A program made the translations under genes and the position numbers. The notes under the pieces were generated by a model. That model worked only from the letters and a program-made list of their open reading frames with translations. It did not search any database and was not told the origin of the DNA. DNA of 64,000 nt from Parafrankia discariae (GTDB taxonomy: Bacteria > Actinomycetota > Actinomycetes > Frankiales > Frankiaceae): NCBI RefSeq assembly GCF_000373365.1, contig NZ_KB891219.1:290123-354122 (forward strand), given 5' to 3'. Positions 1 through 64,000 of this stretch are shown one piece after another (the stretch's first letter is position 1; every line of letters starts with the position of its first letter).

Positions 1-404
1 GCCTGCTCCTCGATGTACCGACGGAGCATGTCGAGCGGGGCGCCGCCGACGGAGCCGGCGAAGTACGACCCCGACCACAACCGCTGGGCGCGCCAGTAGT
101 GCTGGATCAGCTCAGGGAACTCCTGGCGCATCCGCCGCGACGACACCCCTTTGAGGCTGTTCACCAGCCGGGACACGGCGACCTTGGGCGGGAAGTTCAC
201 CAGCAGGTGGACATGGTCACGTTCGCCGTTGAACTCGACCAGCTCGGTCTCGAAGTCGACGCAGACCGACCGCATGATCTCTTCCATCCGAGTCAGGTGC
301 CGGTCCTCGAACACCTGATGCCGGTACTTGGTGACGAAAACCAAGTGGGCATGCATCGCAAAAACGCAGTGCCTGCCAGTACGTACACCAAGATCATCAG
401 TCAT
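1..404 (-). CDS. tnpA: IS200/IS605-family transposase TnpA, 3' end outside window
   Basis: Single-strand DNA transposase of the HUH Y1 type, which cuts and rejoins the ends of its insertion sequence as single-stranded circles. The minus strand reads without a stop for 134 codons from an ATG at 404 to the window edge. The HUH metal-binding motif is H64-V-H66 in the context GERDHVHLL, and the candidate catalytic tyrosine is Y130 in LRRYIEEQ, so the visible part contains both key sites. Only the last few residues of a protein normally about 135-150 long are missing. It is divergent from tnpB, 22 bp away, which is the IS605 arrangement. The left end of the element lies outside the window. Confidence 0.9.
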   Translation of the reverse strand, partial: MTDDLGVRTGRHCVFAMHAHLVFVTKYRHQVFEDRHLTRMEEIMRSVCVDFETELVEFNGERDHVHLLVNFPPKVAVSRLVNSLKGVSSRRMRQEFPELIQHYWRAQRLWSGSYFAGSVGGAPLDMLRRYIEEQ

Positions 405-414
405 AGGCCAATGC

Positions 415-420
415 TAGACT
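415..420 (+). promoter_or_regulatory. -10-like TAGACT for leaderless tnpB
   Basis: TAGACT lies 6 bp before the GTG start of tnpB and no Shine-Dalgarno sequence precedes that start. The spacing fits a transcript beginning at the start codon, which is common in actinobacteria. No good -35 hexamer is visible. Confidence 0.35.
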
Positions 421-426
421 GAATCG

Positions 427-1632
427 GTGCAGCTCCGGTACAGCTTCCGCTTGTACCCGAGCGCCGGTCAGCGCGAGTCGCTGGCGCGGGCGTTCGGGTG
501 CGCGCGGGTGGTGTACAACGACGCCCTGCGCGCCCGGGAGACCGCCCGTACCGCCGGGCTGGCGTTCCCGAAGATCGGGGGCCTGTCCAAGCTGCTGATC
601 ACCGAGGCGAAGAAGACCCCGCAACGGGCGTGGCTCGCCGACGTGTCCGCGGTCGTGCTGCAGCAGTCCCTGCGGGACCTCGACGCGGCTTACCGGAATT
701 TCTTCGACGGGCTGAAGGGCAAGCGCCCGCGGATGGGCGCGCCCCGGTACAAGTCGAAGCGGGACAGCCGCCAGTCGGTGCGTTTCACCGCGAACGCCCG
801 CTGGGCCATCACCCCCGGTGGGAAACTCCGACTCCCGAAGATCGGGGATATCGCGGTGCGCTGGTCACGCCGGCTGCCGTCCACCCCGGCGACCGTGACG
901 GTGGTCAAGGACAGCGCGGGCCGGTACTTCGCGTCCTTCGTCGTGGAGACCCGCCCGGAACCAGTCCTCGCCCAGGCGGGTCGCGAGATCGGCGTCGATC
1001 TCGGGCTGACGCATTTCGCGGTCCTCTCCGACGGCACGAAGATCGCATCCCCTCGGTTCCTGCGCCGAGCGGAGAAGCGGCTGAAGAAGACGCAGCGGGA
1101 CCTGTCTCGCACACAGAGGGGCTCCCGCAACCGGGCGAAGGCACGGGTCAAGGTCGCCCGTGCTCACGCCCGGGTCGCCGACGCGCGGCGCGAGTTCCAC
1201 CACCAGCTCTCCACCGGGCTGATCCGCGAGAACCAAGCGGTCGCCGTGGAAGACCTGGCGGTCAGGGGGCTCGCCCGTACGAGGTTGGCGAAGTCGGTGC
1301 ACGACGCCGGCTGGTCGGCGTTCGTCGCCATGCTGGAGTACAAGGCCGCCCGGTACGGGCGGATGTTCGTCCGGATCGGCCGGTTCGAGCCGACGTCGCA
1401 GGTGTGTTCGGTCTGCGGGGTGAAGGACGGCCCGAAGCCGCTCGCGGTTCGGGAATGGACATGTACGGCCTGCGGGTCGACGCACGACCGAGATGTGAAC
1501 GCGGCGGTCAACGTCGCGAAGGCGGCCGGACTGGTCGTGTCAGCCCGTGGAGCACGGGTAGGACCGGCACCCGTGCCGGCACCGCGCGGCGAAGCGGGAA
1601 CCCACCCGACGCTCACCCCCACCGGGGCGTAG
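427..1632 (+). CDS. tnpB: TnpB RNA-guided nuclease of IS200/IS605 element
   Basis: 401-residue transposon-encoded nuclease of the family ancestral to Cas12. In characterised members (ISDra2 TnpB) it cuts DNA guided by an RNA derived from the element's right end. The N-terminal OrfB domain starts LRYSFRLYPS. The RuvC-like catalytic residues are present: D191 (GVDLGL), E275 (AVEDLA) and an aspartate of HDRDVNAA near residue 354. A four-cysteine zinc ribbon (CSVC...CTAC) lies between motifs II and III. Nothing is truncated, so the enzyme should be active. Translation starts at GTG 427; a longer overlapping frame starting at 498 is a shadow. Paired with divergent tnpA. Confidence 0.95.
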   Translation: MQLRYSFRLYPSAGQRESLARAFGCARVVYNDALRARETARTAGLAFPKIGGLSKLLITEAKKTPQRAWLADVSAVVLQQSLRDLDAAYRNFFDGLKGKRPRMGAPRYKSKRDSRQSVRFTANARWAITPGGKLRLPKIGDIAVRWSRRLPSTPATVTVVKDSAGRYFASFVVETRPEPVLAQAGREIGVDLGLTHFAVLSDGTKIASPRFLRRAEKRLKKTQRDLSRTQRGSRNRAKARVKVARAHARVADARREFHHQLSTGLIRENQAVAVEDLAVRGLARTRLAKSVHDAGWSAFVAMLEYKAARYGRMFVRIGRFEPTSQVCSVCGVKDGPKPLAVREWTCTACGSTHDRDVNAAVNVAKAAGLVVSARGARVGPAPVPAPRGEAGTHPTLTPTGA

Positions 1633-1673
1633 CAGACGGGAATCTCCGCCCTTCAGGGCGGAGAGGATGTCAA
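1633..1673 (+). mobile_element. IS200/IS605 right end with terminal hairpin
   Basis: Just past the tnpB stop is a perfect 9-bp stem (1643-1651 TCTCCGCCC, loop TTCA, 1656-1664 GGGCGGAGA), the subterminal hairpin that TnpA binds in this family. It is followed by GGATGTCAA. In ISDra2 the right-end cleavage site is TCAA, so the element probably ends at 1673. The 3' part of tnpB plus this end should form the scaffold of the guide RNA, and the bases from 1674 onward, the end of the neighbouring permease gene, would be its guide. The exact boundary is inferred from the family. Confidence 0.75.
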
Positions 1674-2458
1674 TCCCAGCGGAACAGCCGTGCCGCCAGC
1701 CCCAGCGCCCCCACCGACCACAGCGCGAGCACAAGCAGGTTGCCGGCCCCGGGCCCGGAGCCGTCGGCCAGGACCGCGCGCAGCCCGTCCGACAGCGCCG
1801 CGGTGGGCAGCGCCTCGGCGACGACCCGCATCCAGCCGGGCAGCTCGTCCAGCGGGAACACCACGCCGCCGACCAGGAGCAGCAGCAGGTAGACGCCGTT
1901 CGCGGCGGCCAGTGTCGCCTCGGCGCGCAGCGTGCCGGCCATCAGCAGGCCGAGGCCGGAGAAGGCGGCCGTCCCGAGCAGGACGAGCAGGATCACCCAG
2001 CCCGCGTCGGCGATCGAGCCGGCCGGCTCCCAGCCGAGGGCGAAACCGACGGCGACCAGCAGGACGAGCTGGACGACCTCGACCGCGAGCACGGCCAGCG
2101 TCTTGCCCGCGAGCAGGATCGAGCGGGGGAGCGGGGAGGCGCCCAGCCGTTTGAGCACCCCGTAGGAGCGTTCGAACCCGGTCGCGATCGCCTGGCCGGT
2201 GAACGCGGTGGACATCACGGCCAGCGCGAGCACGCCGGGGACGAGGAAGTCCACCGAGCGCTGCGTGGTGGTCGAGGTCGGCAGGACGTCCACGGCGGAG
2301 AAGAAGACGAGCAGCCCGATCGGGATGATCAGGGTGAGCAGCACCGACTCGCCACGGCGCAGGGTGAGGGTGAGCTCGAGGCGGGTCTGCGCGGCCAGCA
2401 TCCGGGCCCGCGGCGCCGCGCCCGGCGCCGGGCGCAGGTCCAGGGCGGTGGCGGTCAT
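1670..2458 (-). CDS. ABC-2 type exporter permease
   Basis: 262-residue membrane subunit of an ABC exporter of the DrrB/ABC-2 class. About six hydrophobic segments are visible, for example VLLTLIIPIGLLVFF, VLALAVMSTAF, AVEVVQLVLLVAVGF, WVILLVLLGTAAF and GVYLLLLLVGGVVF. The start is ATG 2458, overlapping the ATPase stop as ATGA, so the pair is translationally coupled. The substrate cannot be told; the family exports drugs or lipids. The protein ends LFRWD, and its stop codon TGA (1672-1670) falls in the TCAA that marks the end of the adjacent insertion sequence, so the natural C-terminus may have been altered by the insertion. Confidence 0.9.
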   Translation of the reverse strand: MTATALDLRPAPGAAPRARMLAAQTRLELTLTLRRGESVLLTLIIPIGLLVFFSAVDVLPTSTTTQRSVDFLVPGVLALAVMSTAFTGQAIATGFERSYGVLKRLGASPLPRSILLAGKTLAVLAVEVVQLVLLVAVGFALGWEPAGSIADAGWVILLVLLGTAAFSGLGLLMAGTLRAEATLAAANGVYLLLLLVGGVVFPLDELPGWMRVVAEALPTAALSDGLRAVLADGSGPGAGNLLVLALWSVGALGLAARLFRWD

Positions 2459-3606
2459 GACGCCAGCTCCGCGCCGGTCAGCTCCACGAACACGTCCTCC
2501 AGGGTGCGCTGTTCGACGCGCAGGTCTTCCGCGAGTACGCCGTTGCTGGCGCACCACGCGGTGACCGCGGCGAGCAGCTGGGGGTCGACGGTGCCCTGCA
2601 CCAGGTAGTGGCCGGACGGCCCCTCCCGACCGGTCGTGCCGTCCGGCAGGGCCAGCAGCAGGCGCTCGACGTCCAGGCCGACCGGAGCGCGGAACCGCAG
2701 CTGCCCCTCGGCGCCGCCGCGGGTCAGCTCGGCCGGCGACCCGGCGGCCACGACCCGGCCCCGGTTCACGATCACGACCTGGTCGGAGAGGCGCTCGGCC
2801 TCGTCCATCGCGTGGGTGGTGAGCACGACCGTGACGCCGGACAGCCGCAGCTCCTCGATGAGCTCCCAGGTGTCGCGGCGGCCCTGGACGTCGAGACCCG
2901 CGGTCGGCTCGTCGAGGAAGACCAGCTCGGGTCGGCCGACGACGGCCATCGCCAGGGAGAGCCGCTGCTGCTGGCCGCCGGAGAGCCGGCGGAACGGGAC
3001 GCCCGCGGCCTCGGCGAGCCCGAGGCGCTCCAGCAGGACGCCGGTGTCGAGCGGGTCGGCGTGGTGCGCGGCGATCAGCCGCAGCATCTCGCCGGCGCGG
3101 GCGCCCGGGTACATGCCGCCGGCCTGGAGCATCACTCCCACCCGGGGGCGCAGCGCCGCACCGTCGCGGATCGGGTCCAGGCCGAGGATGCGGACCTGGC
3201 CGCTGTCGGCCGCCCGGAACCCCTCGCAGATCTCGATCGTCGTGGTCTTGCCGGCGCCGTTCGGCCCGAGCACGGCGGTGACGGAACCCACCGAGACGCT
3301 CAGCGACAGCCCGTCGACCGCGCGGATCCGGGCCGCGGGCTCCCGGCCGGGCAGGACCTGGCCCTCGATGGTCTGTGCGGCGCGGCCGGGCCGCCCGGGG
3401 GGCGGCGTGTCACCCTGTTTGGCCTCGGTGGGCGGCTGCGCCTGGCGGCGTCCGCGGGCCCGGGCGGACCGCGGAATCGTCGCGGGGCCCGGGGCGGCCT
3501 CGGATGTTCCGGCGCGCAGGTAGCGCGGACGCGCGGTGTTCCCGCCGGCGGCGCGCCGGTAGGTCTTGACCAGATCGGTCACCTCGACTGCCAGGACCTC
3601 CGCCAC
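2455..3606 (-). CDS. ABC exporter ATP-binding subunit with a long N-terminal insert
   Basis: 383-residue ATPase of the DrrA/CcmA type that powers the downstream permease. It has Walker A GPNGAGKT (114-121), signature LSGGQQQR (208-215) and Walker B LVFLDEP (228-234). The C-terminal extension with ERTLEDVFVELTG is typical of these exporters. The odd part is residues about 19-93: between the first strand (VTDLVKTYRR) and the usual continuation (RAVDGLSLSV) lies some 75 residues rich in Pro, Arg, Ala and Gly that the family lacks. Start is GTG 3606. In mycobacteria an ABC exporter also sits beside the suf operon, so this neighbourhood is partly conserved. Confidence 0.92.
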   Translation of the reverse strand: MAEVLAVEVTDLVKTYRRAAGGNTARPRYLRAGTSEAAPGPATIPRSARARGRRQAQPPTEAKQGDTPPPGRPGRAAQTIEGQVLPGREPAARIRAVDGLSLSVSVGSVTAVLGPNGAGKTTTIEICEGFRAADSGQVRILGLDPIRDGAALRPRVGVMLQAGGMYPGARAGEMLRLIAAHHADPLDTGVLLERLGLAEAAGVPFRRLSGGQQQRLSLAMAVVGRPELVFLDEPTAGLDVQGRRDTWELIEELRLSGVTVVLTTHAMDEAERLSDQVVIVNRGRVVAAGSPAELTRGGAEGQLRFRAPVGLDVERLLLALPDGTTGREGPSGHYLVQGTVDPQLLAAVTAWCASNGVLAEDLRVEQRTLEDVFVELTGAELAS

Positions 3607-3684
3607 GCCGCCGATCCTACGGACTCGCGACGACGTTATCGGCGGGCGTTATCGACGGGATTACCCACGGGACCACCCACGGGA

Positions 3685-4224
3685 TCACCGGCGGGGCTGT
3701 CCCGGGCGGACCGGGGCGGTTCGGCGTCGGCCGCTGGTCGGTACCGGCTCGCCGGGCTCGACGAGCGTGCCCCAGGCGCCGAGCCGTTCGTAGAGGACCG
3801 CGGGCGTCGTGCTGTACAGCCGGGACAGCGACTGGAGGTCGGAGCGGCGCAGGCGCAGCACGTCCCGCGAGCTGTCCGAGCGCAGGACCTGCACGATCGC
3901 GATCCACCGGCGCAGCGGGCCGGTCCGCGTCGGTGGCAGTTTGCGCAATCGGCGCAGGTCGATCACCAGCGGCGGCAAATCGTCGGTCTCGCGCCGTTCG
4001 ACCGGCGGCGGTACCAGCAGGGTCGCGGGGACGTCGTACAGCTCGGCGAGCTCGACGAGACGGTGTACCCGCAGGGTCCGGCTGCCACGTTCGTAGGCAC
4101 CGAGGGTTCCGGCGGTCCAGCGCCCGCCGGTGCGTTCCTGGACGTCGAGCAGGGACAGCCCGCGGCGGTTGCGGGCCGCCCGGAGACGGCGGCCGAGTTC
4201 CAGGGCGTAGTCCGCGTCGGTCAC
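3685..4224 (-). CDS. BldD-family transcriptional regulator
   Basis: 179-residue DNA-binding protein resembling BldD, the c-di-GMP-controlled master regulator of actinobacterial development. The N-terminal helix-turn-helix (residues 6-72: LGRRLRAARNRRGLSL...GAYERGSRTLRVHRL) aligns with BldD. The C-terminal domain has the complete c-di-GMP signature RxD-X8-RxxD: R115, D117, R126, D129. I prefer GTG 4224 because homology begins right after it and GGAG lies just upstream, although the 3-nt spacing is short; an ATG at 4296 would add 24 residues. It may be BldD itself or a paralogue. It lies upstream of the ABC exporter genes, 78 bp away on the same strand, and could control them (inference). Confidence 0.85.
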   Translation of the reverse strand: MTDADYALELGRRLRAARNRRGLSLLDVQERTGGRWTAGTLGAYERGSRTLRVHRLVELAELYDVPATLLVPPPVERRETDDLPPLVIDLRRLRKLPPTRTGPLRRWIAIVQVLRSDSSRDVLRLRRSDLQSLSRLYSTTPAVLYERLGAWGTLVEPGEPVPTSGRRRTAPVRPGQPRR

Positions 4225-4363
4225 GGTCTCCGTCCGGGGGTCAGGTGCGGCAGGAGACGCCAACCGCCCCCCGCAGAACAGGTTGGCAGGAATCACGGAC
4301 GGCGGCAGGCGGTTTTCCCAATCAGCCGCGAGCCTTTGTTGTCTCTAAGTGGGCTTCAATCGT

Positions 4364-4384
4364 TGTCCGGATGTGGGACATGTC
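4364..4384. repeat. Inverted repeat between glpK and the BldD-like gene
   Basis: TGTCC-N7-GGACA at 4364-4380 overlaps the perfect palindrome GACATGTC at 4377-4384. It lies downstream of glpK and upstream of the BldD-like gene, and could be an operator. No function is shown. Confidence 0.3.
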
Positions 4385-4419
4385 GGTTTCTCATCCCGGA
4401 AATCGCACAAACAACCAGG

Positions 4420-5910
4420 TCAGCTGCGATCCCAGTCCCGGGAGCGCTCGACGGCGCGCAGCCACTGCCCGTACAGCGCGGCTCGCTGGTCCTCGCCCAT
4501 GGCCGGCCGGTACCGCGCGGCGGTGCGCCGCCGGGCGTCCAGCTCGTCACGCCCGGCGTAGACGCCGGTCGCCAGCCCGGCCAGGTAGCCCGACCCCAGC
4601 GCCGTCGTCTCGATGTTCTCCGGGACGTCCACCTCGACTCCGAGGATGTCGGCCTGGAACTGCATCAGCCACGGGTTGCGCGCGGCGCCGCCGTCCGCCC
4701 GCAGCTGGGTCACGGTGACGCCGGCGCCGGCCATCTCCTCGACGACGTCCCTGGTCTGGTAGGCGATGCCCTCGAGCACCGCGCGGGCCAGGTGCGCCCG
4801 GCCGGTCGCCCGGGTCAGGCCGACCAGGGTGCCGCGGGCGCGCGGGTCCCAGTGCGGCGCGCCGAGCCCGGCGAGCGCGGGGACGAAGTACACCCCGTCA
4901 TTGCCGTCGAGCGAGGCGGCCAGCGCCGCGGTCTGCTCGGCGTCGGAGATGACGCCCAGCCCGTCGCGCAGCCACTGCACCGCGGAACCGGTGGCGAGGA
5001 CCGCCCCCTCCAGGGCGTAGGTGAGCGGCTCGCCGTCGAGCCCGAACGCGACGGTGCGCAGCAGCGACGACTGCGGCGCCGGGAGCGTCGTCCCGGTGTT
5101 GACCAGGACGAACGAGCCGGTGCCGTAGGTGTTCTTGGCCTGGCCGGGCTCGAAGCACGCCTGCGCGAACAGAGCGGCCTGCTGGTCGCCGACGACCGCG
5201 GCGATCGGCACCCGGACCCCGAGGAACACCTCCGGATCGGTTTCGGCGTACACCCGGGAGCTCGGCACCACCTCGGCGAGCAGCTCGGGCGGGACGTCGA
5301 GCAGCTCGCACATCTCGGCCGACCAGGCGCCGTCCGCCAGGTCGAACAGCATCGTGCGGGAGGCGTTGGTGACGTCGGTGATGTGCGCCCGCCCACCGGT
5401 CAGGCCCCAGACGAGCCAGGAGTCGACGGTGCCGAACGCGATCTCGCCGGCCGCGGCCGCCCGGCGGGCCCCGGCGACGTGGTCGAGCACCCAGGCGGCC
5501 TTCGTCCCGGAGAAATAGGGGTCGAGCACCAGACCGGTGCGCTCCTGGACCCGCGGCCCGTGGCCGGCCGCGGCCAGCCGCTCGCAGACGTCCGCGGTGC
5601 GCCGGTCCTGCCAGACCACGGCGGGGTACAGCGGACGTCCGGTGCGGCGTTCCCAGAGCACCGTGGTCTCGCGCTGGTTGGTGATCCCCACCGCCGCCAG
5701 GTCGGACGGGGCCCGCCCGGCGTCGGCCAGCGCGGCGGCGACCGTGTCGACGACGCCGCGCAGCAGCTCGACCGGGTCCTGCTCCACCCAGCCGGGGCGA
5801 GGGAAGGAGGTGCCGACCGGGCGGTAGCCGCGGCCGACGACGGTGGCCTCCTCGTCGAGCAGGCAGACCGTGGTTCCTGTCGTGCCCTGATCAACGGCGG
5901 CCACCAGCAT
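4420..5910 (-). CDS. glpK: Glycerol kinase
   Basis: 496-residue FGGY-family kinase that phosphorylates glycerol to sn-glycerol 3-phosphate in the cytoplasm. The N-terminal phosphate-binding loop DQGTTGTTVCLLD, the central GDQQAALFAQACFEPGQAKNTYG block and the C-terminal DGGAARNPWLMQFQADIL block are all present. Length matches bacterial GlpK (about 500). Start is ATG 5910. No glpF or glpD is adjacent, so it appears to be transcribed alone or with the lipoprotein gene 51 bp upstream on the same strand. Confidence 0.96.
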   Translation of the reverse strand: MLVAAVDQGTTGTTVCLLDEEATVVGRGYRPVGTSFPRPGWVEQDPVELLRGVVDTVAAALADAGRAPSDLAAVGITNQRETTVLWERRTGRPLYPAVVWQDRRTADVCERLAAAGHGPRVQERTGLVLDPYFSGTKAAWVLDHVAGARRAAAAGEIAFGTVDSWLVWGLTGGRAHITDVTNASRTMLFDLADGAWSAEMCELLDVPPELLAEVVPSSRVYAETDPEVFLGVRVPIAAVVGDQQAALFAQACFEPGQAKNTYGTGSFVLVNTGTTLPAPQSSLLRTVAFGLDGEPLTYALEGAVLATGSAVQWLRDGLGVISDAEQTAALAASLDGNDGVYFVPALAGLGAPHWDPRARGTLVGLTRATGRAHLARAVLEGIAYQTRDVVEEMAGAGVTVTQLRADGGAARNPWLMQFQADILGVEVDVPENIETTALGSGYLAGLATGVYAGRDELDARRRTAARYRPAMGEDQRAALYGQWLRAVERSRDWDRS

Positions 5911-5961
5911 CCGACCACGGTAGCGGCCGGGCCGACCGGAGCCGTCAGGCCAGCCGAGCCG

Positions 5962-6723
5962 TCAGGCCAGCGAGGCGAGGTCGACGGCGTCGGTCGGCGC
6001 GGTGATCGCGACCTTGGACCCGTAATCGGAGAACTCCATCCGGCCCTCGTCGCCGCCCAGCAGCTCCAGGCGCAGCGGCACGGCGTCGCCGGTGTTGGCG
6101 GCCCACAGGAGCGTCCCGACCTTGCTGCCCACCTTGACGGCCGGCCGGTCGTTGATCTTCTCGGTGCTCACGTCGCCGTCCAGCGCGGAGACGTACTCGC
6201 CGATCGAGAGGGCGAAGCCGTCGATGGTGAAGTAGCGGTACTGGCCCGCCGCGTCGTCGGAGAGCCGGACCCAGCGGTCGGCGAGCAGCTCGGCGGCGGC
6301 GCCCTCGCCGATCGACTCGTAGTACTCCTTGCTGCCGCGGGCGTAGGTGTCGTCCGCGATCTTCACGACCTCGGTGACGATCGCGCCGGAGGTGACGGTG
6401 CCCCGTGACGACGACCCGGACATCACCAGGTCGTAGTTGGTCGTCCCGTCCGTCGACGGGTCCTGGACCGTCCCGACGACGCGCACGCTCTGCGCCGCGC
6501 GCAGCGCCTCCACCGACCGGGTGCCGATCTCGGCCGGCGAGGCGTCCTCCAGGCCGTTCGTGTCGGAGCCGCCGGTGCAGGCGGTGAGCGCCAGCACGGC
6601 GCCGGCCAGCAGCAGGGCCGCGACCCGCCGCAGCGGGTGCCGGGCGGCGCCGCGCGGATCGATGGTGGTGCCCGGATCGGGGATTGCGCCGGGATGTGCG
6701 GTGCCGCCGCGAACCGTCCGCAT
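5962..6723 (-). CDS. Lipoprotein, LppX/LprG-like
   Basis: 253-residue predicted lipoprotein. A basic stretch (HPLRR) and hydrophobic segment (VAALLLAGAVLAL) end in the lipobox LTAC with the lipidated cysteine at C49, followed by a Gly/Ser linker. The mature part, with alternating strands and phrases such as SVEALRAAQSVRVVGTV and KIADDTYARGSKEYYESIG, resembles the LppX/LprAFG and DUF-type actinobacterial lipoproteins thought to carry lipids across the envelope. I chose ATG 6723 because GGGAGG lies about 10 nt upstream; a longer frame from 6864 is open but has no support. Specific function unknown. Confidence 0.78.
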   Translation of the reverse strand: MRTVRGGTAHPGAIPDPGTTIDPRGAARHPLRRVAALLLAGAVLALTACTGGSDTNGLEDASPAEIGTRSVEALRAAQSVRVVGTVQDPSTDGTTNYDLVMSGSSSRGTVTSGAIVTEVVKIADDTYARGSKEYYESIGEGAAAELLADRWVRLSDDAAGQYRYFTIDGFALSIGEYVSALDGDVSTEKINDRPAVKVGSKVGTLLWAANTGDAVPLRLELLGGDEGRMEFSDYGSKVAITAPTDAVDLASLA

Positions 6724-7068
6724 CTCTGCGCCGCCTCCCGTGCCGCCCCGGCCCGGCTCGGGCGCGGGGATGTCCGGTGGGGACCCTGGTGAGGTCCGCG
6801 CGGGCTCCGGCCGTGCTGCCCAGACCGTTCCGGCCAGGGTGAACGGGAGCCCGCCGCCGCGCACGGGTGATGGTCCGCACGCGCCGGGCGAAGTGTCCCA
6901 TCCGCCCCCGGGAGGGGTCCGATCGGGTATGTCCGAAGCGGTCGGATGTGACCTGGCAGACCCGACTTCTGTCGGTGACCCGACCCTATGAAGGACATCA
7001 CGGGCCCGTCAGGTGGGCGACGGCCGCCTCGGTTCGACCACGTCCTGGAAATAGGGCACACTGGTGTT
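6724..7068. other. Divergent intergenic region upstream of sufR
   Basis: About 345 bp between the lipoprotein gene (minus) and sufR (plus). An open frame runs through it, an N-terminal extension of the sufR frame from ATG 6988, but it has no coding look. The recognisable element is the SufR-type operator at its right edge (7058-7072). I see no RNA gene here. Confidence 0.4.
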
Positions 7069-7072
7069 GTGA
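7058..7072. promoter_or_regulatory. SufR operator ACACT-N5-TGTGA
   Basis: The 15-bp sequence reads ACACT GGTGT TGTGA. This is the inverted repeat ACACT-N5-TGTGA that I recall being reported for mycobacterial SufR at the suf promoter. It overlaps the GTG (7069-7071) I take as the sufR start. A repressor bound here would block a leaderless transcript, giving negative autoregulation of the whole suf operon. Confidence 0.7.
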
Positions 7073-7866
7073 AAAGCGAGCAGGAGAAGGTCGGGCAGCA
7101 GGAGGTGTCCACGGGAGCGACCGACGGTCGCACCCGTGATCGCCTCGTGCGCCTCCTGCTCGAGCGCGGCCCGTCGACGGCCGCCGACCTCTCGCACGAG
7201 CTCGGGCTGTCGCCCGCGGCCGTCCGCCGGCATCTCGACGCGATGACCTCGGACGGCACCATAACGACCACATCGACCATGGTCCACGGCCGGCGCGGGC
7301 GGGGCCGCCCGGCCCGGCGCTACACCCTCACCGAGGCCGGGCACCAGGCCGGCCCCACGGCCTACTCCGACCTGGCCGCCGGCGCGCTGCTGTTCCTCGC
7401 GGACGCCTGCGGCCCCGACGCGGTGGCCGAGTTCGCTCGGGCCCGCGGCGTCGACCTGGAACGGCGGATCCGCGACGAGGTCGTCGCCGTCCCGCCGGCG
7501 GAGCGCCCGGAGGCGATCGCCGCGGCCATGACCCAGGCCGGTTACACGGCCAGCGTCTCCGAGCTGCCCAGCGGCACCCAGATCTGCCAGCACCACTGCC
7601 CGGTGCAGCACGTGGCCGAGCGGTTCCCCGCGCTGTGCGAGGCCGAGACGGCGATGCTGGCGCGGCTTCTCGACACGCACGTGCAGCGTCTCGCCACGAT
7701 CGCCCACGGCGACGGCGTCTGCACCACACACATACCGGTGATCCCGGTGGAGTCGATCACGGTGCTCTCGCCGTCGGGGGCCTGCGGGCCATCGGGCGCG
7801 GCGCCCGACAGGACCCCGTCCGGGCAGACATCACAACCATCCACCTTTCCGGAAGGTTCTCTATGA
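7069..7866 (+). CDS. sufR: Iron-sulfur-sensing repressor SufR
   Basis: 265-residue winged-helix regulator of the suf operon. The N-terminal DNA-binding domain spans roughly residues 20-90 ([36 protein letters not shown]). The C-terminal cluster-binding region has C173/C177, C190 (C177-X12-C190) and C218, matching the SufR pattern of cysteines that hold a [4Fe-4S] cluster; loss of the cluster relieves repression. The start is uncertain: GTG 7069 lacks a Shine-Dalgarno sequence and would be leaderless, an upstream ATG at 6988 precedes the operator, and a GTG at 7105 is possible. It overlaps sufB by ATGA. Confidence 0.92.
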
Positions 7867-9275
7867 CCACCTCTGCCGAGACCGCCCTTGAGGGCCTTGG
7901 CTCCTACCGGTTCGGCTGGGCGGATGCGGACGCCTATGCCGTCGACGTCGAGCGGGGCCTCTCCGAGGCGGTCGTACGTGGCATCTCGGCGAAGAAGAGC
8001 GAGCCGTCCTGGATGACCGACCTGCGGCTCAAGGGGCTGAAGCTCTTCGAGCGCAAGCCCATGCCGACCTGGGGCGCGGACCTGTCCGGCATCCACTTCG
8101 ACAACATCAAGTACTTCGTCCGGTCGACGGAGAAGCAGGCCGAGGAGTGGGCGGACCTGCCGGAGGAGATCCGGGCCACCTACGACCGGCTCGGTATCCC
8201 GGAGGCGGAGAAGCAGCGGCTGATCTCCGGCGTCGCGGCCCAGTACGAGTCCGAGGTCGTCTACCACAAGATCCGTGAGGACCTTGAGGAGCAGGGTGTC
8301 ATCTTCCTGGACACCGACTCGGGGCTGCGCGAGCACCCGGAGATCTTCCAGGAGTACTTCGGCTCGGTGATCCCGGTCGGCGACAACAAGTTCGCCGCGC
8401 TGAACACCTCGGTGTGGTCGGGTGGCTCGTTCATCTACGTCCCGCCGGGCGTGCAGGTCGAGATCCCGCTGCAGGCCTACTTCCGGATCAACACCGAGAA
8501 CATGGGCCAGTTCGAGCGCACGCTGATCATCGTCGACGAGGGCGCCTACGTCCACTACGTCGAGGGCTGCACCGCGCCGGTCTACTCGTCGGACTCGCTG
8601 CACTCCGCGGTCGTCGAGATCGTCGTGAAGAAGAACGCCCGCTGCCGGTACACGACCATCCAGAACTGGTCGAACAACGTCTACAACCTGGTCACGAAGC
8701 GGGCGGCCTGCCACGAGGGCGCCACGATGGAGTGGATCGACGGCAACATCGGCTCCAAGGTGACGATGAAGTACCCGGCGGTGTGGCTGCTCGGCGAGCA
8801 GGCCCACGGCGAGGTCCTCTCGATCGCCTTCGCGGGTGAGGGCCAGCACCAGGACGCCGGCGCCAAGATGGTGCACGCGGCGCCGCGCACCTCGTCCAAG
8901 ATCGTCTCGAAGTCGGTGGCCCGCGGCGGCGGCCGGACCTCGTACCGTGGCCTGGTCCAGATCAACGAGGGCTCGCACGCCTCGCGGTCGACGGTGAAGT
9001 GCGACGCGCTGCTGGTCGACACGGTCAGCCGCTCCGACACCTATCCCTATGTCGACGTCCGCGAGGACGACGCCTCCATCGGGCACGAGGCCAGCGTCTC
9101 CAAGGTCGGCGAGGACCAGCTCTTCTATCTGATGAGCCGCGGTCTGTCCGAGGACGAGGCGATGGCCATGGTGGTGCGCGGCTTCATCGAGCCGGTCGCC
9201 CGCGAGCTGCCGATGGAGTACGCCCTCGAACTCAACCGGCTCATCGAGCTCCAGATGGAAGGCGCAGTCGGCTGA
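7863..9275 (+). CDS. sufB: Fe-S assembly scaffold SufB
   Basis: 470-residue core subunit of the SufBCD scaffold on which iron-sulfur clusters are built. The family's beta-helix region ([72 protein letters not shown]) is complete and colinear. There is no intein, unlike the SufB of M. tuberculosis. The start ATG 7863 overlaps the sufR stop, with GGAAGG a few bases upstream. First structural gene of a tightly coupled operon with 1-4 bp overlaps. Confidence 0.97.
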
Positions 9276-10420
9276 TGGCCGTCATCGATGCCACGGGACG
9301 CCCCCCGGCCCAGGCCGGCGCGGCTCCGCGTCCCGTCCGGTCCCGTGACCCCGAGGACCACGCGGTACCCGGCGGCCGGGAGGAGGCGTGGCGGTTCACC
9401 CCGCTGCGCCGCCTGCGTGGCCTGCTGAACGGCCCGGCGGCCGAGTCCAAGATCGACGTCTCGGTCTCCGCGCCGGACGGCGTCGAGATCGAGCGGCTCG
9501 CGCCGACGGACTCCCGGATCGGCCGGGTGCTCACCCCGGCGGACCGCCCGTCCGCGTTCGCCATGGCCCGCTCGGACGGCGGCCTGTCCGTCACCGTCCC
9601 GGCCGAGGCCGCGCTCACCGAACCGGTGGTCGTCAGCCTGCGCGGCGACGGCGGGGTCTGCTACGAGCACGTGCTCGTCGAGCTCGGCCCGTTCGCCACG
9701 GCCACGGTCGTGCTCGACCACACCGGCAGCGCCACCTTCGCCGGCAACGTCGAGGTGTTCATCGGCCACGGCGCGGCGCTGACGTTCGTCACCGTCCAGG
9801 ACTGGGCGGACGACTCCGTCCACCTGGGCGCGCACGCCTACTCGGTGGGCCGCGACGCGCGCCTGCGCTCGTTCACGATCACCCTCGGCGGCGACCTCGT
9901 CCGGCTGAGCCCGACCGTGGACTACCGCGGCCCCGGCGGCGACGCCGAGCTGTACGGGCTGTTCTTCACCGAGGCGGGCCAGCACCAGGAGCACCGCCTG
10001 CTGGTCACCCACGAGGCGCGGTCCTGCCGCAGCCGGGTGACCTACAAGGGCGCGCTGCAGGGCGAGGGCGCGCACGCGGTGTGGATCGGCGACGTCGTGA
10101 TCGGCGCCGACGCCGTCGGCACCGACACCTACGAGCTGAACCGCAACCTGGTGCTCACCGACGGCGCGCGCGCCGACTCGGTGCCCAACCTGGAGATCCT
10201 CACCGGCGAGGTCGCCGGCGCCGGCCACGCCAGCGCCACCGGCCGCTTCGACGACGAGGCGCTGTTCTACCTGATGTCGCGCGGCATCCCCGCCGACGAG
10301 GCCCGTCGCCTGGTCGTCCGCGGCTTCTTCGCCGAGATCGTCGACCGGATCGACCTTCCCGACCTGCGCGAGCGCGTCATGAGCCGGGTCGAGGAGGAGC
10401 TCGCGGCGGTGGGCGTATGA
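9275..10420 (+). CDS. sufD: Fe-S assembly scaffold SufD
   Basis: 381-residue paralogue of SufB that completes the SufBC2D complex. It carries the family end block ([37 protein letters not shown]), parallel to the SufB end. The start ATG 9275 shares one base with the sufB stop, so the two should be made in matched amounts. The N-terminal 30 residues are low-complexity (PPAQAGAAPRP), and the EEAWRFTPLRRL motif typical of SufD follows. Confidence 0.96.
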   Translation: MAVIDATGRPPAQAGAAPRPVRSRDPEDHAVPGGREEAWRFTPLRRLRGLLNGPAAESKIDVSVSAPDGVEIERLAPTDSRIGRVLTPADRPSAFAMARSDGGLSVTVPAEAALTEPVVVSLRGDGGVCYEHVLVELGPFATATVVLDHTGSATFAGNVEVFIGHGAALTFVTVQDWADDSVHLGAHAYSVGRDARLRSFTITLGGDLVRLSPTVDYRGPGGDAELYGLFFTEAGQHQEHRLLVTHEARSCRSRVTYKGALQGEGAHAVWIGDVVIGADAVGTDTYELNRNLVLTDGARADSVPNLEILTGEVAGAGHASATGRFDDEALFYLMSRGIPADEARRLVVRGFFAEIVDRIDLPDLRERVMSRVEEELAAVGV

Positions 10421-10779
10421 CCAGGACGACCGATACGACCGATACGACCGAGACGCACTGGCGGCGCGTCTGCGCCGCCGCCGACCTCGGCGATGAGGCC
10501 GCGCTCGGCGTCGAGATCGACGGCGAGCCGGTCTGCGTCGTCCGCTCCGGCGGCCGGCTGTACGCGATGCGGGACGAGTGCTCGCACGCCGACGTGATGC
10601 TCTCCGAGGGCGAAGTAGAGAACGGCCTCATCGAGTGCTGGCTGCACGGCTCCCAGTTCGACCTCGCCACCGGCGAGCCGACGAGCCTGCCGGCCATCGA
10701 CCCGGTGCCCACCTACCCAGTGACCATCGACGGCGACGACGTACTCGTCGACCTTCACACGAACCCGAAGCGAGGGTGA
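10417..10779 (+). CDS. Rieske-type [2Fe-2S] ferredoxin of the suf operon
   Basis: 120-residue small Rieske protein. The two cluster-binding motifs are C-S-H (CSHADVMLSEG) and C-W-L-H-G (IECWLHGSQFD), the usual CxH...CxxH arrangement. No membrane anchor or signal is present, so it is a cytosolic ferredoxin like those of non-haem oxygenases. A Rieske gene between sufD and sufC is a common actinobacterial arrangement; it may supply electrons for cluster assembly (inference). Its N-terminus carries a short Thr/Asp repeat. It overlaps sufD by 4 bp. Confidence 0.93.
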   Translation: MTRTTDTTDTTETHWRRVCAAADLGDEAALGVEIDGEPVCVVRSGGRLYAMRDECSHADVMLSEGEVENGLIECWLHGSQFDLATGEPTSLPAIDPVPTYPVTIDGDDVLVDLHTNPKRG

Positions 10780-10787
10780 CGACCGCG

Positions 10788-11564
10788 GTGTCTGTTCTCG
10801 AGATCCGCAACTTGCACGTGTCGGTGGACACCGACACCGAGGGCCCGCGCGAGATCCTGCGCGGGGTCGACCTCACCGTCCGCAAGGGCGAGACCCACGC
10901 GATCATGGGGCCGAACGGCTCCGGCAAGTCCACGCTGTCCTACTCCATCGCCGGCCACCCCAAGTACACGGTCACCGAGGGCACCGTCACCCTCGACGGC
11001 GAGGACGTCCTCGCCATGGCGGTGGACGCCCGCGCGCGGGCCGGGATCTTCCTGGCGATGCAGTACCCGGTCGAGGTGCCCGGCGTCTCGGTGTCGAACT
11101 TCCTGCGCTCGTCGGCGACGGCGGTGCGCGGCGAGGCGCCGAAGCTGCGGACCTGGGTCAAGGAGGTCAAGCAGGCGATGGCCGGGCTGGAGATGGACCC
11201 GGCGTTCGCCGAGCGCAGCGTCAACGAGGGCTTCTCCGGCGGTGAGAAGAAGCGGCACGAGATCCTGCAGATGACGCTGCTCGCGCCGAAGGTCGCCATC
11301 CTCGACGAGACCGACTCCGGCCTGGACGTCGACGCGCTGCGCATCGTCTCCGCCGGCATCGAGGCGGTCCGGGCCAAGGGGGAGACGGGCATCCTGCTCA
11401 TCACCCACTACACCCGCATCCTGCGCTACGTGAAGCCCGAGTTCGTGCACGTCATGGCGGGCGGGCGGATCGTCGACGAGGGCGGCCCCGAGCTCGCGGC
11501 GACCCTGGAGGACTCCGGCTACGACCGGTACGTCAAGGGCACCGAGGCGGCGGCGATCTCATGA
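10788..11564 (+). CDS. sufC: Fe-S assembly ATPase SufC
   Basis: 258-residue ABC-type ATPase that drives conformational change in SufBD. Walker A GPNGSGKST, the SufC-type signature FSGGEKKRHEILQ and Walker B AILDETDSGLDVDALR are present. I chose GTG 10788 because CGAGGG lies about 11 nt upstream and the N-terminus (VSVLEIRNLHVSV) then matches the family; GTG 10776, overlapping the Rieske stop, would add four residues. Overlaps sufS by 4 bp. Confidence 0.96.
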   Translation: MSVLEIRNLHVSVDTDTEGPREILRGVDLTVRKGETHAIMGPNGSGKSTLSYSIAGHPKYTVTEGTVTLDGEDVLAMAVDARARAGIFLAMQYPVEVPGVSVSNFLRSSATAVRGEAPKLRTWVKEVKQAMAGLEMDPAFAERSVNEGFSGGEKKRHEILQMTLLAPKVAILDETDSGLDVDALRIVSAGIEAVRAKGETGILLITHYTRILRYVKPEFVHVMAGGRIVDEGGPELAATLEDSGYDRYVKGTEAAAIS

Positions 11565-12886
11565 CGGTCATCGAATCCCGTGAGGTGGGGGCCGTCACCG
11601 CCGCCGGCGCCGGGTTCGACGTCGAGCGGGTCCGCCGCGACTTCCCGATCCTCGCCCGCACCGTGCACGACGGCCTGCCGCTGGTCTACCTCGACAGCGC
11701 CGCGACGTCGCAGAAGCCGCTGGTCGTCCTCGACGCCGAGCGGACCTACTACGAGCGGCACAACGCCAACGTGCACCGCGGCATTCACGTGCTCGCCGAG
11801 GAGGCCACCGCCCTCTACGAGGAGTCCCGGGACAAGATCGCGGCGTTCGTCGGCGCGACCGACCGGCGCGAGATCGTGTTCACGAAGAACTCCTCGGAGG
11901 CGCTGAACCTCGTCGCCTACGCGATGAGCAACGCCGTCACGGGCGGTCCGGAAGCGGAGCGGTTCCGGCTCGGGCCGGGTGACGAGGTCGTCATCACCGA
12001 GATGGAGCACCACTCCAACCTGGTGCCCTGGCAGATGCTGTGCGCCCGCACCGGCGCCACCCTGCGCTGGATCGGCCTCACCGAGGACGGCCGGCTCGAC
12101 CTGGCGCACCTCGACGAGGTCATCACCGACCGCGCGAAGATCGTCTCGTTCGTGCACCAGTCGAACATCCTCGGCACGGTCAACCCGGTCGCGACGATCG
12201 TCGCCCGGGCCCGGGAGGTCGGCGCGCTCACCGTGCTCGACGGCTCCCAGTCGGTGCCGCACATGCCGATCGACGTCGTCGACCTCGGGGTGGACTTCCT
12301 CGCCTTCACCGGCCACAAGATGTGCGGGCCCACCGGCATCGGCGTGCTGTGGGGGCGGCGTGAGCTGCTCGAGGTGATGCCCCCGTTCCTCGGCGGCGGC
12401 GAGATGATCGAGGTCGTCACGATGGAGGCCTCGACCTACGCGGCCCCGCCGCACCGCTTCGAGGCGGGCACCCCGATGATCTCCCAGGCGATCGGCCTGG
12501 GCGCCGCGGTGGACTACCTCACCGGCCTCGGCATGGACGCGGTCGCCGCGCACGAGCACGAGATCACCGCGTACGCGCTCGACGCGCTCGCGGGCGTCCC
12601 GGGCCTGCGGATCATCGGCCCGCCGACCGCGGAGGGCCGCGGCGGGGCGATCTCGTTCGCGCTGCGCGACGACGAGGACCGCCCGCTGCACCCGCACGAC
12701 GTCGGCCAGATCCTGGACGAGCAGGGTGTCGCGGTGCGGGTCGGCCACCACTGCGCCCGCCCGGTCTGCCTGCGTTACGGCGTGCCGGCGACGACTCGGG
12801 CCTCGTTCCACCTGTACACGAACACCGCGGACGTCGACGCGCTGGTGGAAGGTCTCGGGCAGGTCAGGAGGTTCTTCCTGAAGTGA
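11561..12886 (+). CDS. sufS: Cysteine desulfurase SufS
   Basis: 441-residue PLP enzyme that takes sulfur from cysteine, releasing alanine and leaving a persulfide. The PLP lysine is K253 in FTGHKMCGP, and the persulfide-carrying cysteine is C398 in RVGHHCARPVC, the class II desulfurase context. The substrate-binding block TSQKPLVVLDA...YYERHNANVHRGIH is intact. Its partner is SufU, encoded immediately downstream with a GTGA overlap. Confidence 0.97.
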   Translation: MTVIESREVGAVTAAGAGFDVERVRRDFPILARTVHDGLPLVYLDSAATSQKPLVVLDAERTYYERHNANVHRGIHVLAEEATALYEESRDKIAAFVGATDRREIVFTKNSSEALNLVAYAMSNAVTGGPEAERFRLGPGDEVVITEMEHHSNLVPWQMLCARTGATLRWIGLTEDGRLDLAHLDEVITDRAKIVSFVHQSNILGTVNPVATIVARAREVGALTVLDGSQSVPHMPIDVVDLGVDFLAFTGHKMCGPTGIGVLWGRRELLEVMPPFLGGGEMIEVVTMEASTYAAPPHRFEAGTPMISQAIGLGAAVDYLTGLGMDAVAAHEHEITAYALDALAGVPGLRIIGPPTAEGRGGAISFALRDDEDRPLHPHDVGQILDEQGVAVRVGHHCARPVCLRYGVPATTRASFHLYTNTADVDALVEGLGQVRRFFLK

Positions 12887-13350
12887 AGCTCGACTCCATG
12901 TACCAGGAGATCATCCTGGACCACTACCGCAACCCGCACCACCGCGGCCTGCGTGACCCGTTCGACGCCGAGGTGCACCACGTCAACCCGACCTGCGGCG
13001 ACGAGGTGACCCTGCGGGTCAAGGTCGCCGACGGTGTCGTCGCGGACGTGTCCTACGAGAGCGAGGGCTGCTCGATCAGCCAGGCCTCGGCCAGCGTGAT
13101 GGCCGACCTGGTGATCGGGAAGTCGGTGGCGGACGCGCTGGAGCTCGAACGCGAGTTCCTGGCGCTGATGCAGTCCCGCGGCACCCAGGAGGGCGACGAG
13201 GAGGTGCTCGAGGACGCGGTGGCGTTCGCGGGCGTCTCCAAGTACCCGGCCCGGGTGAAGTGCGCGCTGCTGTCCTGGATGGCCTGGAAGGACGCCACCG
13301 CACAGGCCACCGAGCAGGCCACCGCCGTCGTCCCGGAGCAGGAGAAGTGA
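12883..13350 (+). CDS. sufU: Sulfur-transfer protein SufU
   Basis: 155-residue zinc-dependent sulfur acceptor that receives the persulfide from SufS. C38 and D40 (NPTCGD), C63 (EGCSIS) and C127 (RVKCALL) match the SufU zinc ligands. The 18-21 residue insertion typical of SufU rather than IscU is present (LELEREFLALMQSRGTQEG region). Starts at GTG 12883 overlapping the sufS stop. Confidence 0.96.
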   Translation: MKLDSMYQEIILDHYRNPHHRGLRDPFDAEVHHVNPTCGDEVTLRVKVADGVVADVSYESEGCSISQASASVMADLVIGKSVADALELEREFLALMQSRGTQEGDEEVLEDAVAFAGVSKYPARVKCALLSWMAWKDATAQATEQATAVVPEQEK

Positions 13351-13352
13351 CC

Positions 13353-13736
13353 ATGAGCGAGACCGCCACCCCCACCCAGACGGAGCAGGTCGCCGAAAGG
13401 GCTGTCGTCGTGGAGAAGGCATCGTTCGACGATGTCGAGGAGGCCATGCGCGACGTCGTCGACCCCGAGCTCGGGATCAACGTCGTCGACCTCGGCCTGG
13501 TGTACGGCATCAACATCGCCGACGACAACACGGTCACCCTCGACATGACGCTTACCTCGGCGGCCTGCCCGCTGACCGACGTCATCGAGGACCAGACCCG
13601 CTCGGCGCTCGTCGACGGGCCGGACAACCTGGTCAACGACGTCACGATCAACTGGGTCTGGATGCCGCCGTGGGGTCCGGACAAGATCACCGACGAGGGT
13701 CGGGAGCAGCTGCGCGCTCTCGGGTTCAACGTCTGA
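13353..13736 (+). CDS. sufT: MIP18/DUF59 Fe-S maturation protein SufT
   Basis: 127-residue protein with the DUF59 core (VEEAMRDVVDPELGINVVDLGLVYGI...MTLTSAACPLTDVIEDQ...WMPPWGPDKITDEGREQLRALGFNV), including the conserved cysteine in TSAACPL. This family assists cluster delivery in the SUF pathway. ATG 13353 is 2 bp past the sufU stop. Last gene of the operon, followed by a strong hairpin. Confidence 0.94.
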   Translation: MSETATPTQTEQVAERAVVVEKASFDDVEEAMRDVVDPELGINVVDLGLVYGINIADDNTVTLDMTLTSAACPLTDVIEDQTRSALVDGPDNLVNDVTINWVWMPPWGPDKITDEGREQLRALGFNV

Positions 13737-13748
13737 TTAGTACGGAAC

Positions 13749-13777
13749 GGCGGCCCGGGGCGGCACCCTGGGTCGCC
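13749..13777 (+). terminator. Terminator of the suf operon
   Basis: A 12-bp stem (13749-13760 with 13766-13777, two G-U pairs) and 5-base loop lies 12 bp after the sufT stop. It has no T-run, as is usual in this G+C-rich group. Confidence 0.65.
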
Positions 13778-13980
13778 GTGGCGTCATAGCGTGACCTGAC
13801 CGTTTTCTGACCTCGTGGCTAACTCTTTGACGTGCAGCCACCGACCCCGGTGGTCCCTTGTAGGCTCCGAGATGGCCGGAATGCACACAGCCTGGACAGA
13901 TGCCCGGGTGTGGTCATCCGGTCCGTGCCGGGGCGGATCCGTCCCGGATTCGGGTCGATCACGGGGAGCCGGGCCGAAGT

Positions 13981-15222
13981 ATGCGCAGCCCGCGGGTGCT
14001 GGGTCTTGTCTTGGCGGGTGGCGCGGGTAAGCGCCTGGCTCCGTTGACCGCCGACCGCGCGAAACCCGCGGTGCCCTTCGGCGGGATCTACCGCCTGGTC
14101 GATTTCGTCCTGTCGAACCTGGTCAACGCCGGCTATCTGCGGATCGCCGTGCTGACCCAGTACAAGAGCCACAGCCTCGACCGGCACATCACGACCACCT
14201 GGCGGATGAGCAACCTGCTCGGCAACTACGTGACGCCGGTGCCCGCCCAGCAGCGGCTGGGCCCGCAGTGGTTCGCCGGCAGCGCGGACGCCATCCACCA
14301 GTCGCTCAACCTCGTCCACGACGAGGCCCCCGACGTGGTGGTGGTCTTCGGTGCCGACCACGTCTACCGGATGGACCCGCGTCAGATGGTCGCCCAGCAC
14401 CTGGAGACCGGCGCCGGGGTCACGGTGGCCGGGCTGCGCGTCCCCCGGTCGGAGGGCAGCGCGTTCGGGGTGATCCGCACCGCGGACGACGGGGTCACCA
14501 TCGCGGAGTTCCTGGAGAAGCCGGCGGACCCGCCCGGGCTGCCGGGCCGCCCGGACGAGATCTTCGCGTCGATGGGCAACTACGTGTTCACCACCGACGT
14601 GCTCATCGACGCCCTGCGCGCCGACGCCGCAGACCCGGAGAGCGTCCACGACATGGGCGGCAGCATCGTCCCGATGCTGGTCGAGCAGGGCACGGCCGCC
14701 GTCTACGACTTCGCCGCCAACCAGGTGCCCGGGGCGCTCGAACGCGACCACGGCTACTGGCGGGACGTCGGCACCCTGGACTCCTACTTCGACGCGCACA
14801 TGGACCTGTGCGCGCTCGACCCGGTCTTCAACCTCTACAACCGGGACTGGCCGATCTACACCAACGTCCCGCCCTCCGTCCCCCCGGCGAAGTTCGTGCA
14901 CGACACGCCGGGCCGCGTCGGCGTCGCCACCGACAGCATCGTCAGCAACGGTGTGATCATCTCCGGTGGCACGGTGCGCCGCTCCGTGCTGTCCCCGGGC
15001 GTCCGGGTGAACTCGTGGTCGGTCGTCGAGAACGCCGTCGTGATGGACAACTCCGTCGTCGGACGGCGGGCCGTCGTCCGGGACGCCATCCTCGACAAGA
15101 ACGTGGTCGTCCCCCCGGGCGCGATCGTCGGGGTGGACAAGGAGCACGACCGGGCCCGCGGCTACCAGGTCAGCGAGGCCGGCGTCACCGTGGTCGGCAA
15201 GGGCGTCACGATCGCGGACTGA
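13981..15222 (+). CDS. glgC: Glucose-1-phosphate adenylyltransferase
   Basis: 413-residue enzyme making ADP-glucose from glucose 1-phosphate and ATP, the donor for glycogen and maltose-1-phosphate synthesis. The nucleotide-binding start [26 protein letters not shown], the ADP-glucose motif [10 protein letters not shown] and the C-terminal left-handed beta-helix repeats ([22 protein letters not shown]) are clear. Start is ATG 13981 with GGGAG about 12 nt upstream; the frame is open further upstream without homology. Same strand as glgM. Confidence 0.96.
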
Positions 15223-15265
15223 TCCGCGCCGAGGGATCCACATCGACTGAAGGGCCGAGGAACGG

Positions 15266-16453
15266 ATGCGGGTCGCGCTGTTCACACGTGAGTACCCGCC
15301 GGACGTCTACGGCGGCGCCGGGGTGCACGTCGAGTACCTCGCGCGGGAGCTGGCGCGTCTGGTCGACCTGACCGTGCACTGCGAGGGCGACCCGCGCCCA
15401 CCGCTCGACACCGCCGACACCGCCGGCCCGGCCGCGGTCGAGGCGCACCGGCCCTGGCCGGCGCTCGACGGGGCGAACGACGCGCTGCGGATCGCCTCGA
15501 TGGACCTGTCGATGGCGGCGGCGGTGGACCGTGCCGGCGGCGCCGACGTCGTGCACTCCCACACCTGGTACACCAACCTCGCCGGGCATCTGACGTCTCT
15601 CGTGCGGGGCATCCCGCACGTGATGACCGCGCACTCGCTCGAACCGCGCCGGCCGTGGAAGGCCGAGCAGCTCGGCGGCGGCTACCGGCTGTCGTCCTGG
15701 TGCGAGCGGGTGGCGATCTCCGCCGCGGCGGCCGTGGTGGCGGTCAGCGAGGGCATGCGCGCCGACATCCTCGACGCCTACCCCGAGGTCGACCCCGGCC
15801 GGGTGCACGTCATCCGCAACGGCATAGACACCGACGAGTACACCCCGGACGACCGCACCGACGTCCTCGAGCGCCACGGGGTGGACCCGGGTCGTCCGTC
15901 GGTGGTCTTCGTCGGGCGCATCACCCGGCAGAAGGGGCTGCCCGTGCTGCTGCGGGCCGCCGCCCGGCTCGACCCGTCCGCGCAGCTCGTGCTCTGCGCC
16001 GGCGCCCCGGACACCCCCGAGCTGCTCGCCGAGGTCACCGAGCTGGTGGACGGCCTGCGCGCCAGCCGCGACGGAGTGATCTGGCTGTCCGGCATGCTCG
16101 CCAAGCCCGAGGTGATCCAGCTCCTCTCGCACGCCACGGTGTTCGCCTGTCCGTCCGTCTACGAGCCGCTGGGCATCGTCAACCTGGAGGCGATGGCCTG
16201 CGGCACGGCCGTGGTCGCCTCCCGGGTAGGCGGCATCCCCGAGGTCGTGGCGTCCGGCGAGACAGGCCTGCTCGTCCCACCGGACGACCCGGCGGCGCTG
16301 GCGGCCGCGATCAACGAGGTGCTCGCCGACCCCGGGCGGGCCGCCGCCATGGGGCGTGCCGGGCGGGACCGCGCCGTCGCAGAGTTCGGCTGGCCCGCGG
16401 TGGCCGAGCGCACCGCCCGCCTCTACGAGCAGGTCACCGCCAGCTCCGCCTGA
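15266..16453 (+). CDS. glgM: GT4 glycosyltransferase, GlgM/GlgA of actinobacteria
   Basis: 395-residue GT-B glycosyltransferase. N-terminal domain begins MRVALFTREYPPDVYGGAGVHVEYLARELA; the C-terminal GT4 domain has FVGRITRQKGLPVLLRA and the donor site VYEPLGIVNLEAMACGTAVV (E-X7-E). In mycobacteria the homologue beside glgC (Rv1212c) makes maltose 1-phosphate from ADP-glucose and glucose 1-phosphate for alpha-glucan synthesis; older annotations call it glycogen synthase GlgA. It lies 43 bp after glgC. Its last 31 bp overlap the convergent HNH gene. Confidence 0.92.
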   Translation: MRVALFTREYPPDVYGGAGVHVEYLARELARLVDLTVHCEGDPRPPLDTADTAGPAAVEAHRPWPALDGANDALRIASMDLSMAAAVDRAGGADVVHSHTWYTNLAGHLTSLVRGIPHVMTAHSLEPRRPWKAEQLGGGYRLSSWCERVAISAAAAVVAVSEGMRADILDAYPEVDPGRVHVIRNGIDTDEYTPDDRTDVLERHGVDPGRPSVVFVGRITRQKGLPVLLRAAARLDPSAQLVLCAGAPDTPELLAEVTELVDGLRASRDGVIWLSGMLAKPEVIQLLSHATVFACPSVYEPLGIVNLEAMACGTAVVASRVGGIPEVVASGETGLLVPPDDPAALAAAINEVLADPGRAAAMGRAGRDRAVAEFGWPAVAERTARLYEQVTASSA

Positions 16454-17898
16454 CCGGCCAGGCGGTGGCTCACCGCGTGGTCTTGTAGGAGTGCGCGGAC
16501 CGATTCGGCGAGGTGGAACGGGCCGCCGTCGCGGGTGGTGATCGCGTCGGGGGCCACGTGTCGGGTGGTCTGGGTGAGGTCCGTGGTGGGTTGGGCCCCG
16601 GGGTTGAGGGGTGGTGTGGGGTGGAGGGTGCGGCCGTCGGGGAGGTGGGCGGTGATCTGCCCGGTGGGGGTTCTGCGGAGTTCGATGTTGTCGTTGTGCA
16701 GGGTGCGGTGGTGTTGGCCGCAGATGAGAGTGAGGTTGTCGGGGTCGGTGGTGCCGCCGTTGGTCCATGGGGTGAGGTGGTGGATGTGGAGCCAGCGGGT
16801 GTGGGCGCAGCCGGGGTATTGGCAGGTGCCGTGGTCGCGGGCGTGGACGGCGTCGCGGAGTTGCCGGGTGGGTAGTCGGCGGCGTCGGCCGAGGCGGAGG
16901 GGGTTGCCGTGGGGGTCGGTGAGCAGGGTACGGATCAGCCCGTCGCAGCCGAGTCGGCGCAGGACCGCGGGGGACAGGCCGATCCCGGGTGAGATCTCCA
17001 CCCGCGATCCGGGCCTGGGCCCGAGCTTGGGCGTGGGGCGCGGGGGCTGGGTGGTGTCGAGCAGGGTGGTGGCGTCGACGTGGACGGTGATCGTGTGGGT
17101 GGGTGAGGCGAGCCCGGGGGCGGGCTGTTGGAGGAACCCCTCGGCGAGGGCGAGGAGCGCGTCGGCGTCGCGGTGGCGATCCCGTGGCACGGCCGTGATG
17201 TCCTCGTCGGGAGGCGGCTGATCGGCGGTGCCGGTGGTGGTGAGGCTGCTGCGGGCGGCGTCGAGCGCGGCGATGAGCTGGGCGCCCTCGTCGGGAGGAA
17301 GGGTCGCGGTCAGGTACAGCATGCCCTCGTCGTCCGTGCGCCAGGAGACCCGCCGGGCCGCCTGCGCCTGAGCGTGGTCGGCCGGATTGGTGGCCTGGCG
17401 GAGGGCTCGGACGAGGCGTTCGAGCTGGCCCGCGGTGCAGTGCAGGGCGTGCTCGAGCCAGAGACGCTCGGTGGCGGGGTCGGCGATCCGAGTGATCGCC
17501 CGGACCTTCGAGTAGGAGATCATGCCGTCGGCGAACGCCGCCCGCACCGCGGGGAGGTGTTCGAGGGCGCGGGCGGTGGCGAGGTGTTCGCGGGCGGCAC
17601 GTAGTCCGATCCCGCAGCGCCAGGACAGCCAGTGCGCGCACGAGCGCAGCCCGACCCCTGACCAGCCGCCGCGTTGGTCGAAGGCGGCGATCAGGGTGAG
17701 CCAGCCGCAGGTCGCGGCCGCGAGCCGGCCGGCCCAGCCGCAGATCGCGGTTTCCAGGTCTGGCAGTGGCGCGGTCTGTGCGTCCAGGCCTGGCGGCATG
17801 AGGTTCAGCGTGGGTGTCGTCTCCCGGCCGGGCGCCGGGTCGAGGTCGGGGGCCGGAGAGGTGGGGGCTGCCGGGGAAGGCGTCTGGTGTTCGATCAT
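16423..17898 (-). CDS. DUF222 / HNH endonuclease, 13E12 repeat family
   Basis: 491-residue protein of the family represented by the mycobacterial REP13E12 repeats. The long N-terminal DUF222 region (WLSWRCGIGLRAAREHLATARALEHLPAVRAAFADGMISYSKVRAITR) is followed by an HNH nuclease domain: CQYPGCAHTRWLHIHHLTPWTNGGTTDPDNLTLICGQHHRTLHN. Copies are usually numerous and semi-mobile in actinobacterial genomes; the function is unknown. Start ATG 17898 (MIEHQ) is a guess, and GTG 17907 is equally possible; no good ribosome site is visible. The C-terminus overlaps the end of glgM by 31 bp, suggesting late arrival. Confidence 0.88.
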   Translation of the reverse strand: MIEHQTPSPAAPTSPAPDLDPAPGRETTPTLNLMPPGLDAQTAPLPDLETAICGWAGRLAAATCGWLTLIAAFDQRGGWSGVGLRSCAHWLSWRCGIGLRAAREHLATARALEHLPAVRAAFADGMISYSKVRAITRIADPATERLWLEHALHCTAGQLERLVRALRQATNPADHAQAQAARRVSWRTDDEGMLYLTATLPPDEGAQLIAALDAARSSLTTTGTADQPPPDEDITAVPRDRHRDADALLALAEGFLQQPAPGLASPTHTITVHVDATTLLDTTQPPRPTPKLGPRPGSRVEISPGIGLSPAVLRRLGCDGLIRTLLTDPHGNPLRLGRRRRLPTRQLRDAVHARDHGTCQYPGCAHTRWLHIHHLTPWTNGGTTDPDNLTLICGQHHRTLHNDNIELRRTPTGQITAHLPDGRTLHPTPPLNPGAQPTTDLTQTTRHVAPDAITTRDGGPFHLAESVRALLQDHAVSHRLAGQAELAVTCS

Positions 17899-18140
17899 GG
17901 TGGTCACCGGGCCAGGGGTGTCGTCGATCAGCGGACACGAGCAGGGTCGCATCCGCCACCGACAGTTCTCATCTCCGCTGGTCAGGGGCCTTCGCGGGGC
18001 CAGGGGCCGCGGGCGGGCCCGGGACACCGGCGATACCGGCGATCATGACGCCTTTTCCGACCACGGTGTTCCGCGGAACACCGTGGCCCGTGGAGCCGCC
18101 GAGCCCCGGAGCAGCCTCCGGGCCCGATCCGCTCGGTGGG

Positions 18141-19145
18141 TCAGCTCTGCCAGGCGGTCTCCGAGACGGGGGAGCGCCCGAGAAGGGGACGCCACCAGGC
18201 CTCGTTGTCGCGGTACCAGCCGATAGTGGCCTTCATCCCGTCGGCGAAGCTGATCCGCGGCTCCCAGCCGAGGGTCGTCCGCAGCTTGCCGGAGTCCAGC
18301 AGGTAGCGGCGGTCGTGGGAGGGGCGGTCCGGCACGATCGTCTTCAGCGAGGCGGGCAGGCCGAGCTCGCCGAGGATCAGGTCGGCGATGGTCTCGATGT
18401 CAGCCTCGATGCCGGAGCCGACGTGGTAGGTCTCACCCACAGTGCCGCGCTCGAGCACCGCCTCGATGGCCCGGCAGTGGTCCACCACGTGCAGCCACTC
18501 CCGTCGGTTCTTCGTGGAGGCGTAGAGCGGCAGCGACTGGCCCTGCAACGCCCGCGTCACGAACAGCGGGATGACCTTCTCCGGGAACTGGAACGGCCCG
18601 TAGTTGTTCGAGCAGTTGGTGATGGTGACCGGTAGGCCGTAGGTGTAGCCGTAGGAGCGCACGGCGTGGTCCGAGCCGGCCTTGGCGGCGTTGTACGGCG
18701 TCCGGGGCAGGTAGGGGGAGTCCTCGGTGAAGGCGCCGGGGTCGTCGAGGTCCATGTCGCCGTAGACCTCGCAGGTGGAGATCTGGTGGAAACGCGCGAC
18801 GCCGACGGTCCGGGCCGCCTCCAGCAGGGTCTGCGTGCCCATGACGTTGGTGGAGAAGAACTCGCCCGGACGGATGATCGCCAGACTGTTGTGGGACTCG
18901 GCGGCGAAGTTGACCACGACGTCCACCCGGTGCTCGCGCAGCGTGGACTCGATGAGCTCACGGTCGCGGATGTCGCCGTGGACGAAGGTGATCCCGTCCT
19001 CGAGGTCGGCGAGGTTCTCCCGGCAGCCCGCGTAGGTCAGCGCGTCGAGCGCGACCACCCGGTCGCCGGGGTGGGTCCCCAGCCAGTACCGGACGAAGTT
19101 GGACCCGATGAAACCGGCGGCCCCGGTCACCAGCAGAGTGGTCAT
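18141..19145 (-). CDS. rfbB: RmlB-like dTDP-glucose 4,6-dehydratase with altered active site
   Basis: 334-residue extended SDR enzyme of the nucleotide-sugar 4,6-dehydratase group. NAD-binding TGAAGFIGSNFV (residues 7-18) and the Y151-x-x-x-K155 pair are present. In RmlB the catalytic triplet is T-D-E; here it is T124-C125-E126 (QISTCEVYGD), so the general-acid aspartate is a cysteine. The usual ESHVDRSI is ESHNSLAI. The enzyme is therefore either a subfamily with modified chemistry or acts on another sugar nucleotide. No other rml genes adjoin it; glycosyltransferases lie 36 kb away. Start ATG 19145. Confidence 0.85.
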   Translation of the reverse strand: MTTLLVTGAAGFIGSNFVRYWLGTHPGDRVVALDALTYAGCRENLADLEDGITFVHGDIRDRELIESTLREHRVDVVVNFAAESHNSLAIIRPGEFFSTNVMGTQTLLEAARTVGVARFHQISTCEVYGDMDLDDPGAFTEDSPYLPRTPYNAAKAGSDHAVRSYGYTYGLPVTITNCSNNYGPFQFPEKVIPLFVTRALQGQSLPLYASTKNRREWLHVVDHCRAIEAVLERGTVGETYHVGSGIEADIETIADLILGELGLPASLKTIVPDRPSHDRRYLLDSGKLRTTLGWEPRISFADGMKATIGWYRDNEAWWRPLLGRSPVSETAWQS

Positions 19146-19284
19146 CGTTCGCCTTTCGGTGCGTCGTTCGATGCGTCGTCGCAGCGGTCGCCCCTACATA
19201 CTTCCGCATGCCCGCGCGGATCGGCGGCATGGGCGCGGTCACGACGACATTCGCAGGTAACACGGAGCACCTACGCTCCTCGGC

Positions 19285-20880
19285 GTGGCGGACCTTTTCG
19301 AGGGGTATCCGGTGGAGGTCGCGGCAGCGGCCGCCTGGGACGAGGTCTTCGACGCGGCGCATCGCCCCCGGGAGGTGTACACCGCCCTGCACGACGCGTT
19401 GCAGCCGCTGAGCAGCTCCGACCTGGCGGCCCGCAAGATCGCGCTCGACCGTGCCTTCCGGGACGCCGGCATCACCTTCAACCTGTTCGGCGAGGAGCGG
19501 CCGTTCCCGCTGGACCTGGTGCCCAGGCTGCTCTCCTGCGACGAGTGGGACGTCATCGAGCGGGGCGTGACCCAGCGGGTGCGTGCGCTCGAGGCGTTCC
19601 TCGACGACGTCTACGGGCGCGCCGACGTCCTCGCGGACGGCATCGTGCCCCGCCGGCTGGTGCTGTCCAGCTCGCACTTCCACCGGGCGGCGCACGGCAT
19701 CGACCCGCCGAACGGCGTCCGCGCGCATGTCAGCGGCATCGACCTGGTGCGGGACGAGCGCGGCCACTTCCGGGTGCTTGAGGACAACGTCCGGGTCCCG
19801 TCCGGGGTCAGCTACGTCATCGAGAACCGCCGCGCGATGACCCGGGTGTTCCCGGAGCTGTTCTCCACCCACCGGGTGCGCCCGGTCGCCGACTACGCCA
19901 CCCACCTGCTGCACGCGCTGCGCGCCGCGGCACCCCCGGAGGTCGCCGACCCGACCGTCGTGGTGCTCACCCCGGGCGTGTACAACGCCGCCTACTTCGA
20001 GCATGCACTGCTCGCCCGCCAGATGGGCGTCGAACTCGTCGAGGGCCGTGATCTCTCCGTCCGGAACAACCGGGTCACCATGCGCACCACCGAGGGTGAC
20101 CATCCGGTGCACGTGGTCTACCGCCGGGTCGACGACGACTGGCTCGACCCGCTGCACTTCCGTCCCGAGTCGATGGTCGGCTGCGCGGGTCTGCTGAACG
20201 CGGCCCGGACCGGGAACGTGACGATCGCGAACGCGGTCGGCAACGGGGTCGCCGACGACAAGCTGATGTACACCTACGTCCCGGACCTCATCCGTTACTA
20301 CCTCGGTGAGGAGCCGGCACTCGACAACGTCGACACCTTCCGGCTGGAGGACCCGGACCAGCGTGCCCACGTGCTGGACAACCTCGAGTCCCTGGTCGTC
20401 AAGCCGGTCGACGGCTCCGGTGGCAAGGGGATCGTGATCGGCCCGCAGGCCACCGAGGCCGAGCTGGTGGAGCTGCGCGCCCGGGTGCTCGCCGACCCGC
20501 GCGGGTGGATCGCGCAGCGGGTGGTGAAGCTGTCGACCTCGCCGACCCTGGCCGACGACCGCCTCGGGCCGCGCCACGTCGACCTCCGGCCGTTCGCGGT
20601 GAACGACGGGAACCGGATCTGGGTGCTGCCCGGCGGGCTGACCCGGGTCGCGCTGCCCCGTGGCAGCCTGGTCGTGAACTCCAGCCAGGGCGGTGGTTCG
20701 AAGGACACCTGGGTGCTCGCCCCCGAGCGGGTCGCACCGGAGGAGGCCGCGCTCCTGCGCCGGCGGTCCGGCCTGACGCAGGCGGTCGCCGCCGGGCCCG
20801 ACCTCGGCCCGCACTCGTCCGACGAGCAGCAACAACAGCAGTCCGAGCAGCAGAACCAGCAGGGGGGCGGGCTGTGCTGA
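19285..20880 (+). CDS. Circularly permuted ATP-grasp type 2 protein
   Basis: 531-residue member of the CP_ATPgrasp_2 (DUF404/DUF407) family, a predicted ATP-dependent carboxylate-amine ligase with permuted ATP-grasp fold. Recognisable blocks are VSGIDLVRDERGHFRVLEDNVRVPSGVSYVIENR, the basic KPVDGSGGKGIVIGP nucleotide-binding loop and RHVDLRPFAVNDG. It heads a three-gene set with alpha-E and transglutaminase-like genes that is widely conserved; a peptide- or polyamine-ligating role has been proposed but I know of no proof. Start is GTG 19285. The C-terminus ends in a glutamine-rich tail (about 11 Gln in 20 residues, 20821-20865) that looks like a slippage-prone repeat. Confidence 0.9.
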   Translation: MADLFEGYPVEVAAAAAWDEVFDAAHRPREVYTALHDALQPLSSSDLAARKIALDRAFRDAGITFNLFGEERPFPLDLVPRLLSCDEWDVIERGVTQRVRALEAFLDDVYGRADVLADGIVPRRLVLSSSHFHRAAHGIDPPNGVRAHVSGIDLVRDERGHFRVLEDNVRVPSGVSYVIENRRAMTRVFPELFSTHRVRPVADYATHLLHALRAAAPPEVADPTVVVLTPGVYNAAYFEHALLARQMGVELVEGRDLSVRNNRVTMRTTEGDHPVHVVYRRVDDDWLDPLHFRPESMVGCAGLLNAARTGNVTIANAVGNGVADDKLMYTYVPDLIRYYLGEEPALDNVDTFRLEDPDQRAHVLDNLESLVVKPVDGSGGKGIVIGPQATEAELVELRARVLADPRGWIAQRVVKLSTSPTLADDRLGPRHVDLRPFAVNDGNRIWVLPGGLTRVALPRGSLVVNSSQGGGSKDTWVLAPERVAPEEAALLRRRSGLTQAVAAGPDLGPHSSDEQQQQQSEQQNQQGGGLC

Positions 20881-21818
20881 GCCGCATCGCGGAGTCGCTG
20901 TTCTGGATCGGCCGCTACGCCGAGCGGGCCGAGTGCACCGCGCGCATCCTGGACGTCCACGTCCACCGGGTGCTCGAGGACCCGTGGCTGGACGAGACGT
21001 CGGCCGGGGCCGAGCTGCTCGCCGTGATGGGTGTCGCCGACCGGGCCGGCCCCGCGGACTCCCGGTACGTCACCGAGGTACTCGCCTACGAGGCCGCGAA
21101 CGCCTCCAGCATCCGCGGGTCGCTCTCCGCGGCGCGGGAGAACGCCCGTGGTGCCCGGGTCGTGGTCTCCAGCGACGTGTGGGAGTGCCTGAACGCGACC
21201 TGGAACGACCTGCCGCACACCGAGGAGCTCGCCCGCCGGATGGGCCCGCACGTGTACTTCCGCTATGTGCGGGAGCGCACGGCGATGCTGGCCGGGCTGG
21301 TCGACGCCACCCTCGCCCGCGACGACGGCTGGCGTTTCCTGGTGCTCGGGCGCAGCCTGGAGCGGGTCGACATGACCGCCCGGCTGCTGTCGTCGAGCAT
21401 CAGCGACGACCCGAGCTCGCAGAGCTGGGTCAGCCTGCTGCGCTCGTGCGGTGCGCACGAGGCCTACCTGCGCACCTACCGGCGGGCGGTGGACGCGGCC
21501 CGGGTCGCGGAGTTTCTGCTGCTGGACCGGCTCTTCCCACGGTCGATCTACTGGTCACTGGCGCTCGCCGAGCAGATCCTCGCCGAGCTGGACACCAGCC
21601 GCGGCCTGGTCCGGGCGACGGTGGACGACGCCGCCCGGCGCACCGTCGGGCGGGCCCGCACCGAGCTGGAGTTCCGCAGCATCGACGAGCTCGTCGCGGA
21701 GATGCCCGACCTGCTGGCCGCCCTGCAGCGGACCTGCTCGGCGGTCAGCGCGGCCGTCACCACCCGCTACTTCGCCCGGGACAGTCCGCGCACCTGGGCG
21801 AGCGAGGTGCCGGCCTGA
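20874..21818 (+). CDS. Alpha-E domain protein (DUF403)
   Basis: 314-residue all-helical alpha-E protein. The start LSRIAESLFWIGRYAERAECTARILDV is the family hallmark, and repeats of the type FLLLDRLFPRSIYWSLALAEQIL follow. Biochemical role unknown; it always travels with the circularly permuted ATP-grasp, suggesting a complex or shared pathway. It starts at GTG 20874, 7 bp inside the upstream gene, so translation is coupled. Confidence 0.92.
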   Translation: MLSRIAESLFWIGRYAERAECTARILDVHVHRVLEDPWLDETSAGAELLAVMGVADRAGPADSRYVTEVLAYEAANASSIRGSLSAARENARGARVVVSSDVWECLNATWNDLPHTEELARRMGPHVYFRYVRERTAMLAGLVDATLARDDGWRFLVLGRSLERVDMTARLLSSSISDDPSSQSWVSLLRSCGAHEAYLRTYRRAVDAARVAEFLLLDRLFPRSIYWSLALAEQILAELDTSRGLVRATVDDAARRTVGRARTELEFRSIDELVAEMPDLLAALQRTCSAVSAAVTTRYFARDSPRTWASEVPA

Positions 21819-21858
21819 TGGGTTGCGCTGGCCTGATGGGACGAAGGGGAAAGCAGCA

Positions 21859-22704
21859 ATGAGCTGGCAGATCCGGATCGAGCACTCGACGGGCTACCGG
21901 TACGCCAGCCCGGTGATCTCCTCGTACAACGAGGCCCGGATCATCCCGCAGACCGGGGACCGCCAGCTCACGCTCGAGGCGACCGTCCGCACCGAGCCCG
22001 CCTCGACCACCTACCGGTACTGGGACTACTGGGGGACCCAGGTCACCGCCTTCGACCTGCACACTCCGCACACCGAGCTGATCGTCACCGGGCGCTCGGT
22101 CGTGCAGACGGCGCCCGCCCCGGCGCGGCCCACGGACGTCCCCGGTTGGGACGGCCTCACCGACGACCGTGTCGCGGACCGGTTCGTCGAGTTCGTCCGG
22201 CCGACCGTCTCGACGCCGGAGCACCCGGAGCTGCTGGCCGCGGCCCGCGAGCTCGCCGCCGCCAACGCTCCCGCGGACTTCCTGCCCGCGGTCGGCGACT
22301 GGGTGCGGGAGAAGCTGCGCTACCAGCCTGGCACGACCGAGGTGCGCACCTCGGCCGTCGAGGCGTGGCAGCAGGGGGTGGGCGTCTGCCAGGACTTCGC
22401 CCACCTGGCGCTCGTCCTGATGCGCGCCGCCGGGATGCCGGCCCGGTACGTGTCGGGCTACCAGCATCCTTCGGCGGACGCCGCGGTGGGGGAGACCGTC
22501 AGCGGGCAGAGCCATGCCTGGGTCGAGGGCTGGCTGGGCGAGTGGTGGGGCTTCGACCCGACCAACGGCGTGCCCGCGGGCGAGCAGCATGTGGTGGTCG
22601 CCCGCGGGCGGGACTACAACGACGTCCCACCGATGTTCGGCGTGTACTCCGGTGGTGCCTCGACGTCCCTGGGCGTGACCGTCTCGGTGACCCGTCTGGG
22701 CTGA
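21859..22704 (+). CDS. Transglutaminase-like cysteine protease of the ATP-grasp cluster
   Basis: 281-residue protein with the bacterial transglutaminase N-terminal domain (IRIEHSTGYRYASPVISSYNEARIIP) and a transglutaminase-like core. The catalytic triad is visible: Cys in GVCQDFAHL, His in SHAWVE and Asp in FDPTNG. It lacks a signal peptide, so it acts in the cytoplasm, probably hydrolysing or ligating peptides made with the ATP-grasp and alpha-E partners (inference from gene linkage). ATG 21859 is preceded by GAAGGGGAAAG. Confidence 0.92.
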   Translation: MSWQIRIEHSTGYRYASPVISSYNEARIIPQTGDRQLTLEATVRTEPASTTYRYWDYWGTQVTAFDLHTPHTELIVTGRSVVQTAPAPARPTDVPGWDGLTDDRVADRFVEFVRPTVSTPEHPELLAAARELAAANAPADFLPAVGDWVREKLRYQPGTTEVRTSAVEAWQQGVGVCQDFAHLALVLMRAAGMPARYVSGYQHPSADAAVGETVSGQSHAWVEGWLGEWWGFDPTNGVPAGEQHVVVARGRDYNDVPPMFGVYSGGASTSLGVTVSVTRLG

Positions 22705-22744
22705 GCGGCGCGGGTGGGACGGGCGGCCGGGAGGACCCGGGCGG

Positions 22745-23308
22745 TCAGGAGGACTTGATGGCCGAGACGTCCAGCTCGATCTTGACCTTGTCGCTGATGA
22801 GCACGCCGCCGGTCTCGAGGACGGCGTTGTAGGTCAGGCCGAACTCCTTGCGGCTGATGCTCGTCGTGCCGGTGAAGCCCGCGCGGACGTTGCCGAACGG
22901 GTCCTTGGAGCTGCCCTCGAAGGTGATCGCGAGCTCGACCGGCCGGGTCACCCCGCGGATCGTGAGGTCGCCGGAGAGCACGTAGCTGTCCTCGTCCTTG
23001 CCGAGCTTCGCGCCGGTGCTGACGAAGGTGATGGTCGGGAACTGCTCGACGTCGAGCAGGTCGGCCGACTTGACGTGCCCGTCGCGGTCGGCCACGCCGG
23101 TGTCGAAGCTGGCCGTCTCGATGGTGACCGACGCGGTGGACGCCGTCGGGTTCGCGCCGTCGAGCTCGAGGGCGCCCTGCACGGCGTTGAACTGCCCGCG
23201 GACCGTCGTGACCATCGCGTGGCGCGCGGCGAAGCCGATCCGGGTGTGCGCGGGGTCGAGCGTCCAGGTACCGGTGAGGTCGGTCAGGACGGGGGCGGGA
23301 GCGGTCAT
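22745..23308 (-). CDS. YceI family protein
   Basis: 187-residue lipocalin-like protein that, in the family, binds polyisoprenoids or other amphiphiles. Typical motifs are LTGTWTLDPAHTRIGFAARHAMVTTVRGQF, SADLLDVEQFPTITFVST and the end block VKIELDVSAIK. No signal peptide is present, so it is cytosolic, unlike E. coli YceI. Start is ATG 23308 with GAGGAG 7 nt upstream; the open frame extends to 23398 but has no homology. Convergent with the transglutaminase gene. Confidence 0.92.
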   Translation of the reverse strand: MTAPAPVLTDLTGTWTLDPAHTRIGFAARHAMVTTVRGQFNAVQGALELDGANPTASTASVTIETASFDTGVADRDGHVKSADLLDVEQFPTITFVSTGAKLGKDEDSYVLSGDLTIRGVTRPVELAITFEGSSKDPFGNVRAGFTGTTSISRKEFGLTYNAVLETGGVLISDKVKIELDVSAIKSS

Positions 23309-23496
23309 CGTGCTCTCCTCTGAGTGCGTGGGCCGGGTGGCTGGTGGTGCCGTCATGCACGTTACTTGCGTGCGCAACCAAAGTGGACGGCGGGTCATTC
23401 CAGCTCCCCGGTCCGCGGCCCTGTGGATGAGAACTGGTCATCCACATCCGCTCCGCCTCGGCCCGGACGAACCCTCCCGGCTCCTACCTTGCGTGC

Positions 23497-24411
23497 ATGA
23501 CTCGAAATGGCTGGAATCAGAGCGACCGAGCCCAGGACAGCTGGGTCCAGGACGACGAGGTCCAGGACGACGAGGTCTGGGAGGGCGGGGGCTGGGGCGC
23601 CGATAACGGCGATGGCGATGGCGAGCGGGACGTGGGCCGGGCGGACACCCACGGCTCGCGGGCGCGGCGGGCTGTCGCCGCTCGCCTCCCGCCGACGCTG
23701 CGGCATGTGGTCCTCGCCCCGACGGCCCGGGCGGCGCTGGTGCTGGTACTGGTGGCAGTCGCGGCGGCGGCCGTGGTCGGCTGGCTGACCTGGCGCGACC
23801 GGCCGGTGGCCCTCCAACCGAGCGCGGCGGCGGCCGGTGCCCCGGGGTCCGGCGAGACCACCCGGAGCCCAGCGGCGACGCCGCCCGCGGCTGCGGAGTC
23901 CGGCGCCCCGGACTCCGCGGCGCCGGAGTCCGCGGCACCGGAGGTGGTCGTGGACGTCGCCGGGCGGGTGGCGCGCCCCGGGGTCGTGCGCCTGCCGGCC
24001 GGTTCCCGGGTGGTGGACGCCGTCGAGCGGGCCGGTGGTGTGCTGCCCGGCACCGACACGACGGGGCTGGCACTGGCCAGGCTCCTCGCGGATGGTGAAC
24101 AGATCCTGGTCGACGGGCGGCCGGGACCCGCGACGCCGCCCCCGGAGGCAGCCGGTGGCGGCCCGTCCTCCGGGTCGGCCGGCGGTTCCGCGGGAGGTGC
24201 CGGGGGAGGTTCGCCGGGCCAGCCGCTGGACCTGAACACCGCGACACTGGAACAGCTGGATACCCTGCCCGGCGTGGGTCCGGTGCTGGCCCAACGGATC
24301 ATCGACTGGCGGGCGGCGAACGGGCCCTTCACCTCGCCCGACCAGCTCGGTGAGGTCACCGGTGTCGGTGACCGGCGGCTGGCGGACCTGATGCCTCTGG
24401 TGACGGCCTGA
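23497..24411 (+). CDS. comEA: DNA-binding competence protein ComEA
   Basis: 304-residue membrane-anchored DNA receptor of natural transformation. An acidic N-terminus contains a VQDDEVQDDEV repeat, then one transmembrane segment (residues about 79-97), an Ala/Pro/Ser-rich linker with short repeats, an SLBB domain (VVVDVAGRVARPGVVRLPAGSRVVDAVERAGG) and the C-terminal helix-hairpin-helix pair LDLNTATLEQLDTLPGVGPVLAQRIIDWR...GVGDRRLADLMPLV. It shares one base with comEC downstream. Competence is not established for this group; the genes are conserved anyway. Confidence 0.93.
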   Translation: MTRNGWNQSDRAQDSWVQDDEVQDDEVWEGGGWGADNGDGDGERDVGRADTHGSRARRAVAARLPPTLRHVVLAPTARAALVLVLVAVAAAAVVGWLTWRDRPVALQPSAAAAGAPGSGETTRSPAATPPAAAESGAPDSAAPESAAPEVVVDVAGRVARPGVVRLPAGSRVVDAVERAGGVLPGTDTTGLALARLLADGEQILVDGRPGPATPPPEAAGGGPSSGSAGGSAGGAGGGSPGQPLDLNTATLEQLDTLPGVGPVLAQRIIDWRAANGPFTSPDQLGEVTGVGDRRLADLMPLVTA

Positions 24412-26864
24412 TGGTCGCCGTCGCGATGGAGACCGGGCTCGGCCTGCCGAGCGGCTCCGACCCGGCGCGAGAGGGTCCGCTGGACCTCCGTCTGGTCGTT
24501 CCGGCCGCCGCGGCCTGGGGCGGGGCGGCGGCGGCCGGGTACTGGGGCCCCGGGCCGGTGTTCCTCGGCGCCGCCGGCCTGGCGCTGTGCGGGTGTCCGG
24601 CAGGGGTTCTGATCGCGTTGCGCCGGGGTCCCGGTGGCCGGCTCGGCAGGCCGGGAGCGCTGGTCGGATTGGTCGCCCTGGCCTTCCTCGCGGCCGGGGT
24701 TCTCGTGGGTGGGGCGGCCGCGCGACCCCGGTTCGCCGGCCCGCTCGCCGAGCTGGCCCGGGCCCACCGGACCGTGGACGCCGAGGTCGTCCTCAGCGAC
24801 GACCCGAAGACCTCGGCCTCGGCGCCGGCCGCCGCTGCCGGCCCGCGGGAGGGACCGACGGTCACCGCCCGGGCCCGGCTGGTGGCCGTGACCGGCCCCG
24901 GCCGCCGGCTGCGGGCCTCGGTACCAGTGCTCCTGGTGGGGCGCGGCCCGGATCTCGCGAACTACCTGCCGGGGCAGCGGCTCGACGTGCGTGCCGGGCT
25001 GGCGCCGGCGGGCCCGGGTGACACGATCGCGGCGGTCCTGTTCGTCCGGGCGCCGCCGCGGGCGCGTGGAAGCCCGCCGGCCGTGCAACGGGTCGCCGGG
25101 TGGCTGCGGGCCGGACTGCGGGACGCCGCCGCGGTGGTGTCCCAGCCCGCCGGCGGGCTGTTGCCGGCGCTGGTCGTCGGCGACACCTCGGGCCTCGATC
25201 CCGGGCTGAAGGACGACTTCCGCGCCGCCGGGATGAGTCATCTGACCGCGGTGTCCGGCGCGAACCTCGCGATCACGGCCGGGACGGTGCTGTTCCTGCT
25301 CGGGCGGCTCCGGCTCGGGGCCCGCTCCAGGGCGGTCGCCGCGGCCCTGGTGGTCGTCGGGTTCGTGATCCTGGCCCGTCCGTCCGCCAGCGTGGTCCGG
25401 GCCGGAGCCATGGGTCTCGTCGGCCTGGTCGCCCTCGCCGCGGGTCGGCCCCGCGCGGTGCTGGCGGCGCTGGCGACCGCGGTCATCGCCGTCGTGCTGG
25501 TGGCCCCGGCGTTCGCGTTGTCCGCCGGGTTCGCGCTGTCGGTGCTCGCGACGACGGGGATGATCGTGTGGGGGCCGGGCTGGCGCGACGCGCTGGAGCG
25601 GGCCCGTGCGGTCGGTCGGCTCGGTGAGGTCGTGGCGGTGGCCGCCGCCGCCCAGCTCGCCTGCACTCCGGTGCTGGCCTGGCTCGGTGGGGGTGTCAGC
25701 CTCGTCGCGATCCCGGCGAACGTGGTGGCGGCGCCGGCGGTCGCGCCCGCCACCGTGCTCGGCGTGTCGGCGATGGCCGTCGCCGCCGTCAACGACCCGG
25801 TCGCCGCACTGCTCGCGCGGCTGGCGGGGCTGGCCTGCCGCTGGCTCGTGCTGGTCGCGGATGTCGCCGCCGGTGTCCCGGCGGGGACGATCGGTTGGCC
25901 GTCGGGGCCCGCGGGGGCGGCCGCCGCACTCGGCTGCGTGGTGCTGGTGGTGGCCCTGGCGCGGCGGCGCCCGACCCGTCGGCTGCTGGTGTCGGCGGTG
26001 GTGGGCCTGCTGGCGGCCCGGGTGCTCCTGCTGCCGAGGCTGGCGGGCTGGCCGCCGCCCGGCTGGCGGATCGTGGCCTGCGACGTGGGCCAGGGCGACG
26101 CGCTGGTCCTGCGCTCCGGGGCGGCCTCGGCGGTCGTGGTCGACGTGGGTCCCGATCTGGCGCTGATCGCCACCTGCCTGGACGACCTCGGTGTGCGCGA
26201 GGTACCGCTGGTCGTGCTCACCCATCTGCACGCCGATCACGCCGCCGGCCTGAGCGGGGTGGTGGGCCGGCTGCCGGTGGGGGAGCTGGTGGTGAGCCCG
26301 CTGCCCGAACCGGCCGACCAGTGGGACGCGGTCGAGCGCTCGGCGCGGGCGGCGGGCGTGCCGGTGCGGGCCGTCTCCGCCGGCGCCGTGGGGGAGACCG
26401 GAGCGGTCCGCTGGCGGGTGATCGGCCCGGAACGGGTCCTGCGGGGCACGGCCAGCGACCCGAACAACGCCAGCCTCGTCGTCCTGGCGGCGGTCGGCGG
26501 CGTGACGGTGCTGCTCACCGGGGATGCCGAGCCGCCGGAGCAGCGGCAGGTGGCGCGGCGCGGCCTCGGGCCCGTCGACGGCTTCGGGCCCGTCGACGTG
26601 CTCAAGGTGGCTCACCACGGGTCCGGGGACCAGCTGCCGGAGTTCCTCACCCGGACCGGCGCCGAGATAGCGCTGATCAGCGTCGGCGTCGACAACACCT
26701 ACGGGCATCCCGCGCCGAGCACGCTGGCCGGCCTGCGCGCGGCCGGGATGGCGGTGGCCCGCACCGACCTGAACGGCCCGGTGGCCGTTGTCGAGACGGC
26801 CGGCGGAGGGGTCCGGGCGGTGGCGCGCCGGCCCGGTCCGCGAGAGGGCGCGGCCGGCTCGTGA
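24411..26864 (+). CDS. comEC: ComEC/Rec2 DNA uptake channel
   Basis: 817-residue polytopic membrane protein. An N-terminal DUF4131-like region is followed by the Competence domain (GLLPALVVGDTSGLDPGLKDDFRAAGMSHLTAVSGANLAI) and many hydrophobic segments. The C-terminal metallo-beta-lactamase domain has HLHADH, starting DVGQGDALVLRSG, and LKVAHHGSGDQ; in this family it may degrade the non-transported strand. It overlaps comEA by one base and is followed by holA after 1 bp. Confidence 0.94.
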   Translation: MVAVAMETGLGLPSGSDPAREGPLDLRLVVPAAAAWGGAAAAGYWGPGPVFLGAAGLALCGCPAGVLIALRRGPGGRLGRPGALVGLVALAFLAAGVLVGGAAARPRFAGPLAELARAHRTVDAEVVLSDDPKTSASAPAAAAGPREGPTVTARARLVAVTGPGRRLRASVPVLLVGRGPDLANYLPGQRLDVRAGLAPAGPGDTIAAVLFVRAPPRARGSPPAVQRVAGWLRAGLRDAAAVVSQPAGGLLPALVVGDTSGLDPGLKDDFRAAGMSHLTAVSGANLAITAGTVLFLLGRLRLGARSRAVAAALVVVGFVILARPSASVVRAGAMGLVGLVALAAGRPRAVLAALATAVIAVVLVAPAFALSAGFALSVLATTGMIVWGPGWRDALERARAVGRLGEVVAVAAAAQLACTPVLAWLGGGVSLVAIPANVVAAPAVAPATVLGVSAMAVAAVNDPVAALLARLAGLACRWLVLVADVAAGVPAGTIGWPSGPAGAAAALGCVVLVVALARRRPTRRLLVSAVVGLLAARVLLLPRLAGWPPPGWRIVACDVGQGDALVLRSGAASAVVVDVGPDLALIATCLDDLGVREVPLVVLTHLHADHAAGLSGVVGRLPVGELVVSPLPEPADQWDAVERSARAAGVPVRAVSAGAVGETGAVRWRVIGPERVLRGTASDPNNASLVVLAAVGGVTVLLTGDAEPPEQRQVARRGLGPVDGFGPVDVLKVAHHGSGDQLPEFLTRTGAEIALISVGVDNTYGHPAPSTLAGLRAAGMAVARTDLNGPVAVVETAGGGVRAVARRPGPREGAAGS

Positions 26865-26865
26865 C

Positions 26866-27867
26866 ATGCTGATCGACGTGCCGCCGCCCTCCGCCCCGCC
26901 ACCGCTGGTCGTCGTGAGCGGCGACGAGGACCTCCTCGTCGCACGTGCCGTCCGGGAGGTGCTCGCCGCCGCCAGGGCCCGTGATCCGGAGGTCGAGGTC
27001 GTCGACCGGTCACCCGGCGAGCTCACCGAGGCCGACATGATCGACCTCGGGGCGAGCTCGATGTTCGGGGGTGGCCGGGTGCTGGTGGTCCGGGGCGCGG
27101 CCGACCTGGCGGAGGATCTGCGCGACGCGCTGTTGGCCTACGTCGCCCACCCGCTCGACGACGTGATCCTCGTCGTGGTCCACAGCGGCGTGGTGAAGAA
27201 CCGCAAGCTCGTGGACGCGATGAAGAAGGCCGGTGCCCGGGTCATCCCGGCGGCGAAGATCACCCGTCCGCGCGACCGGCACGACTTCGTGATCGCGGAG
27301 ATCCGTCGGCTCGGTGGGCGGATGACCGACGAGGCGGTCCGAGCCCTGCTCGACGCGGTCGGCGGTGACCTGCGCGAGATCGCCGCGGTCTGCGACCAGC
27401 TGGTCGCGGACACCTCCGGGGTGATCGACGAGTCGGCGGTCGCGCGTTACCACCGGGGCCGGGCCGAGGCGAGCGGGTTCGCGGTCGCGGACGCCGCCGT
27501 CGCCGGCGATCTGGCCGGCGCGCTGACCCTGCTGCGCCAGGCGCTCGAGGGCGGCACGGCCCCAGTGCTGGTCACCAGTGCCATCGCGGGCGGCCTGCGT
27601 GACCTCGCCCGGGTGTCCGCGGTGGGCGGCGGATCCAAGTGGGACGTTGCCAAGGCCCTCGGCATGCCGGACTGGAAGGTCGAGCGCGCCCAGCGCGCGG
27701 CCCGGAGCTGGTCGGACCCGGGGCTGGCCCGGGCGATCCGGGCGGTGGCGGTCGCCGACGCCGGCGTCAAGGGCGCCGCCGTGGACGCCGGGTACGCCCT
27801 GGAACGGCTCCTGCACGAGGTCACCCAGGCCCGCGGCCGGGGCGAGCACGCCGGGCGGGCGCGGTGA
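26866..27867 (+). CDS. holA: DNA polymerase III delta subunit
   Basis: 333-residue clamp-loader subunit that opens the sliding clamp. Family features are the N-terminal VVSGDEDLLVARAVREVL, VVHSGVVKNRKLVDAMKKAGARVIPAAKI, the HDFVIAEIRRLGGRMTDEAVRALLDAVGGDLREIAAVCDQL region and a helical collar domain. comEC-holA-rpsT is the usual order in actinobacteria. ATG 26866 is chosen because the comEC stop ends at 26864 and homology begins there. Confidence 0.94.
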   Translation: MLIDVPPPSAPPPLVVVSGDEDLLVARAVREVLAAARARDPEVEVVDRSPGELTEADMIDLGASSMFGGGRVLVVRGAADLAEDLRDALLAYVAHPLDDVILVVVHSGVVKNRKLVDAMKKAGARVIPAAKITRPRDRHDFVIAEIRRLGGRMTDEAVRALLDAVGGDLREIAAVCDQLVADTSGVIDESAVARYHRGRAEASGFAVADAAVAGDLAGALTLLRQALEGGTAPVLVTSAIAGGLRDLARVSAVGGGSKWDVAKALGMPDWKVERAQRAARSWSDPGLARAIRAVAVADAGVKGAAVDAGYALERLLHEVTQARGRGEHAGRAR

Positions 27868-28190
27868 ACGACTCGGCGGGCCGACACCGCGGCCCGGGGG
27901 ACGGCGATCCGGAGCGCGGCGCGCGGGACGAGCCCGGTGTGTGGGACGAGCCCGGCCCCGACGCCCACGAGGTGCCGCCTGGGGGGATGCTCGGTCTGCG
28001 AGTGCTCCCGGCGGGCTGGATGCGCGGCGTGCTCGGCACGGTCACCGCCCTGGTGACGGTGGTGATCGCCATGGGGGATCTGGCCAGCGCCTGGGTGCTG
28101 CTGGTGCTGCCGGCCACCGTCGCGGCGCTGGTGGCGTATGCCGAGAACCTCGAACGGATGCTGGGACCGGCGGCCGACCCCGAGGACTGA
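27864..28190 (+). CDS. Small two-helix membrane protein, hypothetical
   Basis: 108-residue protein starting at GTG 27864, which overlaps the holA stop by 4 bp. The first 50 residues are charged and Gly/Pro-rich. They are followed by two hydrophobic stretches (VLGTVTALVTVVIAMG and AWVLLVLPATVAALVAYA) and a short tail. I do not recognise a family. The translational overlap with holA and presence before a large hairpin suggest it is the last gene of the comEA-comEC-holA operon. Confidence 0.65.
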   Translation: MNDSAGRHRGPGDGDPERGARDEPGVWDEPGPDAHEVPPGGMLGLRVLPAGWMRGVLGTVTALVTVVIAMGDLASAWVLLVLPATVAALVAYAENLERMLGPAADPED

Positions 28191-28217
28191 CAGCCCCGCG
28201 GGCGAGTCGGGACGCGT

Positions 28218-28256
28218 CGAAGACCGGGGCCCGCCTGGCGGGTCGCCCGGTCTTCG
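28218..28256. terminator. Bidirectional terminator between the holA operon and rpsT
   Basis: CGAAGACCGGG (28218-28228) pairs perfectly with CCCGGTCTTCG (28246-28256), and an inner stem CCCGC/GCGGG (28230-28242) stacks on it. It sits between convergent genes, so it can serve both. Confidence 0.7.
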
Positions 28257-28305
28257 AACGAAGTCTGTGACGAACCTGACGCGGGCTCGGACGCCCGCGG
28301 TCGGG

Positions 28306-28575
28306 TCAGGAGGCGCCGATCTCCGCGTTGGCCTTGGCGAGCGCCGACTTGCGGTTGGCGGCCTGGTTCGGGTGGATGACGCCCTTGCTGGCGGCCTTGT
28401 CGAGCTTCTTGGAGGCGATGCGGAGGGCGCTCTCGGCACGCTCGGCATCCCCGGCCTCGACGGCGTCGCGGAAGCGACGGACGTGCGTCTTCAGCTCGGA
28501 CTTCACGGCCTTGTTGCGCAGCCGTCGCTTCTCGTTGGTGAGGTTGCGCTTGATCTGCGACTTGATGTTGGCCAC
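28306..28575 (-). CDS. rpsT: 30S ribosomal protein S20
   Basis: 89-residue basic protein of the small subunit. [30 protein letters not shown] and the C-terminal [28 protein letters not shown] are diagnostic. Start is GTG 28575; GAGG lies about 10 nt upstream. The much longer frame extending to 29037 is not coding. Position beside holA and lepA is conserved in actinobacteria. Confidence 0.97.
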
Positions 28576-28795
28576 GCGGGAGAACCTCTGAGTTTCGAGT
28601 CGGGATGGTACGAGAGTGCCGGGAGGCACCGACGTTATCAAACCAGCATGCCGGGGTGGTGGTGCGGGCGCGGCCACGCGGGCGGGCGCGGCGTGCCTGG
28701 CACGATGGGGGCCTGGCACGATGAAGGACTCGAGCCCGTGTACATGACAGTCCGCGCACACGGCGCCAGCCGGACCGAGTGCCCGACAGACCGAC

Positions 28796-30697
28796 GTGCC
28801 CGACAGACCGACGAGCAGCGAAACGAGACCAGCCCGCGTGTCCGAAGCCCCGCACGAGGCCTCCGGCGTCGACCCCGCGTCGATCCGCAACTTCTGCATC
28901 ATCGCCCACATCGACCACGGCAAGTCCACGCTTGCCGACCGCATGCTGGGTGTGACCGGTGTGGTCGAGGCGCGCAACATGCGCGCGCAGTACCTCGACC
29001 GGATGGACATCGAGCGCGAGCGCGGTATCACGATCAAGGCGCAGAACGTCCGGCTGCCCTGGCGGGCCGACGACGGTCAGGACTACGTCCTGCACCTCAT
29101 CGACACGCCTGGCCACGTGGACTTCACCTACGAGGTGAGCCGGTCGCTCGCGGCCTGTGAGGGCGCGGTGCTGCTGGTCGACGCGGCCCAGGGCATCGAG
29201 GCGCAGACGCTCGCCAACCTCTACCTGGCGATCGAGAACGACCTGGCGATCATCCCGGTGCTGAACAAGATCGACCTGCCGGCCGCGCAGCCGGAGAAGT
29301 ACGCCGCGGAGATCTCCTCGATCATCGGCTGCGACCCGGGTGACGTCCTCAAGGTCTCCGGCAAGACCGGCCAGGGGGTCCCGGAGCTGCTCAACGAGAT
29401 CGTCCGCCGTATCCCGGCGCCGAGCGGCGACCCGGACGGCCCGCTCCGGGCCATGATCTTCGACAGCGTGTACGACATCTACCGCGGTGTGATCACCTAT
29501 GTCCGGGTCGTCGACGGGTCGCTCAGCACCCGTGACCGTTGCCTGATGATGTCCACCGGGACCAGCCACGAGACCCTCGAGGTCGGCGTCATCTCGCCGG
29601 AGCCCCAACCGACCGGGTCGCTGTCGGCCGGTGAGGTCGGCTACGTCATCCCCGGGGTGAAGGACGTCCGCCAGGCCCGGGTCGGGGACACGATCACCTC
29701 GGCGCGCCGTCCGGCGACGGAGATGCTCGGCGGCTACCGGGACCCGCGTCCGATGGTCTACTCGGGGCTGTATCCCCTGGACGGCAGCGAGTACCCGGCG
29801 TTGCGCGAGGCGCTGGACAAGCTGCAGCTCAACGACGCGGCGCTCACCTTCGAGCCGGAGACGTCGGCGGCGCTGGGGTTCGGCTTCCGCTGTGGCTTCC
29901 TCGGGCTGCTCCATCTGGAGATCGTCCGGGAGCGGCTGGAGCGGGAGTTCGACCTCACGCTCATCTCGACGGCCCCCAACGTGGTCTACCGGGTCGTCAT
30001 GGAGGACACCTCCGAGATCACGGTGACCAACCCCAGCGACTGGCCCGGCGGCAAGATCGCCGAGGTGTACGAGCCGGTCGTGGAGGCGATGCTGCTGCTG
30101 CCCACCGACTTCGTCGGCGCGGTGATGGAGCTGTGCCAGGGCCGGCGCGGCGTGCTCAAGGGGATGGACTACATCTCCACCGACCGGGTGGAGCTGAAGT
30201 ACACGCTGCCGCTCGGTGAGATCATCTTCGACTTCTTCGACGCGCTGAAGTCGCGCACCCGCGGCTACGCCAGCCTCGACTACGAGCCCGCCGGCGAGCA
30301 GGCCGCGGACCTGGTCAAGGTGGACATCCTCCTGCAGGGCGAGGCGGTGGACGCGTTCTCGGCGATCGTGCACCGGGAGAAGGCCTACTCCTACGGGGTG
30401 GCGATGACCTCGAAGCTGCGGGAGCTGATTCCCCGCCAGCAGTTCGAGGTGCCGATCCAGGCGGCGATCGGCAGCCGGATCATCGCCCGGGAGAACATCC
30501 GGGCCATCCGCAAGGACGTCCTCGCCAAGTGCTACGGCGGTGACATCAGCCGTAAGCGGAAGCTGCTGGAGAAGCAGAAGGAGGGCAAGAAGCGGATGAA
30601 GACCATCGGCCGGGTGGAGGTCCCGCAGGAGGCGTTCATCGCGGCGCTGTCCACGACCGAGAGCCCGAAGTCGCCGGCGCCCAAGACCGGGCGTTAG
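28796..30697 (+). CDS. lepA: Elongation factor 4 (LepA)
   Basis: 633-residue ribosome-associated GTPase. G1 AHIDHGKST, switch region [13 protein letters not shown]3 DTPGH, G4 NKID, and the LepA-specific C-terminal domain ([40 protein letters not shown]) are complete. The start is uncertain: GTG 28796 is the longest plausible, but GTG 28838 (SEAPHEASG) is equally likely as neither has a clear ribosome site. Divergent from rpsT; transcribed alone. Confidence 0.96.
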
Positions 30698-30729
30698 CGG
30701 CGAGCGGGCAGGCGGCGCGGCGCCCCCGG

Positions 30730-30748
30730 CCGGCCCTTCGCGGGCCGG
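30730..30748 (+). terminator. Hairpin after lepA
   Basis: CCGGCCC, loop TTCGC, GGGCCGG, 32 bp downstream of the lepA stop and between convergent genes. Confidence 0.5.
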
Positions 30749-30765
30749 GCGCGGGCGGGCGGGCG

Positions 30766-30933
30766 TCAGGCGTTCTCGGGAGCCGCGGCGATCCGGGGAA
30801 GCCGGATCGGTTCGGTGGCCGGTTCGGCCTGGGCGAAGCCCAGGGCGAGGACCGATCCCGACCGGTACTCGGTGGTATGTGGGGGTAGTAGTTCCTCGAT
30901 GGTCACGAGGGCACTGGTGGGCTCCTCTTGCAT
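30766..30933 (-). CDS. Possible small protein, hypothetical
   Basis: A frame of 55 codons from ATG 30933 (MQEEPTSALVTIEELLPPHTTEYRSGSVLALG) ends at 30766. ATG 30969 would add 12 residues. The composition is ordinary for a soluble peptide and there is no membrane segment. No convincing ribosome site precedes either start. It is divergent from hemW across about 280 bp. I do not recognise it; it may be a real small gene or chance. Confidence 0.4.
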   Translation of the reverse strand: MQEEPTSALVTIEELLPPHTTEYRSGSVLALGFAQAEPATEPIRLPRIAAAPENA

Positions 30934-30969
30934 GGTCGAATCATTTCGTACCGACCTCGACTGATCCAT

Positions 30970-31211
30970 GACCAGCCGCCCACGATTTGACCGTGCGATT
31001 GTCAACAGACCACAAACTGGGTGATTCTGGGCAGTCGGTCGCGTCGTGCCGCCCGGGTCGGCCCGGCGATGGCCCGTAAGAGCGGCGCGCCCGGGCGCCT
31101 TGTCCGCTCCTGGTCCAGGTGTCGTCCGAGGTCGGCCAAAATGACGGTCTCCGGGCACGTTGACAAACAGAGCGTTGCGGTCTCGGCACGCGTTGGGGGC
31201 ACACTGGAGAC
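30970..31211. other. Gap upstream of hemW
   Basis: About 240 bp between the possible small gene and hemW. It holds TTGACA at 31160-31165, but no matching -10 at normal spacing; CACACT at 31200-31205 could be the -10 for a transcript starting at the hemW ATG. No gene is supported. Confidence 0.3.
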
Positions 31212-32441
31212 ATGCCATCCAAGCCTCTCGAGGGGGCGCCGGCACCCGTCGACGGCGTGCTCCCCGACGCCGCGCTCACCGAGGTCGGGACCCGACCGTT
31301 CGGTGTCTACGTGCACGTGCCGTACTGCGCGGCACGCTGCGGGTACTGCGACTTCAACACCTACACCCCGGCCGAGCTCGGCGCGGGCGGCCAGGGTGGG
31401 GCCGCCTCGTTCGTCGACTCGGTGGCCACCGAGGCCCGGCTGGCCCGCTCCGTCCTGGGCGAGCGGGACCTGACGGTCTCGACGGTCTTCGTCGGCGGCG
31501 GCACCCCGACGTTGCTGCCGGCCGCCGATCTGGCCAAGGTCCTGCGGGTCCTGGACGACACCTTCGGCCTGGCCGGTGACGCGGAGGTCACCACCGAGGC
31601 CAACCCGGAGTCCGTCGACCTCGAGACCCTCGAACAGCTCCGGGCGAGTGGGTACACCCGGATCTCGTTCGGCATGCAGAGTGCCCGCCCGCACGTGCTC
31701 GCGGCGCTGGACCGCCGGCACACCCCCGGCCGGGTTCCCGAGGTGGTCGGCTGGGCGCGGTCCGCCGGGTTCCGTCAGCTCAGCCTCGACCTCATCTACG
31801 GCGCGCCGGGGGAGTCCGAGAGCGACTGGGCGGCGAGCCTGGACACCGTGATCGAGCTCGCGCCCGACCATGTCAGCGCCTACGCCCTGACGGTGGAGGA
31901 GGGCACCAAGCTCTCCCGTCGGGTGCGCCGCGGTGAGCTGCTGGAACCGGACGACGACCTGCTCGCCGATCGCTACCTGCAGGCGGACGAGGTGCTCGCC
32001 GGCGCCGGCCTGACCAACTACGAGGTCAGCAACTGGGCGCGTGACGAGGCCTCCTGGTGCCGCCACAACATGGGCTACTGGCGCGGTGACGACTGGTGGG
32101 GGCTGGGGCCGGGCGCCCACAGCCACGTGGGCGGCGTCCGGTGGTGGAACGTCCGCCATCCGACCGAGTACGCCACCCGGGTCGGCGCCGGCCGCAGCCC
32201 GGCCGCCGGCCGCGAGGTGCTGGACGCCCAGGCCCGGCGGGTCGAGCGGGTCATGCTGGGCGTCCGCCTCGTCGAGGGGCTGGGCGTCGACGCGCTGGTC
32301 GGGCCGGCGCTGGACGTCGCCGCCGAGCTCGCGGCGGACGGCCTCATCGTCGCCGACGTTCTCGCGCAGGGCCGGGTGGCGCTCACCCGCCGTGGCCGGC
32401 TGCTGACCGACACGGTCGTCCGTGCCCTGCTACCCGACTGA
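31212..32441 (+). CDS. hemW: Radical SAM haem chaperone HemW
   Basis: 409-residue radical SAM protein, long annotated as oxygen-independent coproporphyrinogen oxidase HemN. The cluster motif is C-x3-C-x2-C (PYCAARCGYCDFNTY), followed by GGGTPTLL and the SFGMQSA block. HemW lacks the extra cysteine context of true HemN and, in the family, binds and hands over haem; this assignment rests on family likeness. C-terminal HemN_C-like domain is present. ATG 31212 has no Shine-Dalgarno sequence. Confidence 0.9.
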   Translation: MPSKPLEGAPAPVDGVLPDAALTEVGTRPFGVYVHVPYCAARCGYCDFNTYTPAELGAGGQGGAASFVDSVATEARLARSVLGERDLTVSTVFVGGGTPTLLPAADLAKVLRVLDDTFGLAGDAEVTTEANPESVDLETLEQLRASGYTRISFGMQSARPHVLAALDRRHTPGRVPEVVGWARSAGFRQLSLDLIYGAPGESESDWAASLDTVIELAPDHVSAYALTVEEGTKLSRRVRRGELLEPDDDLLADRYLQADEVLAGAGLTNYEVSNWARDEASWCRHNMGYWRGDDWWGLGPGAHSHVGGVRWWNVRHPTEYATRVGAGRSPAAGREVLDAQARRVERVMLGVRLVEGLGVDALVGPALDVAAELAADGLIVADVLAQGRVALTRRGRLLTDTVVRALLPD

Positions 32442-32545
32442 GCGCGCCTCCCCGCCCACCCGGGCGGCGACCGGGGTTCCGGATCTCCGTGTGTTCCTCG
32501 AGCGCGGGTCTGCTCACGATGGCTGCCCCGACCTGGGTGGGAAGC

Positions 32546-32577
32546 TACACTTGGCACTCACGGCGGCCGAGTGCCAG
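32546..32577 (+). promoter_or_regulatory. CIRCE operator and -10 region of hrcA-dnaJ2
   Basis: TTGGCACTC (32551-32559), nine bases, GAGTGCCAG (32569-32577) matches the HrcA operator CIRCE (TTAGCACTC-N9-GAGTGCTAA) with the A/T to G/C changes found in G+C-rich genomes. TACACT at 32546-32551 fits a -10 box immediately before it. HrcA bound here would repress its own operon and release it on heat shock. Confidence 0.85.
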
Positions 32578-32668
32578 GGCTGGGTGACCAGCAGGACAGG
32601 GTCACCGGTCCGGCACACGCCGCCAGCCCCGCCTGGCTTACCGAAACCGGCGAAGGGGGTGTGGTCAC

Positions 32669-33688
32669 GTGTTGGAGGAACGGCGGCTGGAGGTGCTGCG
32701 GGCGATCGTCGAGGATTTCGTGCTCAGCAATGAGCCGGTGGGATCCAAGACGTTGGCCGAGCGGCATGCTCTGGGCGTGTCGCCCGCCACGGTGCGTAAC
32801 GACATGTCGGCCCTTGAGGAAGAGGGCTACATCACCCAGCCGCACACCAGCGCGGGCCGTATCCCGACAGACAAAGGCTATCGCCTCTTCGTCGACCGGC
32901 TCTCCGGCGTCAAGCCGCTGTCGCGCGCCGAGCGCCGGGCCATCCAGAGCTTCCTGGAGGGCGCGGTCGATCTCGACGACGTGGTGCGGCGCTCGGTGCG
33001 CCTGCTCGCGCAACTCACACGTCAGGTGGCTGTGGTCCAGTATCCCTCACTCTCGTCCAGCAGCGTCCGCCACATCGAGATCGTCACGCTCAGCCCGAAC
33101 CGCCTGCTCCTGGTACTGATCACGGACACGGGCCGGGTCGAGCAGCGGGTGGTCGACATCCCCACCCCGGTCGACGACGGCGTGGTCGGTGAGCTGCGCG
33201 GCCTGCTGAACGGCTCGCTGCGGGGCCGCCGTGTGGTCGACGCCACAGAGGTCGCGGCGGACCTCCCCGAGACCGTCCGACCGGATCTGCGCGGGCACCT
33301 GACGACGCTCACCACCGTGGTGCTGGAGGCTCTCCTGGAACGGCAGGAGGAGCGGGTCGCGCTGGCCGGTACCGCGAACCTCACACGCTCCTCGGTCGAC
33401 TTCGCCGACTCGCTGCGGTTCATTCTGGAAGCACTTGAGGAGCAGGTCGTGCTCCTCAAACTGATCGGTTCAGTCCGGGAGACCGGTACTGTGACGGTGC
33501 GCATCGGGCGTGAGACGGATGTGGACGCCCTCCGCTCAACGTCGGTAATCGCCACCGGGTACGGTCTCGGCCCGGCGGTGCTGGGCGGAATGGGAGTCGT
33601 CGGCCCGATGCGGATGGACTATCCGGGAACGATGGCGGCCGTACGAGCCGTCGCCAAGTACGTGGGTGAACTCTTGGGTGCCGACTGA
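32669..33688 (+). CDS. hrcA: Heat-shock repressor HrcA
   Basis: 339-residue repressor. N-terminal winged helix ([68 protein letters not shown]) is the family signature; a GAF-like central domain and the C-terminal [21 protein letters not shown] follow. GTG 32669 is preceded by GAAGGGGG. It overlaps dnaJ2 by one base. CIRCE lies about 90 bp upstream, so it is self-regulated. Confidence 0.97.
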
Positions 33689-34830
33689 TGGCAGTGGACT
33701 ATTACGCGACGCTCGGTGTGCGGCGTGACGCCACCGGTGACGAGATCAAGCGGGCCTACCGCAAGCTGGCCCGGGAGCTGCATCCGGACGTCAATCCGGA
33801 CCCGGAGGCGCAGCAGCGGTTCAGGAACGTGACGAACGCCTACGAGGTCCTCTCGGACCCCGAGAAGCGGCAGATCGTCGATCTCGGTGGTGACCCGCTC
33901 GCGCCCGGTGGCGGCGCGGCCGGCGCCGGTTCGCCGTTCGGCGCAGGCTTCGGCGGCCTCGGCGACATCATGGACGCGTTCTTCGGCGGTGGCGCCAGCC
34001 GCGGCCCGCGCTCGCGGGTGCGCCGTGGGAACGACGCGCTGCTGCGCCTCGAGCTCGACCTGGCCGAGACCGCGTTCGGTGCCACCCGCGACATCACCGT
34101 CGACACGGCCGTGGTGTGCGCGACCTGCAGCGGCGGGGGCGCCGCGCCTGGCACGCAGCCGTCGACCTGCTCGACCTGCCACGGCCGCGGTGAGGTCCAG
34201 CAGGTGACCCGCTCGTTCCTCGGTCAGATGGTGACGTCGCGGCCCTGCCCGCGCTGTACGGGCACCGGAACGGTCATCGAGCACCCCTGCCGGGACTGCT
34301 CCGGTGACGGCCGCGTCCGCAAGCGCCGAACCCTGACGGTGAAGATCCCCTCGGGCGTCGAGGACGGCATGCGCATCCGGCTGTCCGGCGAGGGCGAGGT
34401 CGGCCCCGGCGGGGGGCCGCCCGGCGACCTGTACGTCGAGGTCTCGGAGCGGCAGCACGCCGTCTTCAGCCGGGAGGGTGACGACCTCCACTGCGATCTT
34501 CGCCTGCCGATGACCGCCGCGGCCCTGGGCACGATGGCCACGCTGGAGACCCTCGACGGTTCCGAGACGATCACGGTGAAGCCGGGCACCCAGCCCGGCG
34601 AGGTGCTCCGGCTCGCCGGGCGCGGTGTTCCGCACCTGCGCGCCGTGGGGCGTGGGCACCTGCACATCCACATCGTCGTCGAGACGCCGACGAAGCTCGA
34701 CGCCGAGCAGGAACGCCTCCTGCGGGAGCTGGCGAAGCTGCGTGAGGAGGAGACGCCGGCGGTGGTCGGCGGGTCCTCCGGCGGATCCGGCCTGTTCTCC
34801 CGGCGCCGTGGCGGTCGGCGCAACCGCTGA
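33688..34830 (+). CDS. dnaJ2: Chaperone DnaJ (second copy type, DnaJ2)
   Basis: 380-residue Hsp40 co-chaperone of DnaK. J-domain with HPD (ARELHPDVN), Gly/Phe-rich stretch, the zinc domain with four CxxCxGxG-type repeats ([32 protein letters not shown]) and the C-terminal substrate domain are in order. In actinobacteria the DnaJ encoded next to hrcA is DnaJ2; DnaJ1 sits with dnaK. Its stop overlaps the apparent rsmE start. Confidence 0.95.
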
Positions 34831-35576
34831 CCGCGCCCGTCTTCCACCTGGATCCGCTGCCGTCGACCGACGTCTTCGTGCTGGGTGGACCCGAGGGCCG
34901 GCACGCCGCGGCAGTGCGCCGGCTGCGGGTGGGTGAGCGCCTGGACGTCACCGACGGCGCCGGCGCCGCGCTGGAGTGCGAGGTCCGGTCGGTCGGCCGG
35001 GACGAGCTCGAATGCGTCGTCCTGAGCCGGCGGGCGCCGACCCGGGACGGGCCCCGGCTGGTGGTCGCGCAGGCCCTGGCCAAGGGCGACCGCGGGGAGC
35101 TGGCGGTCGAGATGCTCACCGAGATCGGGGTCGACGAGATCGTGCCCTGGGCGGCCGCGCGCTGCATCGTCCGCTGGGACGGCGAGCGTGGCGAGCGGTC
35201 GCGCGCGAGGTGGACCCGCACCGCCCAGGAGGCGGCCAAGCAGTCGCGCCGGCACGCCTGGCCGTTGGTCGGTCCGCTGGCGGGCACCGCGGCGCTGGCC
35301 GGGCGCGTGCGCCGGGCGTCGCTCGCCGTCGTGCTGCACGAGACGGCTACGACGCCGCTGGCCGGGCTCGCCCGCGCTCTGCCACCCGGGGCCGAGGCCG
35401 GGGAGATCCTGCTGGTGGTGGGCCCGGAGGGCGGCGTGGCCGATGGCGAGATCGAGGCGCTCACGGCCGCCGGCGCGGTGGCCGGCCGGCTGGGCCCGAC
35501 GGTGCTGCGGACGTCGACGGCGGGCGTGGTCGCGGCGGCCGTGGTACTCGCCGACATCGGTCGGCTGGGCGGATAG
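34827..35576 (+). CDS. rsmE: 16S rRNA m3U1498 methyltransferase RsmE, apparent CTG start
   Basis: 249-residue SPOUT methyltransferase that modifies U1498 of 16S rRNA. The PUA-like N-terminal domain ([34 protein letters not shown]) and the knotted C-terminal domain ([43 protein letters not shown]) are complete. No ATG, GTG or TTG occurs in frame between the upstream stop at 34743 and GTG 34878, which would delete the first strand of the PUA domain. CTG 34827 overlaps the dnaJ2 stop as CTGA, exactly like the GTGA and ATGA couplings of neighbouring genes. I take this as the start, with moderate confidence in the start and high confidence in the gene. Confidence 0.9.
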
Positions 35577-35808
35577 ACTCGAGATCGGCCGGTAACGTGT
35601 CGGCCCCGTCCCGACGACCTGGCACAACTGGCACCGCACAGCTGGCACCGCACAGCTGGCGTTGCACAGCGTGGCTTGTTCACAGTTTCGACCTGGTTCT
35701 CGGTGGCCGGGGGATGGATCCGACTGCCCCGTGGCGTTACCGCCTTCTGCGGGCGACCTTCGTCCCAGGTTGAAGCGAGAGGTGTTCCGGCCCAGGCGGC
35801 CGTACTAC

Positions 35809-36849
35809 ATGCCCGAATCCGACAGCCCACCCGACTCCCGGGTCACCACCCGCATCGTCGTCCCCGACGGGCACAGCATGGTGAGCCTGCTCGGGCACGA
35901 GGACCAGCTCCTGCGTGTGATCGAGAAGGCCTTCTCCTCCGACATCCACGTCCGTGGCAACGAGATCACGATCACGGGTGACCCGGCGGAGAACGCGCTG
36001 GCCGCCCGGTTGTTCTCCGAGCTCGTCGCGCTGCTCGACGCCGGCACCGAAATCAATCCGCAGCACGTCGACCACTCGGTGTCGATGCTGCGCAGCGGCG
36101 CGGGAGAGCGACCCGCCGAGGTGCTCACCCTCAACATCCTGTCCAACCGTGGTCGGACGATCCGTCCCAAGACGCTGAACCAGAAGCGGTACGTGGACGC
36201 GATCGACCAGCACACGATCGTGTTCGGGATCGGCCCGGCGGGCACCGGCAAGACCTACCTGGCGATGGCCAAGGCCGTGCAGGCGCTGCAGGCGAAGAAG
36301 GTCACCCGGATCATCCTCACCCGGCCGGCGGTCGAGGCGGGCGAGCGGCTCGGCTTCCTGCCCGGCACGCTCTACGAGAAGATCGACCCGTACCTGCGGC
36401 CCCTCTACGACGCGCTGCACGACATGATCGACCCCGACTCGATCCCGCGGCTCATGCAGAGCGGCACCATCGAGGTCGCGCCGCTGGCGTACATGCGCGG
36501 CCGCACGCTCAACGACGCCTTCATCATCCTGGACGAGGCGCAGAACACCTCGGCCGAGCAGATGAAGATGTTCCTGACCCGCCTCGGCTTCGGGTCCAAG
36601 ATCGTGGTGACCGGTGACGTCACCCAGGTCGACCTGCCCAGCGGCACGAAGAGTGGCCTGCGGGTGGTCCGCGAGATCCTGGACGGCGTCGACGACGTCC
36701 ACTTCGCGACCCTCACCAGCACGGACGTCGTCCGGCACCGGCTGGTCGGCGACATCGTGGACGCCTACGCCCGCTGGGACGCGGCGAGCCCGGCGCCCGG
36801 CACGGAGGCGCGTCCCGCGCGGGCCGCCCGCCGGGGAAGGGACCGCTGA
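35809..36849 (+). CDS. phoH: PhoH-family ATPase
   Basis: 346-residue PhoH protein. The N-terminal KH-like region ([42 protein letters not shown]) precedes the PhoH domain: Walker [52 protein letters not shown]. The family has ATP-dependent RNA-related activity and pairs with YbeY. Start ATG 35809 has AGGCGG upstream; GTG 35782 is an alternative. It shares one base with ybeY. A 230-bp gap separates it from rsmE. Confidence 0.94.
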
Positions 36850-37328
36850 TGGCCGTCTTCGTCGCCAACGAGTCGGGCGTGACGGACTTCGACGAGGTCA
36901 CCCTGGCCGCGCTCGCCCGTTTCGTGCTCGACACGATGAAGGTCAACCCGCTGGCGGAGCTCTCGGTCATGCTCGTCGAGATCGACGCCATGACCGACCT
37001 GCACGTGCGCTACATGGCGGAGGAGGGCCCGACCGACGTGCTCGCCTTCCCGCAGGACGAGGCGTTCGAGCCGTCGTGGTCGGAGTCGCCCGAGGAAGAC
37101 CCGACCACCCTGCTCGGCGACGTCGTCCTGTGCCCCGAGGTGGCCCGGCGGCAGGCCGCGCAGGCCGGCCACGGGATGGAGCACGAACTGCACATCCTCT
37201 GCACCCACGGCATCCTGCACCTGCTCGGCTACGACCACGCCGAGCCGGAGGAGGAGCGGGAGATGTGGAAGCTCCAGAACAGCCTGCTGGCCTCCTGGGA
37301 CACCGCGGCCGGCTCCGGCGCCTCCTGA
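36849..37328 (+). CDS. ybeY: Endoribonuclease YbeY
   Basis: 159-residue metal-dependent RNase that matures 16S rRNA. The zinc-binding motif [11 protein letters not shown] (H-x3-H-x4-D-H type) is intact, as is [21 protein letters not shown]. Starts at ATG 36849 overlapping the phoH stop, a conserved pairing. Confidence 0.97.
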
Positions 37329-37343
37329 CGGGGCCGGGCCGCC

Positions 37344-38672
37344 ATGGACTCCGGTGATCTTCTTCTCGTCTTCATCGCCGCGGTGACCGCGCTCGCCGCG
37401 GCCGGCCTGGGCGCGGTGGACGCGGGGCTGACCCGGGTGTCCCGGGTCAGCGTCGACGAGTTCGCCCGCCACGGCAAGGCGGGGGCGGCGAACCTCGCCC
37501 GGGTTGTCGCCGACCCCGGCCGTTATCTGGCGTTGTTGCTGCTGCTGCGGATCGCCGGCGAGATGGTCGCCGCGGCCTGCATCACCGTCCTGGCCGTGCA
37601 CGCGTACGGCTCCGGGTTCGCCGCGGTCGGGCTGGGCGCGCTGGTGTCGACGCTCGTCGCCTACATCCTCGTCGGCGTGATGTTCCGGACGCTCGGCCGC
37701 CAGCACGCGCCGGCGGTGTCGCTGGCCACCGCGGGGCTGACCATCCGGCTGGCGAAGGTCTTCGGCCCGCTGCCCCGCCTGCTGATCGCGTTCGGCAACG
37801 CGGTGACCCCAGGCCCCGGCTACCGCGACGGCCCGTTCGCCTCCGAGGCGGAGCTGCGCGACCTCGTCGACCTCGCCGAGGAGAACGAGGTCATCGAGCC
37901 CGGGGAACGCGACATGATCGCCTCGGTGTTCGAGCTGGGGGACACGCTCGTCCGCGAGGTGATGGTGCCGCGGCCCGACATGGTCTTCATCGAGTCCGAC
38001 AAGACCGTCCGGCAGGCCATCTCGCTGGCGCTGCGCAGCGGCTTCTCCCGCATCCCGGTGATTGGCGAGAGCATCGACGACGTCGTCGGCATCGGCTTCC
38101 TCAAGGACATGGTCGGCTGGGAGCGTGACGGGCGGGAGAGCAGCCGGGTCGCGGAGGTCATGCGCCCGCCCGTGCTCGTCCCGGAGAGCAAGCCCGCCGA
38201 CGACCTGCTGCGCGAGATGCAGGCGTCGCGCACCCACATGGCCATCGTCATCGACGAGTACGGCGGCACCGCCGGCCTGGTGACCATCGAGGACGTCCTC
38301 GAGGAGATCGTCGGTGAGATCACGGACGAGTACGACAGCGCCACCCCGCCGGTCGAGTGGCTCGACGACGACACCGCCCGGGTGACGGCGCGCCTGGACG
38401 TCGACGACCTCGCGGGGCTGTTCGGCGTCGACGAGCTGCCCGGCGCGCAGGACGTCGAGACGGTGGGCGGGCTGCTCGCGAACGCGCTCGGCCGGGTGCC
38501 CATCCCCGGCGCGACCACGGACATCGCCGGCCTGCGGCTGTCGGCCGAGCGCGCGGCCGGGCGGCGCAACCAGATCGGCACCGTCGTCGTCCACCGGCTG
38601 TCCCCGGCTCCCCGCACCGACGAGGAGCCGGGCGACCCGCCGGGCCCAGCGAGCAGAAAGGTGACATCGTGA
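37344..38672 (+). CDS. CBS-domain transporter, CorC/HlyC family
   Basis: 442-residue membrane protein of the CNNM/CorC group. An N-terminal DUF21 domain with about four transmembrane segments is followed by two CBS domains (EVMVPRPDMVFIESDKTVRQAISLALRSGFSRIPVIGESIDDVVGIGFLKDMV...) and the C-terminal CorC_HlyC domain (DVETVGGLLANALGRVPIPGATTDIAGLRL). Members transport or control Mg2+ or Co2+; old annotations say hemolysin. Located in the phoH-ybeY-era string as in mycobacteria (Rv2366c). Confidence 0.92.
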   Translation: MDSGDLLLVFIAAVTALAAAGLGAVDAGLTRVSRVSVDEFARHGKAGAANLARVVADPGRYLALLLLLRIAGEMVAAACITVLAVHAYGSGFAAVGLGALVSTLVAYILVGVMFRTLGRQHAPAVSLATAGLTIRLAKVFGPLPRLLIAFGNAVTPGPGYRDGPFASEAELRDLVDLAEENEVIEPGERDMIASVFELGDTLVREVMVPRPDMVFIESDKTVRQAISLALRSGFSRIPVIGESIDDVVGIGFLKDMVGWERDGRESSRVAEVMRPPVLVPESKPADDLLREMQASRTHMAIVIDEYGGTAGLVTIEDVLEEIVGEITDEYDSATPPVEWLDDDTARVTARLDVDDLAGLFGVDELPGAQDVETVGGLLANALGRVPIPGATTDIAGLRLSAERAAGRRNQIGTVVVHRLSPAPRTDEEPGDPPGPASRKVTS

Positions 38673-39052
38673 CGTCTCCAACCCCGCCGGTCGGCCTCGC
38701 CCTCGAGGCCGAGGACGGGAAGCTGGTGGTGCTGGCCCGGTCCGCCCGGCTGCGCGCCTACACGTCCGCGGGCCAGCCGGCCGAGGGCGCGGCGGTGCGG
38801 GACACCGACGGCCGGACGTACGCCGCGGCGACCGTCTCCCACACCCGGCCCGAGCTGGCCACGTCGGCGCTGCGCGCCGCGGTGGTGGCGGCGGCCTCCA
38901 GCGGAGCCCGCCGCTTCGAGGCCGCGGTCGTGGTGACCGAGGCCGCCGAGGCCGCCGCCGACGACCTGGCGATGCTCGCCGAGTTCGGTGCCGGGGTGCC
39001 CCTCTACCTCGCCGGTCCCGACGGCGTCGCCCGCACCCGGACGTCGAGCTAG
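38669..39052 (+). CDS. Cytidine-deaminase-like protein without the zinc site
   Basis: 127-residue protein corresponding in position to mycobacterial Rv2365c and in length to cytidine deaminase. The pattern (YTSAGQPAEGAAVRDTDGRTYAAATVSHTRPELATSALRAAVVAAASSGARRFEAAVVV) resembles the deaminase fold, but the H/C-A-E motif and the PCxxC zinc ligands are replaced: LATSALRAAV occupies the CAE position. It is probably not a deaminase; a structural or binding role is likely. Starts at GTG 38669, overlapping the corC stop; ends one base into era. Confidence 0.75.
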   Translation: MTSPTPPVGLALEAEDGKLVVLARSARLRAYTSAGQPAEGAAVRDTDGRTYAAATVSHTRPELATSALRAAVVAAASSGARRFEAAVVVTEAAEAAADDLAMLAEFGAGVPLYLAGPDGVARTRTSS

Positions 39053-39984
39053 TGGACATCGAGCTCGTCGACCCGGCGACGGACTTCCGGTCGGGGTTCG
39101 CCTGTCTGGTGGGGCGGCCCAACGCCGGCAAGTCGACGCTGACGAACGCCCTGGTGGGGACGAAGGTGGCGATCACCTCCGGGCGACCGCAGACGACCCG
39201 CCACGCCATCCGGGGCATCATCAACCGCCCCGACGCGCAGCTCATCCTGGTCGACACCCCGGGGCTGCACCGCCCGCGCACCCTGCTCGGCCAGCGGCTC
39301 AACGACGTCGTCCGCACGACGCTGTCCGAGGTCGATGTGATCGGCTTCTGCATGCCCGCCGACGAGCCGCTCGGCCGCGGCGACCGTTTCATCGCCGACG
39401 AGCTGGGCCGGATGGCGGGGCGCACCCCGGTGGTCGCGATCCTGACCAAGGTCGACGCGGTCAGCGACCCGGACCGGGTCGGCGCCCGGCTGCTCGAGAT
39501 CTCCGGGCTGGGCGACTTCGCCGACATCGTGCCGGTGAGCGCCGTGTCGTCCTTCCAGGTCGGCACGCTGGCCGACGTGCTCGTCGCCCGGCTGCCCGAG
39601 GGCCCGCGGCTCTACCCCGACGGCGAGCTGACCGACGAACCCGAGCAGGTCATGGTCGCCGAGCTGATCCGCGAGGCGGCGCTGGAGGGGGTGCGCGACG
39701 AGCTGCCGCACTCACTGGCCGTGGTGGTCGAGGAGATGATCCCGCGGGAGAACCGCCCACAGGACCGGCCGCTGCTCGACGTGCACGTCAACGTGTACGT
39801 GGAGCGGCCGAGCCAGAAGGCGATCGTCATCGGCGCGGGCGGCTCCCGGCTGCGCGACGTGGGCACCCGGGCCCGGACCCAGATCGAGGCGCTGCTGGGC
39901 ACCCCGATCTACCTGGACCTGCACGTCAAGGTCGCGAAGGACTGGCAGCGGGACCCGAAGCAGCTGCGCCGGCTGGGCTTCTAG
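39052..39984 (+). CDS. era: GTPase Era
   Basis: 310-residue ribosome-assembly GTPase. G1 GRPNAGKST, RQTTRHAIRG in the switch, G3 DTPG, G4 TKVD, and the C-terminal KH domain (QKAIVIGAGGSRLRDVGTRARTQIEALLGTPIYLDLHVKVAKDWQRDPKQLRRLGF) with intact GxxG-type loop. Starts at GTG 39052 overlapping the previous stop. Last gene of the phoH operon before a convergent NUDIX gene. Confidence 0.97.
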   Translation: MDIELVDPATDFRSGFACLVGRPNAGKSTLTNALVGTKVAITSGRPQTTRHAIRGIINRPDAQLILVDTPGLHRPRTLLGQRLNDVVRTTLSEVDVIGFCMPADEPLGRGDRFIADELGRMAGRTPVVAILTKVDAVSDPDRVGARLLEISGLGDFADIVPVSAVSSFQVGTLADVLVARLPEGPRLYPDGELTDEPEQVMVAELIREAALEGVRDELPHSLAVVVEEMIPRENRPQDRPLLDVHVNVYVERPSQKAIVIGAGGSRLRDVGTRARTQIEALLGTPIYLDLHVKVAKDWQRDPKQLRRLGF

Positions 39985-40004
39985 GCGTCGCGAGTCGCGA
40001 CACG

Positions 40005-40685
40005 TCACGACGGTGTCGGCAGCCGGCGCCGCAGGCGGTCCCACCAGCGCCGGGCCGGCGACCGCTCGTCGACGGCCCGGCCCGGCGGGGCGCCGACGAT
40101 CTCGCCGTCCACGATCTCGAGGATGGGCGGCACCGGCGGCCGGGCGGGCTTCGAGGCCGCTTCCGGCTCCGGTGCCGCCTCCGGCACCGGAGCCGGGGCG
40201 TCGGCCCGCATCAGCGGTGGGTCGTCCCCGCTGAGCGCGGTGGCCAGCAGGGCCTGCCTGTTGGCCACGATGTAGTCCTTCACCGCGGCCGGCTGGAGGT
40301 CGTACCGGGTGAGCTTCTTGCCCCGCAGGTCGATCCGCTCGACGGCGTAGCGGCCCTTGGCCGGGTTGCCGAACTCGGCGCCGGTACGGCGGTCCAGATC
40401 CATCGAGACGAGCCGGCAGAGGAAGAAGTGCTGCAGGTTCAGGCCCTCGCCGCGGGGCGCGGCGGTCACGTAGACCTGCTGGACCCGGTCCACCACGGCG
40501 CCCAGCTCCTCGGCGAGCTCGCGGTGCAGCGCGTCCTCCACCGAGGCGTCCTCGGGGTCCACACCGCCGCCCGGGGTGGACCAGTAGGGCTTGCGTTTGG
40601 GGAAGGTTCTGCGGAACAGCACCAGCCGCCCGTTCCCGTCGATGATGATGCCTCGCGCCGTCCGCCGAACAACCCGCACCCACAC
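40005..40685 (-). CDS. NUDIX hydrolase
   Basis: 226-residue NUDIX protein. The box GGVDPEDASVEDALHRELAEELGAVV fits Gx5Ex7REUxEExGU, so it should hydrolyse nucleoside diphosphate derivatives; substrate unknown. Residues about 150-226 are a non-conserved Pro/Ala/Glu-rich tail ending in a basic RRWWDRLRRRL. Start GTG 40685. It interrupts the era-recO string from the opposite strand; mycobacteria carry amiA2 at that point. Confidence 0.88.
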   Translation of the reverse strand: MWVRVVRRTARGIIIDGNGRLVLFRRTFPKRKPYWSTPGGGVDPEDASVEDALHRELAEELGAVVDRVQQVYVTAAPRGEGLNLQHFFLCRLVSMDLDRRTGAEFGNPAKGRYAVERIDLRGKKLTRYDLQPAAVKDYIVANRQALLATALSGDDPPLMRADAPAPVPEAAPEPEAASKPARPPVPPILEIVDGEIVGAPPGRAVDERSPARRWWDRLRRRLPTPS

Positions 40686-40825
40686 ATGATGGCGACCGCG
40701 GCGGCGGCGGTCGCCGGAATCCCCCCCGACGCCACGGAGCGGTCCGCTGCCGCCGGGTCCGTCCCGTCGTGCCCCGCGGGCGGCGGCCTACCTGTTCGGG
40801 GGCACGGGCGTGCAACCATGGGAAC

Positions 40826-41557
40826 GTGCCGGTGTATCGCGATGAGGGCGTCGTCCTGAGGACGGCACCCTTCGCCGAGGCCGACCGCGTCGTCACGGTG
40901 CTCACCCGGCGTAACGGCCGGGTCCGCGCGGTGGCCCGGGGGGTGCGGCGGACGTCCTCGCGGTTCGGCGCCCGGCTGGAGCCCGGCACCCACGTCGATC
41001 TCCAGCTGCACGAGGGCCGCTCGCTGGACACGGTGACCCAGGCGGATATCCTCGGCGCCTACGGAGCGACGATCGCCCAGGAGTACGCGCGGTACACGGC
41101 GGCCGCGGTGATGCTGGAGACGGCCGAGCGCCTGACCAGCGAGGAACGCCAGCCCGCCCTGCGGCTGTTCCTGCTGCTCGTCGGTGGCCTGCGTACCCTG
41201 GCGGGCGGTGAGCGCCCGCCGCCGCTGGTCCTGGACGCCTTCCTGCTGCGCTCACTGGCGGTCTCCGGGTACGGCATGGCCCTCGACGCGTGCGCCCGGT
41301 GCGGGGAGCCGGGGCCGCACCACTCGCTGTCCGTTCCCGGCGGCGGCGTAGTGTGCCCGGAATGTCGACCGCGGGGTGCGGCGTCGACGTCTCCGGCCGC
41401 GGTGCGGCTGCTTGCCGACCTCCTGCACGGTGACTGGAACGGCGCCGAGGCGAGCGACGCCCGCGTCCGGCGGGAGGCCGGCGGCATCGTGGCGGCCTAC
41501 CTGCAGTGGCATCTCGAGCGGGCGCTGCGCGCCCTTCCGCACCTCGAACGGACGTGA
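40826..41557 (+). CDS. recO: DNA repair protein RecO
   Basis: 243-residue recombination mediator that loads RecA via RecFOR. OB-fold N-terminus ([39 protein letters not shown]) and the four-cysteine zinc motif (CARCGEPG...VVCPEC) are present. GTG 40826 gives the canonical start; the open frame from 40769 has no similarity. It is followed by uppS after 50 bp. Confidence 0.95.
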
Positions 41558-41607
41558 AATGGGGGGTCGGTCGTGGCGCCGTCGGCCCGGACGAGAGGAT
41601 GTCGGCT

Positions 41608-42405
41608 GTGAGCCTGCGTGAAGAGGTGGGCCGGCGGTTCCGCGATCCGCGTCCTCATCCGTCCGGAGCGCAGCCGCCGCAGTTGCCGCCGGCGCTGGTC
41701 CCGCGGCATGTCGGGATCGTCATGGACGGCAACGGGCGCTGGGCGAAGCTGCGCGGCCTGCCCCGGACGAAGGGGCACGAGGCGGGCGAGGAGGCGCTGT
41801 TCGACTGCGTCGAGGGCGCCATCGAGATGGGCGTCCGCTGGCTGTCGGTGTACGCGTTCTCCACGGAGAACTGGAAGCGCTCGCCGGACGAGGTGGCGTT
41901 CCTGATGCGGTTCACCGACGGCGTGTTCGGCCGGCGGATCGACGACATGGACTCACTCGGAGTCCGGGTCCGCTGGGCGGGCCGCCGGCCCCGGCTGTGG
42001 GGCAACGTGATCCGGCGGCTGGAGTCGGCGGAGCAGCGCACCCGGGACAACGACCGGCTCACGCTCGTGATGTGCGTGAACTACGGCGGGCGGGCCGAGC
42101 TGGCGGACGCCGCCGCGGCGATCGCCCGCGACGTGCGGGCCGGCCTGCTGCGCCCGGAGCGGGTCAACGAGGAGACCGTCGCCCGGTACCTCGACGAGCC
42201 CGACATGCCGGACGTCGACCTGCTCATCCGGACCTCCGGCGAGCAGCGGCTGAGCAACTTCCTGCTCTGGCAGGCCGCGTACGCCGAGTTCTCCTTCGTG
42301 CCCACGCTGTGGCCCGACTTCGACCGCCGGGATCTGTGGCTGGCCTGTGAGGAGTATGCCCGCCGGGACCGGCGCTACGGCGGGATCATCACCAACCGTG
42401 CCTGA
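41608..42405 (+). CDS. uppS: Polyprenyl diphosphate synthase (UPP synthase)
   Basis: 265-residue cis-prenyltransferase making the C50/C55 lipid carrier for cell-wall precursors. The catalytic start [28 protein letters not shown] and the later [15 protein letters not shown] are typical. GAGAGG (41593-41598) lies 9 nt before GTG 41608, so I prefer that to ATG 41599, which adds three residues. It overlaps the next gene by 8 bp. Confidence 0.96.
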
Positions 42406-42802
42406 GTTCGACGGACCGGGGGCTCCGGTGGTGGCGGTCCTGCGCTTCGAGGTGCCGGAGCCGGCCCGGGCCGGCTTCGCGGCGGCCGGGGAACGAGTGG
42501 TGGCGGCGCTCGCCGGCCAGCGCGGGTTTCGTTCGGCCCGGCTCGGTCGGGCCGTCGACGAGCCGGCGGCCTGGCTGCTGGTGACCGAGTGGGCCGGGCC
42601 CGGGGCCTGGCGGCGGGCGCTGTCCGCCTTCGCCGTGCGGTGCGAGCTGACGCCGCTGCTGGCCTGGGCCCAGGAGGCGCCCGGAGCCTTCGAGGTGCTG
42701 CACGAACGGGAGGCCGGCGGCGCGGCGCGTTCACACGGGTCCGCGCTGGCGCCGGACGCCGCCGTGGCCGCGCCCGGCGCGCGCGACCAGGGCGGGCGGT
42801 AG
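42398..42802 (+). CDS. ABM-like small protein
   Basis: 134-residue protein with a ferredoxin-like alpha-beta pattern ([68 protein letters not shown]) of the antibiotic biosynthesis monooxygenase superfamily. The fold assignment is by pattern only. It begins at GTG 42398 within the end of uppS, so is co-translated. Role unknown. The last 20 residues are low-complexity. Confidence 0.7.
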
Positions 42803-42829
42803 CGGCGCCGCCACCCGGTAGCCTCGGCG

Positions 42830-45952
<3,123 letters not shown>

Positions 45953-46023
45953 GCCCCCGTCGCGGAGCACCCAGGTGCGCCCGGGAGGTTTGGGCGGGTC
46001 CCGGACGGCTAACGTGACATCGC

Positions 46024-46710
46024 GTGGACCTGTCCCTCCGGCGGCTTGTGCCCCGTCCGCCCTCGGCGTCCTGGTTCAGGGTGCCCTGGTGGCGCTGGGC
46101 GGCCCGAATCGTCGCGGTCATCGTCGGGATCGTGCTGCTCGGGTCGGTGCTGACCTTCGGGCAGGTGTGGTGGGTCGGGCGCGGTGACGACCGGCGTGTC
46201 TCCGACACGCTGATCGTCCTGGGCGCCTCGCAGTACGACGGCCGGCCGTCGGCCATCCTGGCCGCCCGCCTCGACCACGCCCTGGAGCTCTACCGGGCCG
46301 GGGTCGCGCCGCGGATCATCACGGTGGGCGGCAACCAGCCGGGGGACCGCTTCACCGAGGCCGAGGCGTCCGGGTCCTACCTGCGTGACCGCGGTGTCCC
46401 GTCCAGCGCCGTGCTGGTGGTGCCCCAGGGCGTCGACACGCTGTCGTCGCTGACCGCGGTGGCCGGCCTGATGGACAGCCGGCAGTGGCGCTCCGCGGTG
46501 GTGGTGACCGACCGCTGGCACAGCCTGCGCTCCCGGGCGATCGCCGCGGATCTCGGCGTCGACGCGGTGACGTCGCCGGCGACGGCGGGCCCGGCCAACC
46601 GCGGGTTCGGCACCCAGATCCGGTACATCCTGCGGGAGGGGGTCGGGTACCGCTTCTACCAGCTGTTCCACCGGGCCTCGCCGTCCGCGGCGCACACTCC
46701 CGCCGTCTGA
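46024..46710 (+). CDS. DUF218 (YdcF/SanA-like) membrane-anchored protein
   Basis: 228-residue protein with one N-terminal transmembrane helix (WAARIVAVIVGIVLLGSVLTFGQVWWV) and a DUF218 domain (DTLIVLGASQYDGRPSAILAARLDHALELYRAGVAPRIITVGGNQ...EAEASGSYLRDRGVP...VVVTDRWHSLRS). Related proteins (SanA, ElyC) affect envelope integrity and lipid-carrier metabolism. Start GTG 46024. The adjacency to uppS products is suggestive only. Confidence 0.88.
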   Translation: MDLSLRRLVPRPPSASWFRVPWWRWAARIVAVIVGIVLLGSVLTFGQVWWVGRGDDRRVSDTLIVLGASQYDGRPSAILAARLDHALELYRAGVAPRIITVGGNQPGDRFTEAEASGSYLRDRGVPSSAVLVVPQGVDTLSSLTAVAGLMDSRQWRSAVVVTDRWHSLRSRAIAADLGVDAVTSPATAGPANRGFGTQIRYILREGVGYRFYQLFHRASPSAAHTPAV

Positions 46711-47146
46711 CCCGCCCGAGGGCCCCGGGGCGGGTGCCTCATCGGGGTGGCGCCCCGCGACCGCGGCCGTGATGATCACCACGGCGCGGCGCCGGGACGG
46801 GACGGGTGGACGTCGCGGGCCGCCCCGGGTAGTCCCTGCGTCCGGGCCGATCGGCAGGTGCCCGCGGGCCGGGCGGGCCGGCGCCGGACGGGGCGGTGTG
46901 ACGAAGGCGTAAATCCGCCCGGCGTGGCGGGCCGTAGGTGCTGGTACGGTTCGGATCGCGGAGTGACGGGGTACCGCGACAGGCGACGGAACGCCCGGGT
47001 CGGCCGGCCCTTGACACATCCATGTACTCGACCTGCGCAGGCCGTAGGACCGCGAGAGCACCTGTCACGCCGGCGCGCGCCGGCTGGCACACCGGCCCTG
47101 ACCAGGACGACCGAATATCAGCACGATGCTGACTAAGGAGGCTGGT
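46711..47146. other. 436-bp gap upstream of transketolase
   Basis: No gene is supported; an open frame 46747-47136 is Arg/Pro-rich noise. Contents noted: TTGACA at 47011-47016 without a matching -10; a perfect 16-bp palindrome GCCGGCGCGCGCCGGC at 47069-47084; and the Shine-Dalgarno AAGGAGG at 47135-47141. A long 5' leader of tkt is possible. Confidence 0.35.
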
Positions 47147-49030
47147 GTGGCAACTCCCGTGTCCGAAGTGGTCGGTGTCGCCGACCTGGAGACGGTTCGG
47201 GAACTCGCACAGCAGCTGCGGGTCGACTCGGTGCGCAGCAGCACCTCGGCCGGATCCGGTCACCCGACCTCCTCCATGTCCGCCGCGGACGTCATGGCGG
47301 TGCTGCTGACGCGCCACCTGCGCTACGACTGGGACACCCCGGACGACCCGGCGAACGACCACCTGATCTTCTCCAAGGGGCACGCCTCGCCCCTGATCTA
47401 CTCGATGTTCAAGGCGGTCGGCGTCGTCACCGACGACGAGCTCATGACCGGCTACCGCCGGTTCGGGCACCGCCTGCAGGGCCACCCGACCCCGGTCCTG
47501 CCGTGGGTCGACGTGGCCACCGGGTCACTCGGCCAGGGCCTGCCCGACGCGGTCGGGGTCGCGCTGGCCGGCAAGTACCTGGACAAGGTCCCGTACCGGG
47601 TCTGGGTGGTCTGCGGCGACAGCGAGATGGCCGAGGGCTCGATGTGGGAGGCGCTGGACAAGGCCGCCTTCTACGGCCTGTCCAACCTGATCGCGATCGT
47701 GGACGTCAACCGCCTCGGCCAGCGTGGTCCGACCGAGTTCGGCTGGGACATGGACTCCTACGCCCGCCGGGCCGAGGCGTTCGGCGCCCGCGCGGTCGTG
47801 ATCGACGGCCACGACCTGGGCGCGATCGACGCCGCGCTCGCCGACGCCGAGGACGCCTCCCGGCCCACGGTGATCCTGGCCCGCACCCGCAAGGGCGAGG
47901 GCTTCTCCGAGATCGCCGACGCCGAGGGCTGGCACGGCAAGCCGCTGCCCGAGGACATGGCCGCCCGGGCGATCATCGAACTGGGCGGCGAGCGCAACCT
48001 GCGGGTGCGCGGCCCGGTCCCCCCGGTGGACCTGGCCCGCCCGGCCCCGGCCCAGAAGCCGGCGATCAAGCTCCCGACCTACGAGCTGGGCGCCAAGGTC
48101 GCCACCCGGCGCGCCTACGGCCAGGCGCTGGCCGCGGTCGGCGCGCACACCGACGTCGTCGCCCTCGACGCCGAGGTGAGCAACTCGACCTACGCCGAGG
48201 ACTTCGCCAAGGCGCACCCCGATCGGTTCTTCGAGATCTTCATCGCCGAGCAGCAGCTCGTCGCGGCGGCGGTCGGCCTGTCGGTGCGCGGCTACATCCC
48301 GTTCGCGTCGACGTTCGCCGCGTTCTTCTCCCGCGCCTACGACTTCATCCGGATGGCGGCCATCTCGCAGGCCGACATCCGGCTGGTCGGGTCGCACGCC
48401 GGAGTGGAGATCGGTGCGGACGGCCCGTCCCAGATGGCGCTCGAGGATCTCGCGATGATGCGGGCCGTGGGCGGCTCGACGGTGCTCTACCCGAGCGACG
48501 CGACCTCCGCGGCCAAGCTGATCGAGGCGATGGTCGGGATCTCCGGCGTGAGCTACATGCGGACGACCCGCGGTGCCTACCCGGTGCTCTACGGTCCGGA
48601 CGAGACGTTCGCGCCGGGCGGTTCCAAGGTGCTGCGCAGCTCCGACGCCGACACCGTGACGCTGATCGGCGCCGGGGTCACCCTGCACCACTGCCTGGCC
48701 GCCGCCGACGTGCTCGCCGGTGAGGGCGTCTCGGCCCGGGTGATCGACCTGTACTCGGTCAAGCCGGTGGACACCGCGACCCTGGCGGAGGCGGCGCGGG
48801 CGACCGGCGGGCGCCTCGTCGTGGCCGAGGACCACTACGCCGAGGGCGGCCTCGGCAGTGCGGTGCTCGAGGGCCTCGCGGGTGTCCTGCGGGACGGCAG
48901 CGTCTCGCTGCGGCTGGCGCATCTCGCCGTCGGTCAGCTGCCCGGCTCCGGTACCCCGGACGAGCTGCTGGACTTCGCCGGCATCTCCACGCCGCACATC
49001 GTCGAGGCGGCGCGCGGCCTGCTGCGTTAG
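47147..49030 (+). CDS. tkt: Transketolase, short form
   Basis: 627-residue thiamin-diphosphate enzyme of the pentose phosphate pathway. ThDP motif is GDSEMAEGSMWEALDKAAFYGLSNLIAIVDVN; the catalytic region VDVATGSLGQGLPDAVG and EIFIAEQQLVAAAVGLSVRG follow. Length and order match the shorter animal-like transketolases rather than the about 660-residue bacterial type. The start is GTG 47147: AAGGAGG (47135-47141) ends 5 nt upstream, and the ATG at 47126 is not needed. Ends before a strong terminator. A second, longer transketolase elsewhere cannot be excluded. Confidence 0.95.
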   Translation: MATPVSEVVGVADLETVRELAQQLRVDSVRSSTSAGSGHPTSSMSAADVMAVLLTRHLRYDWDTPDDPANDHLIFSKGHASPLIYSMFKAVGVVTDDELMTGYRRFGHRLQGHPTPVLPWVDVATGSLGQGLPDAVGVALAGKYLDKVPYRVWVVCGDSEMAEGSMWEALDKAAFYGLSNLIAIVDVNRLGQRGPTEFGWDMDSYARRAEAFGARAVVIDGHDLGAIDAALADAEDASRPTVILARTRKGEGFSEIADAEGWHGKPLPEDMAARAIIELGGERNLRVRGPVPPVDLARPAPAQKPAIKLPTYELGAKVATRRAYGQALAAVGAHTDVVALDAEVSNSTYAEDFAKAHPDRFFEIFIAEQQLVAAAVGLSVRGYIPFASTFAAFFSRAYDFIRMAAISQADIRLVGSHAGVEIGADGPSQMALEDLAMMRAVGGSTVLYPSDATSAAKLIEAMVGISGVSYMRTTRGAYPVLYGPDETFAPGGSKVLRSSDADTVTLIGAGVTLHHCLAAADVLAGEGVSARVIDLYSVKPVDTATLAEAARATGGRLVVAEDHYAEGGLGSAVLEGLAGVLRDGSVSLRLAHLAVGQLPGSGTPDELLDFAGISTPHIVEAARGLLR

Positions 49031-49039
49031 TGGTTCACC

Positions 49040-49077
49040 CCGCCCTGCCGGTCCGGGAACCCGGACCGGCAGGGCGG
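49040..49077. terminator. Strong bidirectional terminator between tkt and the PH protein
   Basis: An 18-bp perfect stem (49040-49057 with 49060-49077) closes on two unpaired bases, 10 bp after the tkt stop. Convergent gene on the other strand ends at 49121. No T-run. Confidence 0.8.
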
Positions 49078-49120
49078 AAGTGGTTGTTGACGTGCACCCC
49101 GCCCGGAAAGAGAGACGGGA

Positions 49121-49660
49121 TCAGTCGTCGCCTGCCGGGGACGGGCCGCCACCGAAGGTCATGTCGACCAGGGTGAGGTAGAGCCGGTCCGGCCGCGGCA
49201 GGAAATTGATCTTTGACAGGGCCTGGTCCTGCCCCGCGGACTCGACCACGAACTCGCCGTAGCCGAGGAGCCGCCCGAGCGGGTCCCGGTTGTAGGTGAG
49301 ATCCGTGATCTTCGACAGCGGCATCGTCTGGACCTTCCGGAAGACGATGCCGGACACCTTCAGCAACCGCTTGTCGGTGATCATCAGGTGGTCGAAGTGC
49401 CAGTCCGCGATCTTCCAGAGCATCCGGAGGATCATGAAGAGGGCGAAGTACCACAGCACGGTGGTGATCGGGCCGGCCTCGTAGCCCTGTGCCGCGAACA
49501 GGATGCTCACGACGACCGCGAGCAGGACCGCACCCAGCGTCTGCAGCAGGATCGGCAGCATGATGGCCCAGTGCAGCCGGACCATCATCACCAGGCGTTC
49601 CTGGGAGGCCAGGTACTTGGTGTCCCGCAGCGCGGGGTCGGGAAGCTGGAGTCTCACCAC
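49121..49660 (-). CDS. Bacterial PH-domain membrane protein (DUF304)
   Basis: 179-residue protein. Two transmembrane helices (AIMLPILLQTLGAVLLAVVVSILFAA and TTVLWYFALFMILRMLWKIAD) are followed by a bacterial pleckstrin-homology domain (DHLMITDKRLLKVSGIVFRKVQTMPLSKITDLTYNRDPLGRLLGYGEFVVESAGQDQALSKINFLPRPDRLYLTLVDM). Function unknown; such proteins are common in actinobacteria. Start GTG 49660. Precedes, on the same strand, the small membrane protein gene by 51 bp. Confidence 0.88.
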   Translation of the reverse strand: MVRLQLPDPALRDTKYLASQERLVMMVRLHWAIMLPILLQTLGAVLLAVVVSILFAAQGYEAGPITTVLWYFALFMILRMLWKIADWHFDHLMITDKRLLKVSGIVFRKVQTMPLSKITDLTYNRDPLGRLLGYGEFVVESAGQDQALSKINFLPRPDRLYLTLVDMTFGGGPSPAGDD

Positions 49661-49711
49661 ACTCTCACCACGGACGAAGTTTCGCAGACATGAGGGCCCG
49701 CCGGGACCGCA

Positions 49712-49867
49712 TCACAGGGCCGTGTTGGTCACGAACTCCGACACTCCGTTCCCGATGTCCTGGAGCCAGCCGAGCACTCGGTCGATGATGCTCGCGGCGC
49801 TGTCCGGTGCGGTGACGACGAAGAAGATGAGAAACGCGATCGCACCGTACTTGACGATCTTGTCCAC
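49712..49867 (-). CDS. 51-residue membrane protein
   Basis: Short gene with start GTG 49867 (VDKIVKYGAIAFLIFFVVTAPDSAASIIDRVLGWLQDIGNGVSEFVTNTAL). GGAGG lies 7 nt upstream, which makes it real. One transmembrane helix (YGAIAFLIFFVVT) and an amphipathic tail. Divergent from dgt. Function unknown; similar small proteins beside dgt and dnaG occur in actinobacteria as I recall. Confidence 0.75.
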   Translation of the reverse strand: MDKIVKYGAIAFLIFFVVTAPDSAASIIDRVLGWLQDIGNGVSEFVTNTAL

Positions 49868-49973
49868 GGCGGGCCTCCGGGCCGAGTTGGGGGAACGGGG
49901 TGCGCCCAAAGTATCGTCGTTGCGATCGACGTAGGTACGTGAATCGCGCCGATACGCTCGGCAGCGTGGTCTA

Positions 49974-51254
49974 GTGAGTGGTTGCGTGGTCAGTGAGTGG
50001 TATGACGCTGTCGACCTGGAGCGACGGGTCACAGAGCAGGACAAGGCTACACCGGGGGAGCGCACCCCTTTCGAGCGGGATCGCGCAAGAGTGCTACATT
50101 CGAGCGCCTTGCGGCGACTTGCCGGAAAGACGCAGGTCGTGGGCCCGCTCGACGACGACTTCCCGCGCACCCGGCTGACCCACTCGCTCGAGACGGCGCA
50201 GATCGGGCGCGGCCTGGCCCGCTCCCTGGGCGCCGATCCCGACCTCGTGGACGCGGCCTGCCTCGCCCACGACATCGGACATCCCCCGTTCGGCCACAAC
50301 GGAGAGGCGGCGCTCGACCAGGCGGCGCACACCTGCGGCGGGTTCGAGGGCAACGCCCAGAGCCTGCGCGAACTGACCCGGCTCGAGGTGAAGATCGTCG
50401 CGCCCGCCGGCGGTGACGGGGCAGGCGGTGGCGGGGCGGGGCTGAACCTGACCCGGGCGACCCTGGACGCCGCCGTGAAGTACCCGTGGCTGCGTCGGGC
50501 CGGCACGCCGAAGTTCGGGGCCTACGCCGACGACGCCGACATCCTCTCCTGGGCGCGCCGCGGCGCGCCCAGGGCACGCCGCAGCTTCGAGGCCCAGCTC
50601 ATGGACTGGGCCGACGACGTGGCCTACTCCGTGCACGACCTGGAGGACGGTGTCGTCGCCGGGCACATCGACCTCGCCGCACTGCGCGGCCCCGACCTGC
50701 GCGCCGAGCTGGCCGCCCGGACGGCGGTCTGGTTCCCCGACGTGGCCGCGCCCGCCGCGGCGGCCGGGCTGGACCGGCTGCGGGCCCAGCCGTGGTGGAT
50801 CCGGGAGGAGGTCGGGTCGGTCGCCGGCCTGGCCGCGTTGCGCGCGATGACCAGTGAGCTCGTCGCCAGGTTCTCGATGGCCGCGGTGCGGGCGACCCGC
50901 GAACGCCACGGGGACGGGCCGCTGTGCCGTTACCAGGCCGAACTGGTCGTGCCCGCCTGGGCACTCGCCGAGTGCGCGGCGCTCAAGGGCGTGACCGCGT
51001 GGTACGTGATGGGCCGGCCCGGCGCCGCCGAGCGCCGGGCCCGCCAGCGCGAGCTGATCGCCGAGCTGGTCGACCTGCTCGCGGCCGGCGCACCGGCGTC
51101 GCTGGACGCGCCGCTGGCCGACTCCTACCGGCACGCCGTCGACGACGCGGCCCGGTTGCGGGTGGTCATCGACCAGGTCGCCCGGCTGACGGACGCCAGC
51201 GCCGGGCGCCGGCACGCGGCACTGACGGGCCGCCCGCTCCCGAGGGCGCTGTGA
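49974..51254 (+). CDS. dgt: Deoxyguanosinetriphosphate triphosphohydrolase-like protein
   Basis: 426-residue HD-domain phosphohydrolase. The metal site R/H...HD...D is in RTRLTHSLETAQIGRGLAR, LAHDIGHPPFGHNGE and DDVAYSVHDLEDG. The family hydrolyses dNTPs to nucleosides and triphosphate; substrate range is not clear. Mycobacteria carry dgt directly before dnaG, as here. GTG 49974 is used; GTG 49986 is an alternative, neither with a ribosome site. Confidence 0.94.
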   Translation: MSGCVVSEWYDAVDLERRVTEQDKATPGERTPFERDRARVLHSSALRRLAGKTQVVGPLDDDFPRTRLTHSLETAQIGRGLARSLGADPDLVDAACLAHDIGHPPFGHNGEAALDQAAHTCGGFEGNAQSLRELTRLEVKIVAPAGGDGAGGGGAGLNLTRATLDAAVKYPWLRRAGTPKFGAYADDADILSWARRGAPRARRSFEAQLMDWADDVAYSVHDLEDGVVAGHIDLAALRGPDLRAELAARTAVWFPDVAAPAAAAGLDRLRAQPWWIREEVGSVAGLAALRAMTSELVARFSMAAVRATRERHGDGPLCRYQAELVVPAWALAECAALKGVTAWYVMGRPGAAERRARQRELIAELVDLLAAGAPASLDAPLADSYRHAVDDAARLRVVIDQVARLTDASAGRRHAALTGRPLPRAL

Positions 51255-51703
51255 CCAGCGAAAAACGACGTACGCTGTGATCGCTGCCGGCGGCGTTTGG
51301 GGTGGGATGTGACTGTGACGCCATACCGGAGTGATTCCGGTGGCCTCTGGGGCGTGTCCGTTGTGGTTCGTGTCGCACCGTGGTTCGACCGGAGCGCGTC
51401 GCGGGGTGCCGTCCGGTGTTCGCGTGTGGTGGTGCCGTCGTCGCGGTCCGTGGGGTCGTCGATCGGTCGCCTACGGAGTTCCTGGCGGCAAGATCGGCAC
51501 TGTCGGCCGGATGACAAGTACCATCACGCTAAAGGACCGTTGACACCGGCGTCATCGGTGGCACCGGCCGACCGGCGGCATCGTCGCCCCGATGGTCGGC
51601 CGCACCACCGGCGGCGTCGTATCAGGTGACCGGACACAAGTAACCCGCGACGCGCAACCCCCGACCGGGGCGCGCCGTCTATCCAGTGACAGGGAGGGTA
51701 TCG
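51255..51703. other. 449-bp gap between dgt and dnaG
   Basis: No gene is supported; the frames 51297-51629 and 51331-51543 are low-complexity. The stretch holds an inverted repeat ACCGGA-GTGAT-TCCGGT near 51324-51340, TTGACA at 51540-51545 without a clear -10, and the dnaG ribosome site GGGAGGG at 51692-51698. It may carry a structured leader, but I see no known RNA family. Confidence 0.35.
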
Positions 51704-53620
51704 GTGGCCGGACGCATCCGCGACGCTGACATCGCTCTCGTGCGGGAGCGCTCACCCATCGCGGACGTCATCGGTGACCACGTGCAGCTCCGTCCGGTCG
51801 GCGGTGGCAGCCTGGTCGGCCTGTGCCCGTTCCACGACGAGAAGTCACCGTCGTTCAACGTGCGGCCCTCGGTCGGGTTCTTCCACTGCTTCGGCTGCAA
51901 CGAGGGCGGGGACGTCTACGCCTTCATCCGCAAGATCGACGGGCTCACCTTCCCGGAGGCGGTCGAGCGGCTCGCCCGGCGGGCCGGCGTCACGCTCACC
52001 TACGAGGGCGGGGGCACCACCAGCCGCGCGGTGACGAGCCAGCGCCAGCGGCTGCTGGAGGCGCACCGGCTGGCCGCCGAGTTCTACGTCGAACAGCTCT
52101 ACTCCGCCTCGGAGGCGAGGGCCGGCTGGGAGTTCCTCGCCTCGCGTGGCTTCGACCGTGCCGTGGCGGAGCAGTTCGGCCTCGGCTACGCGCCGTCGTC
52201 CTGGGACGCGCTGACCCGTCACCTGCTCGCCCGCCGGTTCACCGCCGAGGAGCTGGAGCTGGGCGGGCTGGCGAAGCGGGGTGGTCGGGGCGGCCTCATC
52301 GACCGGTTCCACCACCGCCTGCTGTGGCCGATCCGTGATCTCGGTGGCGAGGTCGTCGGCTTCGGCGGCCGGCGCCTCGCCGAGGGCGCCGACGCCGGCC
52401 CCAAGTACCTCAACACCGCCGAGACGCCGCTGTTCAAGAAGGCGAAGCTCCTCTACGGCGCCGACCTGGCCCGCCGCGAGATCGCGCGCCGCTACCAGGT
52501 GGTCGTCGTCGAGGGCTACACCGACGTCATGGCGTGCCACCTGGCCGGGGTGCCGACGGCCGTCGCGAGCTGCGGGACCTCCTTCGGTGCCGACCACGTC
52601 GCGATCGTCCGCCGGCTGCTGATGGATTCCGACGCCCGCACCGGCGAGGTCATCTTCACCTTCGACGGGGACAAGGCCGGCCAGGCCGCCGCTCTGCGGG
52701 CCTTCGAGTACGAGGACCGCTTCGTCACCCAGACCTTCGTCGCGGTGCAGCCGGACGGCCTCGACCCCTGCGACCTGTGGACGCAGCACGGTGACGCGGC
52801 GGTGCGCGACCTGGTGGCCGGTCGTCAGCCGCTGTTCGAGTTCGCCATCCGCGGCGTGATCGACCGCTACGACCTCAACACCACCGAGGGCCGCCTCGCC
52901 GCGCTGGACGCGGCCGCCCCGCTGGTGAACCGGCTCAAGGACGCCGGCATGCGGCACCGGTACGCGGTGAACCTGGACCACTGGCTCGGCTTCCTCGACG
53001 AGCGGTTCGTGGTCGAGCGGGTGGCGCAGCACCGCTCGGGTCCCGGGCCGGCCGAGGGCACGGGCCGCCCCGGGGTGAACGCGGCCGGCGGCGGGGCCCG
53101 CCCGGCCGCGCGCCGCCAGTCGGGCGCGGCACCGGACGACGCGACCGTCATCGTCGAACGGGAGACCCTCAAGCTCGCCCTGCAATACCCGGGGCTGGCC
53201 GGGCCGATGTTCGACACGCTGTCCACGGACCTGTTCACTGTTCCCGCGCACCGCGCCGTCCGGGAGTCGATCGCCACGGCGGGCGGGGTGTGTGCGGGTC
53301 TGTACACGGCCGGCGACCCGTCCGGCTGGGTCGCGGCGGTGGTGGACGCGACGCCGGACGAGGAGCTCCGGCGGTTCGTTCTCTCGCTCGCTGTCGAGGG
53401 GGTGCTGTGCGACCACGATGTGGACGACCGCTACGTCGATGATCAGATGTCGCGTGTGCAGGAGCTGCATGCGACCCGTCGGATCCGGGAACTCAAGTCG
53501 CGGATGCAGCGACTGAACCCGGCGTCCGACACCGATGCCTTCAACCGTGCGTTCGGTGAGCTGATTGCTTTGGAACAGCACAAGCTCCAACTCCGGGAGC
53601 GGGGCGTAGGTGCCGCGTAA
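51704..53620 (+). CDS. dnaG: DNA primase
   Basis: 638-residue primase. CHC2 zinc finger ([35 protein letters not shown]), TOPRIM domain with [10 protein letters not shown] and [12 protein letters not shown], and a C-terminal helicase-binding domain after a Gly/Ala linker (about 450-480). GTG 51704 is set by GGGAGGG 5 nt upstream; the frame extends to 51686. The end overlaps the longer start of the next gene. Confidence 0.96.
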
Positions 53621-53660
53621 CCTGGGTCGATCCCGAGAAGGAAGTGACGAGATTCCGCCC

Positions 53661-54839
53661 ATGAGTCCTACCGTCCTACCCCGCGAGGCCCAGGTGGACG
53701 AGGTCAAGGACCTCATCACCCGTGGCAAGGAGATCGGTTTCCTCACCACCGAGGACGTCACGGTCGCGATCCAGGCGGCCGAGCTGCCCCCCGAGCAGGC
53801 CGAGACTGTCCTGCAGGTGCTCAACGACGAGGGCATCGAAGTCCTCGAGGCCGGGGGGGAGAACGCCGACGAGGCGGATCTGCTGGCCCGTCGCCGCCGC
53901 GAGGAGGAGGAGCTGGCGCTCAAGGCGCCGACCTCCGACCCGGTGCGGATGTACCTCAAGGAGATCGGCAAGGTCCCGCTGCTCACCGCGGAGGAGGAGG
54001 TCGATCTCGCCAAGCGGATCGAGGCGGGTCTGTTCGCCTCCGAGAAGCTCGCGGTGGCGACGAAGAAGACCTCCCCGCAGATGCGGCGGGATCTCGAAGC
54101 CATCGAGCGGGACGGTCAGATCGCCAAGCGGAAGCTCGTCGAGGCGAACCTGCGGCTCGTCGTCTCGATCGCCAAGCGCTACGTGGGGCGCGGGATGCTC
54201 TTCCTGGACCTCATTCAGGAAGGCAACCTCGGCCTCATCCGCGCGGTCGAGAAGTTCGACTACACCAAGGGCTACAAGTTCTCCACCTATGCCACCTGGT
54301 GGATCCGGCAGGCCATCACCCGCGCCATCGCGGACCAGGCCCGGACGATCCGTATCCCGGTGCACATGGTCGAGACGATCAACAAGCTGATCCGTATCCA
54401 GCGCCAGCTCCTGCAGGACCTCGGCCGGGAGCCGAGCCCGGAGGAGATCGCCAAGGAGATGGACCTCACGCCCGACAAGGTGCGGGAGATCCTCAAGGTG
54501 TCGCAGGAGCCGGTCTCCCTGGAGACGCCGATCGGTGAGGAGGAGGACTCCCACCTCGGCGACTTCATCGAGGACTGCGACGCGGTCGTCCCGGTGGACG
54601 CCGCCAGCTTCATCCTCCTGCAGGAGCAGCTCGACTCCGTGCTGCACACGCTGTCCGACCGTGAGAAGAAGGTGATCCAGCTGCGCTTCGGCCTCACCGA
54701 CGGTCATCCGCGCACGCTGGAGGAGGTCGGCCGCGAGTTCGGGGTCACCCGGGAGCGCATCCGGCAGATCGAGTCGAAGACGCTGTCGAAGCTGCGGCAC
54801 CCGTCGCGGTCCCAGAAGCTGCGCGACTACCTGGAGTAG
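53661..54839 (+). CDS. rpoD: RNA polymerase sigma-70, primary type
   Basis: 392-residue sigma factor of groups 1/2. Regions 1.2 ([29 protein letters not shown]), 2.1-2.4 ([80 protein letters not shown]), 3 and 4.2 ([38 protein letters not shown]) are intact; region 1.1 is short. It is either the principal sigma or a close paralogue of the SigB/HrdD type. ATG 53661 is chosen; GTG 53610 would overlap dnaG by 11 bp and add 17 residues. dnaG-rpoD adjacency recalls the E. coli operon. Confidence 0.93.
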
Positions 54840-54888
54840 TCGAACCTGGCGAGTATTTGGACTCGCTGTAGCGGTTCGTTGACTAAGC

Positions 54889-55851
54889 GTGTCCGTCCTG
54901 TCAGGGTCGGGCACTGTGACGCAGCGGTCAGGCAGTCCGGAAGGATCTGCGGCTCCCGGACTCCCTGACGGTTCGACGCCGGTTCCGGCGTTGGGGCACC
55001 GGGCGCGCGTCGTGCCGCCCGGACCCGCCGGTAGGCGTAACAGCCTCAGAGCCTTCTGCGCCCGGATGCTGCTCGCCGTGACACCGCCGGCCCGGCGACC
55101 GGGCATGGCGCTGTGGCTGCTCGGGCCGGGCCCGAGCGGCTCCGACGGCCGGGACGAGAGCGCGTGGCGTAGCCGCCGCTCCCGCGAGGTCTTCGTCCGG
55201 GACGTGCTCGCCCCCTACCTGGCGCCCGAGCAGGACCTGCTCGACGTCGGCTGCGGGCCCGGCTACCTGGCCCGGGCGGTGGCCGGGCGGGTGTGGTCCG
55301 TGGCGGCGATAGACATCTCGCGGGGCGCTCTCGCCTGCGCGCGGGTACTCAATCCCGCGCTCAACATCGACTACCGGACCCCCCGGCAGTTCTTCGAGTC
55401 CGGCCGGCGGGTGGATGTCGCCGTGTGCCTGGCGCTCGCCGAGCAGCTCGACGATCAGGACCTGTCGGCCATGCTGACCTCGGTCCGGGCCGTCCTGCGG
55501 CCCGGCGGCCGGTTGCTGATGCGGGTCGCGATCGAAGAACCGGACGGCCGCCCGGACGGCGTGCCGGCGCGGCCGGTGCGGCCGGGCCCCGACTCGCGGC
55601 GGCGCTCCGGGCCGTACCGCGCGGTCCGGACCGGGGCGCAGGCGGTGCGGCTGGTCGAGTGGGCCGGCTTCACCCAGGTCGAGATCGTCACGACCACGGT
55701 GCCCGGGATCGAGAGCCCTGAGGGGGCCGGGAGCACCGAGGCCCTGGACGACGACGGTGCGCTCCGGCGGCTGCTGGTGGCGCGGCGCCCGCTCGACGCG
55801 CCGGCCGACCGCCGTGACGCCGGCCCGTTCCCGGTTTCCGCGGTTCGCTAG
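54889..55851 (+). CDS. Class I SAM-dependent methyltransferase
   Basis: 320-residue protein with a Rossmann-fold methyltransferase core: motif I LLDVGCGPGYLARAV, motif II-like VAAIDISRGALACA, VLRPGGRLLMRVAI. Substrate unknown; the neighbours are glycosyltransferases, so glycan or lipid methylation is likely. Start GTG 54889 has no ribosome site; GTG 54916 is possible. Residues 1-80 are a poorly conserved extension. It is convergent with the GT4 gene, sharing the palindromic CTAG stop region. Confidence 0.8.
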   Translation: MSVLSGSGTVTQRSGSPEGSAAPGLPDGSTPVPALGHRARVVPPGPAGRRNSLRAFCARMLLAVTPPARRPGMALWLLGPGPSGSDGRDESAWRSRRSREVFVRDVLAPYLAPEQDLLDVGCGPGYLARAVAGRVWSVAAIDISRGALACARVLNPALNIDYRTPRQFFESGRRVDVAVCLALAEQLDDQDLSAMLTSVRAVLRPGGRLLMRVAIEEPDGRPDGVPARPVRPGPDSRRRSGPYRAVRTGAQAVRLVEWAGFTQVEIVTTTVPGIESPEGAGSTEALDDDGALRRLLVARRPLDAPADRRDAGPFPVSAVR

Positions 55852-57059
55852 CGGATGGCCGGCGCTCCGTTCGCCCGGGACGGCTGGCCCGTCGCGAGCC
55901 CGTCCTCGGCGGTGGCCGCGACCGCGGGCTCGCAGCCCAGCAGGGCGTTGAACACGGCGCGGGTGTGTGCCCGCGGCTCGGTGCAGGCGCTCGCCCACTC
56001 CGCGGCCTGCCGGCCGGCGCGAGCCAGCCGGGCCCGGTCGGTGAGCAGGTCCAGCAGGACGCGCGCGAGCGCCCGCGGGGACTCGTCGGACGGCGTCCAC
56101 CCGGTGTCGCCGTTGCGGTAGGCGTCGCGGGCGCCGCCCCGCGCCGGGCCGATCACCGCGCACCCGGCGAGCTGCGCCTCGAGCAGGGCGATGCCGTACG
56201 TCTCGCCGCTCACCGGCGGCGACGTCCGCGTCCGGGTGCACAGGGCGAACAGGTCCGCCGTGGCGTACAGCCGGGCCAGCGCCTCGTCACCGGGGTTCTC
56301 GGACAGCTCGGTGTGCTCGCTGGCGGCGACGAGCTCGCGCAGGGCGCCGGGCGCGGGCCCCGGTCCGGCGACCACCAGACGCACCGCGCCCAGGACGCGG
56401 CGGGCCTCGGCCACGGCCTCGACGAGGGCGGGCAGGCCCTTGGCCTCCCATTCGTCGAGGCGGAACACGCTGAGCACGGTGGGTACCGGTGGCAGCGGGC
56501 GCCGCCGGCCGGCCTCGGTGATCAGCATGTCCCGCCACCGCTGCTCGAGGCCGGGGGTGAGGACCGCCCCCAATCTGACCGCCCCGAGCGCGCCGGCGCC
56601 GAACGAGCTCGTCGTCACCGGGTAGAGCAGGGGGTCGCGGCGGAGCAGCCAGCGCGGGTGGGGGCGCATCGTCCACATGTCGGTGCCGTGGAACAGGACC
56701 GGGACCCGGCGCGCGCCGGTGAGACGGGCCGCCAGCACGCCCGCCGGGATGAGGTCGGGCTGCCCGACGACGACGCCGTCAAGCGCGCCGAGGGCCCGGG
56801 TGCCGAGGGCGGTGCGCCACAGCGAGCGGCCGAAGCCGGAGAGCTGCGCGCCGGTGAGCCTGGCGCCGGTGAGAGCGGGCGTCTCGGGTGGCTCGATCCG
56901 CAGGAGCTCGGCACCGCCGGCGCGCAGTCGCGCCGCGATCACCGCGAGGTTGCGTGCCGCGTCCGGGTTCTGGCGGCCTGGTGACGGGCTGAGCAGGAGT
57001 ACTCGCGGGCCGCCCGCATCCTGGGTCGGTGGACGGGGTGATCTGCGAAAGTGTGACAC
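55848..57059 (-). CDS. GT4-type glycosyltransferase
   Basis: 403-residue GT-B glycosyltransferase. N-terminal Rossmann pattern VLLLSPSPGRQNPDAARNLAVIAARLRAGG, GVVVGQPDLIPAGVLAARLTGARRVPVLFHGTDMW, then the donor half with SVFRLDEWEAKGLPALVEAVAEAR and the E-X7-E-like GETYGIALLEAQLAGCAVIGPARGGARDAY. Acceptor and sugar unknown. Start GTG 57059. Divergent across a 225-bp gap from the next methyltransferase. Confidence 0.85.
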   Translation of the reverse strand: MSHFRRSPRPPTQDAGGPRVLLLSPSPGRQNPDAARNLAVIAARLRAGGAELLRIEPPETPALTGARLTGAQLSGFGRSLWRTALGTRALGALDGVVVGQPDLIPAGVLAARLTGARRVPVLFHGTDMWTMRPHPRWLLRRDPLLYPVTTSSFGAGALGAVRLGAVLTPGLEQRWRDMLITEAGRRRPLPPVPTVLSVFRLDEWEAKGLPALVEAVAEARRVLGAVRLVVAGPGPAPGALRELVAASEHTELSENPGDEALARLYATADLFALCTRTRTSPPVSGETYGIALLEAQLAGCAVIGPARGGARDAYRNGDTGWTPSDESPRALARVLLDLLTDRARLARAGRQAAEWASACTEPRAHTRAVFNALLGCEPAVAATAEDGLATGQPSRANGAPAIR

Positions 57060-57284
57060 GGAGCGTGATACTAGTGAGTCTCCTGGTAGTTATCGTGTTC
57101 CGCCCGGCCGGGTGTGGCTCCGTGTGGCGGGTGGCGGCCTGTGCGATGCCACCAACCGCTACTGCTACTGTTTGTAGTGAGGCAATCTCCTATTGTGACG
57201 ATCTTTTGATGTAGTTGATCGGTTTATTTGATCTTGGTGTAGCTGGCTGGCGCATTTCCGAGCGTGGACCACAGGGAGCCGTCG
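57060..57284. promoter_or_regulatory. A+T-rich divergent regulatory region
   Basis: Between divergent glycosyltransferase and methyltransferase genes. Bases about 57175-57250 are near 40% G+C against about 70% around. It carries three copies of TTGAT (57206, 57215, 57228). TTGATC at 57215-57220 with TGTAGC 17 bp later is a possible promoter for the plus-strand gene. GGGAG at 57274-57278 is the ribosome site of the next gene. Confidence 0.5.
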
Positions 57285-58052
57285 ATGCCCATGGACCTGC
57301 AGTACCGCAATCCGGGAAATCGGGCCCTGCTCGACCTGCTCGACATCCCACCCGGCCGGGTCCTCGACTGCGGCTGCGGTGCCGGCGACAACGCGCGGCT
57401 GCTGCGGCGCCAGGGCTGGCAGGTCACCGGGGTGACACTCGACCCGGCGGAGCTGGTGGCCGCCACCGCGGAGTGCGTGGCCACCGAGCTCGCCGACCTT
57501 TCGGCCGGGCTGCCGTTCGCGGCCGACGGCTCGTTCGACCTGGTGCTGCTGTCGCACATCCTGGAGCACCTCGTCGATCCGGCCGCGCTGATCGCGGAGG
57601 CGCGCCGGGTGCTCGCGCCCGGGGGGCGCATCGCGATCGCCCTGCCGAACGTCGCGCACTTCCGGCAGCGGGCCGAGCATCTGCTCGGCCGGTTCGAGTA
57701 CACCAAGACCGGAGTGATGGACTCCACCCACGTCCGGTTCTTCACCGTCGACACCGCCCGCCGGCTGCTGGAGACGAACGGCCTGGCCATCCTCGCCTCC
57801 GACGCCAGCGGCGGCCTGCCCTGGTGGCGGAGTCGGCGGCTGTTCCCACGGGAGCTGGTCGCCCGCGCCGACCGCTGGGCCCTGGCGAACCGGCCGAACC
57901 TCTTCGCCTGGCAGGCGGTGTTCCTCACCGTCCCGGCGGGCGGGCCGGTGTCGGCCGTCGGGCGGCGCGCCGGGGAGTCCGCCCGGGAGTCCGCCCGGCT
58001 GGTGCCGGCGGCCTCGTCCAGCCCGGTCAGCCGGGAGTCGTCCAGCGGGTGA
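57285..58052 (+). CDS. Class I SAM-dependent methyltransferase
   Basis: 255-residue protein. Motif I RVLDCGCGAGDNARLLRRQGW, post-II VTGVTLDPAELVA, LVLLSHILEHLVDPAALIAEARRVLAPGGRIAIALPNVAHF and HVRFFTVDTARRLLETNGL match methyltransferases found in polysaccharide clusters. ATG 57285 is set by GGGAG (57274-57278) 6 nt upstream. The last 26 bp overlap the convergent GT2 gene. Confidence 0.85.
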   Translation: MPMDLQYRNPGNRALLDLLDIPPGRVLDCGCGAGDNARLLRRQGWQVTGVTLDPAELVAATAECVATELADLSAGLPFAADGSFDLVLLSHILEHLVDPAALIAEARRVLAPGGRIAIALPNVAHFRQRAEHLLGRFEYTKTGVMDSTHVRFFTVDTARRLLETNGLAILASDASGGLPWWRSRRLFPRELVARADRWALANRPNLFAWQAVFLTVPAGGPVSAVGRRAGESARESARLVPAASSSPVSRESSSG

Positions 58053-58917
58053 CCCGTGGCTCGTCCGGGCTGGGATCACCGCTCGGCGGGAGCGCGCCGA
58101 GCCCGTCCACCAACCCGTGCAGGACGAGCGCCGAGCTCGCGCGCGCCCCGGAGCGGAACAGGTCGAGGACGGCGGCGCGGGGCAGCGTCACCAGCACCGT
58201 CCACGCCGTCACGAGGGCCGTGCGCCCGTGCCAACGGCGGACCCGGGTGAACCACAACCGGTTGCGCACCTCGTAGTAGCAGTAGTAATCGCGGTGGGCC
58301 GGCGCGCTCAGGCCACCACCGGCCCGCCAGGCGCGCGCGGGGCTGACCACCACGCTCCAGCCGGCGCTGCGGGCCCGGTGGCAGAAGTCGATGTCCTCGA
58401 AACCGAGGAAGAAACGGCCGTCCATCGGGACCCGCTGGTGGCACTCGGCCTTGATGAACATCGCCGCGCCGGAGACCCAGTCGGCCTCGCTCGGGCGGCT
58501 GGTCGGGGCCCGTCCCAGCACCTTCGACGCGACGAGGAACCTGGTGAGCCGGGCCGCGGCCGCCCGCACGCCCTCCGCCACGACGAGGGTCGGCGCGACG
58601 ATGCCGATGTTGGTACCGGTCAGCAGGGCGAGACAGGTCGCGATGGTGTCCTCGTCGATCACCACGTCGTTGGTGACCAGCAGGTAGGCCGACGCGGCGG
58701 GGAAGGCGTCCGCCGCGTGCCGGAAGCCGCCCCCGACTCCGAGGTCGCGCGGCGGGAGGAGCCAGCTGACCCCGGGCGGGAGCTGGGCCGGCCGCCGGGA
58801 CCGGTCGTTGGCGACGACGGCGACCTGGTCGATCTGGGCGGAGGCGTCCAGCCGGGTCGCGAGCTCGGTCGTCGGATCGGGCGTTCCCCAGTGGACTATC
58901 ACCGCGACGGTCTTCAT
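58027..58917 (-). CDS. GT2 family glycosyltransferase
   Basis: 296-residue GT-A glycosyltransferase of the rhamnosyl/galactofuranosyl-like group. VAVIVHWGTPDPTTELATRLDAS, VVANDRSRRPAQ, NLGVGGGF-like PRDLGVGGGFRHA, LLVTNDVVIDEDT and WVSGAAMFIKAECHQRVPMDGRFFLGFEDIDFCHRARSAGWSVVVSPARAWRAGGG form the standard GT2 pattern with a DxD-like segment (ND-V). Start ATG 58917. Probable cell-surface glycan role. Confidence 0.87.
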   Translation of the reverse strand: MKTVAVIVHWGTPDPTTELATRLDASAQIDQVAVVANDRSRRPAQLPPGVSWLLPPRDLGVGGGFRHAADAFPAASAYLLVTNDVVIDEDTIATCLALLTGTNIGIVAPTLVVAEGVRAAAARLTRFLVASKVLGRAPTSRPSEADWVSGAAMFIKAECHQRVPMDGRFFLGFEDIDFCHRARSAGWSVVVSPARAWRAGGGLSAPAHRDYYCYYEVRNRLWFTRVRRWHGRTALVTAWTVLVTLPRAAVLDLFRSGARASSALVLHGLVDGLGALPPSGDPSPDEPRVTRWTTPG

Positions 58918-59231
58918 GAACTCACCTCGGGCGGACCTGCGCGGGCTGGCGTGGACGGGCGCTGGTGGGTGCTGATGCCGACCCCGGTGCCTGTCGACTC
59001 CGGTGCCGTCGGGGCACCGGCCCCTTACCTTCAGGCTAAGAGTAGCGAAGAGATTACTGAAAGTGCTGGGTGGCGAGCCGGGGTGCGGGTGCGTGGCGTA
59101 CCAGCCGGCTGTCCGAGCTCGGCCGAGTCTTCCGTTTGGTACTGCAAATCATTCGCAGCTGCGTATCCTTAGCGACCGAGGACCGGTCGGGCGTCGCCGC
59201 CTGGTTCGGGCACCGCGGTCGAGGAGAGATC
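58918..59231. other. 314-bp upstream region of cbiM
   Basis: Non-coding stretch between the GT2 gene and cbiM. It carries the Fur-family-like box at 59144-59158, a -10-like TATCCT at 59165-59170 and the ribosome site GAGGAGA at 59221-59227. No B12-riboswitch box is visible. Confidence 0.45.
59144..59158. promoter_or_regulatory. Fur-family operator-like box (Nur/Zur type)
   Basis: TGCAAATCATTCGCA is a near-perfect 7-1-7 inverted repeat (one mismatch). It agrees with the Nur consensus tTGCaa-N5-ttGCAA and 11 of 15 positions of the streptomycete Zur consensus as I remember them. It covers the -35 position of TATCCT (59165-59170), suiting repression of the transporter by a metal-loaded regulator. 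Confidence 0.55.
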
Positions 59232-59963
59232 ATGCATATCCCGGACGGATTCGTGGACGCGCCGACGTCGGCCGCGTTCGGGGCGGTCGCCGTCGCGGGC
59301 GTCGGGTACGCGGTGAAGCGTGCAGGCGAGGAGGCCTCCGACCAGGTGGTCCCGCTCGCCGGGCTGTGCGCCGCCTTCGTCTTCGCGGCCCAGATGCTCA
59401 ACTTCCCGGTGGCCATGGGCACGAGCGGGCACCTGCTCGGCGGCGTCCTGGCGGCCGTACTGGTCGGGCCCTGGCTGGGGGCGATCGCGATCGCCGTGGT
59501 GCTCGGCGTCCAGTCGCTGTTCGCCGACGGCGGGCTGACGGCACTCGGCCTCAACATCACGAACATGGCCGTGGTCGGCGCGCTCGGCGGGTACGCCCTG
59601 TTCGCGCTGTTCCTGCGGCTCCTGCCGGCCCGTGCGCCGTCGGTCGCCACCGCCGCCGCCGTGGCCGCGCTGATCACCGTGCCGCTCGCCGCCGGGGCGT
59701 TCGTGATCGAGTTCGCGCTCGGCGGGACGGTGGACCTGCCGCTCGGCGGCGTCGCCGGCGCGATGCTCGGCGTGCACGCGTTGATCGGCATAGGGGAGGC
59801 CGTCATCACGGCGGCGACGGTGAGCCTGGTCATGAGCACCCGGCCCGACCTCGTCTACGGCGCCCGGAAGCTCCTCGAGGCCCGGCGGCTGGAGATCCGC
59901 CCGCGGGCCGCGGCCGTGCCCGCCGGTCCCGGGGGCGGGGCGGCCGCGGGGAGCGAGGCGTGA
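59232..59963 (+). CDS. cbiM: ECF transporter substrate subunit CbiM/NikM
   Basis: 243-residue metal-binding membrane subunit. MHIPDGF at the N-terminus is the family hallmark: His2 binds the ion together with the amino terminus. Several helices follow (LAGLCAAFVFAAQMLNFPVAMGTSGHLLGGVLAAVLVGPWLGAIAIAVVLGVQSLFADGGLTALGLNITNMAVVGALGG). Ligand is Co2+ or Ni2+. ATG 59232 has GAGGAGA 5 nt upstream. First gene of the operon. Confidence 0.95.
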   Translation: MHIPDGFVDAPTSAAFGAVAVAGVGYAVKRAGEEASDQVVPLAGLCAAFVFAAQMLNFPVAMGTSGHLLGGVLAAVLVGPWLGAIAIAVVLGVQSLFADGGLTALGLNITNMAVVGALGGYALFALFLRLLPARAPSVATAAAVAALITVPLAAGAFVIEFALGGTVDLPLGGVAGAMLGVHALIGIGEAVITAATVSLVMSTRPDLVYGARKLLEARRLEIRPRAAAVPAGPGGGAAAGSEA

Positions 59964-60388
59964 CCGCCGACGGGGCACGTCGCGGCAACACCCGTTTCGT
60001 CGTCGCGGGGCTGTTCGTGGCCTTCGTGCTCGCCGGTTTCGTGTCTGGCTACGCCAGCTCACGGCCGGACGGCCTGGAGAAGGTCGCCGCGGAGAAGGGC
60101 TTCCTCGGCCAGGCCGACGACCACGCCTTCGCGAACTGGCCGCTTGCCGACTACGCCGTATCCGGCATCGGCAACGAACGCCTCGCCGGCGGCGTCGCCG
60201 GCGTCATCGGAGTGTCGATCGCCTTCGTCGTCGGTGGCCTGCTCGTCTTCGGGGTGGTCCGGCTGCGGTCCCGCGGCGCCGGCCGCCCGGCGGCTCCGCC
60301 CGGTCACCACGGTCCGGACGATCCCGGTCCTGACGGTCCTGACGGTCCTGACGGTGCTGCGGGTGCCGGCGCGGCGCCCGTCGTCTGA
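59960..60388 (+). CDS. cbiN: PDGLE-domain membrane subunit (CbiN/NikN-like)
   Basis: 142-residue two-helix protein, GTG 59960 overlapping the cbiM stop. The periplasmic PDGLE motif is SRPDGLEKVAAEKGF. This subunit takes the place of CbiN/NikN between M and Q. The C-terminal tail after residue 108 is low-complexity (HHGPDDPGPDGPDGPDG) encoded by tandem 9-bp repeats. Confidence 0.88.
   Translation: MTADGARRGNTRFVVAGLFVAFVLAGFVSGYASSRPDGLEKVAAEKGFLGQADDHAFANWPLADYAVSGIGNERLAGGVAGVIGVSIAFVVGGLLVFGVVRLRSRGAGRPAAPPGHHGPDDPGPDGPDGPDGAAGAGAAPVV
60326..60352 (+). repeat. Three tandem 9-bp repeats
   Basis: GGTCCTGAC is present three times in a row within the 3' part of cbiN, giving PDG repeats in the protein; a diverged copy follows. 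The reading frame is kept because the unit is 9 bp. Confidence 0.85.
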
Positions 60389-60414
60389 CCAGGACGAGCG
60401 GGAGCGGTCGCGTC

Positions 60415-61197
60415 ATGGGTGGCGCCCACGTCCTTGATCCCTACCATCCGGGCGGAAGCGTTCTGCACCGACTGCCCGCCCAGTGCAAGATCGTGGCGAC
60501 GTTCGGGTATGTCGTCTGCGTCGTGCTCACGCCCATCACCGCGGGCTGGGCGTTCGGGGCGCATCTGGCCGTCGTCGGCGGGCTGTGCGCGCTCGCCCAC
60601 CTTCCGCCCGGGCTCGTCCTGCGCAGGCTCGCGGTCGAGCTGCCCTTCGTCGCGTTCGCGGTGGCCCTGCCGTTCGTCGTGCCGGGGGAGCGGACGGAGG
60701 TGCTCGGCGTGGCGCTCTCCCGGCCCGGCCTGGAACAGGCGTTCGGGCTGGTCGCGCGGGCTACCCTGGGGCTGATGACGGTCATCGTGCTCGCCGCGAC
60801 CACTCCGGCGCGGGAGCTGCTCGTCGGGCTGGAGCGGCTGCGGATGCCGCCGGTGATCGTCGCTGTGGCGTCCTTCATGATCCGGTACGCCGGTATCGTC
60901 CTCGACCAGATGGGCCGGATGAGCATCGCGCGCCGCTCGCGGGCGCACGAGCCCCGGTCGCTGCTCGCCACCCGGGCGTTGGCGGCGTCGCTGGGCACGC
61001 TGTTCATCCGCTCCTACGAGCGGGGCGAACGGGTGCACCTGGCGATGCTGGCCCGGGGCTACACCGGCGCGCTGCCCGGCGCGCTGCCCGGCCCCATGCC
61101 GCGGCGGGCGCAGTGGGGTGCGGCGCTGTGCCTGGTCATCGTCGGTGCGGCCATCGCGGTGCTGGGCCGTCGCCTCGACCTGGGCGCGCCCGCGTGA
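60415..61197 (+). CDS. cbiQ: ECF transporter T component CbiQ
   Basis: 260-residue transmembrane energy-coupling subunit. ARG-type coupling motifs ARRSRAH and AMLARGYTG (Ala-Arg-Gly) and several hydrophobic helices are present. Starts at ATG 60415, 26 bp after cbiN; overlaps cbiO by 4 bp. Confidence 0.93.
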   Translation: MGGAHVLDPYHPGGSVLHRLPAQCKIVATFGYVVCVVLTPITAGWAFGAHLAVVGGLCALAHLPPGLVLRRLAVELPFVAFAVALPFVVPGERTEVLGVALSRPGLEQAFGLVARATLGLMTVIVLAATTPARELLVGLERLRMPPVIVAVASFMIRYAGIVLDQMGRMSIARRSRAHEPRSLLATRALAASLGTLFIRSYERGERVHLAMLARGYTGALPGALPGPMPRRAQWGAALCLVIVGAAIAVLGRRLDLGAPA

Positions 61198-61949
61198 TCG
61201 AGGTCGAAGGGCTCGCCTTCGCCTACCCCGACGGCCGTCAGGTGCTCTTCGGGGTCGACCTCGCGGTCGCGCGCGGCGAGCGGGTCGCCGTCCTGGGGCC
61301 GAACGGCGCGGGCAAGACCACGCTGATGCTCCACCTCAACGGCATCCTGACCCCCGGGGCCGGCACGGTGCGGGTCGACGGCGTCCCCGTCACGGCTCCG
61401 AACATGCGGGACGTCCGCCGCCGGGTGGGCCTGGTGTTCCAGGATCCCGACGACCAGCTGTTCATGCCCACCGTCGGGCAGGACGTCGCCTTCGGCCCGG
61501 CGAACCTCGGCGTGCGCGGGGTGGACCTCGCCGAACGGGTCCGCGAGGCGCTTGCCGCCGTCGGCCTCGACGAGTTCGCGGACCGGGCTCCGCACCATCT
61601 CAGCCTGGGGGAGCGGCGCCGGGCGGCGGTCGCGACGGTGCTCGCCATGCGACCCGACGTGCTCGTCCTGGACGAGCCGTCGGCCAACCTCGACCCGGCC
61701 GGGCGGCGGGAACTGGCCGAGGTCCTCACCGGCCTCGACCTGACCCTCCTCATGGTCACCCACGATCTTCCCTACGCGCTGCAGCTCTGCCCCCGGTCGG
61801 TGATCCTGGACGGGGGGGTGATCGCCGCCGACGGTGCGACGGCGGACCTGCTCGCCGACGAGGTGCTGCTGGCCTCCCACCGGCTGGAGCTGCCGTTCGG
61901 CTTCGACCCCCGCTACTCAATTACTAAGAGCATTGGTCTGATGCCTTAG
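61194..61949 (+). CDS. cbiO: ECF transporter ATPase CbiO
   Basis: 251-residue ABC ATPase. Walker A GPNGAGKTT, Q-loop QDPDDQLF and Walker B VLVLDEPSANLDP are standard. The signature reads LSLGERRR rather than LSGGQ; similar departures occur in nickel/cobalt ATPases. GTG 61194 overlaps cbiQ. The last codons (SITKSIGLMP) lie in locally A+T-rich DNA. Confidence 0.94.
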   Translation: MIEVEGLAFAYPDGRQVLFGVDLAVARGERVAVLGPNGAGKTTLMLHLNGILTPGAGTVRVDGVPVTAPNMRDVRRRVGLVFQDPDDQLFMPTVGQDVAFGPANLGVRGVDLAERVREALAAVGLDEFADRAPHHLSLGERRRAAVATVLAMRPDVLVLDEPSANLDPAGRRELAEVLTGLDLTLLMVTHDLPYALQLCPRSVILDGGVIAADGATADLLADEVLLASHRLELPFGFDPRYSITKSIGLMP

Positions 61950-61958
61950 GGTGATGAC

Positions 61959-63017
61959 ATGGGTGGTGGGTCGCGGGCCGCAGGCCACGAAGACGGCACG
62001 GGAAGCGTTCTGCCGGTACCTGATCCGCGCACGCTGCCGCCGCTGCCGGACCCGCCCACGGAGTTGCCGCCCACCGACCCGCCGACCCTCCCGCCCCCAG
62101 CTGACCCGCCGACGGAGCTGCCGACCGACCTGCCACCCGCGGATCCCGCGACCGGTGCCTCCGCGGAGTGGCCGGCGCGGGTAGGGCCGCCGCGGCAGCC
62201 CGCCGCCCCCCCGGCGGTGCCACGCGCCCGGCAGACCGTGGACCCGCGCCACGACCGCGGCGGCCGGCCCGGACCGGGCGGACCGCGGCGGCGTTGGCGG
62301 AAACCGTCGGCGGCCCTAACGGCTCGTCCGGTCGGCGGGCGGGTCACCCGCGGTCTCGGTGAACTCATGATTACGGCCGGTGTGGTCGTGGTGCTCTTTC
62401 TCGTCTATCAGCTCTGGATCACCGACCTGCTGGCGGCCCGGACGCAGAGCGATCTCCGCAAGGACCTGACCACGGCCTGGGCACACAAGCCCGCACTCCC
62501 CGCGCCCACAGGGAAGGCCGAGGCGCCGCCGGCCGTGCCGCCGGTCGACCTCGGCGAGGGGCTCGCCGTGCTACGGGTGCCGCGCTTCGGCGCGGACTAC
62601 GCGCCGGTTGTCGTCGAGGGCGTGTCAGCGGACGCGCTGCGCCGCGGACCAGGGCATTTCCCCGGAACGGCGATGCCCGGTGAGGTGGGGAACTTCGTCG
62701 TCTCCGGCCACCGGACAACGTACGGAAAGCCGTTCAGTCGGGTGGACGAGCTGCGGATGGGCGATCCGATCGTGGTGGAGGTCGCCGATCGGTATTTCAC
62801 CTACCGGGTGACCCGGTCGGAGGTCGTCGACCCACATCGGCTGGACGTGACCTATCCCGTTCCGGAACACCCCGGGGTTGCTCCCACCAGCGCAATGATG
62901 ACGCTGACGACCTGTCATCCGCGATTCTCGGCGCGGAGCAGACTCATCGTCTTCGCCGAGCTCGACGAGACCACGGACAAGACCGACGGACCACCTCCGG
63001 TGCTCGCGGACGAGTAG
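61959..63017 (+). CDS. srtE: Class E sortase
   Basis: 352-residue sortase. The long N-terminal cytoplasmic region (residues 1-125) is extremely Pro-rich with imperfect repeats (LPPLPDPPTELPPTDPPTLPPPADPPTELP). A single anchor helix follows (LMITAGVVVVLFLVYQLWITDLL). The catalytic domain has His in VVSGHRTTYG, Cys in MMTLTTCHPRF and the Arg in ARSRLIV. Class E enzymes recognise LAxTG-like signals and replace sortase A in high-G+C actinobacteria. ATG 61959 is 9 bp after cbiO. Confidence 0.93.
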   Translation: MGGGSRAAGHEDGTGSVLPVPDPRTLPPLPDPPTELPPTDPPTLPPPADPPTELPTDLPPADPATGASAEWPARVGPPRQPAAPPAVPRARQTVDPRHDRGGRPGPGGPRRRWRKPSAALTARPVGGRVTRGLGELMITAGVVVVLFLVYQLWITDLLAARTQSDLRKDLTTAWAHKPALPAPTGKAEAPPAVPPVDLGEGLAVLRVPRFGADYAPVVVEGVSADALRRGPGHFPGTAMPGEVGNFVVSGHRTTYGKPFSRVDELRMGDPIVVEVADRYFTYRVTRSEVVDPHRLDVTYPVPEHPGVAPTSAMMTLTTCHPRFSARSRLIVFAELDETTDKTDGPPPVLADE

Positions 63018-63028
63018 GGGGAACGAGA

Positions 63029-63187
63029 ATGTACGGCTGGATCTACCGACACCTGCCAGGGTCCGGGAGGGTTCGGATCCCGCTCGCCGGGCTCCTGCTG
63101 CTCCTGACTGTCGCGTTCCTGTTGTTCGTCGTATTTCCGGCGGTCGAGCCGCATCTGCCTGCTACGAGAGTAACGGTCGGCGACTAG
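63029..63187 (+). CDS. 52-residue membrane protein next to the sortase
   Basis: Short gene read directly from the sequence: ATG 63029, stop TAG 63187. The product begins MYGWIYRHLPGSGRVR, has one hydrophobic helix (IPLAGLLLLLTVAFLLFVVFP) and ends VEPHLPATRVTVGD. A GGGGGAA ribosome site lies about 6 nt upstream. Its start is 11 bp after the sortase stop. Homologues with an MYGWIWRHLPG start follow class E sortase genes in streptomycetes as I recall. Function unknown; possibly a sortase partner. Confidence 0.85.
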   Translation: MYGWIYRHLPGSGRVRIPLAGLLLLLTVAFLLFVVFPAVEPHLPATRVTVGD

Positions 63188-63599
63188 CCGCGGAAGGCGC
63201 GGTGGTGTTGCTCCGTGTGGCATGGGTGCGGTCCGACACCTCCGCACCCTTTGGTCGGGGCAGACTACAAGCAGACCACGAACGCCAATGTCGTGGCGTT
63301 GTGTCGCCGAACGACGGCCGCTGGTCCGAAATTCGGTCGGTGAGTGTTCCTCCCGCGGAGAAGCGTGCGGCCGGGTCCGGTTCCTCCCGGTCCGGAAATG
63401 CCGGGCGTCGGATAATCTGCCGACTCGTGTGGGTTACGCTCGCACACCGCGGGACGAACGAACCATCCGCCGGCCGCCGCCATCGGGCGGCGGCCAAAGC
63501 GAAGGGGAGCTTCGTTCCGGGCGGGACAGGTTCGACTTCGGGGGCAAATCGTATGGTCAGGCAAGTCAGTTCTCTGGTTGGTCCGGCGGGTGAGGGCCC
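63188..63599. other. 412-bp gap
   Basis: No gene is supported; frames 63202-63603 and 63222-63593 look like chance. It contains the hairpin above and a possible -10 (TATGGT near 63550) ahead of the final gene. Confidence 0.35.
63472..63495 (+). terminator. Terminator-like perfect hairpin
   Basis: GGCCGCCGCC, loop ATCG, GGCGGCGGCC: a 10-bp perfect stem 285 bp after the small membrane protein gene. No T-run. It may end the transport/sortase transcript. Confidence 0.5.
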
Positions 63600-64000
63600 G
63601 TGACGACGTCGGCGCGTGCGGGCCGGCTCCGGCGCCTCACCGTGTCGCGTGCCGTGTCGTCGCGGCGGGAATCGGCCCCGGCGGCGACGGTGTCTCACGG
63701 CGGTGTTGTCGATAAACCGGCCGGCACTGAGGGAAAACCCCGACCTGTTTCTGGTGTGATCCCGGATTCACGGTCGGTGACAACTCCGTATTCGGCGTCG
63801 GTGTCGATTTCGGCCCGGGAGGTCGCCGGGCCGTGGGCCGTGGCCTCGGGCCGCGTCGCCGCCGCCGTCGCCGTCCTTACCGTGATCCTCGTTTGGTACC
63901 TCGCCAGCCGGGCGCTGATACCGAGCACCATGGTGCGGATGTCGCTGGCGGCGGCCGCGGTGGCGTGGCTGCCCGCGTTCGGGCTCGGCGGGCGGACCGT
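63600..64000 (+). CDS. Membrane protein, N-terminal part, runs off window
   Basis: GTG 63600 opens a frame with no stop to the window end (133 residues). About 75 residues of Ser/Thr/Arg/Ala-rich, probably disordered sequence precede two hydrophobic segments (RVAAAVAVLTVILVWYLASRAL and MSLAAAAVAWLPAFGLGG). The layout fits an integral membrane protein, perhaps of the glycosyltransferase or polymerase type, but no family can be named. The start is not certain. Confidence 0.55.
   Translation, partial: MTTSARAGRLRRLTVSRAVSSRRESAPAATVSHGGVVDKPAGTEGKPRPVSGVIPDSRSVTTPYSASVSISAREVAGPWAVASGRVAAAVAVLTVILVWYLASRALIPSTMVRMSLAAAAVAWLPAFGLGGRT

Follow-up and report, generated by a model that had tools for sequence, protein, structure and literature searches.

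In Parafrankia discariae the gene for the 16S rRNA m3U1498 methyltransferase, rsmE, very probably begins at a CTG codon (positions 34827-34829, plus strand, of the 64,000-nucleotide stretch of DNA that was analysed, hereafter the window), a placement well supported by the codons found at the homologous position in relatives. The explanation that we favour as a whole, and hold with good confidence, is that rsmE would be translated from CUG 34827 and that this codon would be kept as a weak, fidelity-sensitive start, as it would be in two further genes, rsmH and ksgA. Its parts are all inferred from sequence comparison: the use of CUG as initiator, the weakness of that use, selection in favour of retaining it, and the extension to rsmH and ksgA; retention for the weakness of initiation is judged likely.

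The rsmE reading frame (34827-35576) specifies 249 residues plus a stop and belongs to an hrcA-dnaJ2-rsmE run on the plus strand, which hrcA opens (32669-33688; NCBIfam TIGR00331, 310.4 bits) and dnaJ2 continues (33688-34830; NCBIfam NF010871, 595.8 bits). When the open reading frames were re-read, the frame of rsmE was found to be closed on its upstream side by an in-frame TGA (34743-34745, plus strand) and then to contain no ATG, GTG or TTG until GTG 34878-34880 (plus strand), just as the original prediction had stated. That prediction had also placed the start at CTG 34827, correctly noting that it shares bases with the dnaJ2 stop TGA (34828-34830, plus strand) as CTGA, and had likened the overlap to ATGA and GTGA couplings of the neighbouring genes. 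The likeness does not extend to the nearest junctions, hrcA/dnaJ2 (33688) and phoH/ybeY (36849), which are TGATG, with one base common to stop and ATG, but it does apply to candidate overlaps elsewhere in the window (ATGA at 7863, at 11561 and, on the minus strand, at 2458; GTGA at 12883, 13347, 41554, 61194 and, on the minus strand, at 60062).

Read from the CTG, the product is by family scores and domains an ordinary RsmE (306.8 bits against NCBIfam NF008693, cut-off 210, and 119.7 against TIGR00046, cut-off 41; in Pfam, a PUA-like N-terminal domain, PF20260, and a methyltransferase domain, PF04452), for which methylation of U1498 is predicted. It aligns from residue 2 onward with the solved structure 4l69, which we take to be RsmE of M. 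tuberculosis, and its structure model, made with 26 aligned relatives, has a mean pLDDT of 90.5 and strands at residues 5-7 and 16-19. Relative to known RsmE proteins (4l69, 4e8b), the protein would be of the usual kind and the difference would lie in the start codon alone.

Initiation at GTG 34878, the first canonical codon in frame, would give a protein 17 residues shorter, and two observations speak for it: a GTG lies at homologous codon 17 in all six Parafrankia genomes, and the truncated protein is still recognised by the family models (295.2 vs 306.8 bits). This GTG, however, falls inside the predicted strand 16-19, so that starting there would cut this strand and would delete strand 5-7, a loss of N-terminal structure that had been foreseen. 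Codons 1-16 are moreover conserved as protein, with pairwise differences in Parafrankia of 23/10/44 by codon position, a coding pattern, and with F6 identical in at least 90% of the 26 rows; and three other genomes with CTG (G007, G008, G022) have no canonical codon from the upstream stop until codon 28-29. A start at GTG 34878 is accordingly regarded as very unlikely, and the reading from CTG 34827 is retained.

The order was sampled with 35 genomes from seven genera, two of which (G025, G034) are cut by contig ends, leaving 33 readable. In 24 of these 33 the homologous codon reads CTG, namely in all six genomes of Parafrankia (g1), all 13 of Frankia (g2), the single genome of g4 and the four readable genomes of g6. 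The check that had been proposed, a search for ATG or GTG at that position in relatives, found neither in Parafrankia and these three genera, the codon being CTG in 24 of 24 readable genomes. In the nine remaining genomes a canonical codon starts the gene at or near the same place: the seven genomes of g7 have GTG at the homologous codon, or GTG or TTG one codon earlier, the single g5 genome has GTG, and the single g3 genome has TTG four codons upstream of the homologous place. Since the sister genus g7 has GTG or TTG there, and most other families ATG, GTG or TTG, the homologous position is taken as the start, and the relatives thereby mark CTG 34827 as the initiator of rsmE. A sequencing or assembly error that turned ATG or GTG into CTG, which had been raised as a possible refutation, is vanishingly improbable: nothing was found in its favour, and the same codon stands in independent assemblies, including five named records (L034-L038), four of which belong to Parafrankia (P. 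soli, P. colletiae, EUN1f, and EI5c, filed as Frankia sp.) and one to Frankia (Ca. Frankia nodulisporulans).

The surroundings of the codon leave little room for another start in these 24 genomes. In six of them (G001, G002, G004, G022, G023, G026) an in-frame stop is followed by one codon and then by the CTG, and an ATG, GTG or TTG within 25 codons upstream of the CTG occurs in one genome of the 24 (G018, GTG 22-23 codons upstream). Downstream, the next canonical codon is 4 to 29 codons away; a TTG or ATG is found at codon 4 of rsmE in eight of the 24 (seven of the 13 Frankia and G020), and in Frankia this codon lies 12 nt further from the Shine-Dalgarno motif than the CTG. In an RsmE tree of 82 rows, calculated with the first three codons left out, g1, g2, g4, g6 and g7 form one clade of 31 rows (SH-aLRT 98, quick method). 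Most simply, the CTG of Frankiaceae would have been gained once and would have returned once to a canonical codon in g7, which is nested in the clade; judged from these sequences, the CTG is not indispensable in the family, as g7 manages without it.

The comparison was extended to 63 records outside Frankiaceae, of which 59 represent 31 additional family codes in the class and four are named. An ATG, GTG or TTG lies between 25 codons before and 2 codons after the homologous place in 52 of the 63, and the 11 exceptions are ten records of family f19 and one of f7 (L085). Taken as a whole, f19 has CTG in 13 of its 22 genomes, some of which also have a GTG at codon 4; G105, G140, G211, G203 and G220 do not. 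In L085, one genome of a third family, rsmE seemingly begins at CTG two codons past the dnaJ stop, and the next canonical codon comes about 30 codons into the gene. Because CTG is found in f19, and seemingly in L085, besides Frankiaceae, sequence comparison indicates that the CTG start of rsmE arose more than once.

The CTG is found in two different contexts within Frankiaceae. In all six Parafrankia genomes it overlaps the dnaJ2 stop as CTGA, and a Shine-Dalgarno match is found in none of the six, the window included. The predicted coupling holds for this genus but not for the other Frankiaceae genera with CTG, where dnaJ2 ends 12-175 nt upstream of rsmE (Frankia 13/13, g4 1/1, g6 4/4). All 13 Frankia instead have a Shine-Dalgarno-like match of 4-5 nt placed 6-8 nt before the CTG, in ten of them as AGGA-N6-CTG; a match is present in three of four g6 genomes, at a spacing of 9-12 nt, and absent in g4. 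Under the proposed mechanism the ordinary initiator tRNA would read CUG 34827 as formyl-methionine. In Parafrankia a ribosome finishing dnaJ2 at UGA would reinitiate at the overlapping CUG without a Shine-Dalgarno motif; in Frankia, where the genes would have moved apart, the Shine-Dalgarno-like motif 6-8 nt upstream would take over while the start is still CUG. In both settings the codon would be retained because weak, fidelity-sensitive initiation of RsmE is favoured.

In Parafrankia the CTG also lies in the 3' arm of a predicted hairpin of 10 pairs (34811-34834, plus strand; loop 34821-34824), the 5' arm of which is dnaJ2 coding sequence. Compared with shuffled sequences over 100 nt the fold is not better (z -0.05), and among five distinct Parafrankia rows 96% of cells pair, with no compensatory change. 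A comparable hairpin was not seen in folds of three Frankia sites and one g6 site, so the hairpin cannot explain a conserved C everywhere. By burying the CTG in Parafrankia, this hairpin could make rsmE depend on dnaJ2 translation, which would unfold it and expose the masked CUG. The promoter/terminator scan and the tRNA scan were both empty.

Other CTG starts were sought by comparing the complete Frankia genomes G008 and G006 over the 800 kb that surround rsmE. From 390 reciprocal best pairs, 320 had a coding pattern, and 274 of these were also of gene-like composition; the criterion was conserved coding sequence upstream of the first canonical codon together with a shared CTG at the N-terminus. 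Forty-six pairs were flagged, and the 17 with the clearest coding pattern were inspected, of which 12 were shadow frames of longer genes, three had a canonical codon soon after, and two were rsmE and rsmH; seven further pairs were also read. The outcome of two genes is a lower bound, since for 188 of the 274 genes, which have at least five aligned codons before the first shared canonical codon, the starts are not settled by the test alone. A three-way comparison that included the window's contig covered 29 shared genes only and was uninformative. The second gene, rsmH (m4C1402 methyltransferase; G008, L174:2387-3370; TIGR00006, 296.3 bits), carries CTG, preceded by GGAGG-N7, in 13 of 13 Frankia; three other genera, with 16 genomes read, have GTG at the homologous codon (g1 6/6, g6 5/5, g7 5/5). 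An ATG lies three codons past this CTG in ten of the 13 Frankia, and G008, G009 and G016 have none. A separate observation from the same region is a small membrane-protein gene (G008, L178 position 19390, and its G006 counterpart) with a conserved GGAGGT-N6-ATA just before the coding region; the ATA may serve as an AUA start, although canonical codons come after it.

Directed checks were made on ksgA, infC and rsmI. The ksgA gene (G000, L317:1435-2325; TIGR00755, 203.3 bits) has a conserved CTG that sits in CCC TGG TAG/TAA, where a TatD-like gene (TIGR00010) ends, in g1 6/6, g2 12/12 readable (G015 is cut), g4 1/1 and g6 5/5, where G022 and G024 are partly masked and G022 is counted without a frame check. 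Between this CTG and the RGQNF motif there is no ATG, GTG or TTG in 15 genomes; the remaining CTG genomes have a canonical codon somewhere in that interval, or are masked there. The site is TTG in the three g7 genomes read, and the motif is missing from g3 and g5. Outside Frankiaceae ksgA has a canonical start in 27 of 29 loci, among them f19 genomes with a CTG in rsmE, and one locus is masked; in another, L365 (G061, f28), the 40 codons before the core hold one GTG only, ten codons before it and within the conserved part. As a positive control of a known kind of exception, infC (G000, L336:1495) was found to start with ATC, preceded by GGAGG, at all 30 Frankiaceae loci read; the infC gene of E. 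coli, for IF3, starts with AUU. For rsmI a canonical codon was present at all 30 loci read, in 28 of them as GTG or ATG at one place.

It may be asked whether the CTG is a relic of gene overlap rather than a codon that is kept. In Parafrankia dnaJ2 ends with the Arg codon CGC, whose third base is the C of the CTG; with A, G or T in its stead the DnaJ2 protein would stay the same and rsmE would begin with a canonical codon. By drift of this base to C the junction would have become CTGA; CUG would have sufficed as long as the genes were coupled, and nothing would since have reversed it. The f19 genomes fit such a history, as dnaJ ends within CTGA in all 13 with CTG and 16-434 nt upstream in the nine with ATG, GTG or TTG, and so does ksgA, whose start base occupies the third position of a Pro codon in the TatD-like gene; C is besides the commonest base at rsmE four-fold sites (0.46-0.52). 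Against it, the CTG persists in the 18 Frankiaceae genomes in which dnaJ2 ends upstream, and the CTG of Frankia rsmH has a Shine-Dalgarno motif of its own. Overlapping starts elsewhere also appear mostly to avoid CTG. The CTGA of Parafrankia (6/6) and f19 (13/22) has the same geometry as ATGA and GTGA coupling, but its codon is rare among the overlapping genes examined: the window holds three ATGA, five GTGA and one CTGA candidate junctions, the last being rsmE, so that eight of nine use ATG or GTG. Not included in this tally are three CTGATG junctions, where the start is ATG, and one apparent CTGA at 20877, where a GTG stands one codon upstream. In the 274 screened G008 genes 13 CTGA coincide with an upstream stop, two being CTGATG, ten lying outside the aligned part and the remaining one being GAT in G006.

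The conservation of the base itself bears on the same question. Four-fold columns were defined by first two codon bases identical in all 24 CTG genomes, and of 50 such columns in rsmE two keep one and the same third base, among them codon 1, which adjoins the start; a relic would leave unexplained why nearby sites are so seldom invariant while the start C does not vary over the 24 genomes. This invariance is suggestive, for one site, at about 0.04. In the last 180 codons of the TatD-like gene two of 62 four-fold columns are invariant over 24 genomes, with the same picture in 20, one being a CTG codon and the other the CCC that gives ksgA its CTG. If the start C of ksgA were changed, the overlapping gene would still encode the same protein and ksgA would have a normal start; such a normal start by synonymous change is seen neither in the CTG genera for ksgA nor in Parafrankia for rsmE. 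The argument has one site per gene, and the same degree of invariance is shown by 2 of the 50 columns in rsmE and by 1 of the 61 remaining columns that precede ksgA. On balance a mere relic of overlap seems unlikely, and retention of the CUG by selection remains our preferred reading.

If the CUG is retained for weak initiation, it could serve simply to hold a scarce enzyme at a constant low level, with no feedback. CUG is an otherwise poor start, as it was not enriched (0.03%) in a mycobacterial library with a Shine-Dalgarno motif (PMC4633059), and as CUG complexes of E. coli are described as unstable (PMC11497404). In S. aureus, expression from conserved AUA and AUU starts reached about 10% of the AUG level in poor medium and, for one of them, up to 30% in rich medium (PMC13009471), which agrees with a low fixed output. 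It would leave unexplained, nevertheless, why the CTG genes found are all 16S methyltransferases tied to start-codon fidelity, and a constant low level alone is held to be a doubtful account. The Staphylococcus genes cvfC1 and ccpN (PMC13009471) resemble the present case in having a conserved near-cognate start, with lowered initiation demonstrated there by reporters; they differ in using AUU or AUA with an extended Shine-Dalgarno motif, whereas here the codon is CUG, in high-GC actinobacteria, with no Shine-Dalgarno match in Parafrankia.

The enzymes in question modify U1498 (RsmE), C1402 (RsmH) and A1518/A1519 (KsgA) of 16S rRNA. A review reports that in E. coli a mutant initiator tRNA can initiate once RsmE or KsgA is deleted, which points to relaxed initiation, and it makes the same statement for RsmC, RsmF, RsmB and RsmD (PMC7949028). 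The KsgA and C1402 marks have been reported to lower non-AUG initiation (PMC7694415), and C1402 to contact the P-site codon (PMC5053481); the wording on C1402 differs between these two sources. Enzymes that make the P site strict would be encoded by genes beginning with a codon such a site rejects, and it is from this that a tentative conjecture arises for Frankiaceae, which we put forward as possible rather than probable: 30S subunits lacking the RsmE, RsmH or KsgA marks would start at CUG more readily and make more enzyme, and full methylation would tighten start selection and shut the loop. Together with IF3, with its ATC start, these genes would form a small regulon that senses P-site quality through its own start codons. 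Against the conjecture stand the normal start of rsmI, the product of which acts on the same C1402 as RsmH, the restriction of the rsmH CTG to Frankia, and the canonical start of ksgA in f19, where rsmE often has CTG. The nearest known counterpart is infC, which starts with AUA in S. aureus (PMC13009471) and likewise combines a conserved near-cognate start and a Shine-Dalgarno motif with a product that tightens start selection; infC is nonetheless a factor gene, whereas here the CUG is in rRNA methyltransferase genes and the feedback is putative. In the literature listings searched, no paper appeared that describes a CTG start for rsmE, rsmH or ksgA, although such a description may still exist in print.

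Gene finders restricted to ATG, GTG and TTG would misplace the N-terminus of these proteins. If it is true that a whole bacterial family has retained a CUG start in the genes of three enzymes that methylate the ribosome at the place of start-codon reading, the idea of rRNA methylation as a form of gene regulation would become testable.
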